A DNA stretch of 64,000 nt from Alphaproteobacteria bacterium (GTDB taxonomy: Bacteria > Pseudomonadota > Alphaproteobacteria > Micropepsales > Micropepsaceae): positions 1 to 64,000 of the forward strand of contig CANJBZ010000010.1 of NCBI GenBank assembly GCA_947473475.1, written 5' to 3'. Made by a program: the position numbers and the translations under genes. The notes beneath the pieces were generated by a model. That model did not search any database. It saw nothing but the letters and a program-made list of their open reading frames with translations, and was not told the DNA's origin. Positions 1-64,000 of the stretch are shown here, one piece after another (the stretch's first letter is position 1; each line of letters opens with the position of its first letter).

Positions 1-183
1 CATTATTTTTGCATGGACCTGCCGCACTCGGACGGCTGCTTCGTCAAGGCGTATCCCGCCGAGACGGCGGAAGCCTTCTGCGACGGCCATGTTGCGGCTT
101 TCGATTTTTTCGGCGGCGTGCCGCAATCGATTTTGTATGACAACACCCGGCTCGCGGTGGCCAAGATCGTAAAGGGCGATCGA
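1..183 (+). mobile_element. IS21-family transposase (IstA) internal fragment
   Basis: The first frame is open from base 1 and reads HYFCMDLPHSDGCF, then AYPAETAEAFCDGHV and FFGGVPQSILYDNT. This is the DDE-core region of IS21-family IstA transposases. Homology stops near KGDR (about base 180), where the C-terminal end of the oppositely oriented gene begins. The open frame runs on to 297 only by chance. No helper gene istB follows, so this is a dead fragment, although the part left of the window is unseen. Confidence 0.85.
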
Positions 184-1500
184 CTATTCATCACCCGCAC
201 CCTCGCTGACGACGTTGGAAAGGCGCTGAGCAGTTCCCAACTGGATCGCCGGACCGCCCTTACCCACAGCGGCTCCGGGCCCCTTTCCGTACATTGATCC
301 CCAACTCTTCAATCCGGCGAGGAGCTTGGAGCCAGAAATCGCCCCGTTCTCCGGGGCGTAATAGTCAAACCAGGGCAGACCGCGCCTCTCGTAGTCTTTT
401 TGAGACGGAGGTTCAGTCGGCGCCGGACCCCCAGAGATTTCAGCCCACTGCGCCGCGTCGACCAGATGAACAAAGCAGCGGCTTCCTGCCGATTGGTCCC
501 ATGCGTCGACGCCGTACGGATCTGCGTAGATTTCCTGTCGCATGCGGCCGCCGCCGCCCAAGCCCATTGACGCCATCCGCGCCGGCATGACCCTACGGAA
601 GCTCGGTACTTCCTCCGCAAGGCTCATTGAGTACATCACGTCAGAAGTATTGAAATCATGCGGGGAGAGCTTCGCGAGTTCGCCGACCTGGCTGTTCCAT
701 CGAGCAAGAAGCCCATGCAGTTCGGCTAAGATGCGATCGGGGTCGGGCACGTCACCGGTTGGGCTGACTTTCCCCGCGTCCCGAATGGTGTGTTCGATTT
801 CCGCCAAGGTGGCCGTAGCGGCCGCCGCCACCGAACGCGCCCCGTCTGAAAACTCCGAAAAGGGAGAGAGCAATTCACGAAGCCGCTCAATGCGTCGGCT
901 CCGTTCACGAGCGCGGGCCTCGGCTTCACGAGCGCGGAGAATGCCCAGGTAACGCTCTGTCTTCATCGGATAGGCAATGATCTGTAGCCCTCCGAATTCG
1001 GCCTTTCCAGTCAGCTGCTCTTCCGCTGAAAAGCCCTCGCCGAGACGCTCGGCTACGAATTGACGGATGATGCCCTTCGAAATGGCGAAGCCATCGATCC
1101 AAGGCTGCGCGGGGATGACAATGTAATCCTGTTCCTCAGCACACAAATCCGTGGACCAGGCCCCTCCCGTCAACGCGTTTACCTTGCCGGCGGCGACCTT
1201 GATCGCAAACGGGTAGGCGCCGCCGGATGACCTGCGGCTGCCGCCCTTGAAGTTAATCCACATCGCCTCCGAACGGTGCATCGGCATCATTATGCCGCCG
1301 CGGCGCAGCGTTACTTCGTCGAGACCTTCAGAGAAATCTTCGACGTGGCGAAGAGGGAAGCAGCCCAATCCAGCCGGCAGAGCATGTACGTTTTCGTCGT
1401 CCGGTATTCGCAATGTCCGCTGAAATTCCAGCTGTGCATGGGCGTCGGGATGAACATTCGGACAGCGAATGTCGAGCACGTCGTCATCAAGTGTAATCAT
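184..1500 (-). CDS. conserved hypothetical protein, 438 aa
   Basis: Long open frame with protein-like composition and no signal peptide or membrane segment. The N-terminal half (MITLDDD, CPNVHPDAHAQLEFQRTLRI, LGCFPLRHVEDF, RRGGIMMPMHRSEAMW) resembles an uncharacterised bacterial family that I know only as hypothetical. A charged, probably helical segment rich in Arg/Glu lies near residues 195-230, followed by a Gly/Pro-rich tail. I chose the ATG at 1500, about 10 bases after AGGGA; an in-frame ATG at 1527 would add nine residues. It follows a small chimeric frame by 13 bases and sits in IS debris, so its operon partner may have been lost. Function unknown. Confidence 0.7.
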   Translation of the reverse strand: MITLDDDVLDIRCPNVHPDAHAQLEFQRTLRIPDDENVHALPAGLGCFPLRHVEDFSEGLDEVTLRRGGIMMPMHRSEAMWINFKGGSRRSSGGAYPFAIKVAAGKVNALTGGAWSTDLCAEEQDYIVIPAQPWIDGFAISKGIIRQFVAERLGEGFSAEEQLTGKAEFGGLQIIAYPMKTERYLGILRAREAEARARERSRRIERLRELLSPFSEFSDGARSVAAAATATLAEIEHTIRDAGKVSPTGDVPDPDRILAELHGLLARWNSQVGELAKLSPHDFNTSDVMYSMSLAEEVPSFRRVMPARMASMGLGGGGRMRQEIYADPYGVDAWDQSAGSRCFVHLVDAAQWAEISGGPAPTEPPSQKDYERRGLPWFDYYAPENGAISGSKLLAGLKSWGSMYGKGPGAAVGKGGPAIQLGTAQRLSNVVSEGAGDE

Positions 1501-1513
1501 TGCTTTGATTTCC

Positions 1514-1674
1514 CTACCAATCGCCATCGCGGACTTCCCGCACTACCCTTAGCAACGCATCCGGCGGCGCATCGCGTAGGCCACGTATCAGCTCAGCAAA
1601 CGCCACCGGGTGGCGGCGAATATCCTTAACCACCTGCTCCGCAGGCTTCTTCGCGCTTAAGTGTTTTGGTCTCA
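1514..1674 (-). pseudogene. chimeric small ORF: IS3-family OrfA N-terminus fused to unrelated tail
   Basis: The frame starts MRPKHLSAKKPAEQ and continues VVKDIRR. This is the usual N-terminus of a group of IS3-family OrfA transposases, which would continue into a helix-turn-helix. Here the match ends at about 1612 and the frame switches to HPVAFAELIRGLRDAPPDAL and ends at a TAG at 1514. The tail may be the remnant of a gene once co-transcribed with the 438-aa protein. AAGGAA precedes the ATG. Most likely an IS3 fragment joined to host DNA by deletion; any product would be about 53 aa and not a transposase. Confidence 0.65.
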
Positions 1675-1711
1675 TCTGCGTTCCTTCGTCACTACGACGA
1701 GACCAAAACAC
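1661..1711. repeat. 13-bp perfect inverted repeat around an IS3 orfA start
   Basis: GTGTTTTGGTCTC at 1661-1673 is the exact reverse complement of 1699-1711. On the minus strand the loop holds the AAGGAA ribosome-binding site, and the ATG (1674-1672) lies at the stem base. A transcript entering from outside would fold over the translation start. Confidence 0.7.
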
Positions 1712-1751
1712 TCCTTAAATCACAACCTCAATTCTGGGCCACAGGCGCTGA

Positions 1752-1967
1752 CGGCGGACACCGTGGAATGCGGGCGTGAAGGATCGGCTGGAGAGCTATC
1801 TGCATGTAGAGGTGTGTTCCGGGCGCATTGCTGTCCAGGAGGCGCAGAAGGCCATCGCGGCGGATTGGGTGGCGGCTTATCGAATGTATCTGGGAGAGCC
1901 CCCGCTGCGGCGGCATACAAAAACCGGAGCGCCGGGGTCACCGGTACGCAAAGCCACTATGTGGTAG
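1752..1967 (+). pseudogene. C-terminal remnant of an uncharacterised protein
   Basis: After a TGA at 1749 the frame reads RRTPWNAGVKDRLESYLHVE, then VCSGRIAVQEAQKAIAADW and VAAYRMYLGEPP. This looks like the extreme C-terminus of a larger protein family (a VKDRLE...VCSG...DW...AY.RY pattern) that I cannot name with confidence. No upstream body is present, so it is a fragment. The rest of 1712-2034 shows no gene: 1968-2034 is AT-rich sequence running up to the tRNA-Phe 3' end. Confidence 0.45.
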
Positions 1968-2034
1968 CAAGCGTGGTATGGAATAGTACTTAAAACATGA
2001 ACATATTGATTTATATGTATAATTATATGTTTAA

Positions 2035-2110
2035 TGGTGCCCAGGGACGGAATTGAACCGCCGACACGCGGATTTTCAATCCGCTGCTCTACCAACTGAG
2101 CTACCTGGGC
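2035..2110 (-). tRNA. tRNA-Phe (GAA), CCA encoded
   Basis: On the minus strand the acceptor GCCCAGG (2110-2104) pairs with CCTGGGC, followed by discriminator A and encoded CCA (2037-2035). The D arm GCTCAGTTGGTAGAGC, anticodon loop TTGAAAA (anticodon GAA) and T arm GGTTCAATTCC are canonical. IS debris abuts its 3' side, the usual side for integrase attachment sites, but no second copy of the tRNA end is visible. Confidence 0.98.
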
Positions 2111-2200
2111 ACCGCTTCGGACGATGCCGAAGGCGCGCGTTTGTAGAGAAGCCTCCGGCCCCTGTCCAGCCGCGCCGGCCCTAAGCTTAAGGCATCAGCC

Positions 2201-2449
2201 TCAATGCCGCACAGGGGGGCGGCCGCCCCGCCCTGGGGGCCACGGCTCCCCCGCCTCGTCCGGCCCGCCGCCAGCTTCGCTTTCGCTCTCATCGTCCACC
2301 TCGACGGCGGGGATCGCGTAGCTGCCCGTCAGCCAGCGGCCCAAATCGGCATCGGCACAACGCTTCGAGCAAAACGGGTGGAAGACGGCAGCGCCCGCCC
2401 CTTCCGGAAGGGGGCGCTTGCAAATCGGACATTGGGGCGCGCGGGGCAT
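2201..2449 (-). CDS. yacG: DNA gyrase inhibitor YacG
   Basis: Small zinc-ribbon protein of 82 aa. It has CPICKRPL near residue 8, then CSKRCADADLGRW and LTGSYAIP, which give the four zinc cysteines and the hallmark of YacG. YacG binds GyrB and inhibits gyrase in E. coli. The C-terminal 30 residues are acidic then Gly/Pro/Arg-rich and look disordered. It lies 18 bases after the RNase G gene and ahead of tRNA-Phe, the usual alphaproteobacterial order, so it is probably the last gene of the infA-maf-rng-yacG series. Confidence 0.93.
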   Translation of the reverse strand: MPRAPQCPICKRPLPEGAGAAVFHPFCSKRCADADLGRWLTGSYAIPAVEVDDESESEAGGGPDEAGEPWPPGRGGRPPVRH

Positions 2450-2467
2450 GGAAAAAGAACGCCTGCT

Positions 2468-4015
2468 TCAGGCTGCGGTTTCGACGGAAAAGTTCTCACG
2501 CCGCTGATCGGCATGGGCCTCGACGCGATAGCGCATCACACCCCGCCGTCCGAGCGCGGTGCGGATCTCGTCGCGATGCGCATCGATCCAGCGCACCATC
2601 ACGGGCGCTGCGCGCAGCACAATTTCCTTGCCCGGCGCGGTTGCGCCCGCCCGCTCCATTTGCCGCATCATGTCGACCGCGACCGTCTCGACGGTCTTGC
2701 GCCGGCCATGGCCGTCACAGCGCCGGCAATCCTCGGTCAGGCGCTTGGCCAGGGGATCACGCACCCGCTTTCGCGTCATTTCGACCAGACCGAACTCCGA
2801 CATCCCCAATATCTGGCTGGGAACGCGGCCCTTCACGCAGGCCACATTCAACGAATCGAGAACCCGCTGAATGTTTGCGGCCTCCGCTAGATGAATGAAA
2901 TCGATCACGATCAACCCGCCGATTCCGCGCAGCCGCAATTGCCGGCCAATGGCTTCGGCAGCTTCCAGATTGATCTTCAGACTCGTCTCTTCAAGCCCGC
3001 CCGAGGCGATATAGCTGCCCGAATTCACATCGATGGCGGTCAGCGCCTCGGTGGCTTCGATGGTAATCCAGCCGCCGGACGGAAGGCCGACACGGGGCTG
3101 AGACAGCGTTGCGATCTCATCCTCAATGCCGAAGGCCTCGAACAGCGGCAAACGCCCGTCATAGGCCTGGATCTTGTCGCGCATGTCGGGCATGGCGATG
3201 GCGGCATAGGCGCGAGCCGCCACCGCGGCCTCCCTATCGTCGACCATCACACGGGCAACAGAACCGTCCACTTCGTCGCGCAAAGCGCGCTCGACCGGCC
3301 CCAAATCCATGTACAGCGTGGAGGGACTGGAGGCGCCCTTGCGGCGAGCGGCGATGTCGCTCCACGCGGCGCACAGCCGCATCGCGTCTTCCTTCAGTTC
3401 CGCCTCGCCCACACCGATCGCGGCCGTGCGAAGAATATAGCCGACACTGGGAATAAGATCGGCCAAACCCGGCTGGGCAAACGACGAGACGATAGCCGTC
3501 AGGCGCGCCCGCTCGGTCCCATCCTCGATGCGGCGGGAGAGCGCCACGCCCGGCGAATTGACGACCAGAATCAAAAGCCTCCCTGGGATGGTGATATTGG
3601 CCGAAAGCCGCACGCCCTTTTCGGCGATGGGGTCCTTGACCACCTGCACCAATATCTCATCGCCCTCGCGCACGAAGTCGGAAATGCGCAACTGCCGGTC
3701 TTCTTCCGTATACGGATCGTCCCGGAAAATCGCCGTGCGCGGACGGGCCTCGCGGGCTGCCAGAAAACCGGCCCGGTCGAGCCCGATATTGACGAAAGCG
3801 GCCTGCATCGCGGGCAGAACCCGCTGCACGCGACCCAAGATAATGTCGCCGACAATGCTGCGCGACGCCCCATTGGCCGCCCGCTCGCGCTTGCGTCCAG
3901 GGACCTCCTCGAAGCCGATGGTGCGTTCAAGCCAAAGCTGATCGAGAACCCCGTCCTCGATGACCGCAACCCGCACTTCGCCAGCCCCGGCGTTGATCAA
4001 TACGTCTTTCGGCAA
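2468..4015 (-). CDS. rng: ribonuclease E/G family protein (RNase G)
   Basis: 515-aa single-strand endoribonuclease. An N-terminal S1-like region (IILGRVQRVLPAMQAAFVNI) precedes the DNase I-like catalytic core with TAIDVNSG and VIDFIHL, which keep the two metal-binding aspartates. The zinc-link CRRCDGHGR follows near residue 430. It lacks the long disordered scaffold tail of RNase E, so RNase G is the better name. The start is TTG at 4015, preceded by GGAG; the nearest upstream ATG in frame is followed at once by a stop. Its usual neighbour maf is 2.4 kb upstream because two NHL genes on the other strand lie between, so it probably has its own promoter. Confidence 0.93.
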   Translation of the reverse strand: MPKDVLINAGAGEVRVAVIEDGVLDQLWLERTIGFEEVPGRKRERAANGASRSIVGDIILGRVQRVLPAMQAAFVNIGLDRAGFLAAREARPRTAIFRDDPYTEEDRQLRISDFVREGDEILVQVVKDPIAEKGVRLSANITIPGRLLILVVNSPGVALSRRIEDGTERARLTAIVSSFAQPGLADLIPSVGYILRTAAIGVGEAELKEDAMRLCAAWSDIAARRKGASSPSTLYMDLGPVERALRDEVDGSVARVMVDDREAAVAARAYAAIAMPDMRDKIQAYDGRLPLFEAFGIEDEIATLSQPRVGLPSGGWITIEATEALTAIDVNSGSYIASGGLEETSLKINLEAAEAIGRQLRLRGIGGLIVIDFIHLAEAANIQRVLDSLNVACVKGRVPSQILGMSEFGLVEMTRKRVRDPLAKRLTEDCRRCDGHGRRKTVETVAVDMMRQMERAGATAPGKEIVLRAAPVMVRWIDAHRDEIRTALGRRGVMRYRVEAHADQRRENFSVETAA

Positions 4016-4163
4016 AGGAAACTCCGTTTGGAGGTCAATCTAGCAGGCCCATTTGGGAATTGCTCGGGTCCCGCGTGACTTTGTTTGAATCTACAAGCCG
4101 CTAACGGTTATTATCCGGAAAATTGCGCGCCGCTTGGCCGCGCAAGGAATGGGGAGGAACTCT

Positions 4164-5258
4164 ATGCCGTACTTTACGCGCAAGTGCGCATTTGCCCTCG
4201 CGGCATTGGCGGGACTGACCGTCGGGTCATCCGCACACGCCGAAGGCCCAACCTTCAAAGTCGATCCGTTCTGGCCCAAGACGCTGCCCAACAATTGGAT
4301 CATGGGGCAGGTCGGCGGCATCACCGTCGATGCGCAGGATCATATCTGGGTGAACCAGCGTCCCCGCTCGCTGACCAAAGATGAGGCAGGCGCCGCGCAA
4401 AATCCGCCGCAGTCGAAATGCTGCGCCCCGGCGCCTTCGATCATGGAGTTCGACGGCGCGGGAACTTTCCTCAAAGGCTGGGGCGGCCCCGGTGAAGGCT
4501 ATGACTGGCCCGAGCAGGAACACGCGCTGCGGCTGGACGGCAAGGGCAACATCTTCTTCGCCGGCAACGGCGCGAAGGATCAGATGCTGCTGAAGTTCTC
4601 GACGGAGGGAAAATTCGTCAAGCAGCTCGGCAAGCTCGGCATGCCCATGGGCAGCAAGGACACCAACAGCGTCGGCCGCGTGGCGGACATATTCTTCGAC
4701 GCACCGGCGAACGAACTGTATCTCGCCGACGGCTACGGCAATCACCGGATCATGGTGATCGATGCCGACAGCTTCGCCTTCAAGCGGATGTGGGGCGCGT
4801 ATGGCAAGCCGCCCACTGATGAAAATCTGCCTATGTACAATCCGGCCGCGCAGCAATTCGCCAACCCGGTGCATTGCGTGAAGATCGCCAACGACGGCCT
4901 TGTCTACGTCTGCGACCGCTCGAACAATCGCATTCAGGTGTTCCAGAAGAACGGCGCCTTCGTGAAGGAATTCGTCTTCGACAAAGACAGCCGCCAGTCG
5001 GGCTCGACCTGGGACATGGTCTTCTGGCCCGACCGCAACAACACTTACATGCTGATCGCTGACGGCACGAACAATCTGGTGCGCATCGCGCGGCGCTCCG
5101 ACGGGCAGGTGGTAAGCACCTTCGGCACCGGCGGGCGGCAGGCCGGCCAGTTCCACTGGGTGCACGTGATGGCTGTCGATTCGAAGGGCAATCTCTATAC
5201 GGGTGAAGTCGACACCGGAAAACGCATCCAGAAATTTACGCCGAATATGGCGCCGTAA
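4164..5258 (+). CDS. secreted NHL-repeat six-bladed beta-propeller, copy 1
   Basis: 364 aa with a Sec signal peptide (cleavage after SAHA). The mature protein opens with FKVDPFWPKTLPNNWIMGQ and has several NHL blades: GGITVDAQDHIWV, LYLADGYGNHRIMVID, VYVCDRSNNRIQVF, NLYTGEVDTGKRIQKF. A Cys-Cys pair (SKCCAPAPS) and single histidines at blade starts (EHA, NHR, VHC, FHWVH) recur in copies 2 and 3. The layout resembles the lyase domain of peptidyl-alpha-hydroxyglycine amidating lyase, whose zinc is held by such histidines; that function is inference. GGGAGG sits before ATG 4164. It is followed 37 bases later by copy 2, on the strand opposite to maf and rng. Confidence 0.85.
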   Translation: MPYFTRKCAFALAALAGLTVGSSAHAEGPTFKVDPFWPKTLPNNWIMGQVGGITVDAQDHIWVNQRPRSLTKDEAGAAQNPPQSKCCAPAPSIMEFDGAGTFLKGWGGPGEGYDWPEQEHALRLDGKGNIFFAGNGAKDQMLLKFSTEGKFVKQLGKLGMPMGSKDTNSVGRVADIFFDAPANELYLADGYGNHRIMVIDADSFAFKRMWGAYGKPPTDENLPMYNPAAQQFANPVHCVKIANDGLVYVCDRSNNRIQVFQKNGAFVKEFVFDKDSRQSGSTWDMVFWPDRNNTYMLIADGTNNLVRIARRSDGQVVSTFGTGGRQAGQFHWVHVMAVDSKGNLYTGEVDTGKRIQKFTPNMAP

Positions 5259-5295
5259 TAATCCGACGAACGCTGCTGGACCGGGAGGCCACACG

Positions 5296-6381
5296 ATGAA
5301 ACTGCGCTCCACACTGATGCTGACTGTGCTTGCGTTCGCTGTCGCCGCGGCGGTTCCGGCGCGTGCCGAAGGACCGGAATACAAAGTCGATCCCTTTTGG
5401 CCCAAGCAGCTTCCGAACAATTGGATTCTGGGACAGATCGGCGGCATGACGGTCGATGCACAGGACCACATCTGGGTCTTCCAGCGGCCGCGTTCGTTGA
5501 AGGACGTCGATCTCGCCGTGAAGAAAAGCGCGAAATGCTGCCAGGCCGCGCCATCGGTCATCGAATTTGATGCCGCAGGGAATGTGGTCTCATCCTGGGG
5601 CGCGCCCGGCTATCATCCCGATTGGCCCGATGTCGAACACGGCATCATGGTCGACAAGAGCAACAATGTCTGGCTGACGGGCAGCGGCAACAAGGACGGC
5701 ACGCTTCTGAAATACACGCGCGACGGAAAGTTCCTCGCCAAATTCGGCAAGCAGGGCCCGACAGCGGGAAGCCAGGACACGACTGCGCTGAGCGGCACCG
5801 CCAGCATCGCGCTCGACGAACAGACGAACGAGCTGTTTCTGTCGGATGGCTATTTCAACCACCGCCTCATCGTGCTGGACGCCAACACGATGTCCTTCAA
5901 GCGCATGTGGGGCGCGTACGGCAAACAACCCGCCGATGCGAAACTGCCCAACTACAATCCGAAGTCCGAGCAATTCGCCAATCCTGTGCATTGCGTACGT
6001 ATCGCGAATGACGGGATGGTCTATGTCTGCGACCGCACCAACGACCGGGTACAAGTGTTCCGCAAGGACGGCACCTTCGTGAAGGACTTGGTGGTGCGTC
6101 CCGAAACCAAAGGCACTGGCTCGTCCTACGACATCGCCTTCTGGCCCGACCGCAACCAGACCTATCTGATTGTCGCCGATGGCGCGGATGGCGAAGCGGT
6201 GATCATCCGCCGCGACGACGGGAAGGAAGTCGGCTCATTCGGCCATTACGGCAAGCAGACGGGCCAATTCCACAACATCCACCAGATCGTCTCGGACTCG
6301 AAGGGCAACATCTACACCGGCGAAGTCGACGTAGGCATGCGGATACAGAAGTTCACGCCGAACATGGCGCCGGCGAAGTGA
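5296..6381 (+). CDS. secreted NHL-repeat six-bladed beta-propeller, copy 2
   Basis: 361 aa, a tandem paralogue of the preceding gene with the same opening (VDPFWPKQLPNNWILGQ), Cys-Cys pair (AKCCQAAPS), EHG, NHR, NPVHC and FHNIHQ histidines, and ending QKFTPNMAPAK. The signal peptide is LMLTVLAFAVAAAVPARA. The start at 5296 has GGGAGG upstream and follows copy 1 by 37 bases, so the two are probably co-transcribed. Both lie between maf and rng, which are normally adjacent. Role unknown; a periplasmic or secreted lyase/hydrolase is the best guess from the fold. Confidence 0.85.
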   Translation: MKLRSTLMLTVLAFAVAAAVPARAEGPEYKVDPFWPKQLPNNWILGQIGGMTVDAQDHIWVFQRPRSLKDVDLAVKKSAKCCQAAPSVIEFDAAGNVVSSWGAPGYHPDWPDVEHGIMVDKSNNVWLTGSGNKDGTLLKYTRDGKFLAKFGKQGPTAGSQDTTALSGTASIALDEQTNELFLSDGYFNHRLIVLDANTMSFKRMWGAYGKQPADAKLPNYNPKSEQFANPVHCVRIANDGMVYVCDRTNDRVQVFRKDGTFVKDLVVRPETKGTGSSYDIAFWPDRNQTYLIVADGADGEAVIIRRDDGKEVGSFGHYGKQTGQFHNIHQIVSDSKGNIYTGEVDVGMRIQKFTPNMAPAK

Positions 6382-6382
6382 C

Positions 6383-6437
6383 GGGTGAGTAGGGAGTAGA
6401 GAGTGGTGGAAGCGCCGACGCTCCTCACTGCTCACCC
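6383..6437. repeat. GTGAGTAGGGAGTAG-type palindromic element, short copy
   Basis: GGGTGAGTAGGGAGTAG at the left pairs imperfectly with CTCCTCACTGCTCACCC at the right. It lies between two convergent genes and includes the maf stop codon. A longer relative lies between groES and groEL (45364-45460). Confidence 0.75.
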
Positions 6438-7205
6438 TAACAATGCGACCGTCTCATACAGTGGCAGGCCGACAACGTTGCTGTAAGAGCCGTTGATGAA
6501 GCGCACGAAAGCTTCCGCGCGTCCCTGTATGGCGTAGCCGCCGGCTTTTCCCTCGCCCTCGCCGCACGCGATGTAAGCGGCGATTTCCTGCGGCGTAAGT
6601 TGCTTGAAGGCGACACGGGTCATGACGACGCGCGTGCGGAGCTTCGGTGAGGCCTGCGCCCCCTTCGTCGCGCTGGCGCGCGCCACTTCCCCCGTAACAA
6701 CGGGGGAAGAAAAGCGGTCCCCTTCCTCCGCAAGCGGGGGAGGAAAGGCGACAGCGACGGCGGTGATGACTTGGTGGCGGCGGCCGGACAGCAGACGAAG
6801 GCAGCGCTCCACCTCTGCGGGCGATTCCGCTTTCGGCAAAATACGCCGCCCCAGCGCCACAACGGTATCCGCGGCGAGTACAACCGCCCGACCCTCCCCT
6901 TGAGGGAGGGTAGAATTTTCGAGCGAAGCTTGAAAATTCGGGGAGGGGACGTTCGATCCCAACTCCCCTCCCCGAACCGCTTCGCGGTTCGACCCTCCCT
7001 CAAGGGGAGGGTAGATGAGCGACATAACCGCTTCCGCTTTGGCCACGGCCAAGCGCAGCGCATAGGCGCGCGGCTGTTCGCCTTTCAGCGGCGTCTCATC
7101 GACGTCGGGCGCTATAACCTGCGCAGGCACGATTCCGGCCTGCTGCAGCAGCGCCGCGCGCCGTGGGCTCGCACTGGCGAGGATCAATGGGAGGGAAGCG
7201 GCCAC
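6432..7205 (-). CDS. maf: Maf-family nucleotide pyrophosphatase with two in-frame repeat insertions
   Basis: Maf proteins hydrolyse non-canonical nucleoside triphosphates (house-cleaning). Here ILASASPRRAALLQQAG (N-terminal S-R-R motif), VDETPLKGE, LAADTVVALGRRILPK, HQVITAVAV and GYAIQGRAE are intact. The protein is 257 aa against about 190-200 for the family. The excess is two blocks: about 40 residues after AKAEAV, reading YPPLEGGSNREAVRGG and on, and about 30 after ITAVAVA, reading FPPPLAEEGDRFSSP and on. Both are encoded by palindromic repeats (6892-7011 and 6656-6748) and lie between conserved strands. The start is GTG at 7205, 16 bases after infA. Confidence 0.9.
   Translation of the reverse strand: MAASLPLILASASPRRAALLQQAGIVPAQVIAPDVDETPLKGEQPRAYALRLAVAKAEAVMSLIYPPLEGGSNREAVRGGELGSNVPSPNFQASLENSTLPQGEGRAVVLAADTVVALGRRILPKAESPAEVERCLRLLSGRRHQVITAVAVAFPPPLAEEGDRFSSPVVTGEVARASATKGAQASPKLRTRVVMTRVAFKQLTPQEIAAYIACGEGEGKAGGYAIQGRAEAFVRFINGSYSNVVGLPLYETVALLG
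6656..6748. repeat. dispersed palindromic element A, inside maf
   Basis: Starts GCGCCCCCTTCGTCGCGCTG, holds the hairpin TTCCCCCGTAACAACGGGGG, and ends with a second hairpin CCTCCGCAAGCGGGGGAGG. About 57 bases from 6656 recur essentially without change at 32404. Within maf it stays in frame and encodes about 30 residues. Confidence 0.88.
6892..7011. repeat. dispersed palindromic element B, inside maf
   Basis: A 120-bp unit whose outer 20 bases (starting CCCTCCCCTTGAGGG) are an exact inverted repeat of its last 20. Inside are further inverted pairs (AATTTTCGAGCGAAGCTTGAAAATT; GAACCGCTTCGCGGTTC). 120 bp is 40 codons, so insertion keeps the maf frame. Confidence 0.88.
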
Positions 7206-7221
7206 GGGGCGTGGCGCTCTG

Positions 7222-7440
7222 CTATTTGAAGCGATAGGTGATGCGGCCCTTGGTCAGATCGTATGGCGTCATTTCGACCAGAACCTTGTCGCCGACCAGC
7301 ACGCGGATGCGGTTCTTGCGCATTTTTCCAGCCGTGTGGGCGATAATCTCGTGCCCGTTTTCGAGCTTCACTCGAAACGTGGCGTTGGGGAGCAATTCCG
7401 AGACGATGCCGGGAAATTCGAGCAGTTCTTCTTTGGCCAT
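7222..7440 (-). CDS. infA: translation initiation factor IF-1
   Basis: 72 aa, the full IF-1 length, reading [42 protein letters not shown] and [15 protein letters not shown]-1 is an OB-fold protein that binds the 30S A site during initiation. The ATG at 7440 gives the standard N-terminus; an upstream ATG would add 21 unconserved residues. It is the first gene of the infA-maf pair and lies 75 bases after the UPF0262 gene. Confidence 0.97.
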
Positions 7441-7515
7441 TCGGGTCCTTAAAGGGGATGACTTAGGCAGGCGGGAGGATGCACTTGCCCAACCGAAAAT
7501 CAAGCGCCGGCGGGC

Positions 7516-7941
7516 TTATGCCTTCAGATAAAGCGCGAAGATCAAGGTAAAAAGCCGCCGCGCGGTCTCAAAATCGGTCTCGATCTTGCCTTTGAGGCGC
7601 TCGCGCAACAGTTCCGAGCCTTCGTCGTGCACGCCGCGCCGGCCCATATCGACAGCTTCGATGCGGTGCGGAATGGGCTGGCGGATGGCTGCGTAATAGC
7701 TCTGGCAAATCTGCTGATAGTCCTTCAGCACGCGGCGGAACGGGGTCATCGACAGCAAGACGCGGCCATGCTCGCTCTCGTCGGGCAAGCGCACATCGAA
7801 GACCAGCCGCGTCTCGGCATGGGCGAGAATCACATGATAGGGCCCGCCGGGTGAGCCTTTCGGCGCGAAGTAGTTCTCGGCTATCAGATCGTAGATCGCG
7901 ACCTTCTGTTCCTGCTCGATCTCGGGCGAAATCCGTCCCAC
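7516..7941 (-). CDS. UPF0262 family protein
   Basis: 141 aa from the GTG at 7941. ISPEIEQEQKVAIYDLIAEN, LVFDVRLPDE, LSMTPFRRVLKDY and DMGRRGVHDEGSELL match the UPF0262 family of alphaproteobacteria, function unknown. Family members as I remember them have about 12 further N-terminal residues, and the in-frame sequence upstream (FRIASIKLDG) fits that. Yet from the in-frame stop at about 8023 to 7941 there is no ATG, GTG or TTG, so the real start may be a rare codon or the base sequence may hold an error. It sits between hisD and infA, its usual place. Confidence 0.88.
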   Translation of the reverse strand: MGRISPEIEQEQKVAIYDLIAENYFAPKGSPGGPYHVILAHAETRLVFDVRLPDESEHGRVLLSMTPFRRVLKDYQQICQSYYAAIRQPIPHRIEAVDMGRRGVHDEGSELLRERLKGKIETDFETARRLFTLIFALYLKA

Positions 7942-8011
7942 CCCGTCGAGCTTGATACTCGCGATCCGGAAATGTGACGTGGGTATGCGGCTGCTGATGC
8001 CTGCTACTCCG

Positions 8012-9304
8012 CTAGGTGCGATTTAAGCGTATGCCGATCGAACGGCCATGCGCGGCCAACCCCTCAGCTTCAGCCAGCGCCATCGCATGCGGCCCAATCT
8101 GCGAGAGGCTTTCCGCATCGCAGGACAGCACCGTCGTACGCTTGATGAAGTCCAGCACCGAGAGCCCCGACGAAAACCGCGCTGTGCGTGATGTGGGCAG
8201 CACATGATTGGGACCGGCGATGTAGTCGCCAATAGCTTCCGGCGTGTGACGCCCCAGGAACGCGGCGCCCGCATGATGCACGCGCGCCAGGAACGCTTTC
8301 GGATCGGCGGTGGCGATTTCCAGATGTTCCGGCGCAATGCGGTCCACAAGCGCAGGGGCGTCTTCGAGCTTCGCCACGACAATGATCGCGCCATGGCCGT
8401 GCCAAGACGCTGCGGCGATGTCCCGGCGCGGCAGCAGCGCCAATTGCCGCTCGACCTCGCCCGCAACCGAATCCGCCAGCGCGGCATCGTCGGTAATCAG
8501 GATCGACTGCGACGAGGCATCGTGCTCGGCCTGCGACAGCAGGTCGGCGGCGATCCAGGCCGGATCGTTGCCGCCGTCCGCGACGACAAGAATTTCAGAC
8601 GGCCCGGCGATAGAATCGATACCGACGCGTCCGAACACTTCGCGCTTGGCGGCTGCGACATAGGCGTTGCCAGGTCCCACAATCTTATCGACCGGCGCAA
8701 TCGTCTCAGTGCCATAGGCCAGCGCAGCGACGGCTTGTGCCCCGCCGATGCGGTAAATCTCCGACACGCCGGCCAGGCGCGCCGCCACCAGCGTCAGGGG
8801 ATTGATGGCGCCGCCTGAAGCGGGCGTCACCATGACGATGCGTTCCACACCGGCAACGCGCGCGGGCACCGCATTCATCAGCACGGAACTTGGATAGCTC
8901 GCCGTACCGCCGGGAACGTACAGACCCACGCTCGACAAAGCCCGCCACCGCCAGCCGAGGTTCACGCCGATGCTGTCGGTGAACATCTCGTCTTTCGGCA
9001 ATTGCCGTTCGTGATAGCCGCGAATGCGTGCGGCGGCGGTCAGAAGCGCGTTGCGGACATTGTCCGGACAATTGCGCTCCGCCGCCGCGATTTCCTCTTG
9101 CGACACGCGCAGAGTCGCGGCCGTCAGTTCGACCCGGTCAAAGCGCCGCGAAAGCTCGATCAGGGCGGCATCGCCACGCGCGCGGACATCGGCGATGATG
9201 CCCTGCACGGCACGGGTAACGTCTTCATCGGTTTCGCGCGGCCCGATCAGCGCGGCAAATTGCGCTTCGAAATCGTCGGCGCGTGCATCCAAACGGCGCG
9301 GCAT
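8012..9304 (-). CDS. hisD: histidinol dehydrogenase
   Basis: 430 aa, full length. Catalyses the last two steps of histidine synthesis, L-histidinol to L-histidine with two NAD, as a zinc dimer. Visible are GLYVPGGTASYPSSVLMN, GGAQAVAALAYGTE, DKIVGPGNAYVAAAKREVFG, IAGPSEILVVAD, DLLSQAEHD and APEHLEI, which include the family signature and the Glu/His pair at the active site. The C-terminal part has the VLPTSRTARFSSGLSV block. Lies 59 bases after the DUF2948 gene and just upstream of UPF0262. Confidence 0.97.
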   Translation of the reverse strand: MPRRLDARADDFEAQFAALIGPRETDEDVTRAVQGIIADVRARGDAALIELSRRFDRVELTAATLRVSQEEIAAAERNCPDNVRNALLTAAARIRGYHERQLPKDEMFTDSIGVNLGWRWRALSSVGLYVPGGTASYPSSVLMNAVPARVAGVERIVMVTPASGGAINPLTLVAARLAGVSEIYRIGGAQAVAALAYGTETIAPVDKIVGPGNAYVAAAKREVFGRVGIDSIAGPSEILVVADGGNDPAWIAADLLSQAEHDASSQSILITDDAALADSVAGEVERQLALLPRRDIAAASWHGHGAIIVVAKLEDAPALVDRIAPEHLEIATADPKAFLARVHHAGAAFLGRHTPEAIGDYIAGPNHVLPTSRTARFSSGLSVLDFIKRTTVLSCDAESLSQIGPHAMALAEAEGLAAHGRSIGIRLNRT

Positions 9305-9363
9305 AAATCACCATCCCAAGCCGCAAAGGAGGCCGCGGCAGAAATACCTCATAGCGGAAAGGA

Positions 9364-9801
9364 CTAGCTGTGTTCCAGATCGTGCGCGGGACGCGAGACC
9401 GCCGGGCGCGGGTCCGTCATATCGCGCAACGTCGCAGCCACGCATTCGACGCTTAAGCGGATACAACCGCCGCCGGCCAGCATCAGATCGATGCTCCCCG
9501 CCCCGTCCTGATCCGGGCTGAAATCGATGGCCAGCAGCGAAACCACGGCGTTTGGATTGTCCTGCCGCACATGCGCCGACTGCACCTTCAACACGCCGTC
9601 GAAATGCAGACCGCAGAGCACGCGCACACCGGTCTGATTGCCGCCGCAATCTTCCCAACAAAAGCGGTTCATCATGGCCGCAAAGCGATGCTGCTTGGGC
9701 AGATAGACCATATCGCCCACGCGCAGCACGGCATCCTGCAGATGGGCTGACAGGATCTTCAGATCTTCTTCGTCTTCGGCAAGCAGCTTCAGTCCGCTCA
9801 T
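9364..9801 (-). CDS. DUF2948 family protein
   Basis: 145 aa. Starts SGLKLLAEDEEDLKILSAHL, then QDAVLRVGDMVYLPKQHRF and NRFCWED, the standard opening of DUF2948, a family of unknown function found between murA and hisD in alphaproteobacteria. No signal peptide or membrane segment. The start codon follows the murA stop directly (ATG at 9801, murA ends at 9802), so translation is probably coupled. Residues after about 125 (RPAVSRPAHD) look variable. Confidence 0.9.
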   Translation of the reverse strand: MSGLKLLAEDEEDLKILSAHLQDAVLRVGDMVYLPKQHRFAAMMNRFCWEDCGGNQTGVRVLCGLHFDGVLKVQSAHVRQDNPNAVVSLLAIDFSPDQDGAGSIDLMLAGGGCIRLSVECVAATLRDMTDPRPAVSRPAHDLEHS

Positions 9802-11079
<1,278 letters not shown>

Positions 11080-11149
11080 GGGGTCCTATGTGGCTTTTAT
11101 GGCGGGGCTATTCCAGGCCCATTTGCGCGGGCCATTCCTGCCGCCAGCA

Positions 11150-11353
11150 CTAACGCGCGTTTGAGGCGGATTTCTGCTTCGGGTGAGACTTTTTTTCGAG
11201 TCCTGCCGGGGGCGCTGTCCCCAAATTTCCGTCAAGCTGGCCGTTTTCCGCGCCTTGCGCCTTCTGCTGGGCCTGGAGCTTGCGGCGCCTGAGATTCTCC
11301 TTGAGCGCCGCCGCCAACCGGGCTTGGCGGCGGTCTTGTTCATTTGCCGCCAT
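11150..11353 (-). CDS. small basic protein, 67 aa
   Basis: Reads MAANEQDRRQARLAAALKEN, then LRRRKLQAQQKAQGAENGQL. The first 35 residues look like one amphipathic helix rich in Arg, Lys and Gln; the tail is disordered. Similar 60-70 residue basic proteins occur near murA in alphaproteobacteria, but I cannot name a family or function. The frame is open upstream through the tRNA-Thr gene on the other strand; that extension is a shadow, so I start at the ATG at 11353. It ends 70 bases before the murA start. Confidence 0.6.
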   Translation of the reverse strand: MAANEQDRRQARLAAALKENLRRRKLQAQQKAQGAENGQLDGNLGTAPPAGLEKKSHPKQKSASNAR

Positions 11354-11432
11354 GAGTTTCCGTCTTAAGCCTTTCGCGAGGGCTGACCATGGGTTATAGC
11401 AGCGCCCCTGTGGCCGGAACGGCCATCTGGAT

Positions 11433-11507
11433 GCCGCAGTAGCGTAGTGGTAGCGCAACCCCTTGGTAAGGGGTAGGTCGTGAGTTCGATTCTCACCTGC
11501 GGCACCA
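11433..11507 (+). tRNA. tRNA-Thr (GGT), CCA encoded
   Basis: Acceptor GCCGCAG pairs with CTGCGGC (11497-11503), then discriminator A and CCA. The D arm is GCGTAGTGGTAGCGC, the anticodon stem ACCCC/GGGGT with loop TTGGTAA (anticodon GGT), and the T arm GTGAG TTCGATT CTCAC. It lies 20 bases before the PepSY gene. Confidence 0.98.
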
Positions 11508-11527
11508 GTTTTTAAACGGAATCTCCC

Positions 11528-12640
11528 ATGCGATGGCGCACTTTCCGCAAGGGACTTCTGAAGGTTCATCTCTGGCTGGCCATTATTCTATCGCTGCCGA
11601 TGGTCATCATCGGCATTTCCGGCAGCGCGCTGCTGCTTCAGCGCGAAATCCTGGCACATTCGCAGCCGAGCGCCACGGGGACCGGCGAGCGTAAACCCCT
11701 TCCGGAGGTGATCGCCGCCGCGCAGAAATCCGCTCCGCAGGGCGCGACGGCAAAACGAATCGATCTGCCGCGTAATTCAGGCTCGCCGGTCACCGTGCGC
11801 TTTACGCCGCGTGACGAGAATCGGCCCGAACGCGATTATTTCGTCGATCCGGTTTCCTTGCAGGTTCTGGGCAGCGAAGACGTTGTCGAGCGCGGACCGT
11901 TTCTCGCCTTTTTCATCACCATCCACGCCTTCCTCGCCATGCCGCCGCCCATCGGATTGCCCTTCGTAGGCTGGAACGGCGTGGCGCTGACCTTCATGGC
12001 CATAAGCGGCTTGATCCTGTGGTGGCCGCGGCGCGGACAGTGGCGCAATGCGTTCTTTATCCGCAAAGGCGCGCGCGGCGCCGCATTCCATTTCGACCTG
12101 CACCGCACCGCGGGCATTTGGGGCCTCTTGGTCCTGCTCGCGGTCAGCGTCAGCGGAATTTATCTCACCTTTCCGCAGAAGATCGGGCCGTTCATCAAGA
12201 ACACCTTTCCGGCGGCCGATGTCACCACCGAGCCCCTGCCCGGCTACAAGCGATTTGCGGCCAATCCGACGCCCGATCAGGCCATCGTTTCCGCGCAGTC
12301 AGCCGTGCGCAATGCCGTGCCGATGAGCATTGAACTGCCGGGGGACAATCCCAGCTACACGATCGAACTTGAGCCGCAAGGCCTCGCCCCCTACGACCCG
12401 CGCGTGATCGTGGTGATGGACTCTAAGACCGGCTCGATCGATTACATCGATGACCCGCGCAATTACGCCGCCGTCGACCAAGTGCTGAACTGGCAGCATC
12501 TGCTGCATTTCGGCGTCGGGCTAGGCTGGGTATGGGCCGGGCAGGTGTTTCTCTCCGGCCTCATGCCGCTACTCCTGGCAATCACCGGCCTGACCGTCTG
12601 GTGGAAACGCCGCCGCTCCGCGCCCTCCGCTGGCGAATAG
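11528..12640 (+). CDS. PepSY-associated membrane protein (PiuB-type)
   Basis: 370 aa inner-membrane protein of the PepSY_TM family, often linked to iron uptake or ferric-siderophore reduction. A first helix LAIILSLPMVIIGISGSALL (residues about 18-38) is followed by a periplasmic PepSY-like part, then helices around GVALTFMAISGLILWWPRRG, GIWGLLVLLAVSVSGIYL and the C-terminal SGLMPLLLAITGLTVWW. The WWPRRG and WWKRR ends are typical. Conserved histidines occur in FHFDLHR and QHLLHFG. It starts 20 bases after tRNA-Thr and has no adjacent receptor gene; the iron locus of this window is 43 kb away. Confidence 0.85.
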   Translation: MRWRTFRKGLLKVHLWLAIILSLPMVIIGISGSALLLQREILAHSQPSATGTGERKPLPEVIAAAQKSAPQGATAKRIDLPRNSGSPVTVRFTPRDENRPERDYFVDPVSLQVLGSEDVVERGPFLAFFITIHAFLAMPPPIGLPFVGWNGVALTFMAISGLILWWPRRGQWRNAFFIRKGARGAAFHFDLHRTAGIWGLLVLLAVSVSGIYLTFPQKIGPFIKNTFPAADVTTEPLPGYKRFAANPTPDQAIVSAQSAVRNAVPMSIELPGDNPSYTIELEPQGLAPYDPRVIVVMDSKTGSIDYIDDPRNYAAVDQVLNWQHLLHFGVGLGWVWAGQVFLSGLMPLLLAITGLTVWWKRRRSAPSAGE

Positions 12641-12694
12641 ACCTGTGGCGGCTTCTTTTCCGCTTGGGGCGCGTTCTTCATCTGCGCGCAGGCT

Positions 12695-14836
12695 TTAGGG
12701 CCGCGTATCCAGCGCCGCCAGCACCGTGGATTCCGTCAGAAGCTGCGGCAAGACGGCAGGCTTGTCCGCGCCGGGTGCGTAATAGAGATACAGCGGTACG
12801 CCGGAACGCCCCTGGCCCGCCAGCAGCGCGGTGATTTCCGAATCCTGATTGGTCCAATCGGCTTTCAGCGCCGCTACTTTGCGCGCGGAGAACGCATCGG
12901 CGACGCGCCCGCTGGACAGCGCCACTTTCTCATTGACCAGACAGGTAATGCACCACGCCGCAGTTGCGTTGACGAACACCGGGCGGCCCTCTTCTCTCAG
13001 GCTCGCCAGTTTCGCCGCGCTGAAGGGTTCATAGGATACCGCGCCATCCGAAGCTGCGGCTGCCGAGGCGGATGGCCTTGCACCCGCACCCGCCAAGGGC
13101 AGAAGCACGATGGCCCCCAAGACGGCGACGGCCGCCGTCGCAAACCCAAGCGTGCGGGAGCGGCCCTCCGCCGATTGGCTGCGCCCGTAAATCCACAAAC
13201 CGAAGGACAGAACCAAAGCAGCGGCGAGCGCCGCAAGAACGCCGTCCGAACCTGCCTGCAGGCTTAAGACCCACACCAGCCAGATGGCAGCGCCATACAT
13301 CGGAAAGGCCAGCACTTGACGCAGGGTCGTCATCCAAGCGCCAGGCCTTGGCAAGATGCGCAACGCACGCGGCCACAGCCCCAGCAGCATGAACGGCGAA
13401 GCGAAACCCAGTCCCAAGGCAGCGAACACCGCCAGCGAAATCGCAGGGCTTACGGTGAGCGCATAGCCCATTGCCGCGCCCATGAACGGCGCGGTGCACG
13501 GCGTCGCGACCGCGACTGCCAGAACGCCCGTGAAGAAGCTTCCGGCGGCACCTTCTTTGCCCGCCAAAGCGCCGCCCAGATTGGCGACCCGGCCACCCCC
13601 GCCGACCTCATAAAGCCCGGACAGATTGAGCCCGATGCCGAACATCAGCAGGGCCAGCGCCGCCACGAACAGCGGCTGCTGCAACTGGAAACCCCAGCCA
13701 AGGCTGGAGCCGCCCGCGCGCAACGCGATCAGCGCCCCGGCCAGCGAGAGGAAACTCAGCACCACGCCCGCGCCATAGGCGAGCGCGGAGACTTGCGCCT
13801 TGTGCGGCGCCTCGCGTTTGGCCGCCAGGGCCAGCGCCTTCATGGACAGCACCGGGAACACGCACGGCATCAAATTCAGGATCAGACCGCCGAGGAAGGC
13901 AAACAGCAGCGCCTGCCACAGGCCGACATTACCCTCGCCGCCTTGGGACAGGGTGACCGAACCCGGCGGCACAGCGCCCGGCTCCGCCTCGATATTCAGC
14001 GCATCAATGCGGCCGTCCGCGCCCGTCAGCACCAACAGGCCCTGCAACGTGCCGGCGCCCTTACGCTTTTCCGCGGTGGCGAGCTTGTAACCTGTGGTGG
14101 ATTGGATGACGAAGCCCTTGTCGGCGGTTCCCGTCGCCTGCGGCGCGGCCGCCTCTACAAATCCGTCCCTGTACGGATAGAATGCTACCTCGCGCGGCTT
14201 GGCACTGGCGATTTCCGGGCTTTCGATCAGCACGGCAAAGCGCTTGTCGCCGGCGTCGTAGACGGCCTTCCACGGGGAGGCGTGCGGCAGCTTCGCGCGC
14301 GCTTCCGTGAAAAACGCGGCGTTCTTGCCATCCGGCGGCGGGGCGGCTTCGGCAACCGTCAGCGGCAGCGTAAGATGGGTTTCTTCCGGCACGCACACGT
14401 CCGAACAAACCAGCCACATGACATCGGCGGAAATGTTCGCCGTCTCGCCTGGCTTAGCGTCCGCGGGCGCTTTCAGATCGCTCAGCAGCGCGACTTGGTT
14501 CTCAAAGCCGAAATTCATCAGCGGCCCGACCGGCAGCCGCTTGGGATAGGGCCATTGGATCGGTTCCGCGCTCCAGCCTTCGGGCAGGCGCCAGGTGATG
14601 GAGGTCGGCGCCCCGGAATCGCCCGGATTCACCCAATAGGTATGCCAGTCTTTGCGGATAATTTCGTTCAAAGCGACCGTGACGGTGCCGCCGGGCGCAA
14701 CGCCTGGGCGCTCCGCCACAAGGCTCGCCTGGACCTTGGCTTCCGCGTCCGGAAGCGCGCCCGATTGGGCAAAAGCATAGGCCGGGGCAAGCAGCCCCAG
14801 GGCGACCGTCAATGTGCGCGCGAATACCTGGATCAT
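12695..14836 (-). CDS. DsbD/ScsB-type protein-disulfide reductase
   Basis: 713 aa. Carries electrons from cytoplasmic thioredoxin across the membrane to periplasmic thiol proteins. Order: signal peptide (to about residue 20); DsbD-alpha-like domain with the Cys pair in VCSDVCVPEE; a CcdA-like membrane core from about residue 290 with LNLMPCVFPVLSMKAL and ATPCTAPFMGAA holding the transport cysteines; and a thioredoxin-like C-terminus with AAWCITCLVNE. The long N-terminal domain is like ScsB rather than classical DsbD. Start at ATG 14836 after TGGGG; in-frame upstream ATGs would spoil the signal peptide. Convergent with the PepSY gene. Confidence 0.9.
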   Translation of the reverse strand: MIQVFARTLTVALGLLAPAYAFAQSGALPDAEAKVQASLVAERPGVAPGGTVTVALNEIIRKDWHTYWVNPGDSGAPTSITWRLPEGWSAEPIQWPYPKRLPVGPLMNFGFENQVALLSDLKAPADAKPGETANISADVMWLVCSDVCVPEETHLTLPLTVAEAAPPPDGKNAAFFTEARAKLPHASPWKAVYDAGDKRFAVLIESPEIASAKPREVAFYPYRDGFVEAAAPQATGTADKGFVIQSTTGYKLATAEKRKGAGTLQGLLVLTGADGRIDALNIEAEPGAVPPGSVTLSQGGEGNVGLWQALLFAFLGGLILNLMPCVFPVLSMKALALAAKREAPHKAQVSALAYGAGVVLSFLSLAGALIALRAGGSSLGWGFQLQQPLFVAALALLMFGIGLNLSGLYEVGGGGRVANLGGALAGKEGAAGSFFTGVLAVAVATPCTAPFMGAAMGYALTVSPAISLAVFAALGLGFASPFMLLGLWPRALRILPRPGAWMTTLRQVLAFPMYGAAIWLVWVLSLQAGSDGVLAALAAALVLSFGLWIYGRSQSAEGRSRTLGFATAAVAVLGAIVLLPLAGAGARPSASAAAASDGAVSYEPFSAAKLASLREEGRPVFVNATAAWCITCLVNEKVALSSGRVADAFSARKVAALKADWTNQDSEITALLAGQGRSGVPLYLYYAPGADKPAVLPQLLTESTVLAALDTRP

Positions 14837-14909
14837 ACCCCACGTATACTCCGACCCACGTTGCCGAAAAAGCATGCACCCACGCACTCTCACCGTCGTG
14901 ACGGCTTTC

Positions 14910-15015
14910 CTCCCCTGAAAACACCTTCGTGTTTACGGGGGAGAGCCTGCCCCGGACTTGATCCGGGGTGTCCGGCAAAACCGGACGGAGGGGGTGCAAG
15001 CGCTTCACTCCCCCC
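14910..15015. repeat. compound palindromic element between dsbD-like gene and rsmD
   Basis: Three consecutive hairpins: AAACACCTTCGTGTTT, CCCCGGACTTGATCCGGGG and GTCCGGCAAAACCGGAC, flanked by CCTCCCC and CTCCCCCC. The central hairpin is a motif I know as a common dispersed repeat in alphaproteobacteria. Confidence 0.75.
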
Positions 15016-15050
15016 TATGCCTGGGCGAAAAACGCAGTAAAACCACCCCC

Positions 15051-15617
15051 ATGCGCATCACAGCAGGCCGCTTCAAAGGGCGAAACCTCACTCCGCCCAA
15101 GAACATGAGCGTCCGGCCGACCTCCGATAAGGTCCGCCAGGCCATCTTCAACATCCTGGAACATAGGGATTTCGGCTTCCCGTTCGGGCTGGAAGGGGCG
15201 CGGGTGATCGACCTTTACGCCGGAACCGGGGCGCTGGGCATCGAGGCCATTTCCCGTGGGGCCCGCTATTGCCTGTTCGTCGACGACGCCGCGGAATCGC
15301 GGGCGCTGATCCGGCAGAACGTCGAGACCATGGGCCTGACGGGAGTCAGCAAAATCTGGCGGCGCGACGCGGCGAGCCTGGGCCCGCTCGACACGCTGTC
15401 GCCCTTCGATCTGGCTTTTCTCGATCCGCCCTATCGCAAAAACCTGATCGCCCCCACGCTTGCCGGTTTGCGCGACGGCAGCTGGCTGGTGTCGCCGGCT
15501 GTGGTCGTGGCCGAAATGGCGGAAGACGAAACTTGTCCGTCCACGGCTGGATTGGAAATTGTCGATGATCGCGTCTATGGCGATACGCGCGTGGTGATCC
15601 TGAAGACCGCTGCCTGA
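15051..15617 (+). CDS. rsmD: 16S rRNA m2G966 methyltransferase
   Basis: 188 aa SAM-dependent methyltransferase of the RsmD family, modifying the 2-amino group of G966 in 16S rRNA. MRITAGRFKGRNL, VRPTSDKVRQAIFNIL, IDLYAGTGALGIEAISRGA (SAM motif I) and the catalytic LDPPY are present. The ATG at 15051 gives the standard N-terminus; the frame upstream runs into a palindromic repeat and is not coding. Convergent with mutL, 17 bases apart, no terminator between. Confidence 0.95.
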   Translation: MRITAGRFKGRNLTPPKNMSVRPTSDKVRQAIFNILEHRDFGFPFGLEGARVIDLYAGTGALGIEAISRGARYCLFVDDAAESRALIRQNVETMGLTGVSKIWRRDAASLGPLDTLSPFDLAFLDPPYRKNLIAPTLAGLRDGSWLVSPAVVVAEMAEDETCPSTAGLEIVDDRVYGDTRVVILKTAA

Positions 15618-15634
15618 TCGGTGGGACGGCTTTA

Positions 15635-17485
15635 TCAGCGCCGTCCAAACAGCCGTTCGATATCGGCAAGCTTCAGCTCGACATAAGTCGGCCGCCCGTG
15701 ATTGCACTGACCGGAATGGGGCGTGGCTTCCATTTCGCGCAGCAGCGCGTTCATTTCTTCCGCCGAAAGCCGCCGGCCCGAGCGCACGCTGGTGTGACAG
15801 GCGAGCGTCGCAAAGAAATGGTCCAGCCGGTCCTTCAAAGAGGACAGCGTCTCGGTTTCTGCCAGATCGTCGGCCAGATCGCGCAACTGGCCCTTTACAT
15901 CGAGCTTGTCGAGCAGGGCTGGGACTTCGCGCACCAGGATCGCGCCGGGCCCGAAGCCTTCGACCACCAGCCCCAGCGAGGCGAGTTCATCGGCGCGCGT
16001 CAGCACGCGAACCGCCTCGGCCTCCTCCAGCTCGACGATTTCGGGAATGAGGAGAGGCTGCCGCGCCACGCCGCCATTTTCCATGGCCCGTTTCATGCGT
16101 TCGTACACGAGCCGCTCATGGGCGGCGTGCTGGTCGACTATGACGATGCCATCTGCCGTCTGCGCGATGACATAGGTCTCGTGTACTTGCGCGCGCGCCA
16201 TGCCGAGCGGCGGCAGGTCCGGCGCGGCAGCAACAGCGGCGGTAGAACCACCGGGATCGTTCGTTGACGGCGCCGGGGCGGGCTGTGAGACGGTATAAGC
16301 GGGCAGCGGCGCATAATAGGCGCGGGCCTCGGCAAAGCCCGAGAGCTTCTGCTGCATCGGCGGGACATACGCCCCGCGCCCAATCTCTGGCGTACGAAAC
16401 GCGGCCAAAGCCTCCTCGGCCACCGTGGTCGAGGCGCGGTGGCTCGCCTCGTGCAGCGCGGCTTTAAGCGCCCCCACAATAAGCCCGCGCACCAATCCGG
16501 AATCGCGAAAGCGCACTTCGGCCTTGGCCGGATGCACGTTCACATCGACGAAGGCCGGATCGCAGGCGATGAACAGGGCCACCGCGGGATGGCGGTCGCG
16601 GGCGAGAAAATCCGTGTACGCCCCTTTTACCGCGCCCAGCAGCAGGCGGTCCTTCACGGGACGGCCGTTGACGAACAGGAACTGGCTCTGCGCGTTGGCG
16701 CGGTTGTAGGTGGGCACGGCGGCAAAGCCAGTCAGCCCCACGCTTTCCCGCAATGCATCGACCTTGGCGGCGTTGTCGGCGAAATCGCGGCCCATGATCT
16801 TGCCCAGCCGCGCCAGCGCGCCGTCGAACAATTGGCTCTCCGGCTGGAGCGCCAACACCTGCCGCCCTTCGTCCGTCAACGTGAAACCCACATCGGGCCG
16901 CGCCATGGCAAGGCGCTTGACCACATCGATGATGGCCAGCGATTCAGCGCGCGGTGATTTCAGGAACTTCAGCCGCGCCGGTGTGGCGTAGAAAAGATCG
17001 CGTACCTCCACCCGCGTGCCGGACTGGCCGCTGGAGAGATACCCCGCCGGCGAAGGGCCGCGCGTGATGCCGGCATCCACATCGATGGTGTGCGCCTCGG
17101 AGGATGCTGTGCGGCTGGTGATCGACAGCCGCGCCACCGCGCCAATGGACGGCAAGGCCTCGCCGCGAAACCCGAGGGTCGCGATGTTGGTGAGATCGTC
17201 CTCGCCGTCCGCCGCAACCGGCAATTTCGAGGTGGCATGCCGCGTCACAGCCAGCGACAGCGCACCCACATCCATGCCCTCGCCGTCATCTTCGATGAGG
17301 ATGAGCGTTGAGCCGCCGCCGGAAACCGTTACCGCAACGTGCTTGGCGCCCGCGTCGAGGGCGTTTTCGACCAGTTCCTTCACGCAGGCGGCCGGGCGCT
17401 CCACCACTTCGCCCGCGGCGATACGGTTGATCGTCCCTTCGTCCAGACGGCGGATAACCGCCCGCGTGTTCAGCGCCACGCCCAT
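15635..17485 (-). CDS. mutL: DNA mismatch repair protein MutL
   Basis: 616 aa. GHKL ATPase N-terminus with [43 protein letters not shown] and [12 protein letters not shown]; then the MutL transducer domain ([25 protein letters not shown]); a Pro/Ala-rich linker near residues 360-410; and the C-terminal dimerisation domain with [16 protein letters not shown]. The end has [12 protein letters not shown] and [11 protein letters not shown], part of the metal site of endonuclease-type MutL, so this version probably nicks DNA itself. No mutS in the window. Confidence 0.97.
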
Positions 17486-17634
17486 TCCGGTCCTGCTCCC
17501 GATTCTGCTTCAGCCTACCGCGTTTCCAGCATACAGAGAACAAAATAAGAACAAGGCCTGCGATGGCCAAAAAAACAAGAAAGCGCACAGCTTTATTGAT
17601 GGGGGTTTGGGGAGCCGCAGACAGGAAAAAGGGG

Positions 17635-17837
17635 AACCACAAAGTTCACAAAGAGACACAAAGGACACCAAGAAGGAGCGGCGCGCAAAGCGCGCCAAAC
17701 AGACCAGTGTCGCGGCCCTCTCATCTTCTCCTCCGCGGCTCCGCGAGAATTAACATAAACCGCGCCGACGCTCAGAACCCGAAAGCACCGAACAAACTTC
17801 GTGTCCTTCGTGTCTTCATTGTGCCCTTTGTGGTTTC
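17635..17837. repeat. ACAAAG-type compound palindrome
   Basis: The left arm AACCACAAAGTTCACAAAGA with GACACAAAGGACACCAAG is an imperfect inverted repeat of the right arm CTTCGTGTCCTTCGTGTC with GCCCTTTGTGGTTTCC. An inner CTCCGCGGCTCCGCG lies between. This fills most of the 436-base gap between mutL and the third NHL gene; no gene is visible there. The same ACAAAG motif is a familiar repeat in many bacterial genomes. Confidence 0.8.
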
Positions 17838-17860
17838 CCTTTTTGCTTCTTCGCCGATTC

Positions 17861-17897
17861 AAAAGAAAACGCCGCCGCGATGGTCTCGCGGCGGCGT
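17861..17897 (-). terminator. Rho-independent terminator after NHL copy 3
   Basis: On the minus strand an 11-bp GC stem (CGCCGCCGCGA with its complement at 17870-17880 and 17886-17896), a five-base loop, then TTTTCTTTT. It starts about 25 bases after the stop codon. Confidence 0.85.
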
Positions 17898-17921
17898 CAT
17901 TTGCAAGCAGCTTACGCCAGA

Positions 17922-19034
17922 TTATTTCGCGATCGGCGTCAGGCCACCCTTGTAGTTGAAGCGCTGCACGCGCTGGCCCTGCACTTCGGCGGTGTAGATG
18001 TTGCCGTCCTTGTCGATGGCGATGTTGTGCAGGTTCTCGAACTCGCCCGGACCACGGCCGACGCGCCCAAAATCGCCCACGACCACACCGTCGCTCTTGC
18101 GCAGGATGTGAATCTGCCCGTTCGGATCGTCCGAGGTAAACCAATAGCTCTGGTCCTTATCGGGCCAGAACACGGTGGAACCCGTTACGCCCGGCGCCGT
18201 GGAATCGCGCAGCACGGGATATTCGCGGATGAACTTGCCGTCCTTCTCGAACACCTGGATGCGGTTGTTGCCGCGGTCGGAGACGACGACCTTGCCGTCA
18301 TTGGTCATGCGGATGCCGTGCACGGGGTTGTTGAACTGCTGCGGCAGCACTTTCGCATCATAGGTTATCTTCTCGTCCGTCGGCGGCTTGCCGTAGGCGC
18401 CCCACGTCCGCTTGAACTTGCCGGTGTCGGCATCGAACACCACGACGCGGTGATTGAAATAGCCGTCCGAGACGTAAAGCTCGTTGGTGGCCGGATCGAC
18501 GATCATGTCGGCGGCGCGACCGACGCGCGTTTCGTCCTTGCTGTTGGTCTGCGGCGCGGACTTGCCGATCATCATCAGGAATTTGCCGTCATGGGTGAAC
18601 TTGACGATCATCCCATCGTTCTCGCCATTCCCGCCGAACCAGACATTGTTCTTGTAGTCGACGAAAATGCCGTGCTCGTTCTGCGGCCAGTCGAAGCCTT
18701 TGGCCGTTTCCGGTCCGCCCCAAGCCTGAAGCACATTGCCTTGGCGGTCGAACTGAATGACCGACGGCGCCGTGAAGCAGCAGATCGACTTGTCGCCGCG
18801 CTGGGCGCGCTTGTCGCGATCGTTCACCGTGCGCGGACGCTGCGTGATCCAGATGGTGTCGTCTTTCGGATCTACGAAGATGCCGCCAATCTGGCCCAGA
18901 ATCCAATTCTTGGGCATCGGCTTCGGCCAACTCGCGTCAATCTCGAACTTCGGCGATTCCGCCGCTGCTACGGGGCCTATCACCGCGAAAGCGGCCAAGC
19001 CGGCGAAAGCAAGCGCCAATCCAAAACGTGCCAC
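17922..19034 (-). CDS. secreted NHL-repeat six-bladed beta-propeller, copy 3
   Basis: 370 aa with signal peptide (FGLALAFAGLAAFAVIGPVA). Mature start FEIDASWPKPMPKNWILGQ, then GGIFVDPKDDTIWITQRPR, the Cys pair in KSICCFTAPSV, NEHGIFVDYKNNVWFGG, LYVSDGYFNHRVVVFD, NPVHGIRM and VVSDRGNNRIQVF. It keeps the EHG, NHR and VH histidines of copies 1 and 2 but lacks the Cys of VHC and VYVC. I chose the GTG at 19034 because GGGAGG lies just before it; an ATG at 19049 would overlap that site. It has its own terminator and stands alone. Function unknown, possibly lyase-like. Confidence 0.83.
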   Translation of the reverse strand: MARFGLALAFAGLAAFAVIGPVAAAESPKFEIDASWPKPMPKNWILGQIGGIFVDPKDDTIWITQRPRTVNDRDKRAQRGDKSICCFTAPSVIQFDRQGNVLQAWGGPETAKGFDWPQNEHGIFVDYKNNVWFGGNGENDGMIVKFTHDGKFLMMIGKSAPQTNSKDETRVGRAADMIVDPATNELYVSDGYFNHRVVVFDADTGKFKRTWGAYGKPPTDEKITYDAKVLPQQFNNPVHGIRMTNDGKVVVSDRGNNRIQVFEKDGKFIREYPVLRDSTAPGVTGSTVFWPDKDQSYWFTSDDPNGQIHILRKSDGVVVGDFGRVGRGPGEFENLHNIAIDKDGNIYTAEVQGQRVQRFNYKGGLTPIAK

Positions 19035-19121
19035 GAAAATCCCTCCCATTGTTCACGCAGCCAGATTCAAGCACCCGCCGCATCTGGCGCGGAACGTACC
19101 TTTATTGAGAACTGGCCGCAA

Positions 19122-20561
19122 TTACCGCGCGGCCGGAGCGTTCGACTTTTGCGCGGGAGCGGGCGCCGGGTTCCCGGCAATCGCGACCACCAGCCTTGCG
19201 GGATCGTAATATTTCTTTGCCATGGCGTTGACCTGGGCCAGCGTCACCGCCTGGATCATGCCGTTGCGCTTGACCACATAGTCGGCCGGCAGCCCGGACC
19301 GCTGATAGGCATTGAGCGTGCGCGCGATCTTGGCGTTGGAGTCCAAGCCCAGCGGGAAGGAACCCGTCAGATAGGTCTTGGCGTCGTCCAATTCCCTTTG
19401 CGTCGCGCCGTCCTTTGCAAAGCGCGCCATTTCGGACTTGGTGACGTCGAGCGCGGTCAGGATCTTGGTCTTATCGCTTTGCACGCTGCCGACAATGATG
19501 GAGGACGCGCGGAAATCGTTGATATCGGTCGATATGCCGTAAGTCAGCCCGCGCTTGTCGCGCACCTGATCCATGAGCCGCGCCGAGAAGCCGCCGCCGC
19601 CCAGAATGTAATTGCCGACAAAGGCCGGGATGAAATCGGCATCGGCCCGCATCGGGCCCACAAAGCCGAAGATCGCCACCGGCGCGGCTTCGTTGCGTAC
19701 GACTGTGCGGGTGCCGGCATTACCGAAGGTGGTGGGCTTTGCGGCAACGGGAACCGCCTTGGCGGGAAGCGGTGTGAACAACTGCTGCAGATATTTCTTC
19801 AGCTGAACTTCGCTGATGTCCCCGGAAACGGCGATCTTGATGCCGCCGCGCACGAAATGATCGGCAGCGAAGGCTTTGATGTCTTCAGGCTTGATGGCGG
19901 CGATACCCGCCGGCGTTCCGTTCGCCGGACGGCCATAGGGGTGCGCGCCGAAATAGGCGGCATACCAGGCATTCACTGCGGCGCGGCTGGGGTCTTCGTC
20001 TTCCTGTTTCAGCCCGGCAAGGATCATCGCGCGGATGCGCTCTACCGCTTCGGGATCGAAACGCGGATGGGCAAACGCCAGCGCGGCCAGACGGAACGCT
20101 TCGTCCGCGTTCTCTTTCAGTGTTGTCAGCGTCACCACGATGAAGTCGCGGTCGGCTTGCGCGGAGAACCGGATGCCGCGCGATTCCAGCGCCTGCTTAA
20201 AGGCATCCGAGGCCAGATCGCCCGCGCCCTCGTCGATCAAGGACGCGGTCATGTTGGCAAGGCCCGGCTTGGCGGACGGATCGTAGGACGAGCCCGCCGG
20301 GAACGAGATATTCACCGCGATCATCGGCAGCGCGTGCTCTTCGGAGAGCCACGTCTCCACGCCCGTCGGCCCCTGCACGGTCTTCACCGTCATGGCGTTC
20401 GCAGCGAGGGGCAACAGGAACGCAAGCAGCAGACTAGCTACGAATGTCATCCCGGGCGAGCGCTTCGCGCGAGACCCGGGACCTACCCAGCCGCGGCTCC
20501 GTGGGTCCCGGCTCACGCTCCGCTTCGCTTCGCTGGCCGGGATGACAGTTTCTAAAGTCAT
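19122..20561 (-). CDS. M16 peptidase family, non-catalytic subunit, with repeat-encoded N-terminus
   Basis: 479 aa. The body (VNISFPAGSSYDPSAKPGLA, YFGAHPYGRPANG, VSGDISEVQLKKYL, GNYILGGGGFSARLMDQVRD and KRGLTYGIST) is a pitrilysin-like M16 fold with the C-terminal R-Y motif but no HXXEH zinc site, so it should be the partner of the upstream active subunit. The ATG at 20561 overlaps the upstream TGA (ATGA). About 30 residues after it (IPASEAKRSVSRDPRSRGW and on) come from a palindromic repeat, and only then comes the signal peptide FVASLLLAFLLPLAANA. An internal ATG directly before FVAS could restore a normal export signal. Confidence 0.85.
   Translation of the reverse strand: MTLETVIPASEAKRSVSRDPRSRGWVGPGSRAKRSPGMTFVASLLLAFLLPLAANAMTVKTVQGPTGVETWLSEEHALPMIAVNISFPAGSSYDPSAKPGLANMTASLIDEGAGDLASDAFKQALESRGIRFSAQADRDFIVVTLTTLKENADEAFRLAALAFAHPRFDPEAVERIRAMILAGLKQEDEDPSRAAVNAWYAAYFGAHPYGRPANGTPAGIAAIKPEDIKAFAADHFVRGGIKIAVSGDISEVQLKKYLQQLFTPLPAKAVPVAAKPTTFGNAGTRTVVRNEAAPVAIFGFVGPMRADADFIPAFVGNYILGGGGFSARLMDQVRDKRGLTYGISTDINDFRASSIIVGSVQSDKTKILTALDVTKSEMARFAKDGATQRELDDAKTYLTGSFPLGLDSNAKIARTLNAYQRSGLPADYVVKRNGMIQAVTLAQVNAMAKKYYDPARLVVAIAGNPAPAPAQKSNAPAAR
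20446..20546. repeat. palindromic element D inside an M16 gene
   Basis: 101 bp opening GTCATCCCGGGCGAGCGC and closing CGCTGGCCGGGATGAC, with an inner pair CGGGACCTACCCAGCCGCGG / CTCCGTGGGTCCCG. It sits between codon 5 of the M16 frame and its signal peptide and keeps the frame. Confidence 0.85.
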
Positions 20562-21943
20562 TGTCCCGCCTTCGGCGACATCCGCCCGGTCACCGCCTCT
20601 TCTTTGATGAGATAGGTCTGCGCCACTTTGCGCACATCGTTGGCCTGTACCGCACGGATGCGGTCCGGCCATTGCTCCACATCCTCGATGGTCAGCCCGA
20701 TGGACAGCGCCGTGCCGTAATCCTGCGCCAGCAGATATTGGTTGTCGTGCTGATAGGTGGCATTGGCGATGAGCTGCGTTTTGGCGCGCGCGAATTCACC
20801 TTCCTCTGGGTTGGCCCGGAACATGGTGGCGATGACCTGATCCATGGCCGTCTCCAGCGTGTCGAAGCCGACACCGTCGCGCGGAACGGCGTAAACATAG
20901 AACGTGCCCGGCCCGCGATTATTCCCGTCGTAAGAAGCGCCCGCTTCCACGGCGAGCTTCTTGTCGACGACGAGCGTCTTGTACAACCGGCTGGTCGCGC
21001 CATTGCCGAGAATGGCTGCCATGACCTCCATGGCTTCCGCCGTTCCCTTGGGCCCGTTGACGTAGCCGGGCACCCGGTACATGCGCAGGAGCTGCGGCAG
21101 TTTCGTACCGGGCAGCGCGAAATTGATACGGGTTTCGGCGAGCCGTGGCGGCGCGGCTTCTTTTGACCGGGGCGCCAGTTCGCGCGACGGCACGGCGCCG
21201 TATTTTTCTTCCGCGAGTTTGCGCACGTCTTCGGGCGTCACGTCGCCCGTCACCATGACGATGGCGTTATTGGGCGCGTAGTGATGCTGATAGAAGTCGA
21301 GCGCCTGCGCCCGGCCGATGCTCCCCACCTCCTTTTCCCAACCGATCACGGGACGCCCGTACGGGTGGGTCAGGTGCAGCGCGGCGGACATCTGTTCCTG
21401 CGCCAGAGACTGCGGCTCGGAATCGACGCGCAGATGGCGCTCCTCCAGCACCACATCGCGTTCGGTCACGACATTGGCTTCGGACAGATCCAGGTTCGTC
21501 ATGCGGTCCGCTTCCAATCCCATCACGATGGGAAGGCGGTCCTTGGCGATGCGCTGAAAGTAGACGGTGAAATCATGCGACGTCTGGGCGTTATCCTGAC
21601 CGCCGTTACGCGCGACGATCTTGGACAATTCGCCGTTGGGCACCGCTTTGGTGCCTTTGAACATCAGATGCTCGAACAGATGGGCAATGCCCGACAGACC
21701 CGGCGGATCGTCGGTGCCGCCGACATGGTACCAGACCATGTGCGTGACGACCGGCGCGCGGTGATCGGGAATCACCACCACCTTCAGCCCGTTCTTCAGC
21801 GTGAACTCGGTCGCCTTGCTGCCGCCCGTTTCCGCGGCCACCGCGCTCTCGCCAGGGGACAGCGTCTTCTGAAAGATGACCGCGCCCGCGAGCAATGCTC
21901 CGAGAAGTGCCGCCCCTGCCACTGCGCGCTTCATGACACGCAT
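20558..21943 (-). CDS. M16 zinc peptidase, catalytic subunit
   Basis: 461 aa exported peptidase. An N-terminal anchor or signal (AVAGAALLGALLAGAVIF) precedes LKNGLKVVVIPDHRAPVV and the inverted zinc motif HLFEHLMFKGT (HXXEH); the third ligand Glu is in VVLEERHLR. HPYGRPVIGWEKE and MVTGDVTPEDVRKL are typical. The periplasmic pair of active and inactive M16 proteins works as a heterodimer in related systems. It is coupled to the following subunit by an ATGA overlap and lies 14 bases after the BamF-like gene. Confidence 0.92.
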   Translation of the reverse strand: MRVMKRAVAGAALLGALLAGAVIFQKTLSPGESAVAAETGGSKATEFTLKNGLKVVVIPDHRAPVVTHMVWYHVGGTDDPPGLSGIAHLFEHLMFKGTKAVPNGELSKIVARNGGQDNAQTSHDFTVYFQRIAKDRLPIVMGLEADRMTNLDLSEANVVTERDVVLEERHLRVDSEPQSLAQEQMSAALHLTHPYGRPVIGWEKEVGSIGRAQALDFYQHHYAPNNAIVMVTGDVTPEDVRKLAEEKYGAVPSRELAPRSKEAAPPRLAETRINFALPGTKLPQLLRMYRVPGYVNGPKGTAEAMEVMAAILGNGATSRLYKTLVVDKKLAVEAGASYDGNNRGPGTFYVYAVPRDGVGFDTLETAMDQVIATMFRANPEEGEFARAKTQLIANATYQHDNQYLLAQDYGTALSIGLTIEDVEQWPDRIRAVQANDVRKVAQTYLIKEEAVTGRMSPKAGQ

Positions 21944-21957
21944 CGCGGGCTCTCTCT

Positions 21958-22497
21958 TTACGGCCGCGCGGGCGGCGGAGCGCCCGTGCCTTCAAGAAGG
22001 GGGGCGTTCTGCGCCGGCCGGGGTGCAGCGGCGGGTGCAGCGCCTGCGGGTTGCGCGGGCGCTTGCCCTGCCCCGTAGAGCACCTGCTGGGCAAAGGCCG
22101 GGCCCTGATCTTCCTGGCCCAAGTCGCCGCTGAGGCTGCGGCGGATATTCGGATCGATATTCAGCGCATTGGTCTTGGTCAGCAGCAGCTTCTCGCCGTC
22201 GCTGTAGCTGGCGCCGAGCGCGGCGGCTGCCGCGGTGGTATTCAGCGGGAACAGCGCAGCGCGGCCGGCCTCTTCGGCGTCGGGGTCGTTGCGCGAGGCC
22301 AAACCCGGCTGCGGCGGGCGCAGATTGTAATCGGGCGGCAGAATCAGGGGCGCCTTGGTCAGCACGGTGAATTCGTCGGGCGGAAGCTTCGCCACGCCCG
22401 TCGCCTGGCGCACGCTCTCGCAGCCCATAAGCGCAAGCCCGAGCCCGAAGACCGCCGCGTAAGCGCAAGCGCGCTTGAAAGGATGCCCTGCCACCAT
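21958..22497 (-). CDS. DUF3035 lipoprotein (BamF-like)
   Basis: 179 aa with a lipobox LALMGCES, so probably an outer-membrane lipoprotein. PPDEFTVLTKAPLILPPDY and NLRPPQPG are the hallmark of DUF3035. The Caulobacter member was found as BamF, a subunit of the beta-barrel assembly complex that is specific to alphaproteobacteria. The C-terminal 40 residues are Ala/Pro/Gly-rich and low in complexity. It lies between lspA and the M16 pair, spaced 14 bases on both sides, so it is part of that operon. lspA next door encodes the signal peptidase that would process it. Confidence 0.85.
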   Translation of the reverse strand: MVAGHPFKRACAYAAVFGLGLALMGCESVRQATGVAKLPPDEFTVLTKAPLILPPDYNLRPPQPGLASRNDPDAEEAGRAALFPLNTTAAAAALGASYSDGEKLLLTKTNALNIDPNIRRSLSGDLGQEDQGPAFAQQVLYGAGQAPAQPAGAAPAAAPRPAQNAPLLEGTGAPPPARP

Positions 22498-22511
22498 TCG
22501 AATGTTCCGGA

Positions 22512-23009
22512 TTACCGGCTCCCTACACGCTCCTTCTCCGGGCGAACGAACGCATCCAGGAGAAGTACAACGACGCCAACGGTAATCGCGGCGTCCGCCA
22601 CATTAAACACATACCAGTCATGGCCAAAGCCGTAAAAGTGGAAAAAGTCCGCCACCGCCCCATAGAGCGCACGGTCGATCACATTGCCGAGCGCCCCGCC
22701 GATGATAAGGCCGAGGCCATAGCCCAGCGCCGGCCGATCAGCCTTCACGAGCCACCACGATAGCCCAATCACCGCCGCGACCGACAGCCCAATCAGAAGC
22801 AGGGTTCCGGCCAAGCTTCCGGCCTGAAACAGGCCGTAAGACACGCCCCTGTTCCACACCATGACCACGTTAAAGAACGGCAGCAGATCGATCCGCGCCG
22901 CCGGCCCGAGCGCCCGGAAGTCGAGGCCGTAAAGCACCAAGTTCTTGGACGCCTGATCGGCAATCAGCGATAGCGCCGCCACCACCCACCCAATCCGCTG
23001 CGGGGTCAT
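22512..23009 (-). CDS. lspA: lipoprotein signal peptidase
   Basis: 165 aa, signal peptidase II, an aspartyl protease of the inner membrane that cuts prolipoproteins before the modified Cys. Four hydrophobic segments are visible. ADQASKNLVLYG, NRGVSYGLFQ, GGALGNVIDRALYGAVADF and FNVADAAITVGVV hold the two catalytic aspartates (NVIDR and NVADA). Normal length. It follows ileS after a 112-base gap that is mostly an 80-bp palindrome. Confidence 0.95.
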   Translation of the reverse strand: MTPQRIGWVVAALSLIADQASKNLVLYGLDFRALGPAARIDLLPFFNVVMVWNRGVSYGLFQAGSLAGTLLLIGLSVAAVIGLSWWLVKADRPALGYGLGLIIGGALGNVIDRALYGAVADFFHFYGFGHDWYVFNVADAAITVGVVVLLLDAFVRPEKERVGSR

Positions 23010-23020
23010 GAGCGTCTCTC

Positions 23021-23100
23021 AATCACCTCCCCCTTGCGGGGAGGTCGAAATTGGGAGCGCAGCGAGCAATTTCGACCTCCCCGCAAGGGGGTGGTGATTA
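23021..23100. repeat. 80-bp near-perfect palindrome between ileS and lspA
   Basis: The outer 33 bases on each side (AATCACCTCCCCCTTGCGGG and its complement) are almost perfectly inverted around a short centre GGAGCGCAGCGAG. A shorter relative occurs at 49729-49757. No T tract, so not a standard terminator. Confidence 0.85.
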
Positions 23101-23121
23101 GAATGTGCGCCTCCACCCGCC

Positions 23122-26001
23122 TCATCCCACCGCGTCCGTGCAGCGGTTGCAAAGGTCGGGATGTTCGGCGTGCGAGCCGACTTCGGGCAGGACCATCCAG
23201 CAGCGGCCGCATTTGTGCCCGTCCGCATGCGCGAACACGACGGCCACCCGCGGTACATCGTTCAGCCGGAACGCGCCGTCGGGCGCGGGACCGTGCACGA
23301 TTTTTGCCCCCGAAGTGATCGCGATTTCCGCCAGCCCCACCTCGTCGAAAAGGCGCACATCGCTTTCGTCTTCCACATACAAAGTGGGCGCGGCTTCCAG
23401 GCTGGCGCCGATCACCTTGTCGCGGCGGGCGATTTCCAGCGCCCCCGTCACCACACGCCGCAGCGCGCGGACCCGATCCCATTTGGCGACCAGCGCAGTG
23501 TTCGCCCAGCCATCCCCGACCGGCGCGAAGACTTGCAAGTGTACGCTCTCGTCCATGCCGAAGCGCGTCGTCCAGGCTTCTTCCATCGTGAAGCATAAGA
23601 CCGGCGCCAGCCATATCACCAGCCGTGTGAACAGCGCGTCGATAACGGTCAGCGCGGCGCGGCGGCGCTGGCTGTATTTCGAATCGCAATAAAGGACGTC
23701 TTTACGGATATCGAAATAGAACGCCGACAAATCCGTGGTGGCGAAGTTGAACAGCGTGGTGAAGACCTTGGTGAAGTCATAATCCGAATAGCCTGCGCGC
23801 ACATCGGCATCCAGCTCGGCGAGTTTTGCCAGAATGAACCGCTCCAGCTCGGGCATGTCGGCGGGCGCGATGCGTTCCAGCTCGTCGAACCCTTCCAGAT
23901 TGGCGAGCATGAAACGGATCGTGTTGCGCAAGCGCCGGTAGGAATCGACCGACGCTTTGATGATCTCATTGCCGATTCGCAGGTCTTCCGTGAAATCGGA
24001 CGAGGCTACCCAGAGGCGCAAAATTTCCGCGCCGTTCTGCTTCATGATGGTCTGAGGCGCGACAACATTGCCGAGCGACTTCGACATTTTTCGGCCCTGC
24101 TCGTCGAGCACGAAACCGTGCGTCAGCACCGCATCGTAGGGCGCACGCCCGCGCGTGCCGCAGGATTCAAGCAGCGATGACTGGAACCAGCCCCGGTGCT
24201 GATCCGATCCTTCGAGATAAAGATCGGCGTAGTCCTTGTGCGGCCAGGATTCGTCCGCCGGCTTCTCCACCACGAAAGAATGCGTCGAGCCGGAATCGAA
24301 CCAGACATCCAGAATATCCGTGACCTGCTCATAATCGGCCTCGTGGTGCTCGCCCAGAAAGCGTGACGGCGGCGAGGAATACCAGGCGTCCGAGCCTTCC
24401 TTTTCGAAGGCTTCGGCAATGCGCGCGTGTACCGCTTCATCGCGCAATAGCTCGCCCGTTCCCTTATGCACGAACACCGCTATCGGCACGCCCCAGGCGC
24501 GCTGACGCGACAGCACCCAATCGGGGCGGTCGCGCACCATGGCGCCGATGCGGTTCTCGCCCGCTTTGGGATACCAGCGCGTCGCCGCAACCGCGCCGAG
24601 CGCGATCTCGCGCAAACTCGCTTGATTGGAGCCCGTGAACGGCTTGTCGATCGCCACGAACCATTGCGGCGTGGCGCGGAAAATGACCGGCGCTTTGGAC
24701 CGCCAGGAATGCGGGTATTGGTGCCGCAGGTTGCCTTTGCCGAGCAGATTGCCCGCCAGGATCAGCTCCTTGATGACCGCGCCATTGGCATCGGCATCCT
24801 TGCCTTCGGGGGTGAGGATCTTCTTGCCGGCAAACAGCGGCACTTTATCCGTGTACGAACCATCCGGCGCGATCATGCCGAACGGATCGGGGCTGTTCGT
24901 GAACGCTTCACGTTGCGCGAAATAAAGCGCGTGATCGTCCTCACCATGTCCGGGTGCGGTGTGCACGAAGCCTGTGCCCGTATCCGAGGTGACATGCGAT
25001 CCCGGCAATAGCGGGACCTCGAAGTCGAAGCCCTGGCCGCGCAGCGGATGCGCGCAGATCATGCCCTTAGGATCGGCATCCCCGATCCGCGTCAGTGTGG
25101 CTTTGACAAAGCGGCCCGTGGATTCCGCCAGCGCATCGCCGACCAGAACCTTCTCGCCCAGCTTGGCAAGGCTGCCCTCGCCCGCTTCGGTCACTTCATA
25201 GACGCCGTAAGCAAGACCGTCCGAATAGGCGATGGCGCGGTTGCCCGGAATTGTCCAAGGCGTCGTCGTCCAGATGACGACCGAGCAATCGCCGAGATTC
25301 TGCCGGCTCTTGAGCACCGGAAACTTCACGTAAATCTGCGGCGAGCTTTTCTCGTGATATTCGACTTCGGCTTCGGCGAGCGCGGTCTTTTCCACCGGCG
25401 ACCACATGACGGGCCGTGAGCCGAGATAGAGCAGCCCGTTCATCACGAATTTATGCAGTTCGCGCGCGATCTGCGCTTCGGCGGGGAAGGCCATCGTCGT
25501 GTAGGGCCGCATCCATTCGCCCATGCCGCCCAGCCGCTTGAATTGCTCGCGCTGAATGCCGATCCATTTGGCGGCAAAGGCGCGGCATTCCGCGCGCAAT
25601 TCGTTGATGGGCACCTCGTCCTTGGATTTGCCCTTGGCGCGGTATTCCTCTTCGATCTTCCATTCGATCGGCAGGCCGTGACAATCCCAGCCCGGCACGT
25701 AAGGCGCGTCGAACCCCAGCATCTGCCGCGAGCGAATCACAAAGTCCTTCAGGATTTTGTTGAGCGCCGTGCCGATATGGATGTCGCCATTGGCGTAGGG
25801 CGGGCCGTCATGCAGCACGAACAGCGGCAGGCCCTTCGATTGCGCGCGCAGGCGCTCATAGAGCTTGGCCTCTTCCCAGCGGGCGAGCCATTTGGGCTCG
25901 GCATCCGGCAGGCCGGCTTTCATGGGAAAATCGGTGGTGGGCAAAAACAGAGTGGCGCGGTAATCGCGCTTGGCGGCTTCGGGCGTATCGGAATTGGACA
26001 T
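23122..26001 (-). CDS. ileS: isoleucyl-tRNA synthetase
   Basis: 959 aa class I synthetase charging tRNA-Ile, with an editing domain against valine. [19 protein letters not shown] carries the HIGH-type motif, [14 protein letters not shown] and the CP1 editing region follow, and [11 protein letters not shown] is the KMSKS motif. The C-terminus has [11 protein letters not shown] and LCNRC, the four zinc cysteines. Length is normal. A GC-rich hairpin lies in the leader at 26045-26067. Downstream are lspA, the BamF-like gene and the M16 pair. Confidence 0.97.
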
Positions 26002-26044
26002 AGCAGTCTCGATTCAGAGCGATGAAAGCAAAGGGCAGCAACGT

Positions 26045-26067
26045 CCCGGAAGGGCCAGCCTTCCGGG
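26045..26067 (-). other. hairpin in the ileS leader
   Basis: CCCGGAAGG and CCTTCCGGG form a perfect 9-bp stem around a five-base loop, 44 bases upstream of the ileS start in the 178-base gap. No U tract follows and no T-box motif is seen; a repeat remnant or leader structure are both possible. Confidence 0.4.
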
Positions 26068-26179
26068 CGTCAAATTCGTATCGTGATCCTCTGAGGAACC
26101 GCCCTCATCGCCTTGAATCGCCTATTCGTGTGGAGAACGCGCCGTTCTACAGCTTCGGTCTTGGGCGGTCCAGCGCGCC

Positions 26180-26716
26180 CTAATTGAGAGACCGGTTCTG
26201 AGGGACCGAGACCGTCTTGGAACCCTCCAGCCAGGACGCGATGGGCGGGAAGTCCCATCCGGCGCGTTCGGCAATCTGCAGGAAGGTTTCGATGACCATA
26301 TGCATGCGGTCGCCGGAGATTTCGATGACCAGCACCTGCTCCCGGTTGTCGAACAGCAAGGAAACCCCACCATCCTTCTTCGGCCCCAGCTTGACCTCCT
26401 GCACCAGGCGCAATGGCGCGGCCAGTTGCTTGGGCTGTTCGGGATTGCGGTTTTCTTCGCGCATGTGCCCCTCGGCCATGGCGGTGGCGACGGCATGGCT
26501 ATGCTCGAAATCCAAGACGGTGTCCCGGATGGGACCTGGTTGCGGCGCGCGGTCGGCCACCATTTTGGCCATGGCGGACACCAGATTGCGTGTCAGCCGC
26601 CGCGTAAGCAGCATGGCAAGCTCATGTTCCGCGGAAATATCGACGGCAATGAGGAGGCGGTCTTCCTCGATCAAATGCCGCAAATGGTAGCTATGGGCGG
26701 TAACCTGCAGCGTCAC
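26180..26716 (-). CDS. hypothetical protein, 178 aa, coupled to ribF
   Basis: No family recognised. The N-terminal part (AHSYHLRHLIEEDRLLIAVD, then ISAEHELAMLLTRRLTRNLV) and the later LLFDNREQVLVIEISGD and FPPIASWLEGS suggest two small alpha/beta segments joined by a variable stretch. No signal peptide or membrane helix, so probably cytoplasmic. The start is GTG at 26716, overlapping the ribF stop as GTGA, so the two are translationally coupled. It lies 178 bases before ileS. No functional hint beyond its position. Confidence 0.75.
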   Translation of the reverse strand: MTLQVTAHSYHLRHLIEEDRLLIAVDISAEHELAMLLTRRLTRNLVSAMAKMVADRAPQPGPIRDTVLDFEHSHAVATAMAEGHMREENRNPEQPKQLAAPLRLVQEVKLGPKKDGGVSLLFDNREQVLVIEISGDRMHMVIETFLQIAERAGWDFPPIASWLEGSKTVSVPQNRSLN

Positions 26717-27663
26717 GGAACGATCTCTTTCGCAGTGGCGGCCAGAATCCGGCGCGCGTTCTCGCTATCCTGGCCGATTTGCGCCGTGAGCGCATCCAGG
26801 CCGGAGAACGTCATTTCGCCGCGCAAATAGGCGATGAGCTGTACACTGAGGATTTCGCCGTACAGGTCGCCGGAAAAATCGAACAGATGCACCTCCATCA
26901 AGGGTGTTGTCAGACGGAACATGGGACGAATGCCGAAATTGGCGACCCCATCGTACACCCTATCCGATGAACCCGCCCGCGCGCGCACCGCGTAAATGCC
27001 AAACGCGGGCTGCAACACATGGTCGAGCGTCAAATTGGCGGTGGGATAGCCAATCGTGCGGCCGCGCTTGTCGCCGTGCGACACGGCCCCCTCGACGGTC
27101 CACCAATGGCCCAGCAGGCGCGCGGCCTCGTCCGGCCGGCCCGCTTTCAATGCCGTCCGCACCTTGGATGAGGAAATCTTCTCGCCGTTCTCAGAGACGG
27201 CCGGGAACACCGTCACGCCGAACCCTTCCATGTCCCCCATATAGCCGAGCACGCTGACATCGCCGCCCCGGCCTTTGCCGAAACGGAAATCCTCGCCGAC
27301 CACGACATGCGACACGCCAAGCGCGCTGACCAGCACGTCCATGACGAAGTCCTGCGCCATCTTGCCGGCCATCTCCGCGTTGAAATCCAGCACGATCAAA
27401 AAATCGATTCCGCATTTTGCGAGCAAATGCTGCTTGCTGCCAAAATTGGTCAGCCGGAAGGGTTCATCCTTGGCGCGGAAGAACTCGCGTGGATAGGGTT
27501 CGAAGATCAGCGCCGCCAGTGGGCGGCCCGTTTCGTGGGCCACGCGCGCGGCTTCGGCGATCAGCGCCTGATGGCCACGATGCACGCCGTCGAAATTGCC
27601 CAGCGCCACGACAGCGCCTTGGGCCTCAGGCGGCGGATTTCGGTAATCGCTGACAACCCGCAT
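26713..27663 (-). CDS. ribF: bifunctional riboflavin kinase / FAD synthetase
   Basis: 316 aa. The N-terminal FMN adenylyltransferase domain has VALGNFDGVHRGHQALI (GNFDGVHxGH motif), VVGEDFRFGKGRGGD and ISSSKVRTAL. The C-terminal riboflavin kinase domain has GHKRG-like HGDKRGRTIGYPTANL and GVANFGIRPMF, then MEVHLFDFSGDLYG. It converts riboflavin to FMN and FAD. 21 bases after the MaoC gene and overlapping the next gene by 4 bases, so it sits inside an operon. Confidence 0.96.
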   Translation of the reverse strand: MRVVSDYRNPPPEAQGAVVALGNFDGVHRGHQALIAEAARVAHETGRPLAALIFEPYPREFFRAKDEPFRLTNFGSKQHLLAKCGIDFLIVLDFNAEMAGKMAQDFVMDVLVSALGVSHVVVGEDFRFGKGRGGDVSVLGYMGDMEGFGVTVFPAVSENGEKISSSKVRTALKAGRPDEAARLLGHWWTVEGAVSHGDKRGRTIGYPTANLTLDHVLQPAFGIYAVRARAGSSDRVYDGVANFGIRPMFRLTTPLMEVHLFDFSGDLYGEILSVQLIAYLRGEMTFSGLDALTAQIGQDSENARRILAATAKEIVP

Positions 27664-27684
27664 GGGCAGTTCGTTCGGCCTTCG

Positions 27685-28122
27685 TCAGCCCGCACTGCGC
27701 GCAGGCACTTTGACGATCGCCTCGCCTTCGATCACGACCGTATCGCCCACCTTGCACACGCAATCGAAGGTGACGCGGCCTTTGGGCGCCAAAATCTCGC
27801 GAATGGTGCAGATGGCGACCACCGTGTCGCCGATTCTCACCGGCGCTTTGAAGCGGATCGTGGCGCTCAAGAAGATGGAACCGGCGCCGGGAAGCTGCGT
27901 TCCAAGGACCGTGGACAAAAAGCTTGCCGAGAGCATGCCGTGCGCGATGCGCCCGCGGAAGATCGTGGACTTGGCGTAGTCTTCGTCGAAATGGAGCGGG
28001 TTGAGATCGCCCGACACCGCCCCGAATTGCTGGATGTCGCTTTCGGTGACGGTGCGCGTATAGCTCGCGGACTGTCCGAGGGAGAGGTCTTCGAGATAAT
28101 GGCCGACAACGGCAGCGGTCAT
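27685..28122 (-). CDS. MaoC-like (R)-specific enoyl-CoA hydratase
   Basis: 145 aa hot-dog fold. VTESDIQQFGAVSGDLNPLH and FDEDYAKST and FRGRIAHGMLSASFLSTVLG include the catalytic Asp and His of the R-hydratase motif. It likely hydrates 2-enoyl-CoA, as PhaJ does, but the substrate is not fixed by sequence. I start at ATG 28122; an upstream ATG adds 18 residues without conservation. Lies between the HAD hydrolase (56 bases) and ribF (21 bases). Confidence 0.88.
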   Translation of the reverse strand: MTAAVVGHYLEDLSLGQSASYTRTVTESDIQQFGAVSGDLNPLHFDEDYAKSTIFRGRIAHGMLSASFLSTVLGTQLPGAGSIFLSATIRFKAPVRIGDTVVAICTIREILAPKGRVTFDCVCKVGDTVVIEGEAIVKVPARSAG

Positions 28123-28178
28123 GGAGAAATCCTTCCGGCAATCACGTCTCATATCGGGCGGGTGCCCCAGGGGCAAGC

Positions 28179-29039
28179 CTACCAGACCAGCGCAGGCATC
28201 GCAGCGCGCGCCGTGACGCCGCTTTTCTGAAAAAGCTCCGCGAGCGCTTCGGGATGCTGGCGCAGCTGCTCGCCATGGATGCCGCCGCCTATAAAGAGGG
28301 CATCCAGCCCCATACGCTGGGCGCCCAGAATGTCTGTCTCCATCCCATCGCCGATCATCAGCGTGCGTGCGGCGGGCGCGGTGGATCGAATCTCCGCCAG
28401 GGCGCGCTCGAAAACCGCAGGGTAAGGCTTGCCGTAATAGACGACGTCGCCGCCGAGACTCTCATAAAGCCGGGCAATCGCACCGGCGCAGTAGATCAAC
28501 TGGTTGCCGCGCTGCACCACCATGTCGGGGTTGGCGCACAGAAACGGCAGGCCGCGGGCGTGGAAATTTTCCAGCATACCGCGATAATCTTCCGGCTTTT
28601 CCGTCTCGTCGTCATAGAAGCCGGTGCAGAGAACGACCTCCGCAGAATCGGGTGGCACAAGCTTCAGATTCAGCCCGTGATAGAGCGGATTGTCCCGTGG
28701 CGGACCCAGATAAAACAGCGGCAGCGTGGCGCGGCCTTCGGTACGGCGCTGGAGATCGGCGCGCGCCGCCACGCCCGACGTGACAATCCCGTCATAGAAA
28801 TCTTTGGGCAGGCCGACCTTGTCGAACAGCCACTCGACCCCGTCGGCCAGCCGTGGCGCGTTGGTTAAAAGGATGACAGGCCCGCGTTCGGCCCGGAAGC
28901 GGCGCAGGGCATCCGCGGCCGAAAGAAACGCCTGCTTGCCATTGTGCAGGACACCCCAGACGTCACAGATGACCGCGTCGTAATGCGCGGCGATGTCCGA
29001 AAGGCCTGGGATCAGCGGCGGGGGGGCGGTGTCGTTCAT
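28179..29039 (-). CDS. HAD-superfamily hydrolase, TIGR01459 type
   Basis: 286 aa. HYDAVICDVWGVLHNGKQAF has the nucleophile Asp in DVWGVLHNG; VILLTNAPR is motif II; GKPYPAVFE carries the motif III Lys, and MIGDGMETDILGAQRMG is motif IV. This is the NagD-like class IIA HAD type with a large cap; the TIGR01459 branch is common in alphaproteobacteria and its substrate is unknown. First gene of the run to the M16 peptidases. Divergent from the B3-like metallo-beta-lactamase gene, 164 bases apart. Confidence 0.9.
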   Translation of the reverse strand: MNDTAPPPLIPGLSDIAAHYDAVICDVWGVLHNGKQAFLSAADALRRFRAERGPVILLTNAPRLADGVEWLFDKVGLPKDFYDGIVTSGVAARADLQRRTEGRATLPLFYLGPPRDNPLYHGLNLKLVPPDSAEVVLCTGFYDDETEKPEDYRGMLENFHARGLPFLCANPDMVVQRGNQLIYCAGAIARLYESLGGDVVYYGKPYPAVFERALAEIRSTAPAARTLMIGDGMETDILGAQRMGLDALFIGGGIHGEQLRQHPEALAELFQKSGVTARAAMPALVW

Positions 29040-29203
29040 GCACCCGGGATGCAGGAAGACGTTTGTCCCGTCAACCGTCCCGGCCTAACGAAGGCCGGCT
29101 CCACGCTCTGCAGCTTCTCTGGCACTGGCGGCCTGTTTGATTTGCCAAAGCTGGGCGGTACAGTCCGCCCAAGAGCCCGTTGGGGCCTTAACCGGGAGGG
29201 ACC

Positions 29204-30166
29204 ATGAACACGATCAAACGCATGATGATGCTGACGGCGGCTTCGGCTGCCGCCGCGCTGCTGCTGCAAGGTGACTTTTCAGACCGCGCATTCGCACAAG
29301 GCCAAGGGGCGGCGAACGAGCCCTATAGCAAGACGTGCCGGGTGACGCGGCCGCGCGACAATTCGATTCAGAATGAAGAACCGACCAAGGTATTCGACAA
29401 TCTGTATCTCGTCGGTCCCTGCTACGTCTCGGTGTGGCTGCTGACAACGCCGCAAGGCCACATTCTGTTCGACACGACGCAGGAGCCGTTCGTCGATCAT
29501 GTGATCGACAACATCAAGAAGGTCGGCATTAATCTGCGTGACATCAAATACATCGTCCTGAGCCACGGCCATCTCGACCATGTCGGCGGCGCGGCGAAAA
29601 TTCAGGAGCTGTCCGGCGCGCGCGTCATGGCGATGGCGCAGGATTGGGACATGATGGCCGCCATCGACGGCAAGCCGGGTAATCGCGAGAACGGCGGCAC
29701 CAATCGCATGCCGAAGAAGGACATGGTGATAAAGGAAGGCGATCATCTCGACCTCGGCGATCAGCATCTTACCTTCCACTGGACGCCGGGCCATACACCG
29801 GGCGTAACGACGACCGAAGGCATCAAGGTCTATGACAACGGCACCCCGCACACGGCCCTTCTAATGGGCGGCGGCGGGTATCGCGGCGGCTTGAAAGAGG
29901 CCGAACAATCCTTGGAAACGGCCAAGCGCGTCGCCGCGATAAAAGGCGTGGAAGTGAACCTGCAAATCCACAGCTGGGCCGAGCCGAACGGCTATCCCGG
30001 CGGCGGCGTTCTGGAACGCGCGAGACTGCTGAAGAACCGCAAGCCAGGCGAGCCGAATCTCTTCATCGATCCGAAAACCTGGAACGAACGCGCCCAAGCC
30101 GCCGTCACCGGCGCTGAACGCGCGATTGAGCGGGAAAAGGCAAAGGCCGCGGGCGGTAAGGGCTAG
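29204..30166 (+). CDS. exported metallo-beta-lactamase-fold hydrolase, subclass B3-like
   Basis: 320 aa with a signal peptide ending near DRAFAQ. KVFDNLYLVGPCYVSVWLL and PQGHILFDTTQE lead to VLSHGHLDHVGGA, the zinc motif HxHxDH; TPGHTPGV gives the next His and IHSWAEP the last. This matches the ligand set of B3 enzymes (two sites by three His and Asp-His-His). Beta-lactam hydrolysis is possible but unproven; related exported hydrolases act on lactones or unknown esters. AGGG precedes the ATG. Followed by a clear terminator, so it is monocistronic. Confidence 0.87.
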   Translation: MNTIKRMMMLTAASAAAALLLQGDFSDRAFAQGQGAANEPYSKTCRVTRPRDNSIQNEEPTKVFDNLYLVGPCYVSVWLLTTPQGHILFDTTQEPFVDHVIDNIKKVGINLRDIKYIVLSHGHLDHVGGAAKIQELSGARVMAMAQDWDMMAAIDGKPGNRENGGTNRMPKKDMVIKEGDHLDLGDQHLTFHWTPGHTPGVTTTEGIKVYDNGTPHTALLMGGGGYRGGLKEAEQSLETAKRVAAIKGVEVNLQIHSWAEPNGYPGGGVLERARLLKNRKPGEPNLFIDPKTWNERAQAAVTGAERAIEREKAKAAGGKG

Positions 30167-30190
30167 GTCGTCACACGATCTTCAATGCGA

Positions 30191-30227
30191 AAGCCGGAAA
30201 TCACATGCGGTTTCCGGCTTCTTTTTT
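30191..30227 (+). terminator. Rho-independent terminator of the B3-like gene
   Basis: AAGCCGGAAA and TTTCCGGCTT form a perfect 10-bp stem around TCACATGCGG, followed by CTTTTTT. It begins 24 bases after the stop codon. Confidence 0.95.
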
Positions 30228-30279
30228 GCGTTGCCGGCCGCCTCTTGCACGGCCACTTCAACGGTGCCGGTTTTGGATG

Positions 30280-30756
30280 TCAGTCTTCGCCACTGAGCCA
30301 ATCGATGGGATCGGGGATTGGCGCCGTAGCGAGAATATCCGCGCCCTCTTTGCGAGGGCTCGTGATCGTGATGGACACCTGTTCTCCGGTTGACACCATG
30401 AGCATCAGGGGTTTCCCGGCCTGATAGCTGTCCCACGGGCCGTATCCAGCCCAACGCAGTGTGCCTTCTCCGCGCTTAATGCCGCCATCCCTAAAGACCT
30501 CAATCGTGTAGCGAACCGGGCCCAGGTCTTGGTTTCCGTCCCAAAATTTTCCCAATCCTGAGAGTGTGCCTATCGATGTCATCTGCTGTATTCGTCCTCC
30601 CCGTGACAGCACATCGTAACGCCCTGGCGGGAAATCCATCAAGGTCAGATCGCACTCTCTAAGGCGCGACTTTTGGGGTACGGTGTCGCGGCTTTCACGC
30701 AAGACTTCGGCGAATTCGAAAAGGTGCCCCCCGATGCAGAAGGTTTGGAACGTCAT
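30280..30756 (-). CDS. hypothetical protein, 158 aa
   Basis: No family recognised. LTLMDFPPGRYDVLSRGGRI, DLGPVRYTIEVFRDGGIKRG and KPLMLMVSTGEQVSITITS look like a beta-rich cytoplasmic protein. Two starts are possible: ATG 30756, which overlaps the divergent cupin gene by 23 bases, or ATG 30639, which avoids it and gives 119 aa; neither has a strong ribosome-binding site. Base composition is less GC-rich than the core genes, as for the neighbours up to 32389, which suggests acquired DNA. Confidence 0.55.
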   Translation of the reverse strand: MTFQTFCIGGHLFEFAEVLRESRDTVPQKSRLRECDLTLMDFPPGRYDVLSRGGRIQQMTSIGTLSGLGKFWDGNQDLGPVRYTIEVFRDGGIKRGEGTLRWAGYGPWDSYQAGKPLMLMVSTGEQVSITITSPRKEGADILATAPIPDPIDWLSGED

Positions 30757-31240
30757 CGTTACCGCCGCGACGGTGGTAGCGGCAGGAGCGGCGATGCATT
30801 GCGCAAACGCTGCTGAAGCAACGCCATCTGAAGTTGGCGTTGTCACCGTGTTCGATCACACCAAATTGGACGCGCTGTTTGGTACCGCCCTTGCCAAAGG
30901 CGGGAGCGCGCCGCTGTGGGACCGTACATCGCCGTCTGGAACGACGAGCGATGTCAGCGTGCACAGCCGGGAGTCTACGAAGTCGGCGTGTCCGGCGCAG
31001 GGATGCAGCCACAAGAATTATACGGCGGTGGTGGTCGTGACGAGCGGCTCAGCAACGCTCGTTGTCGGCGGAACGGCCAAAGCCCCCGTGGCCACCGACA
31101 AATTCGGCGGCATGAAAGTGCAAGGCGGCAGCGAGCGGCGCATCGGTCAGGGCGATGTCTTCATCATGCCGCCCGACACCATCCACTGGTACCACGACGT
31201 CACGCCGCCCTTCCGCTACATCGAAGTGCCGGTGCCATAG
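30734..31240 (+). CDS. exported cupin-domain protein
   Basis: 168 aa with a signal peptide (VTAAATVVAAG-like core, cleavage near CANAAE). The C-terminal half is a small cupin barrel: VVVVTSGSATLVVGG, RRIGQGDVFIMPPDTIHWYH and RYIEVPVP. The His in TIHWYHD and preceding Glu/His would bind a metal, though the first cupin motif is weak. SACPAQGCSHKN adds two cysteines. Start chosen at ATG 30734 with AAGG upstream; this overlaps the divergent gene. Substrate unknown. Confidence 0.7.
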   Translation: MQKVWNVIVTAATVVAAGAAMHCANAAEATPSEVGVVTVFDHTKLDALFGTALAKGGSAPLWDRTSPSGTTSDVSVHSRESTKSACPAQGCSHKNYTAVVVVTSGSATLVVGGTAKAPVATDKFGGMKVQGGSERRIGQGDVFIMPPDTIHWYHDVTPPFRYIEVPVP

Positions 31241-31336
31241 GGCGCTTCACGCTTTCCGTCACAGTGGAATGATCGACCGGCCATCTGGGGCATGTCAGTT
31301 CACTTCCAATTTCATTGAGGAAAGGCAAGGAGACTC

Positions 31337-32389
31337 ATGAAAATTACGGAATTGGCGCGTGTTCTGGCACTTGTATCGGCTGCTTTGGCCGCTTTAGGCG
31401 CCAACACGAACGTAGTCGCTCAAACTGTAAAGGTAACTCCTTTAGGTTCGCACACAGGTGAGCTGTGCCAGGGCGATCGCGCATTGCTCTTTGAAGATCC
31501 AACGGGCGTCAGAATTCTCTATGACGTTGGCACCGGGGTCGCCGGCGGTAGTGACCCACGGCTTGGTGAGGTACACGTCGTGCTCCTTAGTCATGCCCAT
31601 GGCGATCACATAGGTGATCAGAAGGCCGCGGGGATCAACGCCGGTACCTGCGACCGTCCAGAAACGGTATCAGCCGCGCCTAATTCCAGTACTGTAGAAA
31701 TTGCGGCGGCAAAAAACGCCGCGATCATCGTGAGCAACACCCTCGTCGCGTTCCTGGGACCGAAAGTCCAGTCAATCCGGGGTGTTCCAACCCCTAACTG
31801 CCCTACAGAAGGTCTATCGAGAGAAACGACAGTTCCTCAGCCATCACCCTGCTTCGCGAACCTTCAGTTGGGAGGCAAAAGGAGCGTTAAACGCGCTGGG
31901 CAGACTACAGGCGTGCAGATCGCACTGGTGCGGGCCGATCACAGCAACTCGGCAGATCCAATTCTGGTCGTCGGTTCGGAAACGGCCGACCTGTCTGCGA
32001 ACGGTCTGACTGCCTACGTTGGTATGGCAAATGGCTACGTGCTGATCTTCACAAATGGCCTACGCGTGTATTTGTCCGGCGACACGGCAATTTATGGAGA
32101 CATGAAAAGCATTATCAAGGACTTCTATCGGGTCAATCTGGCCGTGATGAACATGGGGGCATTTGCGATGCAGGGCGAGGAAGCGGCTTTTGCGATCGAC
32201 GAATTGATCCAGCCTGCTGCCGTAATCCCCTCGCACGTCAACGAGGCGGCGACCAAGGGTGGCGTTGTTCTGGCAGGATCCAAGACAAAGCAGTTCATGG
32301 ACCTTGTTAAAAAGAGTCGCGTTCTTGTTCCCCGCAGTGGCCAAACAATGGAATTTAATGGTTACGCCAGGTGCGTCACCGGTTGCTAA
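31337..32389 (+). CDS. exported metallo-beta-lactamase-fold hydrolase, UPF0173-like
   Basis: 350 aa with a signal peptide (LVSAALAALGANTNVVAQ). ALLFEDPTGVRILYDVGTG leads to VLLSHAHGDHIGD (HxHxDH); YLSGDTAIYGDMK provides the bridging Asp and VIPSHVNEA the final His, the pattern of the L-ascorbate-6-phosphate lactonase/UPF0173 branch. Insert near residues 100-190 is Cys- and Pro-containing. AAGGAGA precedes the ATG. Codon choice is visibly less GC-biased than in the surrounding core genes, a sign of transfer. It is separated from the other B3-like gene by two small genes. Confidence 0.8.
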   Translation: MKITELARVLALVSAALAALGANTNVVAQTVKVTPLGSHTGELCQGDRALLFEDPTGVRILYDVGTGVAGGSDPRLGEVHVVLLSHAHGDHIGDQKAAGINAGTCDRPETVSAAPNSSTVEIAAAKNAAIIVSNTLVAFLGPKVQSIRGVPTPNCPTEGLSRETTVPQPSPCFANLQLGGKRSVKRAGQTTGVQIALVRADHSNSADPILVVGSETADLSANGLTAYVGMANGYVLIFTNGLRVYLSGDTAIYGDMKSIIKDFYRVNLAVMNMGAFAMQGEEAAFAIDELIQPAAVIPSHVNEAATKGGVVLAGSKTKQFMDLVKKSRVLVPRSGQTMEFNGYARCVTGC

Positions 32390-32403
32390 TTTTCAGCCGC
32401 CGC

Positions 32404-32470
32404 CGCGCCCCCTTCGTCGCGCTGGCGCGCGCCACTTCCCCCGTAACAACGGGGGAAGAAAGGTCGGTCC
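32404..32470. repeat. dispersed palindromic element A, intergenic copy
   Basis: Begins GCGCCCCCTTCGTCGCGCTG and contains the TTCCCCCGTAACAACGGGGG hairpin. About 57 bases match the copy in maf (6656 onward) essentially base for base, then the two diverge slightly (GGTCGGTCCCC here). Lies between convergent genes. Confidence 0.9.
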
Positions 32471-32502
32471 CCGCGCGCGACATGCACGCGGGGAGTATCA
32501 CC

Positions 32503-33645
32503 TTAGTTCTTCACCATGAAGCGTTGGACGCGTTTGCCGGTGTCGACTTCGCCTGTGTAGACGTTGCCCTGACGATCGGTGGCCACCATGTGAATCCAAT
32601 GGAAGCCGCCGCCGGAATGGCCGGCGAAGCCAAAATGGCTCAGCGTCTTGCCGCTTTGGCGGTCCACGATCCAAACCACATTGTTCATGATGTCGGACAC
32701 GTAGATGAATTTCTGATCCGGTGAGAGCGCCATGCCGCCCGTCGATCCGCGGTCCAGCGTTTCCGGCGCCACCGTGAACTCTTTCACGAACTTACCGGCC
32801 TTGGTGTAGACCTGAATGCGGTCGGCCTGACGGTCGGCGGCGTACACGAACCCGTCCTTCGACACGGTCAGCGTGAGATGGCCGAGGAATTCCTTCGCCG
32901 GCGGGGCTTTGGGATCGTATTTCGCCTTCTCGTCGAATTGAATGTCCTTGAGCGGTTTCCCGTAAGCGCCCCACCCGCGTTTGAACTTCATGGTGTCCAT
33001 GTCGAACACCAGCACACGCCCTTTCAGATAGGAATCGCTGACGAACAGCTCGCGCGCGTCTTCGTCGAACTCGCCGCCTTCGATGCGGCCCACGATCATC
33101 GGCGTTTCCGCAGGGTATGCGCCCGGCTTCGGCTGGCCTGCATCGGGCGTGCGCTCCAGGGCACCGAGGAGTTTTCCCTCCTTGGTGTATTTGCGCATCG
33201 TGTCGGAGCCGATCCAGATATTGCCGCCCTTGTCGGCGAGGATCAGATGCCCATCCACTTTATCGGCCTGATTCCAATGGCGCAGCAGATTGCCCTGCAT
33301 GTCGAAGGCGAGAATGCCTTCCGGCTTCAGACAGCACATCGCCGTCGGCGGATTCAGCGAGGCGTAATTTTCCGTCACCTCCGGCCGCTTGAAGATCGGA
33401 TCGTTGTCGTAATCGCCGGGGCGATTCAGCACCCAGATGACGTCGTCCTTATCGACCGCCAGACCGGTGATCCCTTGAAACGTCCATTTGTTGGGGAGCG
33501 GCAGCTTCGGCCAAGCGCCGTCATAGGTGAACGTCGGTACCTTGTCCCCCTCCGCCGAGTTTGCCACGTGGCCGAAAGCAACCAGCGCCCCCACGGCTGC
33601 GGTCAACGCCAGCGGTTTTGCCCAAAACTTCAAATATGCGCGCAT
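32503..33645 (-). CDS. secreted NHL-repeat beta-propeller, divergent copy 4
   Basis: 380 aa with signal peptide (PLALTAAVGALVAFGHVANS). FTYDGAWPKLPLPNKWTFQG, TGLAVDKDDVIWVLNRPGDY, the Cys pair in TAMCCLKPEGI, FKRGWGAYGKP and GNVYTGEVDTGKRVQRF tie it to copies 1-3. It is the most divergent: NHR is replaced by KGR, EHG by GHL, and NPVHC by FLGHLTL. So the putative metal histidines are only partly kept. GGGGAGGG lies before ATG 33645, which fixes the start. Alone between two other exported-enzyme genes. Confidence 0.82.
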   Translation of the reverse strand: MRAYLKFWAKPLALTAAVGALVAFGHVANSAEGDKVPTFTYDGAWPKLPLPNKWTFQGITGLAVDKDDVIWVLNRPGDYDNDPIFKRPEVTENYASLNPPTAMCCLKPEGILAFDMQGNLLRHWNQADKVDGHLILADKGGNIWIGSDTMRKYTKEGKLLGALERTPDAGQPKPGAYPAETPMIVGRIEGGEFDEDARELFVSDSYLKGRVLVFDMDTMKFKRGWGAYGKPLKDIQFDEKAKYDPKAPPAKEFLGHLTLTVSKDGFVYAADRQADRIQVYTKAGKFVKEFTVAPETLDRGSTGGMALSPDQKFIYVSDIMNNVVWIVDRQSGKTLSHFGFAGHSGGGFHWIHMVATDRQGNVYTGEVDTGKRVQRFMVKN

Positions 33646-33871
33646 GTAAAATCCCTCCCCTCGCCCAGCTGAGGGCGTTTGACACAGTTTGCAATTCGGC
33701 GCTCCGAACGGCAATACGCCCCGTTCACGTATTTGGGGCCATCCGCTCGGAAGGTACAGAACCGGTTGGTTTTGGCACGCGAGTGTAAGCCAGCTCTGCG
33801 CTTGACTTCAAAACACCCCGGCCTGAACTTGGACCAAACGGGAGGAGCGGCGCGAAGGCGCCGGAGGGATC

Positions 33872-34948
33872 ATGACCAATCGCCGGAACTTTTTGATGGG
33901 GGCCGCAGCCGCGGCGGGTGCAGGTGTTTTCGCTAGGGATTTCGGTATTCCGCGGGCGCTGGCGCAAGGCGCGCAAGGTGGAGGCCGCAAGCAGATCACA
34001 GTGGCCGGCAAGCGCGTAAAGGTCATCGACATTCACGGTCATTTGGTGATTCCGCAGTCCGAGGCGCTGCTCGCTGGTTCGAACGTGAAAGGCGATTATC
34101 CGCGCAATCAGATCATGGGGCCCGATCGCCTCGCCCGCATGGATGCGCGCGGCATCGACATGCAGGTCATCAGCATCAACCAATATTGGTGGTACGCGGC
34201 GGACCGGGATTTGGCGGCGAAGATTGTGCGGACGCATGACGAAGGCGTGTCCGCCTGGGTCAAGGCCAATTCCGAGCGCTTTGTCGGCCTGACCTCGCCC
34301 GCGCTGCAGCACCCCGATCTGGCCGCCGAACAGTTGGATTATGCGGTGAAGACGCTGGGCCTGAAGGGCGCCTCCATCGGCGGCAATGTGATGGGCGAAT
34401 TCCCGTCGAGCCCGAAATTCGACCCGTTCTGGAAGAAGGCCGAAGAGCTGCAAGTGCCGATCTTCATGCACCCGTCCAATGCGGATTTCCTGGTGCAGGA
34501 CAAGATTTTCGAAGGGCGCGGCGATCTCGGCAACATCGTCGGCAATCCGTTCGAGACGGCGCTGTTCCTGACCAAGCTGATTTTCGACGGCGTGTTCGAT
34601 CGCTTCCCGCGGCTGAAGGTCGTCGGTGCGCACGGCGCGGGCTATTTGCCGTCCTATTTCGGACGCACGGATGTCACCTGCGATGTTCGGCCGAACGCCA
34701 AATGCGCCAACACGAAAAAGCCCATGAACTATCTGCGGACCAACATCGTCGCCGATTCCATGGTGTTCTCGGACGAAGGCTTGCGGCATCTGGTGGCCGA
34801 ATGCGGCGCCAGCAACGTCGTTTACGGTTCGGACATGCCCTTCAACTGGCCGGATACGATTCCGATCGTCGTCGATGCCAAATGGATGAGCAACGAAGAC
34901 AAGGAAGCCATCCTCGGCGGCAATTTGGTCCGCATATTGAAGATTTAG
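33872..34948 (+). CDS. Tat-exported amidohydrolase family protein
   Basis: 358 aa. Twin-arginine signal TNRRNFLMGAAAAAGAGVFA. VIDIHGHLVIP gives the HxH metal pair; FMHPSN, VVGAHGAGYLPSYFGR and YGSDMPF supply the further His and Asp of the amidohydrolase_2 family (ACMSD and related decarboxylases/hydrolases). Likely a periplasmic metal-dependent decarboxylase or hydrolase on a small carboxylic acid; substrate unknown. GGAGGG lies before the ATG. The neighbouring NHL gene and two metallo-hydrolases are also exported. Confidence 0.88.
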   Translation: MTNRRNFLMGAAAAAGAGVFARDFGIPRALAQGAQGGGRKQITVAGKRVKVIDIHGHLVIPQSEALLAGSNVKGDYPRNQIMGPDRLARMDARGIDMQVISINQYWWYAADRDLAAKIVRTHDEGVSAWVKANSERFVGLTSPALQHPDLAAEQLDYAVKTLGLKGASIGGNVMGEFPSSPKFDPFWKKAEELQVPIFMHPSNADFLVQDKIFEGRGDLGNIVGNPFETALFLTKLIFDGVFDRFPRLKVVGAHGAGYLPSYFGRTDVTCDVRPNAKCANTKKPMNYLRTNIVADSMVFSDEGLRHLVAECGASNVVYGSDMPFNWPDTIPIVVDAKWMSNEDKEAILGGNLVRILKI

Positions 34949-34956
34949 GCCATCAT

Positions 34957-34987
34957 ACCCTCCCTCAAGGGGTGGGTGGGGTTTTGT
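34957..34987 (+). terminator. possible terminator built from a repeat fragment
   Basis: ACCCTCC and GGTGGGT pair around CTCAAGG, followed by GGGGTTTTGTTT. The left half (CCCTCCCTCAAGGGG) is the same as the arm of element B in maf, so a decayed repeat copy seems to serve here, between two convergent genes. Confidence 0.5.
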
Positions 34988-36235
34988 TTAACTCGCCAAC
35001 CTGCGTGACGCTGCCGGCAACACCGCGACGTTCGACGGTGGCGTGGCGCGCGCATCGGCCATTTCGTTGACTTCGCGAACTGGTTTGGGGGCACCGAACA
35101 AATAGCCCTGTCCGAAATCGATATTGAATTCCAGAAGCTGCACGACGGTCTTTTCGCTTTCCACACGCTCCACGATCAAATTGAGACCGCTGCGGAACAG
35201 CAGGTCCTTAATGTCCTCCGCGGCAACCACAGCGTTGGCCTGCTTCATGCCGGACAGCAACGTCTCCGCGCGCACCTTGAAGAACTGGAATCCGAGCCGG
35301 CGCAGACGCACGAAATCGACATCGAGCTTGGTTACCTGGTCAACCGACAGCCGGAAGCCGAGATTGGCCAGATAGCGGAGGTTGGATTCTTCGGTCTCAC
35401 CCGCGCTCAGCACCGATTCTTGCGCAAATTCGAAAATGATGTGCCCCGCCAGATCGCGGTGATGATGCATGAAGTCCAGGAACTGCGGGAAGAATTCCGG
35501 ATCGGAGAGCGTCGGCGCGGAAATGTTGCAGAAGACGGCAAGTTCCTTCTGCTTCTGCGTCAGGCGGCGAACGATCTGCACGCAGCGGAGCAGCAGCAGA
35601 TTATCGACCACCGACATGAGCCCCGCGGGCGCGGCAACCTTGATGAACTGCTCGGGCATGATGACGGTGCCGTCGTCCGAGCGCAGGCGAGAGAGAGCCT
35701 CATAAAACCGCACCTTACGCTGCGGCAATCCCACGATCGGCTGCAAATAAAGATCGACGCGGTTTTCTTCCAGCGAGCGGCGGATGATGTCCAGCATTGG
35801 CGGATCGGCATTCGGCGGTGTGTGCCCAACCGGTTTGCGCAAAATGGGCATAGACTGCTGTTTTGCTCGCGCCGCGGTGGTGGTAGCAAACTCGCGGATC
35901 AGGGTCTCGATGCCACGCAGATCGCCGGTGATTTTCTTCTCGCGCATATCGCTTTTCTTGGCGATGGCGAGTGTGGCTTCGGCCATGTGGCGCTTGGTTT
36001 CGTTCAGCGCCGCTGTCACGGCATCGTTGGCAGCGCGCAAATCCTCAAGGCCATATTCAAATTCCCGCAGCTTGCGGGACCGGGCACGCGAGCGGCGAAC
36101 CGCCACGGCCAGCAGAAGGAAAGCCGCAACGCCTAGCGCGAGCATGCCCAAATCGGGCGCAAAAAGCTGATGCACCAGCCAGCCGAAGACGGTGTTCACC
36201 CACACCGATATTTGGTCCGCGGAAATACCCGTCAC
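34988..36235 (-). CDS. membrane EAL-domain protein, degenerate, TipF-like
   Basis: 415 aa. A membrane segment (LGMLALGVAAFLLLAVAV, residues 30-48) is followed by a coiled-coil region (about 52-110) and a C-terminal EAL domain. FYEALSRLR, FCNIS, IFEFAQ, FFKVRAE, IVERVES and GQGYLFG keep most c-di-GMP contacts, but the canonical DDFGTG is VDQVTK, so one catalytic Asp and the loop are lost. It is therefore probably a c-di-GMP binder rather than a phosphodiesterase. The layout recalls TipF, the Caulobacter flagellar positioning factor, but no flagellar genes are near. Starts at GTG 36235. Confidence 0.85.
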   Translation of the reverse strand: MTGISADQISVWVNTVFGWLVHQLFAPDLGMLALGVAAFLLLAVAVRRSRARSRKLREFEYGLEDLRAANDAVTAALNETKRHMAEATLAIAKKSDMREKKITGDLRGIETLIREFATTTAARAKQQSMPILRKPVGHTPPNADPPMLDIIRRSLEENRVDLYLQPIVGLPQRKVRFYEALSRLRSDDGTVIMPEQFIKVAAPAGLMSVVDNLLLLRCVQIVRRLTQKQKELAVFCNISAPTLSDPEFFPQFLDFMHHHRDLAGHIIFEFAQESVLSAGETEESNLRYLANLGFRLSVDQVTKLDVDFVRLRRLGFQFFKVRAETLLSGMKQANAVVAAEDIKDLLFRSGLNLIVERVESEKTVVQLLEFNIDFGQGYLFGAPKPVREVNEMADARATPPSNVAVLPAASRRLAS

Positions 36236-36357
36236 GAAACGCGCGCCTGGAAAAGTGTCTCAGGGCCGATCCTAGGCGTGAGCGGATTTCACAAAGGTTA
36301 ACCCGAACGGAAGATTAATGGATTGCGCCGTAACGCGAGGTCCCGGTTAACGAATTG

Positions 36358-36783
36358 TTAGTCGTCGCGCACGCGCGTCCGGTTTTGTTTCAGTTTGCCG
36401 CGGGCGACCTTCGACTCCAGGCGCCGCCGCTTGCTGGCCTTTGTCGGCTTGGTCGGCCTGCGCGGCTTAGGCGGTGTTGCCGCCCGGGTAATCAGTTCGC
36501 TAAGCTTGGCGCGGGCATCGGCGCGATTGCGTTCCTGGGTGCGATGCGCCCGCGAGACGATGATGAGAACACCGTCTTTGGTCAGACGCTGACCGGACAG
36601 CACAATCAGGCGGGCGCGAACATCGTCCCGCAGCGAGGGCGAATGCGCGACATCGAAGCGAAGCTGCACCGCGCTGGAGACTTTGTTGACGTTCTGGCCG
36701 CCCGGTCCCGAAGCCAGCACGAAGCTTTCCGAGAGTTCGTCCTCGTCGATGGAGATGCTGTCGGTGATGGGGATGCGGGGCAT
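36358..36783 (-). CDS. arfB: alternative ribosome-rescue peptidyl-tRNA hydrolase
   Basis: 141 aa, ArfB/YaeJ. Has ESFVLASGPGGQNVNKVSSA with the catalytic GGQ, then RLIVLSGQRLTKDGVLIIVS and a Lys/Arg-rich tail (KPRRPTKPTKASKRRRLESK) that enters the mRNA channel of stalled ribosomes. It hydrolyses peptidyl-tRNA when no stop codon is present. Normal length and motifs. Single gene, 83 bases after alanine dehydrogenase. Confidence 0.95.
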   Translation of the reverse strand: MPRIPITDSISIDEDELSESFVLASGPGGQNVNKVSSAVQLRFDVAHSPSLRDDVRARLIVLSGQRLTKDGVLIIVSRAHRTQERNRADARAKLSELITRAATPPKPRRPTKPTKASKRRRLESKVARGKLKQNRTRVRDD

Positions 36784-36810
36784 GGCGTTTCATAGCGCAA
36801 ATGCGGTGAG

Positions 36811-36860
36811 CGCGCGCCCCCTCCGTCGCTTCGCGACACCTCCCCAGTAAACACGAGGGA
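36811..36860. repeat. divergent copy of palindromic element A
   Basis: GCGCGCCCCCTCCGTCGCTT, CGCGACACCTCCCC and AGTAAACACGAGGG follow element A base order with scattered changes and no second hairpin. It lies in the short gap between arfB and alanine dehydrogenase. Confidence 0.55.
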
Positions 36861-36866
36861 TGAAAG

Positions 36867-37991
36867 CTAATACGAAAGCCCCAGGACTTCCTCGGCGCGC
36901 CTGAAGGGCAGCTTTTGGGCGTCGGCGACGGCCTTATAGGTCAGCGTGCCCTTGTAGACGTTAAGGCCGGCGCGCAGATGCGGGTTTTGCGCCATCGCCC
37001 CTTCCGGGCCGTTTTCGGCCAGCGCAACGACGAAGGGCAGCGTCGCGTTGTTGAGGGCAAACGTCGACGTGCGCGCCACCGCGCCCGGCATGTTGGCGAC
37101 GCAATAATGGACGACATCGTGGAGTTTGTAGGTCGGATTGGCGTGCGTCGTCGGATGCGAGGTTTCCGAACAGCCGCCCTGATCGATGGCGACATCGACC
37201 AACACCGAGCCCTTCTTCATCTGCCGCACCATGTTTTCGGTGATGAGCCTTGGGGCTGCGGCGCCGGGCACAAGAACCGCTCCAACCACGAGGTCGGCGG
37301 CCAGCACATGCTCTTCAATCGTGTCGATGGTCGAGTAGATCGTGTTCAGCATGGCGCCGAATTGCAGATCGAGTTCGTAAAGGCGCGGCAGCGACACGTC
37401 GAGCACCGTGACATACGCCTCCAGCCCCATCGCCATGCGCGCGGCGTTGGTGCCAACGACACCACCACCCAGCACAACCACGCGCGCGGCGGGAACGCCG
37501 GGCACGCCGCCCAGCAATTGGCCCCGCCCGCCTGCTTCCATTTCCAAACAATGCGCGCCGGCTTGGATGGACATGCGGCCCGCAACTTCGCTCATCGGCG
37601 CCAAAAGCGGCAGACCGCCACGCGCGTCCGTCACCGTTTCGTAGGCGATGCCGATAACGCCGGCATTCAGCAGGCCCTTGGTCTGTTCGGGATCGGGCGC
37701 CAGATGCAGATAGGTGAATAGCGTTTGCCCGGGCTTCAGCCGCTTGATCTCCTGCGGCTGCGGCTCCTTCACCTTCACGATCATATCGGCTTCGGCAAAA
37801 ATCTCCTCCGCTGTGGGCAGGATCGTGGCGCCCGCACGCGCATAGATTTCATCGGACAGGTCGATGGCGTCGCCCGCTTTGGTTTCGATGAAGACACGGT
37901 GTCCACGCGTGGTGAGTTCGCGCACTACGGCTGGAATCATGCCTACGCGAAACTCGTTGTTCTTGATCTCCTTGGGGACGCCGATCTTCAC
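36867..37991 (-). CDS. ald: alanine dehydrogenase
   Basis: 374 aa, NAD-dependent interconversion of L-alanine with pyruvate and ammonia. MKIGVPKEIKNNEFRVGM and KVKEPQPQEI and LFTYLHLAPD bear the substrate Lys and His; VVVLGGGVVGTNAARMAMG is the Rossmann loop; VDVAIDQGGCSETSHPTTHA and the YCVANMPGAVART segment are diagnostic. Start GTG at 37991, 3 bases after the aminotransferase stop. The pair suggests amine or beta-alanine breakdown, in which the aminotransferase makes alanine from pyruvate and this enzyme regenerates pyruvate. Confidence 0.96.
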   Translation of the reverse strand: MKIGVPKEIKNNEFRVGMIPAVVRELTTRGHRVFIETKAGDAIDLSDEIYARAGATILPTAEEIFAEADMIVKVKEPQPQEIKRLKPGQTLFTYLHLAPDPEQTKGLLNAGVIGIAYETVTDARGGLPLLAPMSEVAGRMSIQAGAHCLEMEAGGRGQLLGGVPGVPAARVVVLGGGVVGTNAARMAMGLEAYVTVLDVSLPRLYELDLQFGAMLNTIYSTIDTIEEHVLAADLVVGAVLVPGAAAPRLITENMVRQMKKGSVLVDVAIDQGGCSETSHPTTHANPTYKLHDVVHYCVANMPGAVARTSTFALNNATLPFVVALAENGPEGAMAQNPHLRAGLNVYKGTLTYKAVADAQKLPFRRAEEVLGLSY

Positions 37992-37994
37992 GGA

Positions 37995-39377
37995 TTAATC
38001 CAGCCGGTTCAGCACGGCGCGAACGCCCTCCACGATGCGGCCGATGTCGCCTTCGCTCGCGATCAAAGCCGGGATCAGGACGATGGTATCGCCGGAGATG
38101 CGCACGACAAGATTTTCATCGAAGAACGCCGTTTCCAGTGCCTGATAGCCACGCTTACCGATGGCGCCCTCAATCGGCTCCATTTCAATCGCAGCCGCCA
38201 GGCCGACGCTGCGGATGTCCACCACATGCGGCGCGCCTTTCAGCGTGAACACCGCATCGCGGAATTTCGGCTCCAGCTTCAACCCGCGCTCGAACAATCC
38301 TTCGTCGCGATAGAAATCGAGGGTCGCGATGCCCGCCGCCGCCGCGAGCGGATGGCCGGTGTAGGTGTAGCCGTGGAAAATATCGATGGCGTAATCAGCA
38401 TCCGGCGTGAAGGCTTCGTAGATTTCCTTTTTCACCAGCACGCCGCCCATCGGCACCGCGCCATTGGTGACGCCTTTGGCGAAGGTAATCATGTCCGGCG
38501 TCACGCCATAGCGTTCCGCGGCAAAGGCGTAGCCGAGGCGTCCAAAGCCTGTGATCACTTCGTCAAAAATCAGAAGAATACCGTGACGGTCGCAAATTTC
38601 TCGCAGACGCCGCAGGTACCCCTTAGGCGACATAAACACCCCGCCCGAACCGGTCATGGGCTCAACGATGACGGCGGCAATCGTGTCGCCTCCAACCTCG
38701 GCGCAGATTTTTTCCAGCGCGTCGGCGTAATCGGTTCCGCCATCAAGCTCGCCATTGGTGTAGCGGTCGCGGGTGAAATCATAGGGCAGCGGCAGGCGAT
38801 GTTCCGTACCCGGAAGAAGGGGACCGAAACCTTTGGCGTTGTTGGGCAGGCCGCCCAGCGACAGACCGCCGAAATTGACGCCATGATAGGACCGCACCCG
38901 GGAGACAAAACGGAACCGCTCGGGCTTGCCCTTAGCCGCGAAGTAGCCGCGGGCTATTTTCATTGCGGTATCGGCGGCTTCAGACCCCGAATTGCAGAAG
39001 AAGACGTTCTCCAAACCCGGAGGCGCCAGCGCCGCCAGCCGCGCCGCCAGCGTGATCACCTTGGGATGGGCGAAATGGAACGACGGCGCGTAATCGAGCT
39101 CGGCCGCCTGGGCCTGAATGGCTGAAACGATGGACTTTTGCGCGTGCCCGGCATTGACGCACCACAGCCCCGAAATCCCGTCAAGAATCTTGCGCCCGCT
39201 CTTGTCCCAGTAATGCATGCCCTCACCGCGCACCAGCAGCCGCGGACGGGCCTTAAACGCGCGATTCGGCGTGAACGGCAGCCAATAGGATTGCAGATCG
39301 TTCGGATTGGAGGCGGGGTCATCAAGCACGGGCGTCTCCGGTGCAATAGCGTTATCAGGGGGTGTCGGTAACGCCAT
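37995..39377 (-). CDS. class III omega-aminotransferase (beta-alanine:pyruvate type)
   Basis: 460 aa PLP enzyme. YWLPFTPNRAFKARPRLLVR, ILDGISGLWCVNAGH, FFCNSGSEAADTAMKIAR, YHGVNFGGLSLGG, VEPMTGSGG, IFDEVITGFGR and ITFAKGVTNGAVPMGG (the PLP Lys) place it near the beta-alanine or omega-amino acid:pyruvate transaminases. I start at ATG 39377. Directly coupled to ald (3-base gap), so it probably uses pyruvate as acceptor and feeds alanine to that enzyme. Exact amine substrate cannot be read from the sequence. Confidence 0.92.
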   Translation of the reverse strand: MALPTPPDNAIAPETPVLDDPASNPNDLQSYWLPFTPNRAFKARPRLLVRGEGMHYWDKSGRKILDGISGLWCVNAGHAQKSIVSAIQAQAAELDYAPSFHFAHPKVITLAARLAALAPPGLENVFFCNSGSEAADTAMKIARGYFAAKGKPERFRFVSRVRSYHGVNFGGLSLGGLPNNAKGFGPLLPGTEHRLPLPYDFTRDRYTNGELDGGTDYADALEKICAEVGGDTIAAVIVEPMTGSGGVFMSPKGYLRRLREICDRHGILLIFDEVITGFGRLGYAFAAERYGVTPDMITFAKGVTNGAVPMGGVLVKKEIYEAFTPDADYAIDIFHGYTYTGHPLAAAAGIATLDFYRDEGLFERGLKLEPKFRDAVFTLKGAPHVVDIRSVGLAAAIEMEPIEGAIGKRGYQALETAFFDENLVVRISGDTIVLIPALIASEGDIGRIVEGVRAVLNRLD

Positions 39378-39455
39378 TACGTCCCTCAACGAGCGAACGC
39401 AAGGAAACCAGCGCGGGCGCAGAGGACTCCTTTTGCGGGTGGCGTACACCGTGCA

Positions 39456-39494
39456 TGAAGAAACGGCGCGGAAACCCGTGATCCCGCGCCGTCT
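39456..39494 (-). terminator. Rho-independent terminator after the small Tyr-rich gene
   Basis: ACGGCGCGG (39463-39471) and CCGCGCCGT (39484-39492) form a 9-bp stem; on the minus strand it is followed by TTTCTTC. It begins about 20 bases after the stop codon at 39513. Confidence 0.75.
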
Positions 39495-39512
39495 TAGTTT
39501 GTTTCAGCCGCG

Positions 39513-39836
39513 TTAGCGGTGCCCGCGACGTCCCCGGTCCCAATCGCGCCGGTGATCCCCATCGCGCCCGCGATCCCAATAGCGTCCGCGGTAAGCGTAG
39601 CGGGGTTCGTAATAATACGGCCGGGCGTAGTAACCGTAAGCCGGCGCGGGCCGGTAACAGTAGTACGGCCGGTAGACATAGGGGCCGTAGCACGGGTCGC
39701 TGTAATAGGACCCACCGTAATATGGCCCTGGACCGAACGAGAAACCGAAAGATGGCTGGGCATTTGCCGGCGTCGCCGCCATTCCAAGTGAAGCCAAAGC
39801 CAGTACGCAAAGAGCCGCTTTTGCGATCGTTTTCAT
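39513..39836 (-). CDS. exported Tyr/Gly/Arg-rich small protein
   Basis: 107 aa with signal peptide (AKAALCVLALASLGMAATPANA). The mature part is almost only Tyr, Gly, Pro, Arg and Asp: FGFSFGPGPYYGGSYY, YRPYYCYRPAPAYGYYARPY, ending WDRGRDGDHRRDWDRGRRG. Such proteins are widespread in alphaproteobacteria and have no known enzymatic role; an envelope or cell-surface function is likely. ATG 39836 lies after an AAGGAGGC site. It has its own terminator. The next gene upstream encodes a larger protein of the same style. Confidence 0.8.
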   Translation of the reverse strand: MKTIAKAALCVLALASLGMAATPANAQPSFGFSFGPGPYYGGSYYSDPCYGPYVYRPYYCYRPAPAYGYYARPYYYEPRYAYRGRYWDRGRDGDHRRDWDRGRRGHR

Positions 39837-39949
39837 AGCTGCCTCCTTGCTCCGGCCCCTCCTGGCCGTTTTGTCCCGCCGCTCATTGCGGCGCCTTAAC
39901 AAAACGTTCCAGAAGGGAGCACGTTCCGTAATGATAACAATGGGTTACT

Positions 39950-41065
39950 TCAGTTTCCACGGTGACGTCCGTTGTCGCCGCCGCCCCGCTCTCCGCCACC
40001 GCGATTGCCACCGCCTTGGTCTCCGCCCCGGGGGGCACCCTGCGGTCCTACGCCCTGCGGCGCGCCGCCTTGCGGGCCACCGGCTTGGAACGCCTGTCCG
40101 CCGCGTCCACGGAAACCTTCGCCGGCAGGCGCGGCGCTACGCTCGAAGCCTCCGCGATTGCCTCCACGGTTGAACGAGCGGCCGCCGTCCGGCGCATTGC
40201 TCCTTGCGGGCGGCGCCACGTTGGGCTGAGCCACATCCGGCCCGGCGCGGCGATTGTTGACGTCGCCGCCCACACGCCCACGGGTTTCATCGCCGCGCTG
40301 GATACCACCACGGTCGCCGCCATTGTTCTGCGGCGGTGTGAAGTTCTGGCCGTTGTTGCGGTTGCCGAAATCGCGCCCGCGGTCGCCGCCGCCGCGATTG
40401 CCGTCATTGCCGTTGTAATTGCGGCCGGCAAAGGCATTGCCGCCGTTGAAGCTGCGACCCTGGAAGCGGTCACCAGCGCGGCCGTCGAAGCCACCACGGT
40501 TGCCGTCGCGCCCGTACCCATATCCGCGTCCGTCACGGCGATCATTGCCGCCGGCAAAGCCGCGTCCATCCCATTGGCGGCCATTCCAGACGCCACGGGA
40601 ATTGGGCCGGTGATGGAGTTCGCCGCGCCAATAGCGATTGCGGCCCCAATCGATGTAGCCCGGCCGCGAGCCGCGCCATTCATCGCGGCGCCAGCCGCCG
40701 TTCAGCCAGAACCAATTCGCGCCGCCATAGGCGCGGTAATAGATCGGACCGCCGTACCAGAGGCCGCCGTAGTAAACCGGCTCGCTCCAGGTCTGGTAGT
40801 TGCAGTAATCCTGCGGATAACCCCACGGCGCATCGTAGTAGTCGTAGGACGTGCAGGCATAGGGATCGACGTACGTAGAACCGTACGCGTCGTAGTAAGG
40901 ATCGTACGAACCGGCATAGGGGGCCGAGTCGTAATAACCGCCATAGGCGCCGCCGCTGCTGTCGTACCCGAAATAGACGCTCTGCGCGTTTACCGGCGCG
41001 CTGAACGCCATGACCGACCCGGCGACGGCAACGGCTCTGAATGCCGTTTTGGTTAGAGACTTCAT
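39950..41065 (-). CDS. exported Tyr-rich / Gly-Asn-Arg-rich protein
   Basis: 371 aa. Signal peptide AVAVAGSVMAFSAPVNAQ, then a Tyr-rich region (SGGAYGGYYDSAPYAGSYD and DPYYDAYGSTYVDPYA) with two Cys in CTSYDYY and DYCNYQ, then WFWLNGGWRRDEWRG, and from about residue 150 a long disordered tail of Gly, Arg, Asn and Asp repeats (GGNRGG, RGGGDRGRD and similar). No catalytic motif. AAGGACGTC precedes ATG 41065. The tail could bind nucleic acids or polysaccharide, but this is a guess; it may also be a structural surface protein. Confidence 0.78.
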   Translation of the reverse strand: MKSLTKTAFRAVAVAGSVMAFSAPVNAQSVYFGYDSSGGAYGGYYDSAPYAGSYDPYYDAYGSTYVDPYACTSYDYYDAPWGYPQDYCNYQTWSEPVYYGGLWYGGPIYYRAYGGANWFWLNGGWRRDEWRGSRPGYIDWGRNRYWRGELHHRPNSRGVWNGRQWDGRGFAGGNDRRDGRGYGYGRDGNRGGFDGRAGDRFQGRSFNGGNAFAGRNYNGNDGNRGGGDRGRDFGNRNNGQNFTPPQNNGGDRGGIQRGDETRGRVGGDVNNRRAGPDVAQPNVAPPARSNAPDGGRSFNRGGNRGGFERSAAPAGEGFRGRGGQAFQAGGPQGGAPQGVGPQGAPRGGDQGGGNRGGGERGGGDNGRHRGN

Positions 41066-41206
41066 GACGTCCTTCTTTCTTACCCACCCAGTAGGCCGGG
41101 GAGAATGACCGCGGCGCCCTGAACCCAGGATGAACGCGAAGTTAGGGAGTGTGTCAGCCGAGCCAGGCAGTTTAAGCTGCGCGTCAAGCAGATATGGGTG
41201 GGAGAC

Positions 41207-42316
41207 ATGGCACAGAGAACAGAGCCGCCTTTTCGTGCCGATCACGTCGGCAGCCTCCTGCGGACAATTGCTGTCAAAGAGGCGCGTGCCAAGCGCGAAG
41301 CAGGCACGATCGGAAAAGCCGAGCTTCAGCAGATCGAGGACCGGGAAATCGCCAACATCATCGCAAAGCAGGAGGCGGTGGGATTGAAAGGCGTAACGGA
41401 TGGAGAATTCCGCCGGTCCTGGTGGCACTTCGATTTCTTCGGGATGCTGGAGGGCGTCGAAATTCGCGACGCCGGCCACGGCATTCAGTTCCAAGGTGTG
41501 CAAACCAAGGCACAAGCCCCGCACGTCACCGGTCGTCTGGGGTTTCCCGCTGCCCATCCGATGCTCGATCACTTCCGGTTTCTGAAAGCGCACGCGCGCG
41601 CGACGGCGAAGATGACAATCCCCAGCCCCAACGTGCTGCATTTTCGCGTCGGCTCCGTGAACGAAAGAATCTATCCAACGCGCGAGACGCTGTTCGACGG
41701 GCTAACGCAAACATACCGGCAGGCGGTAAAGGCTTTTTACGATTCCGGCTGCCGCTACCTGCAATTCGACGATACGGCATGGGCCTATCTGTGTTCGAAG
41801 GACGAGGTGGAAAAAGCGAAGGCACGCGGGACCGACGTGGAAGGCTTGCGTCTCGCCTATGCGGACATGATCAATGCCGTACTGGAGACAAAACCGGCCG
41901 GCATGAAAATCACCACACATATCTGCCGTGGCAATTTCCGTTCGACCTGGATCACATCGGGTGGTTACGAGCCGGTAGCCGACGTGCTGTTCAACCGCTG
42001 CAACTACGACGGCTATTTCCTGGAATACGACACCGATCGCGCGGGCGGCTTCGAGCCATTGCGTTTCGTCCCCAAGGGAAACAAACAGATCGTCCTGGGA
42101 TTGGTGACGACGAAGATAGGGACACTGGAGAAAAAGGACGACATCAAGCGCCGCATCGAAGAAGCAATGAAATTCGTGCCGCTGGAGCAGTTATGCTTGT
42201 CGCCGCAATGCGGATTCGCTTCCACCGAGGAAGGCAATGTTCTGGCGGAAGACGAGCAATGGGCGAAGCTGGCCATGATCGTGGAATTGGCGCGTGAAGT
42301 ATGGGGATCAGCTTAA
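41207..42316 (+). CDS. MetE C-terminal-like methyltransferase (YxjG type)
   Basis: 369 aa, TIM-barrel zinc enzyme related to the C-terminal half of cobalamin-independent methionine synthase. FRADHVGSLLR, GVTDGEFRRSWWHFDFF, YLQFDDTAWAYL, THICRGNF (His and Cys zinc ligands) and LCLSPQCGFAST (last Cys) are present. The N-terminal folate domain of MetE is absent, so the methyl donor may differ, for example betaine, methylcobalamin or another small donor. ATG 41207 is preceded by GGGAG; an ATG 9 bases upstream would overlap that site. It ends 53 bases before the secreted pair, which may be co-transcribed. Confidence 0.87.
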   Translation: MAQRTEPPFRADHVGSLLRTIAVKEARAKREAGTIGKAELQQIEDREIANIIAKQEAVGLKGVTDGEFRRSWWHFDFFGMLEGVEIRDAGHGIQFQGVQTKAQAPHVTGRLGFPAAHPMLDHFRFLKAHARATAKMTIPSPNVLHFRVGSVNERIYPTRETLFDGLTQTYRQAVKAFYDSGCRYLQFDDTAWAYLCSKDEVEKAKARGTDVEGLRLAYADMINAVLETKPAGMKITTHICRGNFRSTWITSGGYEPVADVLFNRCNYDGYFLEYDTDRAGGFEPLRFVPKGNKQIVLGLVTTKIGTLEKKDDIKRRIEEAMKFVPLEQLCLSPQCGFASTEEGNVLAEDEQWAKLAMIVELAREVWGSA

Positions 42317-42368
42317 TGTCGGGCGCGCTGCTGCTACACTCGACGTAACGAGGGGGAAGGTGTTTTCC

Positions 42369-43079
42369 GTGAAAATGCGAACTGCTTTGATCGTGCTGCT
42401 CACCGCTGCCGCCGCAGGTAGCGCGTCTCACGCCGCCCCCGCGCAAGACGTGTCCGGCATCTGGTGGGCCAACAGCTACAGCATGCAAATCCGTCCGGCG
42501 GACGGTAGCGCCCTGCCCTTCACGCCCGCGGGTGCTGAGGCCTATCGCAAGAACGTCGCGGGATTGAAAGACGGCAGCGTTGTCGATGCGGCGCGCAAAG
42601 TGTGTGTGCCGGATGGCGTGCCGCGCATTCTGGCGACGCCCTATCCGTTCCAGATTTTCCAATCGCCGGGATTCACAACCATTGTGTACGAGCAGAACCA
42701 TGTCTTTCGCACCGTACCGATGGACCGGCCTGTGCCGACGGATGAAGAACTCGTCGCCTATCCTTTTTACTCCGGCAATTCGTTCGGGCATTGGGAAGGC
42801 GACACGCTTGTGGTGATGACCAAGGGCTTCAACGAGAAAACCTTCATCGACGCCAGCGGCATTCCGCACAGCGATCAGCTTCACGTCACCGAGCGCATTC
42901 GCAAGATCAACGCCAAGACGCTGGAAGACACTGCCACCATCGAAGACCCCGCGATGTTTACCAAGCCGTGGACGGCGCGGTTCACCTATGAGCTGCATCC
43001 CGAAGTGCGCATAGAGACGGCCTATATCTGCGGCGAAAAGCACCGCGACATTTCGCGGGTTAAAGGAGTTGTGCCATGA
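42369..43079 (+). CDS. secreted protein of unknown function, first of a coupled pair
   Basis: 236 aa. Signal peptide (ALIVLLTAAAAGSASHAA), then DVSGIWWANSYSM, ARKVCVPDGVPRILATPYPF, QIFQSPGFTTIVYEQNHVFR, FGHWEGDTLVVMTKGFNEKT, LHVTERIRKI and AYICGEKHRD. The WEGDTLV...GFNEKT...H...ERIR pattern is shared with the next gene and with a large family of exported proteins in soil bacteria that has no known function. GAAGG precedes the GTG at 42369; ATG 42375 is an alternative. Overlaps the next gene by ATGA. Confidence 0.8.
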   Translation: MKMRTALIVLLTAAAAGSASHAAPAQDVSGIWWANSYSMQIRPADGSALPFTPAGAEAYRKNVAGLKDGSVVDAARKVCVPDGVPRILATPYPFQIFQSPGFTTIVYEQNHVFRTVPMDRPVPTDEELVAYPFYSGNSFGHWEGDTLVVMTKGFNEKTFIDASGIPHSDQLHVTERIRKINAKTLEDTATIEDPAMFTKPWTARFTYELHPEVRIETAYICGEKHRDISRVKGVVP

Positions 43080-43933
43080 AACGCAGCATCGTTTTCACGA
43101 GCGCAATCCTTACCAGTCTCATGCTCGCCATGCCGCAATCGGCGATGTCGCAAAATGCGGCGCCCGATCTGAACGGCTTCTGGACGCACGGATTCAGTCT
43201 CGGATTTGCGCCGCCGCCCGAGGGCGGTCCCGGTCCGGTGCAGGATTTCAAGACCATGGCGCAGATGCGCGCGATGGGACAGTTCGTGTTCCACGAGGGC
43301 AATTACAACAACCCCATCCTGCAGCCTTGGGCGGCTGATGTGGTGAAGAAGGCAGGCCAAGCGTCGAAAGAAGGCCATCGCGTGCCGACGAAACAGGAAA
43401 CGTGCTTTCCGTCCGGCGTGCCGAATTACTGGACGCACCCGCTGATGATGCAGGTGGTGCAGACCAAGGACTACGTCGTTTTCCTGCACGCGCGCGATCA
43501 TCAGATCCGCATCATCCATCTGAACAAGCCGCACGCCGCCAATCCGGCGCCGAGCTGGTACGGCGATTCCGTCGGACATTTCGAGGGCGACACGCTGGTC
43601 ATCGACACCATCGGACTGAACGACAAGACGCCAGTCGACGTGTTCAACACGCCGCACACGGCAAAAGAGCATGTCGTCGAGCGCATTCGCGTCGTGCCGG
43701 GCCAGAATGGGCAGAAAAGTCTTGAAGTGCGGTTCACCGTCGATGATCCGGGCGCGTTCACCATGCCGTGGACGGGTGTCGAGATTTATCGCGGCGCTGG
43801 CGGTGCCAACGGCGCCGTCGATCCAGTCGGCGGCGGCGACGTGCTGCAGGAAGAAGTCTGCGCCGAAAACAACCGCGCCATCGGCATCGAAGACATCCCG
43901 GTTCCCACGGAGACGGTAAGCAAGTTTAGGTAA
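43076..43933 (+). CDS. secreted protein of unknown function, second of a coupled pair
   Basis: 285 aa paralogue of the preceding protein. Signal peptide ending near AMSQNA, then APDLNGFWTHGFSLGF, QETCFPSGVPNYWTHPLMMQ, DYVVFLHARDHQIRIIH, HFEGDTLVIDTIGLNDKT, HVVERIRVV and EEVCAENNR. The two cysteines (ETCFPSG and EEVCAEN) match the first protein, which suggests one conserved disulfide. The ATG overlaps the upstream TGA, so equal amounts are expected and a heterodimer is possible. The 84 bases after it hold no gene. Confidence 0.8.
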   Translation: MKRSIVFTSAILTSLMLAMPQSAMSQNAAPDLNGFWTHGFSLGFAPPPEGGPGPVQDFKTMAQMRAMGQFVFHEGNYNNPILQPWAADVVKKAGQASKEGHRVPTKQETCFPSGVPNYWTHPLMMQVVQTKDYVVFLHARDHQIRIIHLNKPHAANPAPSWYGDSVGHFEGDTLVIDTIGLNDKTPVDVFNTPHTAKEHVVERIRVVPGQNGQKSLEVRFTVDDPGAFTMPWTGVEIYRGAGGANGAVDPVGGGDVLQEEVCAENNRAIGIEDIPVPTETVSKFR

Positions 43934-44017
43934 GCACGAACAAATTCTTCAGTCGCGCTTCACCTGCGAGCTGATGCAAGGCACGCGCGCCGTCATCGTG
44001 TTCACGCTGTAAGGCAC

Positions 44018-44710
44018 TTAATACGGCACAGCGAGCGCCGCGCAGAGGAAGCGCATCAGCGGCGTCAGCGTGCGGAAGGCTTGCGTTACCTCTTCCACGA
44101 AAGCATCGGACATCGCCGCTTTCGCCGATGAATCGGCGCCGGCTACGAAGCTCTTGCGGCGAATGTCGGCGATAAAAGGATGCGTAGCGTCGAAGCCCCT
44201 TGGCGGGCGCGTGAGTTGATTACCTTCGATGCCGCCGAACGCCGCAACGAATGGCTTGCTGGCGACCACCTTATTCCATTCCGCCGGACGCTCGGCGATG
44301 CGCTGGCGGATTTTCAGCAGCGCGTCTGGATCGGGCATCCAGAGTCCGCCGCCGAAGAACACCTCGTCCGGCGCGATGTGAACATAGAAGCCGGGTGCAT
44401 GGACATCCCGCCCCAGGCGATGACGGAACTGGCACGCCGCGTGCTCTTTGTATGGGCGCTTATCCTTTGAGAACCGCACGTCGCGATGGATGCGAAACAT
44501 GGAACCGCCGTTCGGGCGCGGATCGGCGACGAATTGCTTGGAGATTTTGGCCAGACGCGGCGCCATGGCGGCGATGAAATCCGACATCGGCCCCTGCACG
44601 TCTTCGCGGAACCGCGGCTTGTTCTCCTCAAACCAGGCGCGGCCGTTGTTGGCTTTCAGTTCGCGGAAGAACACAAAAAAGTCTCTCCTAAAGCCAGCAA
44701 ATTCCGTCAT
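44018..44710 (-). CDS. DUF2461 (TIGR02453) family protein
   Basis: 230 aa. FFRELKANNGRAWFEENKPR, RIHRDVRFSKDKRPYKEHAA and GFYVHIAPDEVFFGGGLWMP are the hallmarks of DUF2461, a family found in bacteria and fungi without a known activity. No signal peptide. GGAGGGG precedes ATG 44710, so the 36 residues encoded further upstream in frame are not used. Divergent from groES; the 322-base gap between them contains the groESL promoter and CIRCE. Confidence 0.92.
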   Translation of the reverse strand: MTEFAGFRRDFFVFFRELKANNGRAWFEENKPRFREDVQGPMSDFIAAMAPRLAKISKQFVADPRPNGGSMFRIHRDVRFSKDKRPYKEHAACQFRHRLGRDVHAPGFYVHIAPDEVFFGGGLWMPDPDALLKIRQRIAERPAEWNKVVASKPFVAAFGGIEGNQLTRPPRGFDATHPFIADIRRKSFVAGADSSAKAAMSDAFVEEVTQAFRTLTPLMRFLCAALAVPY

Positions 44711-44892
44711 TGCCCCTCCGGCCATCCCGTTACCGCGCTTCTTTGCATAGTCCCTTCTTTCCGGCGCAAGAGGAATATTTCGGGACCGCTTTTGCCTCGA
44801 ACTGCACTTCGGGGCCACTCGGATTTGGCTCCGAACGGAAGGATTGGAGCCAGAATTTTCACGCTTTCCTTGCTTTTCCCAGGGTCCAGCCC

Positions 44893-44921
44893 TTGACCGT
44901 CAGGACCCTCACGCCTATGTA
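44893..44921 (+). promoter_or_regulatory. sigma-70-like promoter of groESL
   Basis: TTGACC, a 17-base spacer and TATGTA. Transcription should start near 44928, a few bases before the CIRCE operator, the normal arrangement for HrcA control. Between 44711 and 44892 nothing else is recognisable. Confidence 0.75.
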
Positions 44922-44933
44922 CCCGACACACGG

Positions 44934-44960
44934 TTAGCACTCTCACTACGGGAGTGCTGC
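44934..44960 (+). promoter_or_regulatory. CIRCE operator (HrcA site)
   Basis: TTAGCACTC, nine bases, then GAGTGCTGC. The left arm is perfect; the right arm differs from GAGTGCTAA in its last two bases. HrcA bound here would repress groESL until heat shock titrates GroEL. No sigma-32 promoter is obvious. Confidence 0.93.
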
Positions 44961-45032
44961 CAAGTCCTTTTGCCTGATGGGGCAGATATCTTAAACCGCT
45001 GAATTTGTTAACTTTTAAACGAGGAGACCTAT

Positions 45033-45356
45033 ATGAAATTTCGTCCTCTTGGCGACCGCGTGGTCGTCCGCCGCGTGAAGGAAGAGCAGAAGACCGCTGG
45101 CGGCATCATCATTCCGGAAACCGCCCAGGAGAAGCCGCAGGAAGGCGAGATTATCGCCGTCGGCCCCGGCGCGCTGGATGATTCCGGCAAGCGCGTGCCG
45201 CCTGAAGTAAAGGCTGGCGATTTCGTGCTGTTCGGCAAGTGGTCCGGCACCGAAGTGAAGATCGATGGCGAAGAACTCCTGATCATGAAGGAGTCCGACA
45301 TCATGGGCGTCGTCGAAGGCCGCACCGTCGCCAAGGGCGGCAAGAAGGCCGCTTAA
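45033..45356 (+). CDS. groES: co-chaperonin GroES
   Basis: 107 aa. [59 protein letters not shown] and [11 protein letters not shown] are classical. The mobile loop GGIIIP that docks on GroEL is intact. A Lys/Ala-rich end (VAKGGKKAA) makes it slightly longer than usual. GAGGAGA lies before the ATG. It is followed by a 97-bp palindromic repeat and then groEL, all downstream of the CIRCE site. Confidence 0.98.
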
Positions 45357-45363
45357 GGAACAG

Positions 45364-45460
45364 GTGAGTAGTGAACAGTGAGTAGTGAATAGGGAATCCG
45401 TCCCGACGCGCTGCTCCAATCACTACTCACTATTCACCACTCACTACTCCCTACTCACTG
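45364..45460. repeat. GTGAGTAGTGAACAGTGAG-type palindrome between groES and groEL
   Basis: The left arm (GTGAGTAGTGAACAGTGAGT with AGTGAATAGG) is an imperfect inverted repeat of the right arm (CACTACTCACTATTCACC with ACTCACTACTCCCTACTCAC) around GAATCCGTCCCGACGCGCTG. It fills nearly the whole groES-groEL gap and ends 13 bases before the groEL ribosome-binding site (AGGAG). Confidence 0.85.
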
Positions 45461-45461
45461 A

Positions 45462-47129
<1,668 letters not shown>

Positions 47130-47210
47130 TCCGCTGCGGGGCACAGCGCCCCGCGCGGATTACCCGCCGAAGCTCCGCAGGAGCGAAGGCGGGTTGATCC
47201 AAATGTTGTA

Positions 47211-47250
47211 AAAAGGGCCGGAGGAGCAATCCTCCGGCCCTTTTTGTTTC
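47211..47250 (+). terminator. Rho-independent terminator of groESL
   Basis: AAAAGGGCCGGAGGA and TCCTCCGGCCCTTTTT form a 15-bp stem around GCAA. The perfect inversion makes it able to act in both directions. Located about 80 bases after the groEL stop. Confidence 0.95.
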
Positions 47251-47327
47251 ACGCATGCCGTCTTTTCGACGCCACTCCAAGCCCTTAGAGTGACGGCGGT
47301 CTTGGGTGGGCGGCGATTCTGAACAGA

Positions 47328-48095
47328 GTGAGAATTTTGGGCCGTGGGCTGCGAACGCTCGCAATCCGCGTAGCTGGCGGCTTGGCGGTATTGCTCGTGC
47401 TGAGTTGGATTGTCGCCGGCTCAGAATCCTTTCAGGCCTGCCTGGATGGCGATGGCCGCGGAGTCGACGAAACCTCTTACGTAAAAGTGGCGTTGGCCGA
47501 TGCCGCCGCGCCCGGCGCCCTGCAATGCACCGGCGACTTTCTCGATCAAAACGAGCCGTTGATTCTTGCGCTGACCGCGCTCTCGCTGATGTTCTTCGGC
47601 TTTGCGGTTTGGGGCATCGGCACCCGCGTGCAGCGGGCGTTTCTGGCGCAAGTGCCGGCGCGGGCCGAGGCCGCACGTACCCGCTTTCGCGCGCAGACCG
47701 GGCTGGAGACGGTTCATCTCGACTCCCGGAACGGGCTGCGCCTCACCGTCAAGAACTTCGGTCCAACGGCGGCTCATAAAGTGAGGTTTGCGGCGTTGTG
47801 TTCGACGCAGCCGCCGAGCCAGAAGATGATCGCGGACGCTCCGTCCGAAGCAGTCCTGCTCACCCTCTTCTCCGGTCAAACCGTGACGATTGCGGTGTCA
47901 GGGGCTGACGCGATGGCGGCGCTCGAACGTGCGAAGACCGAAGGAACTCCTCTCTATGTCAGCGGCTGCATCCGCCATGTGGACGTTTATGGCCGCCACT
48001 GGCGCACGCACTTCTGCCGGATTTCTGCCCGCCCGGCAGAGGATCTCACGTTCGAACCGTTCGGTCCCTTCAACGATGAAATCCGCGAGGTCTGA
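47328..48095 (+). CDS. hypothetical membrane protein, 255 aa
   Basis: No family recognised. Two hydrophobic segments: IRVAGGLAVLLVLSWIVAG (residues about 13-31) and ALTALSLMFFGFAVWGIGT (about 80-98). Between them lies a Cys-containing loop (FQACLDGDG, LQCTGDF). After the second helix a basic stretch (RVQRAFLAQVPARAEAARTR) leads into a beta-rich soluble part with NGLRLTVKNFGPTAAHKV and three more Cys. Start is GTG 47328. It stands alone after the groESL terminator. Confidence 0.7.
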   Translation: MRILGRGLRTLAIRVAGGLAVLLVLSWIVAGSESFQACLDGDGRGVDETSYVKVALADAAAPGALQCTGDFLDQNEPLILALTALSLMFFGFAVWGIGTRVQRAFLAQVPARAEAARTRFRAQTGLETVHLDSRNGLRLTVKNFGPTAAHKVRFAALCSTQPPSQKMIADAPSEAVLLTLFSGQTVTIAVSGADAMAALERAKTEGTPLYVSGCIRHVDVYGRHWRTHFCRISARPAEDLTFEPFGPFNDEIREV

Positions 48096-48177
48096 GCTTT
48101 GGCGCGGCATCTCGCACCGGCCTTCGTGCTGACGCAAATTGCGGCTAGTTTGTTTCGCTCGCCACAGCTTGCGTGAT

Positions 48178-48747
48178 ATGCGCCGCTCTCGCTTTGCCGC
48201 GTTCGCCTTTGCCGTCACGGCCGCCTTATCGGCCGCGCCCGTGCTTGCGCCGCGCGCACAGACGTATCGCGTCGTGGACCTGGAGGCACTCGAACGCGCC
48301 GCCGAAGTCTCAATAGCGGACCGCATCGATACCGAGCGTGCGCGTCTGGCGCCCGGGGCGCCGCGTCTCACTGGCGATGCCGCGCTTAAGGCCATCGCCC
48401 ATCAGCGTTCCTATGACATGACGCATGGCGCAGCCTTCGCGCATGAGGACAGCGAGGGTCGTTTCGCCATCGCCGATAAGGTCCGCGCGCGCTTCGGTCC
48501 GTATGGCACGATGGGTGAAAACATCATGATGGAGCGCGATCCCGCCCGCGCCTTCGATGCCGAAGCGTTTGCGCGGCGCGCCGTGCAGGGCTGGATGAAC
48601 AGCGAAGGTCATCGCGAGAACATACTCTCCACCGCCTATGACCACAGCGGCGTCGGTGTCGCGATCAGAGGCGATTATGTCTACGCGACGCAGGTTTTCT
48701 GGGGGCCGCCCCGGCGGGCAAACACCAAAGCCAACCGGCATCCGTAG
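48178..48747 (+). CDS. exported CAP-domain (SCP-like) protein
   Basis: 189 aa with signal peptide (AAFAFAVTAALSAAPVLAPRAQ). The CAP fold is seen in ALKAIAHQRSYDMTHGAAFA, HEDSEGRFAIADKVR, GTMGENIMME, AVQGWMNSEGHRENIL and YDHSGVGVAI. The two His and two Glu of the CAP cavity (AFAHED, GENI, SEGHREN) are kept. Bacterial CAP proteins are exported and mostly uncharacterised; several bind cell-wall or sterol-like ligands. ATG 48178 begins the signal peptide; the frame upstream is not conserved. Convergent with the PEP-CTERM gene, 18 bases apart. Confidence 0.87.
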   Translation: MRRSRFAAFAFAVTAALSAAPVLAPRAQTYRVVDLEALERAAEVSIADRIDTERARLAPGAPRLTGDAALKAIAHQRSYDMTHGAAFAHEDSEGRFAIADKVRARFGPYGTMGENIMMERDPARAFDAEAFARRAVQGWMNSEGHRENILSTAYDHSGVGVAIRGDYVYATQVFWGPPRRANTKANRHP

Positions 48748-48765
48748 GATATCGTCCGTATACGG

Positions 48766-49323
48766 TTATTTTACGCACTTGCGGCGCCGCGCGGCGCCGG
48801 CGGCAACCAGCGCGCCAGCCAAAAGCGCCATGCTGGACGGCTCAGGAATGGCAGCGTGCGAAGGTCCGTCCGTAACCACGGAGCTACCGCCCGAATCGTT
48901 ATGCGGTCCGCCATCGTTCGGTCCCTGCCCGCCGGGCGAACCGCCTCTTGGATCGACCTCAAAATCACCGGGAACAATGTCATTGTTTAAAGGCAGATCG
49001 CTGAACACGGTGTGCTGCGCGGACGGATCGTTGCTTCCTGAACCGCCGGTATCATTGTTTTCGCCGCTTTCGTGTTGATCGCCCGGACTGCCGGATGTGC
49101 CGTTTTCGCCGCCATCGTTGTGGGGCGTGCCGCCCGCATGCGAATCCGGTGAACCCGCACCTTCGCCGTGTTCGCTGTTTCCGCCATTGGGCGAGAGCGA
49201 ATGCCATTTGCCGCCCTGATCGACCCAGCCCTCCCCGAAATTGGGAACGGCATAGGCCGCCGGCACTGCCAGAGACCACGAAGCCAAAAGAGCAAGACCA
49301 ACCAGAACGAAACGCACCTGCAC
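48766..49323 (-). CDS. PEP-CTERM sorting-domain protein
   Basis: 185 aa. Signal peptide (FVLVGLALLASWSLAVPAAYA), a long low-complexity middle of Gly, Asn, Ser, Asp and His (GGNSEHGEGAGSPDSHAGG and similar), and a C-terminal AIPEPSSMALLAGALVAAGA with AARRRK. That end is the tripartite PEP-CTERM signal (Pro-Glu-Pro, membrane helix, basic tail) cut by an exosortase. It should be exported and displayed or released, perhaps with exopolysaccharide. No exosortase in the window. The start is GTG 49323 or TTG 49326. Confidence 0.87.
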   Translation of the reverse strand: MQVRFVLVGLALLASWSLAVPAAYAVPNFGEGWVDQGGKWHSLSPNGGNSEHGEGAGSPDSHAGGTPHNDGGENGTSGSPGDQHESGENNDTGGSGSNDPSAQHTVFSDLPLNNDIVPGDFEVDPRGGSPGGQGPNDGGPHNDSGGSSVVTDGPSHAAIPEPSSMALLAGALVAAGAARRRKCVK

Positions 49324-49414
49324 CAATCCAATTTGATTGCGAGGTCACGCTACGCGAACTGTTGCGCCGCTCTAAATCGATTCAAATTTTAAGTTTAATT
49401 GTGGGCGATGTGGC

Positions 49415-49636
49415 TCAAAACGAACCACCGGTTTCGATCCATTCCGCCGCCCGACCGGCATAGTAACCATGATCGTGCCCAGGATGACGAAGCGCCAGAA
49501 CCCGAACCGCCGCATCGAAGGCGTGTTCATCGCCGCAGCCGGAGGCGCGCAATTCCGTGTACGTTCTCAGCAGGATACCCCGGCACTCCGTGCACGGCTC
49601 CTCATCGCAAAAACCAGCCAAGAACGCCTCCCCCAC
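49415..49636 (-). CDS. small conserved hypothetical protein, 73 aa
   Basis: CDEEPCTECRGILLRTYTEL, RASGCGDEHAFDAAVRVLAL, RHPGHDHGYYAGRAAEWIE. The leading CxxxxCxxC and the pattern R..LRASG...AF.AA..V...RHP...A..W resemble small proteins of alphaproteobacteria with no known role; the cysteines could bind zinc. GTG 49636 is the longest start, but GGGGAGG lies inside it, so TTG 49621 is perhaps the real start. It shares a 92-base leader region with the PEP-CTERM gene, which follows on the same strand. Confidence 0.55.
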   Translation of the reverse strand: MGEAFLAGFCDEEPCTECRGILLRTYTELRASGCGDEHAFDAAVRVLALRHPGHDHGYYAGRAAEWIETGGSF

Positions 49637-49728
49637 TTTTCTATTGAGCCGTACTTTTCCACTTTCGGTATCGTGGATGCTTTGATCGAAATCAAACTAC
49701 CGGCACCGCCGGTTATTTCGGCTTCGGT

Positions 49729-49757
49729 CATCACCTCCCCACGAGGGGGAGGTGATT
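49729..49757. repeat. short copy of the ileS-lspA palindrome
   Basis: TCATCACCTCCCC and GGGGGAGGTGATTGG form a tight inverted pair around ACGAG. The arms match the ends of the 80-bp palindrome at 23021-23100, without its centre. The rest of 49637-49789 shows no gene. Confidence 0.65.
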
Positions 49758-49789
49758 GGTGGAGTATGCGCGGCGCGTGTAAAGGGCGG

Positions 49790-50770
49790 CTAAACGAGGC
49801 CGGCAGTGACGTCATTGAACAACTCGTCGACGGAGAACTTCCTCGGGATCATGCCGGTACGGAAGGCATAGTCGATCACCACCTCGATATTGTGGCGGTT
49901 GGCTTCCAGCCCGAACGGGGTAAAGGCCGCGTTCGCCGGGGTTTCGTTCGCAACCCGTTTGGACTCGGCCATCATGCGCCACACTTCCCGCACGGCCTGC
50001 GGGTCCGAGCGCGTGAGGTCTTCCTTGACGGCGACCATGTGGTTGATCTGGATCGCGCCGCCATGCTTGGCCTGCCAGGCTTTCGCCGCGCCTTCCGGAT
50101 CGGGAATGACCGTCTTGATGCGCGGATCGTCGATGGGGTCGGTCTGGATCGCATCGACTTCGCCGCGAAACAGCATCTCCTTCAAATCCTGCTGCGGGAT
50201 CATGGTGACGTTCGGCGGATCGCGCCATTCGGGCACGTTCGGCTTTTGCCAGGCAAACCATTTGATCTTGCTGACATCGACGCCGTAATCGTCCGCCAGG
50301 ATGCCGCGCAACCAGGACGGCGTCGTCGCCGTATACAGACGAACGCCGACGCGGGCGCCTTCCAAATCCTTCGGCTTCATCACGCCGCGTTTGGCATCGT
50401 ACATCAGGAACGGGTGCTGAAAGCGGCTGAGATTGACGGCCGGCAAAAGCACCAGCTTGCGGCCATAGGTCTTGGCTTGCAGGAAGGTCACCAGCGACAG
50501 TTCGGTGACGTCGAATTCCATCGCCACCGAGCGGGCAAAGGCTGAAGCAGGTGTCGGCACTTTGGCGAAGTCGAGCGCGACCGATGGTGACTTCACCGCG
50601 CCGCTGTAAAGTGCATGCGTGTGCGGATAATCCCCAATCATACTCCAGAATTTCTTGCCGCCCGCGGCCGCTGCGTTCGCACCGCCAACGCGGTTCAGGG
50701 ACAGCGCCGCGCCGGTTGCCGCGAGCCCTTTCAAAATGTGGCGTCTGGTTGTCATGGCGTTGATTGTCAT
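49790..50770 (-). CDS. Tat-exported periplasmic solute-binding-like protein
   Basis: 326 aa. The twin-arginine signal TTRRHILKGLAATGAALSL leads to a type II periplasmic-binding fold (ALDFAKVPTPASAFARSVAM, LEGARVGVRLYTATTPSWLR, RGEVDAIQTDPIDDPRIKTV). The closest family by pattern is the ABC/NMT1-type binding proteins that databases also label 4,5-dihydroxyphthalate decarboxylase-like. No permease or ATPase gene is adjacent, so it is an orphan. Its ATG overlaps the upstream stop (ATGA). Ligand unknown; an aromatic acid is possible given the divergent molybdenum hydroxylase. Confidence 0.8.
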   Translation of the reverse strand: MTINAMTTRRHILKGLAATGAALSLNRVGGANAAAAGGKKFWSMIGDYPHTHALYSGAVKSPSVALDFAKVPTPASAFARSVAMEFDVTELSLVTFLQAKTYGRKLVLLPAVNLSRFQHPFLMYDAKRGVMKPKDLEGARVGVRLYTATTPSWLRGILADDYGVDVSKIKWFAWQKPNVPEWRDPPNVTMIPQQDLKEMLFRGEVDAIQTDPIDDPRIKTVIPDPEGAAKAWQAKHGGAIQINHMVAVKEDLTRSDPQAVREVWRMMAESKRVANETPANAAFTPFGLEANRHNIEVVIDYAFRTGMIPRKFSVDELFNDVTAGLV

Positions 50771-51444
50771 GGTGTTGTGCCCCTCATGCCGCGAATTGTC
50801 CAAGGCAGCGCGCGCAGGAATTGGATCGCCTGCGCCGCGCCGTCGGTGACGGTTTCCGGATAGGTCACCCGGTATTTGACCATCCATTTTCCGCCCACCA
50901 TGGAAAACAGATGAAGTTGTGAGCGCACCTTCTGCACGGCGCCGAAGAAATCTTCGTTGTAGCGGAAGCTTGCGAGCGTGCCCGGCTGGCTGAAGCCGCG
51001 CTCGTCATGCGAGGTGATACCTTCGTCCAGAATTTCAGCGTTGCGATGCACTTCAAGAACGCCCATTTCCTCGTCGGCGAAGAGCTGCTCGGTCAACATG
51101 AAAAGCGCGCCGGCCACATCGTCTTTCGGCAGCGATTGCACCAGCGCCGACCCGATATCCAACGGCACGGGATAGACGTAAATCGTGATCGCGACGCTCT
51201 CTTTACCGTTCTTGTCCTGAATGTAGGTGGCGCTTTCGTCCGTACGTTCGGAATTGTAGCTGATGACGTCGGCGCGTTTGAAATCGCCCACGCTTTCCGG
51301 AAACACCATGCCCGACGCGTCCTGGGTGTACGGTCCCATGACGTCCACGTCCTTGGGGTCCGGATAATAGGCTGCCTGCGCCGCCGGCATGCCGCCCGCC
51401 AACAACAGCCCGCACAGCCCCAAAGCCGCACCGCGAAAATGCAC
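50767..51444 (-). CDS. exported protein of unknown function, 225 aa
   Basis: Signal peptide FRGAALGLCGLLLAGGMPAAQA, then YYPDPKDVDVMGPYTQDASG, GDFKRADVISYNSERTDESA, SVAITIYVYPVPLDIGSAL and VGGKWMVKYRVTYPET. No family recognised; it looks beta-rich and soluble. The most likely start is GTG 51444, which places the signal peptide at the front; the long open frame upstream has no export signal and lies in the region shared with the divergent operon. Coupled to the solute-binding gene by an ATGA overlap. Confidence 0.72.
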   Translation of the reverse strand: MHFRGAALGLCGLLLAGGMPAAQAAYYPDPKDVDVMGPYTQDASGMVFPESVGDFKRADVISYNSERTDESATYIQDKNGKESVAITIYVYPVPLDIGSALVQSLPKDDVAGALFMLTEQLFADEEMGVLEVHRNAEILDEGITSHDERGFSQPGTLASFRYNEDFFGAVQKVRSQLHLFSMVGGKWMVKYRVTYPETVTDGAAQAIQFLRALPWTIRGMRGTTP

Positions 51445-51724
51445 CTGAACTGCCCCTATAACCGTGGTCCGCCCGCATCTTAGCAAATGCTTAGCTCTGG
51501 ACCAATTCGGAGCTGCAGCGCGGTTTCGAACGTTGCCCCTGCGGTGGGTCCGCGTTGCGGCGCCATCTCCAGCCACTTTTCCCGCCAAGCGCATGCACAA
51601 ATGCGTTGGCGGGGCCGATAAAACCCACCCCAGCCGCGACAAATACGGCTTGGCCGTGCTAGAAGCGGCCCTTCGAGGGGCTTCGGCCCCCCGCACGTAC
51701 TTTGCCGCCGGAAGGGATGGGTCC

Positions 51725-52192
51725 ATGGCTGAAAAATTCACTCTGCGGGTTAACGGTTCCGATCACACGATCGAGGCCGATCCCGACATGCCGCTGCTGT
51801 ACGCGTTGCGCGACGATCTTGGGATGTCCAATCCTCATTTCGGCTGCGGCTTGTCGCAATGCGGCGCCTGCACCGTGCATGTCGATGGCGTGGCGACTCG
51901 CTCCTGCGTCACGCCGGTCTCGCGCGTCGCGGGCCATGACGTGGTGACGCTCCAGGGTCTGGGCACACCTGAAAAACCCCATCCGCTGCAAACTGCCTAT
52001 GTCGAAGAGCAAGTCGTGCAATGCGGCTATTGCCTGAACGGCTGGGTCATGACCGCGGCCGCCTTCCTGAACAAAACCAAGAAGCCGACAGACGGACAAA
52101 TTCGCGAGGCGCTGACGGGGCTGAAATGCCGCTGCGGCACCCACACGGCGATCATGCGCGCGGTTAAGCGCGCCGCCGACAAGATGGCTTGA
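51725..52192 (+). CDS. 2Fe-2S subunit of a molybdenum hydroxylase
   Basis: 155 aa, close to IorA of isoquinoline 1-oxidoreductase. Two [2Fe-2S] clusters: the ferredoxin-like HFGCGLSQCGACTVHVDG with RSCVTPV, and the helical-domain VVQCGYCLNGWVM with KCRCGTH. It carries electrons from the molybdenum site to an external acceptor. ATG 51725 gives the standard N-terminus (MAEKFTLRVNG); the longer frame upstream has no conservation. 12 bases before the large subunit, so the two form one operon, divergent from the solute-binding pair. Confidence 0.93.
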   Translation: MAEKFTLRVNGSDHTIEADPDMPLLYALRDDLGMSNPHFGCGLSQCGACTVHVDGVATRSCVTPVSRVAGHDVVTLQGLGTPEKPHPLQTAYVEEQVVQCGYCLNGWVMTAAAFLNKTKKPTDGQIREALTGLKCRCGTHTAIMRAVKRAADKMA

Positions 52193-52204
52193 GGGAGGGC
52201 TAAG

Positions 52205-54475
52205 ATGAACACGATCACCGATCTTTCCCGGCGCGGCGTGCTGCAGAACACGGGCGCGCTTTTCGTGGCTTTCTCTATGGCCGATGCAGGCGCCGCAATG
52301 GCAGCCGCCGCGACCGCCGACGGCAGGCCGCCACTGCTGCCGACCGAGCTTGATTCGTGGATTTCGATTTCCCGCGAAGGCATGGTCACCGTCTATTTCG
52401 GCAAGATCGACGGCGGCCAGGGCACCGATCTGGCCATGGTGCAGATCGTCGCCGAAGAAATGGATATGCCGGTGAAGAATGTCGGCATCGTCCAAGGCGA
52501 TACCGCCCGTACCGTGAACCAGGGCGGCGCTTCGGGCAGCACCGGCGTGCGCTTTGCGGGTGCGGCTCTCCGGCAAGCGGGCGCCGAAGCCCGCCGCGTG
52601 CTGGTGAATCGCGCCGCCGAAAAGCTCGGCGTGCCGGCCGAGCGTTTGACGGTCACCGACGGCGTCGTATCCATGATGGGCGATCCGTCGAAGAAGATCA
52701 GCTACGCTGAAATCATGAATGGCGGCTTTTTCCATTCGGAGATCGGCTGGAACAAGCAATACGGCAACCCGCTGGCGCTGACGTCGCCCGCTAAGCCCAA
52801 ATCCCCGAAGGACTACAAGGTCGTCGGCACCTCGCCGCCGCGCCTGGACGTCCATGGCAAGGTGTTCGGCACCACCCCGTGGGTGCAGGACATCCGCGTC
52901 GAAGGCATGCTGCACGGCCGCATGATTCGTCCCTCGATTGCGGGAGCATCGGTCGTCGCGGTCGATGAATCCTCGATCGCTAATATTCCGGGCGCCAAAG
53001 TTGTCCGCAAAGGCGATTTCCTAGGCGTCGTCGCGCCCAAGGAATGGGACGCCATCAAGGCGTCGCAGTCGCTGAAAGTGACGTGGTCGCAAGTGGCCGA
53101 TCCTTTCCCGGATCAGGCCCAGCTTTACGAGCACATTCGCAAGGCCCCGATCAGCAAATCCGACGAACAGAAGAAGGGCGACATCGACGCGGGCTTCGCC
53201 AAAGCCGCCAAGATCGTCGAGGCCGAATATGAATGGCCGTTCCAATCCCATGCCAGCATGGGTCCGGGCTGCGCCGTCGCCGATGTGAAAGCGGACGGCA
53301 CGACGACGATCTGGACGGGCACGCAGAAGCCCCACTTCGCGGCGCAGGGCGTTGCCGGCTGCCTCGGCGTCCCCGTCGAAAAAGTACACGCGATCTGGGT
53401 CACGGGCCCTGGCTCTTACGGCCGCAACGATGCGGGCGATGTCACCATGGACGCCGCCGTCATGTCGCAACTCACCGGCAAGCCGGTGCGCGTGCAGTAC
53501 ATGCGCTACGAAGGCCATGGCTGGGATCCGAAAGCCCCGGCCTCTGTGCACCGCGCGCGTGCTGCGCTCGATGCGAACGGCAATGTGCTGGCTATCGATT
53601 TTGTGTCGAAGGGCTTCTCGCGTATCGAGACCAATTCGACGGAAGCCGAGCCGGGCGACACGCTGGCCGGGATGCTTCTCGGGCACAAATCTGCGCGGAC
53701 GCAGGCGTTCAACCTGCCGGAAAACGCCTACACCTTCGAAAACAAGCGGCTTGCGTGGGAAACCGTGGCCGCCCTGCTTCCCGGCCCCTCGCCGCTGCGC
53801 ACCTCGCACATGCGCGATCCGCTGGGACCGCAAATCGCCTTCGCCAATGAATCCTTCATTGACGAAGTGGCGTTCGCGGCGAACGCCGACCCGGTGGAAT
53901 TCCGCCTGAAGTATCTGAGCCAAGAGCGAGACCGCGCCGTCGTTCAGGCTGCGGCGGAAAAAGCCGGATGGAAGCCGGGCAAAGCGGGCGCCCGCCGCAC
54001 GCAGCGGGGCGACATCGTCACCGGGCGCGGCGTTGCCTATTCGCAGCGCACCGGCACAATGGTCGCCATCGTCGCGGATGTCGAAGTGAACACGAAGACG
54101 GGCGCGCTGCGCGTGCCGCGTGTCACCGTTGCGCATGATTGCGGCTGCATCGTCAATCCCGATGCGCTTCGCCGCGTGATCGAAGGCAACGTCGTGCAAG
54201 GCCTGTCGCGTTCGATCCACGAAGAAGTGCAGTTCGACCGCAAGAACGTGCGCAGCGTCGATTGGCTGACCTATCCGATCGTGGACATCACGGAAGCACC
54301 GCCGCAGATCGACATCGTGCTGCTGAACCATCCCGACGCGATGTCGACGGGTGCTGGTGAAGCCACCATGCGTCCGCTGGCGGCAGCCATCAACAACGCG
54401 ATCTTCGAAGCAACCGGTTCGCGCATTCGCCGCGCGCCGCTGACGCCGCAACGGATTCGCACCTCGACTGTGTAA
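52205..54475 (+). CDS. Tat-exported molybdopterin-binding subunit (IorB type)
   Basis: 756 aa. A twin-arginine-like signal (LSRRGVLQNTGALFVAFSM) fits the isoquinoline 1-oxidoreductase branch, which works in the periplasm. TVYFGKIDGGQGTDLAMVQI, GGASGSTGVRFAGAALRQAG, KVFGTTPWVQDIRVEGMLHG, WTGTQKPHFAAQGVAG, GSYGRNDAGDVTMDAAVM and GAGEATMRPLAAAINNAIF show the xanthine-dehydrogenase-type Mo domains, with the catalytic Glu in GAGE. No FAD subunit or cytochrome is in the operon. Substrate probably an N-heterocycle or aldehyde; not determined. Confidence 0.92.
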   Translation: MNTITDLSRRGVLQNTGALFVAFSMADAGAAMAAAATADGRPPLLPTELDSWISISREGMVTVYFGKIDGGQGTDLAMVQIVAEEMDMPVKNVGIVQGDTARTVNQGGASGSTGVRFAGAALRQAGAEARRVLVNRAAEKLGVPAERLTVTDGVVSMMGDPSKKISYAEIMNGGFFHSEIGWNKQYGNPLALTSPAKPKSPKDYKVVGTSPPRLDVHGKVFGTTPWVQDIRVEGMLHGRMIRPSIAGASVVAVDESSIANIPGAKVVRKGDFLGVVAPKEWDAIKASQSLKVTWSQVADPFPDQAQLYEHIRKAPISKSDEQKKGDIDAGFAKAAKIVEAEYEWPFQSHASMGPGCAVADVKADGTTTIWTGTQKPHFAAQGVAGCLGVPVEKVHAIWVTGPGSYGRNDAGDVTMDAAVMSQLTGKPVRVQYMRYEGHGWDPKAPASVHRARAALDANGNVLAIDFVSKGFSRIETNSTEAEPGDTLAGMLLGHKSARTQAFNLPENAYTFENKRLAWETVAALLPGPSPLRTSHMRDPLGPQIAFANESFIDEVAFAANADPVEFRLKYLSQERDRAVVQAAAEKAGWKPGKAGARRTQRGDIVTGRGVAYSQRTGTMVAIVADVEVNTKTGALRVPRVTVAHDCGCIVNPDALRRVIEGNVVQGLSRSIHEEVQFDRKNVRSVDWLTYPIVDITEAPPQIDIVLLNHPDAMSTGAGEATMRPLAAAINNAIFEATGSRIRRAPLTPQRIRTSTV

Positions 54476-54495
54476 GCGATCCATCGCGGGAATAA

Positions 54496-54535
54496 AAATG
54501 CGGCGCAGCCCGAAAGGACTGCGCCGCATTTCTTT
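54496..54535 (+). terminator. Rho-independent terminator of the molybdenum hydroxylase operon
   Basis: AAATGCGGCGCAG and CTGCGCCGCATTT form a perfect 13-bp stem around CCCGAAAGGA, followed by CTTT. It also lies just after the stop of the convergent phosphoesterase frame. Confidence 0.92.
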
Positions 54536-54547
54536 GAAGCGACCGGT

Positions 54548-55603
54548 TTAGTGCGAGACGCGGTTCGCCGGAACAATCATCGGCTGATAGGAAAAGACTT
54601 CCCGGCTTGTGGGATCCACATAGACCTTGACCCAGTTCACGTCGTTGGTGCCGGTCTGTGCGTTGTCGCCGAATGTCTCCACACGCGTGAAGTTCTCCAC
54701 GCGCTTGCCTGCCGAATCCAGCAACGGCTTATCGACGCGGAAGTAATGAGAATCGCCATGCACGTAGGCGACAGGCTTGCTGAACGCGACGACTTCGTTG
54801 CGTAGTGCGACGAGATAGTCCTTGTAACCGTCCGGGGCCGCGTCGGTTTCGACAAGCGTTTGGGCGTTGCGCAGCGGCGCACGAGTCGAGTCGCTTAAAT
54901 CAAATCCCACATCCGCCTGAGCAATAACCATGACGGCAACCGACTTCCGATCTTTCGCGTAGGCAAAGCTATCCTGCAGCCACTTGATATTGGCCGCATT
55001 GCGCGCCGCATATTCCGCCGGATCGGGATTTGTGTCGCACAGATTGTTGCAAGAACCCTGAACGTTCATGGTGATGTACGTGACGCTGCCGACGGTCCAA
55101 CGGCGGTTCTCGACGCAGCCCACGAAGGCTCCGGCCTGATTGAGGCACAGCTTTGAATCCTGCTTTTGTTGCAAAATCGGGTGCTGGCCGAGCGAATAAT
55201 TGTTGGAAAAGAACACCTGACGCTCATGGTCCAGGCGTTCGCGCGAATTGAAGCCGCCATTGTTGGGGCGGTCGCAGTCCACCCAATCGTTGTCGCCGGG
55301 CGTGAACATCGCCGCGGATTCCAGCGAACTGAACCATCCGAGTGCCCGTGTGTAGAGCGCATCGTCTCAGGCGCTGTTCGAGCCCTGCTTCAAGTCGCCA
55401 TCGTTGATGGAAAACGTGACTTTCGCCGCATTGATATCGGCGAACAGTGCGGGAAGAGCGGCCTCTTGCGCTGCGGAATAGGGCAGGTCGCCCCAGAGCG
55501 CGACGGTCGTTCTCGCAACAGAGGCGGCGTCGGCAACAGCGGAAAACACGAATGGCGCGACCAATGCGGTAGCGAGCAGGCTTGATCTCGTGAAAAGTTT
55601 CAT
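54548..55603 (-). pseudogene. exported metallophosphoesterase-like protein with one in-frame TGA
   Basis: Signal peptide SSLLATALVAPFVFSAVADA, then TTVALWGDLPYSAAQEAALP and VTFSINDGDLKQGSNSA, a TGA at 55369-55367, and in the same frame DDALYTRALGWFSSLESAAM, FTPGDNDWVDCDRPNNGG, VAVMVIAQADVGF and VAYVHGDSHYFRVDKPLL. WGDLPY, DGD, GDNDW and GDSHYF are the metal motifs of the calcineurin-like fold, split across the stop. As I recall the family, a cysteine sits where the TGA lies (GS...C.DALY). No other lesion occurs in 350 codons, so it is either a recent nonsense mutation or a selenocysteine codon. Confidence 0.75.
55316..55339 (-). other. hairpin 27 bases after the in-frame TGA
   Basis: On the minus strand GGAT, a GG bulge and TTCAG pair with CTGGA and ATCC around the tetraloop TTCG. 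It lies downstream of the TGA of the phosphoesterase frame. A bacterial selenocysteine insertion element would be a hairpin in this area, but the apical loop begins about 38 bases from the TGA, at the far edge of the accepted range. Confidence 0.4.
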
Positions 55604-55797
55604 CGTCGAATCCTTGGCAAATTGGATTGTTTCGGAAAACCGGGTGGGTGCGCGCGCGAGCACAAACGCGAATCTCGCGCGGCGTGGCGCGATCTAAGTC
55701 CGTCCGGTTAACGGAGAGATGGCGCGTTAACGATGTTTCGATGAAGTTATTCTGATGATCCAATGACAGACAAAATTACAAACCGGACAGGTTTGGG

Positions 55798-56109
55798 TCA
55801 CAGGAACCAGCGCACCTCGTACATCAGCGCTGCGAGGAGGGCGACCGCAGGTACCAGCCACGCCAATTCCGGCGACAGCCGCACGACGAAGCCGCGAGGA
55901 ACGACAATGGCAGCAGTGACGCCCGCAAGCACAGCGGTAGCGAGCCAGCCATACCAAAGGATCGGCGGACCAGCCGTCGCAGGAGCGGCCACGTCGATCG
56001 TGCCGCTCGTCAGGTAATAGCGAAACAGCGACCAATCGAAATAATAGGCGAGCGTGTACGCCAAGCACGCGGTCAGCGAAAACATCATCAGACGGGAATG
56101 CGTTTTCAT
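55798..56109 (-). CDS. small membrane protein, 103 aa, iron locus
   Basis: Three hydrophobic segments: LMMFSLTACLAYTLAYYF, LWYGWLATAVLAGVTAAIVV and LAWLVPAVALLAALMY. Starts MKTHSRL at 56109, overlapping the upstream stop by ATGA. No family recognised. With the preceding 155-aa membrane protein it makes a coupled pair next to FecI/FecR-like regulators and a TonB receptor, so a role in inner-membrane passage or reduction of the iron complex is plausible but unproven. The 194 bases upstream of the phosphoesterase start hold no gene. Confidence 0.75.
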   Translation of the reverse strand: MKTHSRLMMFSLTACLAYTLAYYFDWSLFRYYLTSGTIDVAAPATAGPPILWYGWLATAVLAGVTAAIVVPRGFVVRLSPELAWLVPAVALLAALMYEVRWFL

Positions 56110-56573
56110 AGTGCCAGCCCTCTGATGGACACCAGCAACTGCCCGACGATGAAATTCCACCAGACCGTAAGCGCGACGATCCAGGTCAGCCACAGACGCG
56201 CGCCGTCATAGCTGCGTTCCAACGGCTGTTTCCAGCAGGCCCAATAGGCGGGGAGCAGCAACACGCCGAGGGCGGAAAAATGCTCCTTCAGCTCGAACGC
56301 GCCATTGGCGGCGCGAAGGTCAAGGTCTTGCAATAGAGGCCGTACGACAAGCCGGAAGCGTGGATAGAGCACCGCGCCCATAATCATCACAGCCACAAAC
56401 AACACGACGACAGGCGTGCCATAGGCCGACGCATCCGTCGTGCGAAAACGGCTGAAGAAGGACCGCGCGCGCCGTTCGTTGCGCGGCACGCTTGCGGCCA
56501 ACGCCTGATGCGTCACCGCACCGAGCAGCGCCACGGCAAACAGTCCGTGCAGGATCAGAAGCGCCGTCATCAT
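56106..56573 (-). CDS. membrane protein, 155 aa, iron locus
   Basis: Four hydrophobic segments: LLILHGLFAVALLGAVTHQA, TPVVVLFVAVMIMGAVLY, FSALGVLLLPAYWACW and LWLTWIVALTVWWNFIVG. Two His (LHGLF, THQA) in the first helix and one in LKEHFSA could be heme or metal ligands. No named family. ATG 56573; the open frame further upstream is repeat sequence. Coupled to the 103-aa membrane gene by ATGA and separated from the FecR-like gene by a large palindromic element. Confidence 0.78.
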   Translation of the reverse strand: MMTALLILHGLFAVALLGAVTHQALAASVPRNERRARSFFSRFRTTDASAYGTPVVVLFVAVMIMGAVLYPRFRLVVRPLLQDLDLRAANGAFELKEHFSALGVLLLPAYWACWKQPLERSYDGARLWLTWIVALTVWWNFIVGQLLVSIRGLAL

Positions 56574-56584
56574 GGGCGTATGGG

Positions 56585-56758
56585 TCCTCCCCTGCGCAGC
56601 GGGGGAGGGGGACCGCCGAAGGCGGTGGAGGGGGCGGCGGCGCAACGCAATGCGGGATTAAAGCACAAGCTGGAAACAGGTTTGAGCGCGGAGCAGCCCA
56701 CTCCACCGCGCAAGCGCGGTCTCCCTCCCCCGCTCCGCGTTGCTACGCGGGGGAGGAT
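56585..56758. repeat. large compound palindrome in the iron locus
   Basis: Left part TCCTCCCCTGCGCAGCGGGG with ACCGCCGAAGGCGGTGGAG, right part CTCCACCGCGCAAGCGCGGT with CTCCCTCCCCCGCTCCGCG and TACGCGGGGGAGGA. The two halves are inverted around about 60 unrelated bases. It starts right after the FecR-like stop codon and fills the gap to the next gene. Confidence 0.78.
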
Positions 56759-56763
56759 TGCGG

Positions 56764-57099
56764 TTACCGTTCGACCCAATCGAGCGTCGTCCAGAATTCG
56801 TGGTTGCCCGTGTAGGAGATCATGCCGATGCCGATGAAGGCGGCGCACATGACGGCCAGTAACGCCGAACGCGCCACCCGTTGCCGGGCGGCGGCCACGG
56901 GAGCGGGTGTCAGCTGGCCCTGCGCGCCGTTCAACAGCGTCCAATTCCGCTCCATCTCACCCAGCGCCGCGGCGTTTGCCGCATCCGCCCGCCATGTATC
57001 GAGAGCGACGCGCTCTTCCACGGCCATGACGCCGCGGCGGCATTTCGCGAACCACAGAGCCGCGGCGTGTTCACGGTGCGCCATCTCCTGTTTGCTCAT
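56764..57099 (-). CDS. short FecR-like anti-sigma protein (DUF4880 plus one helix)
   Basis: 111 aa. The N-terminal cytoplasmic domain (AALWFAKCRRGVMAVEERVA, then LDTWRADAANAAALGEMERN) is the sigma-binding DUF4880 part of FecR/PupR regulators. It is followed by one membrane helix (ALLAVMCAAFIGIGMISY) and stops 15 residues later. The periplasmic FecR domain of about 200 residues, which senses the receptor, is missing. The stop lies just beside a large palindromic element, so truncation by that element is likely. The ATG overlaps the sigma gene by 4 bases. Confidence 0.82.
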   Translation of the reverse strand: MSKQEMAHREHAAALWFAKCRRGVMAVEERVALDTWRADAANAAALGEMERNWTLLNGAQGQLTPAPVAAARQRVARSALLAVMCAAFIGIGMISYTGNHEFWTTLDWVER

Positions 57100-57617
57100 G
57101 GTTGGTTCTCCGAATTGCGGCAGGCGCGCACGACACGCAGCATCGCCTCGGCGATGTGCTTCTCAACCGTTCCGTTGCTGACGTTCATCCGCCGTGCAAT
57201 CGCCGCATAGCTAAGCCCTTCAAACCGATGCAGCGTGAATGCCTGCCGGCAGCGAGGAGGAAGATCGTCTATGGCGGCAAGCGCGCGCTCCAACTCCTGC
57301 TTTCCGGCGAGCACCCGTTCCGGATCAGGGGAAGAAGCTAAGGCCGGCGCCGCGCCAAGCTCGTGCATTACAGCCGCATCGCGCCGTTCCTGACGGCGAC
57401 GGTCGAGAAAAAGATTTCGGGCGATCCGCATCAGATAGCGGAGCGGATCGCGCACCGCACCGGGCTTTCTGATCTCAAGCGCCCTGATGCATGCGTCTTG
57501 GGCAACATCTTCCAACTCGGCTGCGCGCCGACCCTGGACTCGCTGCTTGAGAACAAGCGTGCGACAGGCTTGCACCAGTCCGCCCTTCTCGTCTTTCGCC
57601 GTTTGCCGGTTGCCCAT
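57096..57617 (-). CDS. FecI-type ECF sigma factor
   Basis: 173 aa. Region 2 is seen in LEDVAQDACIRALEIRKPGA and PLRYLMRIARNLFLDRRRQE; region 4 in ALAAIDDLPPRCRQAFTLHR and FEGLSYAAIARRMNVSNGTV, EKHIAEAMLRVVRAC. It belongs to the FecI group, which drives expression of ferric-siderophore receptors. GGGGAGGG precedes ATG 57617. Divergent from the TonB receptor, 131 bases apart, and overlapping the anti-sigma gene, the standard layout of a cell-surface signalling locus. The intergenic bases show no clear Fur box. Confidence 0.92.
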   Translation of the reverse strand: MGNRQTAKDEKGGLVQACRTLVLKQRVQGRRAAELEDVAQDACIRALEIRKPGAVRDPLRYLMRIARNLFLDRRRQERRDAAVMHELGAAPALASSPDPERVLAGKQELERALAAIDDLPPRCRQAFTLHRFEGLSYAAIARRMNVSNGTVEKHIAEAMLRVVRACRNSENQP

Positions 57618-57748
57618 GGGCCCTCCCCGTGACGGAATTTTAGCCCATCAAGCGGGTAGAGACAGAGAAGAAAATTTTTTACCGGCCATATGGGGGTAAC
57701 AGGGCGCCCCAAACGTCTGTTTGTTAGACGCACATTCTCCATTGGGTC

Positions 57749-59941
57749 ATGCCGGTATTCGATCAAGACCAACATCGCGGCCGCCGCGCCGGACGCTTTC
57801 TCGCGGGGACCGCCCTTGGGCTGGTATTAACCACACCGGCGGCGGCCGGTGAAAACCCGGCGGCGCGCAACGAGCAGCCGGAGCAGGTCATCATCCAGGG
57901 CATGCGGCCGGACGATTACCGGGTCGAGGTGCCGAATTTCGGCAAATTGACCGAGCCGCTGATCAATACGCCCCAATCCATCGAGATCATCTCCGACCAG
58001 ATTCTACAGGACCGCGGCGTCACCAACCTCAACGATGCGCTGCGGAACGTGCCGGGCATCAGTCTGGGCGCCGGCGAGTTCTCGTGGCAGGGCAACAATC
58101 CCAGCATCCGCGGTTTCGTCGCCCGCACCGACATGTTCCTGGATGGCATCCGCGATTTCGGCAGCTACTACCGCGATGCCTTCAACCTGCAGCAGATCGA
58201 AGTCTTAGAAGGCCCCTCCTCGATTTTGTTCGGGCGAGGCTCGACCGGCGGCGTCATCAATCAGGTGACCAAGATCCCGTCTCTTGACGGGTTCGTTAGG
58301 GGCACACTGGTCGGGGGCACCGATTTCACACGCCGCGCCACCGTCGATATTGACGCGCCCATCCCCGAACTTGGGCCCAACGCCGCCTTCCGCCTCACCG
58401 GCATGGTGCACGCCCAGAGTGTGGCGGAGCGTAATGTCGCCAAGCAAACCCGCTTCGGCGTAGCGCCAAGTCTCGCGCTCGGCATCGGCACGCCGACGCG
58501 TTTCACGCTGTCCTATTTCGACCAGAATGCGAACGACGTGCCGGACTACGGCGTGCCCTGGTTCGGGTCCGCCCCGGCGCCGGTGCCGCGGCAGAATTTC
58601 TACGGCTTCACATCCGACTTCCTGAAAACCGGAACGGATATGGCGACGTTCAAAGCCGAGCACGACTATTCCACGCGTCTCACCGTGCGCAACCAGGTGC
58701 GCTATGCCCATTACACGCGCGACTTCCGCATCACCGAACCGATCATCACAGCGCCCTTGAGCACACCGCTGTCATCGGTGGCCGTGAGCCGGAATATCTG
58801 GGGCGGAAGCAGCGTCGAAAGCATGATCTGGGATCAGGCCGACGCGACCGCCCGCTTTACCACTGGACGTATCGAGCACAGCCTCGTCGCGGGCATCGAA
58901 GGCGGGCAGGAAGAATCCCAGCCGGAATTCGACAACAGCACGGGCGTACCAACGGTGCCGTTGCTGGCGCCCGATCCGCATCGCCCCTTCAGCGCGGCAG
59001 TCACCTTCCCGCGTTTCAAAGCCGATACCAAGGGCACGAGTTTCGCCGCCTTTGTGATCGACACCGCCAAGCTGGGCGAACAGTGGGAAGTGAATCTGGG
59101 ACTGCGGTGGGATTATTTTGCCGCGGACTACAAAGCAGCGCGCTATTCGACGACAACGCCGGGCCTAGTCACCGGCAACGATGCGCTGCTGCGGATCGAC
59201 CGCATGACGAGCTATCGCGCGGCGCTCGTGTATAAGCCCGAAAGCAACGGCTCGATTTATCTGGATTACGGGACATCGTTCAATCCCTCGGCGGAATCGC
59301 TGTCGTTCATCGTGAACGCGCGGGCGTTTGGCACTGGCAATGCGTTTCTTGCGCCGGAAAAGAACCAGACGGTCGAACTCGGAACCAAATGGGACGTTCT
59401 CAACAATCAGCTTTCGCTGACGGGCGCGGTGTTTCGGCTGGAGAAGCTCAACGCGCGTGTACCTGACCCGAGTAATCCCGGCTTCAACATGCTGGAAGGC
59501 ACGCAGCGGGTTGACGGCTTAAGCCTGAATGCCACCGGGCGCCTGACAGAGAAATGGCAGCTCACAGCGGGCTACACGCTTCTGGACAGCCATGTCATCA
59601 AGTCCGCGGCGGGCGCGGCCCCGGAAGGCTCTCCGCTTGCCAATACGCCCAAGAACGCTTTCACCTTCTTCACCGAATACCGTCTGCTGCCTGCGTTTGA
59701 AATCGGCGCCGGAGGCCAGTTCGTATCATCGCGTCTGGCCCAGAACGTTCCGCCCATCAAGAAAGTGCCGGGCTATTGGACGTTCGACCTGATGGCGAAA
59801 TATGATCTATCCGAAAAGATGAGCCTGCAGCTCAACGTGAACAACATCTTCGACAAATATTATTACGACCAGCTCCATCCGTTTCACGTGGTGCCCGGTC
59901 AAGGCCGCTTGGCGCTGCTGACATTGAACTTCCGGCTTTGA
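57749..59941 (+). CDS. TonB-dependent siderophore receptor
   Basis: 730 aa outer-membrane receptor. Signal peptide FLAGTALGLVLTTPAAAG; TonB-box-like EQVIIQGMRPDDY; plug domain with TEPLINTPQSIEIISDQIL, DRGVTNLNDALRNVPGISLG, GNNPSIRGFVARTDMFLDG and EVLEGPSSILFGRGSTGGVI; then the 22-strand barrel ending GRLALLTLNFRL. It has no N-terminal signalling domain of the FecA/PupB kind before the TonB box, so it may not feed signals to the FecI/FecR pair. Ligand probably a ferric catecholate or hydroxamate. Five bases before piuC. Confidence 0.92.
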   Translation: MPVFDQDQHRGRRAGRFLAGTALGLVLTTPAAAGENPAARNEQPEQVIIQGMRPDDYRVEVPNFGKLTEPLINTPQSIEIISDQILQDRGVTNLNDALRNVPGISLGAGEFSWQGNNPSIRGFVARTDMFLDGIRDFGSYYRDAFNLQQIEVLEGPSSILFGRGSTGGVINQVTKIPSLDGFVRGTLVGGTDFTRRATVDIDAPIPELGPNAAFRLTGMVHAQSVAERNVAKQTRFGVAPSLALGIGTPTRFTLSYFDQNANDVPDYGVPWFGSAPAPVPRQNFYGFTSDFLKTGTDMATFKAEHDYSTRLTVRNQVRYAHYTRDFRITEPIITAPLSTPLSSVAVSRNIWGGSSVESMIWDQADATARFTTGRIEHSLVAGIEGGQEESQPEFDNSTGVPTVPLLAPDPHRPFSAAVTFPRFKADTKGTSFAAFVIDTAKLGEQWEVNLGLRWDYFAADYKAARYSTTTPGLVTGNDALLRIDRMTSYRAALVYKPESNGSIYLDYGTSFNPSAESLSFIVNARAFGTGNAFLAPEKNQTVELGTKWDVLNNQLSLTGAVFRLEKLNARVPDPSNPGFNMLEGTQRVDGLSLNATGRLTEKWQLTAGYTLLDSHVIKSAAGAAPEGSPLANTPKNAFTFFTEYRLLPAFEIGAGGQFVSSRLAQNVPPIKKVPGYWTFDLMAKYDLSEKMSLQLNVNNIFDKYYYDQLHPFHVVPGQGRLALLTLNFRL

Positions 59942-59945
59942 TGCC

Positions 59946-60626
59946 ATGCTGCTCCGCATTCCCTCCGTTCTGACGCCCGCGCAAGTTTCGCAATGCCTGA
60001 CGCAACTGAAAGCCGCCGACTGGAGCGATGGCAAAGACACCGCCGGTTATCTTTCGCGGCGCGTGAAGGACAATGAACAACTGCCCGAGAGCCATCCCGT
60101 CGCACGGCAACTCGGCGGCATGATCTTGGATGTGATCGATCAGAACCAGTTGTTCATTTCCGCTGCGCTGCCGCTGAAAGTCGTGCCACCGCTGTTCAAT
60201 CGCTACGCCGGCGGACAATCCTATGGCGGGCATGTAGACGGTGCGATCCGCCCGGTGCCTGGCACACCGCATCGCGTACGCACCGATTTGTCGGCGACGC
60301 TCTTTCTGTCCGCGCCGGACGATTACGAGGGCGGTGAGCTCGCCATCGAACAAGGCTCCCTGACGGAGCGCATTAAGCTGCCGGCCGGCGACATGATCCT
60401 GTACCCCGGCACTACCATTCACCGCGTCGAACCGGTGACGCGTGGCGCCCGCATCTGTGCCTTCTTCTGGGTCCAAAGCATGGTGCGGGAAGACGCCAAG
60501 CGCGAGCAATTGTTCGAACTGGATACGGCGCTTCAGGCGCTGGGCCGGGATAACGCCGATCATCCCTCGCTGGTGAAGATCGCCGGGGTCTATCACAATC
60601 TGCTGCGGCTCTGGGCCGATACGTAA
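59946..60626 (+). CDS. piuC: PiuC-type Fe(II)/2-oxoglutarate dioxygenase (PKHD hydroxylase)
   Basis: 226 aa. RIPSVLTPAQVSQC, LFNRYAGGQSYGGHVDGAIR with the His-x-Asp iron pair, FLSAPDDYEGGELAIE, and LYPGTTIHRVEPVTRG with the second His and the 2-oxoglutarate Arg. These are the motifs of PiuC/YbiX, which is found with TonB receptors of iron and catecholate uptake. Substrate unknown; it may modify the imported ligand. Lies 5 bases after the receptor gene, in one operon. It ends six bases before the convergent hisG. Confidence 0.93.
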   Translation: MLLRIPSVLTPAQVSQCLTQLKAADWSDGKDTAGYLSRRVKDNEQLPESHPVARQLGGMILDVIDQNQLFISAALPLKVVPPLFNRYAGGQSYGGHVDGAIRPVPGTPHRVRTDLSATLFLSAPDDYEGGELAIEQGSLTERIKLPAGDMILYPGTTIHRVEPVTRGARICAFFWVQSMVREDAKREQLFELDTALQALGRDNADHPSLVKIAGVYHNLLRLWADT

Positions 60627-60632
60627 GGCGCG

Positions 60633-61613
60633 CTACTTCTTCAGCGCAGCACGCAGCCGCTGCATCAGCGGGTTGACCTCGTCGAACACGTAATCGACGG
60701 GTTCGGCGGCGATGGCGCGTTTCACGCCATTGATGCGCAGCACGCCCAACACGTCCGACAGCCGCTCGCGCCGGCACAAAATGACATGGTTGCCGCTGTT
60801 GCGCGCAGGTTCCGATAATACGGTGCAGCCGACCTTGGCCAGCGCCGCCAAAACCTTCTCCCGCGCGCTGCCGATCTGGGCGCGCAGCAGATAGGAATTG
60901 CGCGCCAGCTCGCGTGCGGCGATGCGCGCGGTCAATCTCTCGGCGGCAGCAAGCGCTTCCTTGCTCCATTTCGCGCGCAACGATCCGGCAAGCTGCGCCT
61001 GGCTTTTCAGAATAACGCCGTCGTCCAAAATCTTTAGATCGTTCGCGGCCAGCGTCGCGCCCGTCGTCGTGATGTCGACAATCGCTTCGGCGAGACCGGC
61101 CGCCGGCGCGCCTTCGGTGGCGCCCAGGCTTTCGACGATGCGGTAGTCGGCGATGCCGTGCGCGGCGAAGAAGTTGCGCGTCAGCGTCAAATATTTCGTC
61201 GCCACGCGCAGACGCCGGTGATGGCGCGCGTGGAACGCCGTACAGACATCGTCGAGATCGGCCATGCTGGACACATCGACCCAGGCGCGCGGAACGGCAA
61301 CCACCACATCGGCATAGCCGACGCCCATTGCCTGCAACAATTCAATCCGTTCTTCGGATTGCGGGACGTTTTCGCGGATCAGATCTTCGCCCGTGACCCC
61401 GAAATGGATTTCGCCCGTGCCGAGCGCGTTGGCGATTTCCGACGACGACATGAGCTTCACATCGACAGCAGGCTCGCCCTTGATGGTCGCACGGTAATCG
61501 CGCGCGCCTGTCACCTGTTTCAGCACAATCCCGGCATCGCCGAGATATTGCGTAACCTGCTCCTGCATCCGGCCTTTGGACGGAATGGCGAAAATGAGCG
61601 CGGGAGCCGCCAT
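60633..61613 (-). CDS. hisG: ATP phosphoribosyltransferase, long form
   Basis: 326 aa. First step of histidine synthesis (PRPP plus ATP to phosphoribosyl-ATP). IFAIPSKGRMQEQVTQYL, GTGEIHFGVTGEDLIRE, LRVATKYLTLTRNFFAAHGI, SLGATEGAPAAGLAEAIVDI and TTTGATLAANDLKIL (PRPP loop) are clear. The length and the extra C-terminal stretch suggest the regulatory-domain form or an alphaproteobacterial variant, although hisZ is also present, which is usually paired with short HisG. ATG 61613 starts right after the hisZ stop. Confidence 0.93.
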   Translation of the reverse strand: MAAPALIFAIPSKGRMQEQVTQYLGDAGIVLKQVTGARDYRATIKGEPAVDVKLMSSSEIANALGTGEIHFGVTGEDLIRENVPQSEERIELLQAMGVGYADVVVAVPRAWVDVSSMADLDDVCTAFHARHHRRLRVATKYLTLTRNFFAAHGIADYRIVESLGATEGAPAAGLAEAIVDITTTGATLAANDLKILDDGVILKSQAQLAGSLRAKWSKEALAAAERLTARIAARELARNSYLLRAQIGSAREKVLAALAKVGCTVLSEPARNSGNHVILCRRERLSDVLGVLRINGVKRAIAAEPVDYVFDEVNPLMQRLRAALKK

Positions 61614-61614
61614 G

Positions 61615-62781
61615 TTACCGTTTCCCCTTGGCACGGCTTGCTGCCAGTACGCGTTCGCAGCGGATGGCGCAGCCGACGGCGGGAACATCCTTTTCGGCGC
61701 CGAGCGTGCGCAGAAGCGTGTCGTAGCGGCCGCCGCCTGCGACCTGCACACGGCCTTCGGCGTCGCGCGACCACAGCTCGAAAACAAAGCCCGTGTAATA
61801 TTCCATGTTACGGCCGAAATGCGCGGCGAAGCTGACACGCTTTTCCGGCAAGCCGAGTTTGGCGAGTGCCGCGATGCGCGCTTCCATTAGGGCCAGCGGC
61901 TCATCCAACGCGATGCGATTCTTCTTCAGTAGCGCGCTGATCTCCGCCACGCTCTTGCGGGCCGAGCCCGACACGGCCAGCACGCGCTCGATCAACGCGA
62001 CGGCGGATTTGTCGAGACGCAAGGCAGCCGCTTCGGCAGCCTGTTCCATTAGACGGTCGACAATCTCCTCGCGCGTGCGCCCGCCGAGCGGCGCGCCGCC
62101 AAGATAATCCATCAATCCCGCCAGTGCATTCCGTGCTTCGGCGGGATTGGCGGTTCCGAGATGCGCGAGATAGCGCTCGCCCGGCACCGCCGGGCCATTG
62201 GACAAACGCTCCAGCAATTCGCGGAAATAATCGGGACGCCAGAAATGCCGCTTCAAGCGGCCTCGCCATTGCGCCGGGATATCGAGCGCATCGACTAGCC
62301 CCGCGAACAGCCCCAGATCGCCGATTTGAATCGAGAAATCGTCCAGCCCGGCGGCGCGTACGCCTTCGACCGCAAGCGTCAACACTTCGATGTCCGCAGC
62401 TTCGCGGTTTTCAACACCTAAGCATTCGACGCCGGTTTGCAGAAACTGGCTGGGCCGCTCCGGTTCGTTCGGCTGAAAGCGGAAGGCGGGCCCGTGATAG
62501 GCGAGCCGTGCGGGAAACTTAGCGTCGCCATCGAGATGCATACGGCAAACTGGAATCGTTAGTTCGGGACGCAGGCACAATTCCGCGCCCGACGGATCGG
62601 TGAGCACAAAGGTGCGGCGGCGCATCTCCTCGCCGGAACGGTCGAGGAAGACATCGGCAGGTTGCAAAATTGGCGGCTCGACGCGTGCGTATTTTTGTTG
62701 AGCAAAGACGCCGAGAATGGCCGACGCCTGTTTATCGAGTTGCGTCAGCAATGCCGCGTCGTAGTGCGGGAAGGCGGACAT
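61615..62781 (-). CDS. hisZ: ATP phosphoribosyltransferase regulatory subunit HisZ
   Basis: 388 aa. A histidyl-tRNA synthetase paralogue that lacks tRNA charging and supports HisG. RVEPPILQPADVFLDRSGEE, LRPELTIPVCRMHL, AYHGPAFRFQP, QTGVECLGVENREAADIEVL and the C-terminal EYYTGFVFELW and AGGGRYDTLL are seen. The GMEYYTG-like motif is relaxed compared with HisS. ATG 62781 follows the hisS stop by 5 bases; the frame upstream is hisS sequence in another frame. Order hisS-hisZ-hisG is usual in alphaproteobacteria. Confidence 0.93.
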   Translation of the reverse strand: MSAFPHYDAALLTQLDKQASAILGVFAQQKYARVEPPILQPADVFLDRSGEEMRRRTFVLTDPSGAELCLRPELTIPVCRMHLDGDAKFPARLAYHGPAFRFQPNEPERPSQFLQTGVECLGVENREAADIEVLTLAVEGVRAAGLDDFSIQIGDLGLFAGLVDALDIPAQWRGRLKRHFWRPDYFRELLERLSNGPAVPGERYLAHLGTANPAEARNALAGLMDYLGGAPLGGRTREEIVDRLMEQAAEAAALRLDKSAVALIERVLAVSGSARKSVAEISALLKKNRIALDEPLALMEARIAALAKLGLPEKRVSFAAHFGRNMEYYTGFVFELWSRDAEGRVQVAGGGRYDTLLRTLGAEKDVPAVGCAIRCERVLAASRAKGKR

Positions 62782-62786
62782 GATTT

Positions 62787-64000
62787 TCAGCCTCCTCGCG
62801 TCAGCACAGCGCGGATGGCGGACACCAGTTCGTCGCGCTTCACGGTCTGCTGCGCCGGGCGGTCTTTCACCCAATCGGCGCGGCTCTCGGTGGATTTGGC
62901 AAGCTCCGCGCCGAGGATCAGATCTTTAATCTGCACCTCGCCGCGCGCGCGCTCGTCGCTGCCTTCGATGACGGCAATCGCCGCGCCACGGCGGTCGGCA
63001 TATTTCAGCTGCGCCTTCATGCCGGAGTCGCCGACATAGGCTTCGGCGCGCAACCCTGCGGCGCGCAATTCCTGGGCGATGCGGAAGCTTTCGGCAATGG
63101 CGCCCTTGTCCAGCACAAGCACCACAATCAGCGGCTCGGTCGCCCACACTTCGGTGCCGCTGCGCGCCCGCAATGCCGCAAGCAAGCGGCTCACGCCGAT
63201 GGAAATGCCCGTCGCAGGGACCGATTGTCCGGTAAAGCGCGCGATCAGATCGTCATAGCGCCCGCCGCCCCCGACGGAACCGAACACGACGGCTTCGCCC
63301 TGTTCATTCGTCACGGGAAAGGTGAGCTGCGCTTCAAACACTGCGCCGGTGTAATATTCCAGCCCGCGCACAATGCCGGGGTCATACATAATTCGGTCGG
63401 CTTCATATCCGCCCGCCTTGACGATCTGAAGAATGCTATCGACCTCTATTCGCCCTTGGAAGCCTATCTCCGTGTTAGAAGAAGCGAGGTTGCTTGCCAT
63501 CGTTGCCGAAAAATTTGGAGACGATGAAACGATGCTGGGTTGAATAAGCCCGATTATGAGATTGATCTGATCAGGCGATAATTCCGCGCCCTTGGTAAAA
63601 TCTCCTGACTCATCTTTGCGCCCAAAACCTAAGAGCGCTCGTAGGCCGGCTACGCCGAGTCGATCAAGCTTATCAATAGCGCGCAAGACAACATTGCGCC
63701 GGGCGCGATCAGCAACCGGAATGCCTATCTGTTCGAGCAGGCCATCAAGGATTTTGCGGTTATTGAGTTTGATCACATATTCGCCGCGCTTCAGCCCCAA
63801 TGCCTCCAACGAGTCCGCGCACATCATCAGCAACTCGGCATCCGCCGCAGGCGAAGCCGTACCGACGGTGTCAGCATCGAATTGCGTGAATTCGCGGAAG
63901 CGGCCCGGCCCCGGCTTCTCGTTGCGCCACACCGTGCCCACCTGATAGCGGCGGAAGGGCTTGGGCAGGCCCTGGAAGTTTTCGGCGACGTAACGGGCAA
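62787..64000 (-). CDS. hisS: histidyl-tRNA synthetase, N-terminus outside the window
   Basis: The frame is open from 63998 (ARYVAENFQGLPKPF) to the stop at 62787, about 404 codons. QVGTVWRNEKPGPGRFREFT and QFDADTVG are motif 2; GIVRGLEYYTGAVFEAQL is the histidine-A motif, and VFGSVGGGGRYDDLIARFTG and GISIGVSRLLAAL are motif 3. The C-terminal anticodon domain (PLIVVLVLDKGAIAESFRIA to YVGDSGMKAQLKYAD) is intact. The stretch encoded by about 63421-63600 is much less GC-rich than both sides. No start codon is seen because the gene runs out of the window. Confidence 0.95.
   Translation of the reverse strand, partial: ARYVAENFQGLPKPFRRYQVGTVWRNEKPGPGRFREFTQFDADTVGTASPAADAELLMMCADSLEALGLKRGEYVIKLNNRKILDGLLEQIGIPVADRARRNVVLRAIDKLDRLGVAGLRALLGFGRKDESGDFTKGAELSPDQINLIIGLIQPSIVSSSPNFSATMASNLASSNTEIGFQGRIEVDSILQIVKAGGYEADRIMYDPGIVRGLEYYTGAVFEAQLTFPVTNEQGEAVVFGSVGGGGRYDDLIARFTGQSVPATGISIGVSRLLAALRARSGTEVWATEPLIVVLVLDKGAIAESFRIAQELRAAGLRAEAYVGDSGMKAQLKYADRRGAAIAVIEGSDERARGEVQIKDLILGAELAKSTESRADWVKDRPAQQTVKRDELVSAIRAVLTRGG

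Follow-up and report, generated by a model that had tools for sequence, protein, structure and literature searches.

A TGA at the column of an invariant cysteine in a secreted phosphoesterase gene of a Micropepsaceae bacterium: probably a recent nonsense mutation and not a selenocysteine codon

The gene described here can be compared with two kinds of known system. With the calcineurin-like metallophosphoesterases (PF00149; structures 1UTE and 7OV8 of purple acid phosphatase, 5EBB of SMPDL3A, 2HY1 of Rv0805 and 2ZO9 of GpdQ) it shares the fold and the GD...GD...GDN...GDSH order of the metal motifs, but the protein encoded in the window, by which we mean the whole stretch of 64,000 nt that was analysed, has GDLPY for GDxH, GDN[DE] for GNHE and GDSH for GHxH. 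A family of secreted phosphoesterases from Bradyrhizobium, Nostoc, Ideonella, Methylococcaceae and others, with Bradyrhizobium sp. BTAi1 (L015) as an example, shares the motifs and the two columns of invariant cysteines, at 56-68% identity along the protein; all these relatives have a Cys and an open frame, whereas the window copy has TGA at the first of the two columns.

The other system is that of bacterial selenoproteins with Cys homologues, which the window gene resembles in having a TGA aligned with an invariant Cys. Insertion of selenocysteine in bacteria needs SelA, SelB, tRNA-Sec and SelD along with a SECIS element just after the UGA (PMC12013277), and a 2022 review covering 87 prokaryotic selenoprotein families names no phosphoesterase, phosphatase, metallophos or calcineurin (PMC9312934), which counts against a selenoprotein in the present case. 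Unlike the described selenoproteins, the window gene comes without Sec machinery, a convincing SECIS or any other Sec-containing member, and its Cys is apparently structural.

The frame listed in Table 1 spans 351 codons with a single internal stop and no frameshift, and the in-frame TGA is codon 79, in the context GSNSA-stop-DDALY. We confirmed the initial annotation in its description of a phosphoesterase frame that is intact on either side of one TGA at this place, with no further lesion and with metal motifs on both sides (GDLPY and GDLK before the TGA, GDND and HGDSH after it). On the opposite strand a gene for a molybdopterin-binding oxidoreductase-type large subunit (52205-54475, plus) converges on the phosphoesterase gene. 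Farther along the window an ECF sigma factor gene (57096-57617, minus) is followed by a small FecR-like frame (FecR by eye only), and a TonB-dependent receptor gene (57749-59941, plus) is divergent from both, a layout typical of iron or nutrient signalling.

Table 1. Positions in the window of the interrupted gene and its parts
Feature	Position	Strand	Evidence
Interrupted gene of a secreted metal-dependent (calcineurin-like fold) phosphoesterase	54548..55603	-	Frame, homologues, model
In-frame TGA, codon 79, column of invariant Cys	55367..55369	-	Cys in 50/50 homologues
Codon 110 (TGC), the other invariant Cys, proposed to form a disulfide with position 79	55274..55276	-	Cys in 50/50
First metal motif GDLP(Y), codons 38-41, before TGA	55481..55492	-	Asp39 in 50/50
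Second metal motif GDLK, codons 69-72, before TGA	55388..55399	-	Asp70 in 49/50
Third metal motif GDND, codons 103-106, after TGA	55286..55297	-	Gly-Asp-Asn in 50/50
Last metal motif GDSHY, codons 283-287, after TGA	54743..54757	-	His286 in 49/50
N-terminal signal-peptide-like stretch, codons 1-26	55526..55603	-	By eye; low-confidence model segment
UUCG hairpin, unconvincing as bSECIS	55316..55339	-	Folding vs shuffles

A model of the read-through protein, built on a 27-member alignment (pLDDT 86.7, pTM 0.87), has the metallophosphoesterase fold. The closest solved structures found by Foldseek are those of purple acid phosphatase, SMPDL3A, Rv0805 and GpdQ (E down to 1e-9, probability 1.00); it should be noted that the TM-scores are about 0.4-0.7 and the sequence identity about 12%. 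The metal-ligand motifs occur in order and in a variant form, with Asp39, Asp70, Gly-Asp-Asn103-105 and Gly-Asp-x-His283-286 conserved. The read-through protein matches no Pfam family, the PF00149 cut-off is passed by two distant homologues (L128 and L130), and a sequence search of the PDB with the family profile gave no matches. Judging by the signal-peptide-like N-terminus and by the metal motifs, all four of which are intact, the gene product is likely to be a metal-dependent phosphoesterase that is exported.

Position 79 is Cys in all 50 homologues of an aligned set made up of close relatives, farther genome and plasmid relatives and 19 relatives from the class, across many phyla and at 28-68% identity. 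The Cys column proposed in the initial annotation is hence real. Position 110, directly after the GDN motif, is likewise Cys in 50 of 50. The close relatives (55-68% identity) are from Bradyrhizobium, Nostoc, Ideonella, Methylococcaceae, Acidobacteriota and others, and the search for plasmid homologues gave distant relatives only. TGC was found 18 times and TGT 8 times among the 26 codons counted at the Cys79 column, TGA was not found (0 of 26), and no relative has TGA there. Of the other search rows with an apparent internal TGA, those of L134 and L147 proved to have no stop inside the aligned frame. A further search row with an internal TGA, at 36502-36819 of the window, is not a broken gene; it overlies an intact 141-aa frame for an ArfB-like peptide-release factor (36358-36783, minus).

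Among the remaining cysteines, Cys153 and Cys163 are each present in 18/50 relatives and Cys185 and Cys189 each in 22/50, which suggests that they may be gained and lost as pairs. As Cys pairing in an exported protein is the pattern that disulfides give, Cys79 is most likely structural, with a putative disulfide to Cys110 beside the metal centre. This has a bearing on the selenoprotein explanation, by which the UGA is decoded as selenocysteine via SelB and tRNA-Sec: the pairing of TGA with a Cys invariant in 50/50 homologues speaks for it, but the Cys probably belongs to a disulfide of a hydrolase and is not a redox centre, and a Sec homologue was found in 0 of the 50 relatives.

Further we investigated the selenocysteine machinery in the assembly (3.87 Mb, 66 contigs, 99.02% complete, 0.3% contamination). 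SelA, SelB and SelD gave no match over the cut-off in the 3.87 Mb, while control genomes gave one or two over the cut-off for each model. The best sub-threshold matches were other proteins, namely CysN, IF-2 and TypA for SelB, SufS for SelA, and ThiL, PurL and PurM for SelD. tRNA-Sec is absent, and none of the 42 tRNAs of the genome has a UCA anticodon; the only RF01852 match over the cut-off is tRNA-Ser(UGA), and of 41 matches to a UCA-anticodon pattern two lie inside known tRNA genes (C25 tRNA-Gly and C44), with no UCA tRNA among the 41. The initial annotation had made its selenocysteine reading depend on selA, selB, selC and selD, and with none of them in a 99% complete genome that reading falls. 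Selenocysteine is rarely used in the lineage, since a true SelA occurs in only 1 of the 96 genomes of the family, which also counts against a selenoprotein. This sole SelA, L124 (G021:C6:4632-5966), scores 582 bits.

The genome encodes RF2, the release factor that terminates at UGA, and tRNA-Trp occurs with the CCA anticodon only. Together with the missing UCA tRNA, these already refute a genome-wide reassignment of UGA, for which nothing speaks beyond the open frame and to which we assign a vanishingly small probability.

The UUCG-loop hairpin 27 bases downstream of the TGA, which the initial annotation had proposed, does exist (55339-55316, -5.5 kcal/mol) and is a weak point in favour of a selenoprotein. 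However, 28 of 200 shuffled sequences fold as well (z -1.0), stretches that take in the TGA and what lies downstream show no stability beyond that of shuffles (z +0.55 to +1.43), and an Rfam search over the locus gave chance matches only. The hairpin is not convincing as a bSECIS, and no significant RNA structure supports recoding. The selenocysteine reading fails every requirement tested but the Cys/TGA pairing; it is close to refuted, and we consider it extremely improbable that this is a selenoprotein. It would be equally far-fetched to take the product as the first selenocysteine-containing metallophosphoesterase, perhaps with a selenylsulfide between Sec and Cys110, whose machinery dropped out of the draft assembly or consists of unrecognised components.

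The differences between the window gene and L015 fall 76/63/163 on the three codon positions, the third dominating, with dN about 0.26 and dS at or above 1.2. Given these third-position-heavy differences, the low dN relative to dS and the lack of any other lesion, it seems that selection on the gene lasted until recently. As synonymous sites are near saturation, the stop has no datable age. The frame, which relatives have open, is cut short here, and we consider it probable that the TGA is a real stop, caused by a recent single-base nonsense mutation in a well-preserved gene that has thereby become a young pseudogene allele. A nonsense mutation is favoured because there is one TGA, no frameshift, intact motifs and no Sec machinery, and because RF2 is present. 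Translation would end at the TGA after 78 codons, leaving a product of 78 residues with the signal peptide and only two metal motifs; if translation began again at Met99, the next Met in frame, the resulting frame of 253 aa would be missing the signal peptide and two metal motifs. Loss of function and a recent origin of the stop are inferences.

Counting against a nonsense mutation is that the TGA falls exactly on an invariant Cys while the rest of the gene is unbroken, and a base error would look alike. TGA at any Cys makes up 3-6% of the possible nonsense changes in the gene, and TGA at either invariant Cys 1-2%; such a coincidence is unlikely for one preset gene, and unremarkable for an item picked by a genome scan for the Cys/TGA pattern. 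The main alternative is a single-base sequencing or assembly error, in which case the organism makes an ordinary Cys-containing enzyme. This agrees with a lone substitution in an otherwise intact gene and with a draft assembly of 66 contigs that lacks coverage information, but substitution errors are uncommon in consensus assemblies and the assembly has, for the rest, a completeness of 99% and a contamination of 0.3%; we regard an error as the less likely cause, though one to be reckoned with. The choice offered by the initial annotation, selenocysteine or fresh pseudogene, is therefore settled in part: the pseudogene is supported, jointly with a base error, by a single lesion and no Sec machinery, selenocysteine is not, and the premise of an invariant Cys holds but is better explained by a disulfide with Cys110.

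Low-level functional readthrough of the UGA by a near-cognate tRNA, giving some full-length enzyme, could also be imagined, as bacteria are known to misread UGA at a basal level and the frame past the stop is conserved. Near-cognate reading of UGA mostly inserts Trp, however, here at an invariant Cys; the genome has no suppressor tRNA, and a recent stop accounts equally well for the intact frame, so that we hold readthrough to be very unlikely.

The remaining 95 genomes of the order gave no close homologue of the gene, which is consistent with lateral acquisition and dispensability, and the gene is probably laterally acquired and sporadically distributed. Residues 31-78 (55370-55513, minus), ahead of the TGA, are unusually diverged, with an identity ratio of 0.725 against 0.92-1.11 in 21 relatives, and have no clear affinity to any other subgroup of homologues. 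Recombination, an unsampled subfamily or relaxed constraint could be the cause; this is a mild oddity with no clear bearing on the stop.

Taken alone the interrupted gene is of little importance, but it illustrates that TGA can pair with a fully invariant Cys column in a gene that does not encode a selenoprotein; such false positives must be filtered out of homology-based selenoprotein searches by asking whether the Sec machinery is present. The family of secreted phosphoesterases to which the gene belongs is mostly missed by Pfam, and the paired invariant cysteines would be a useful mark for its annotation.
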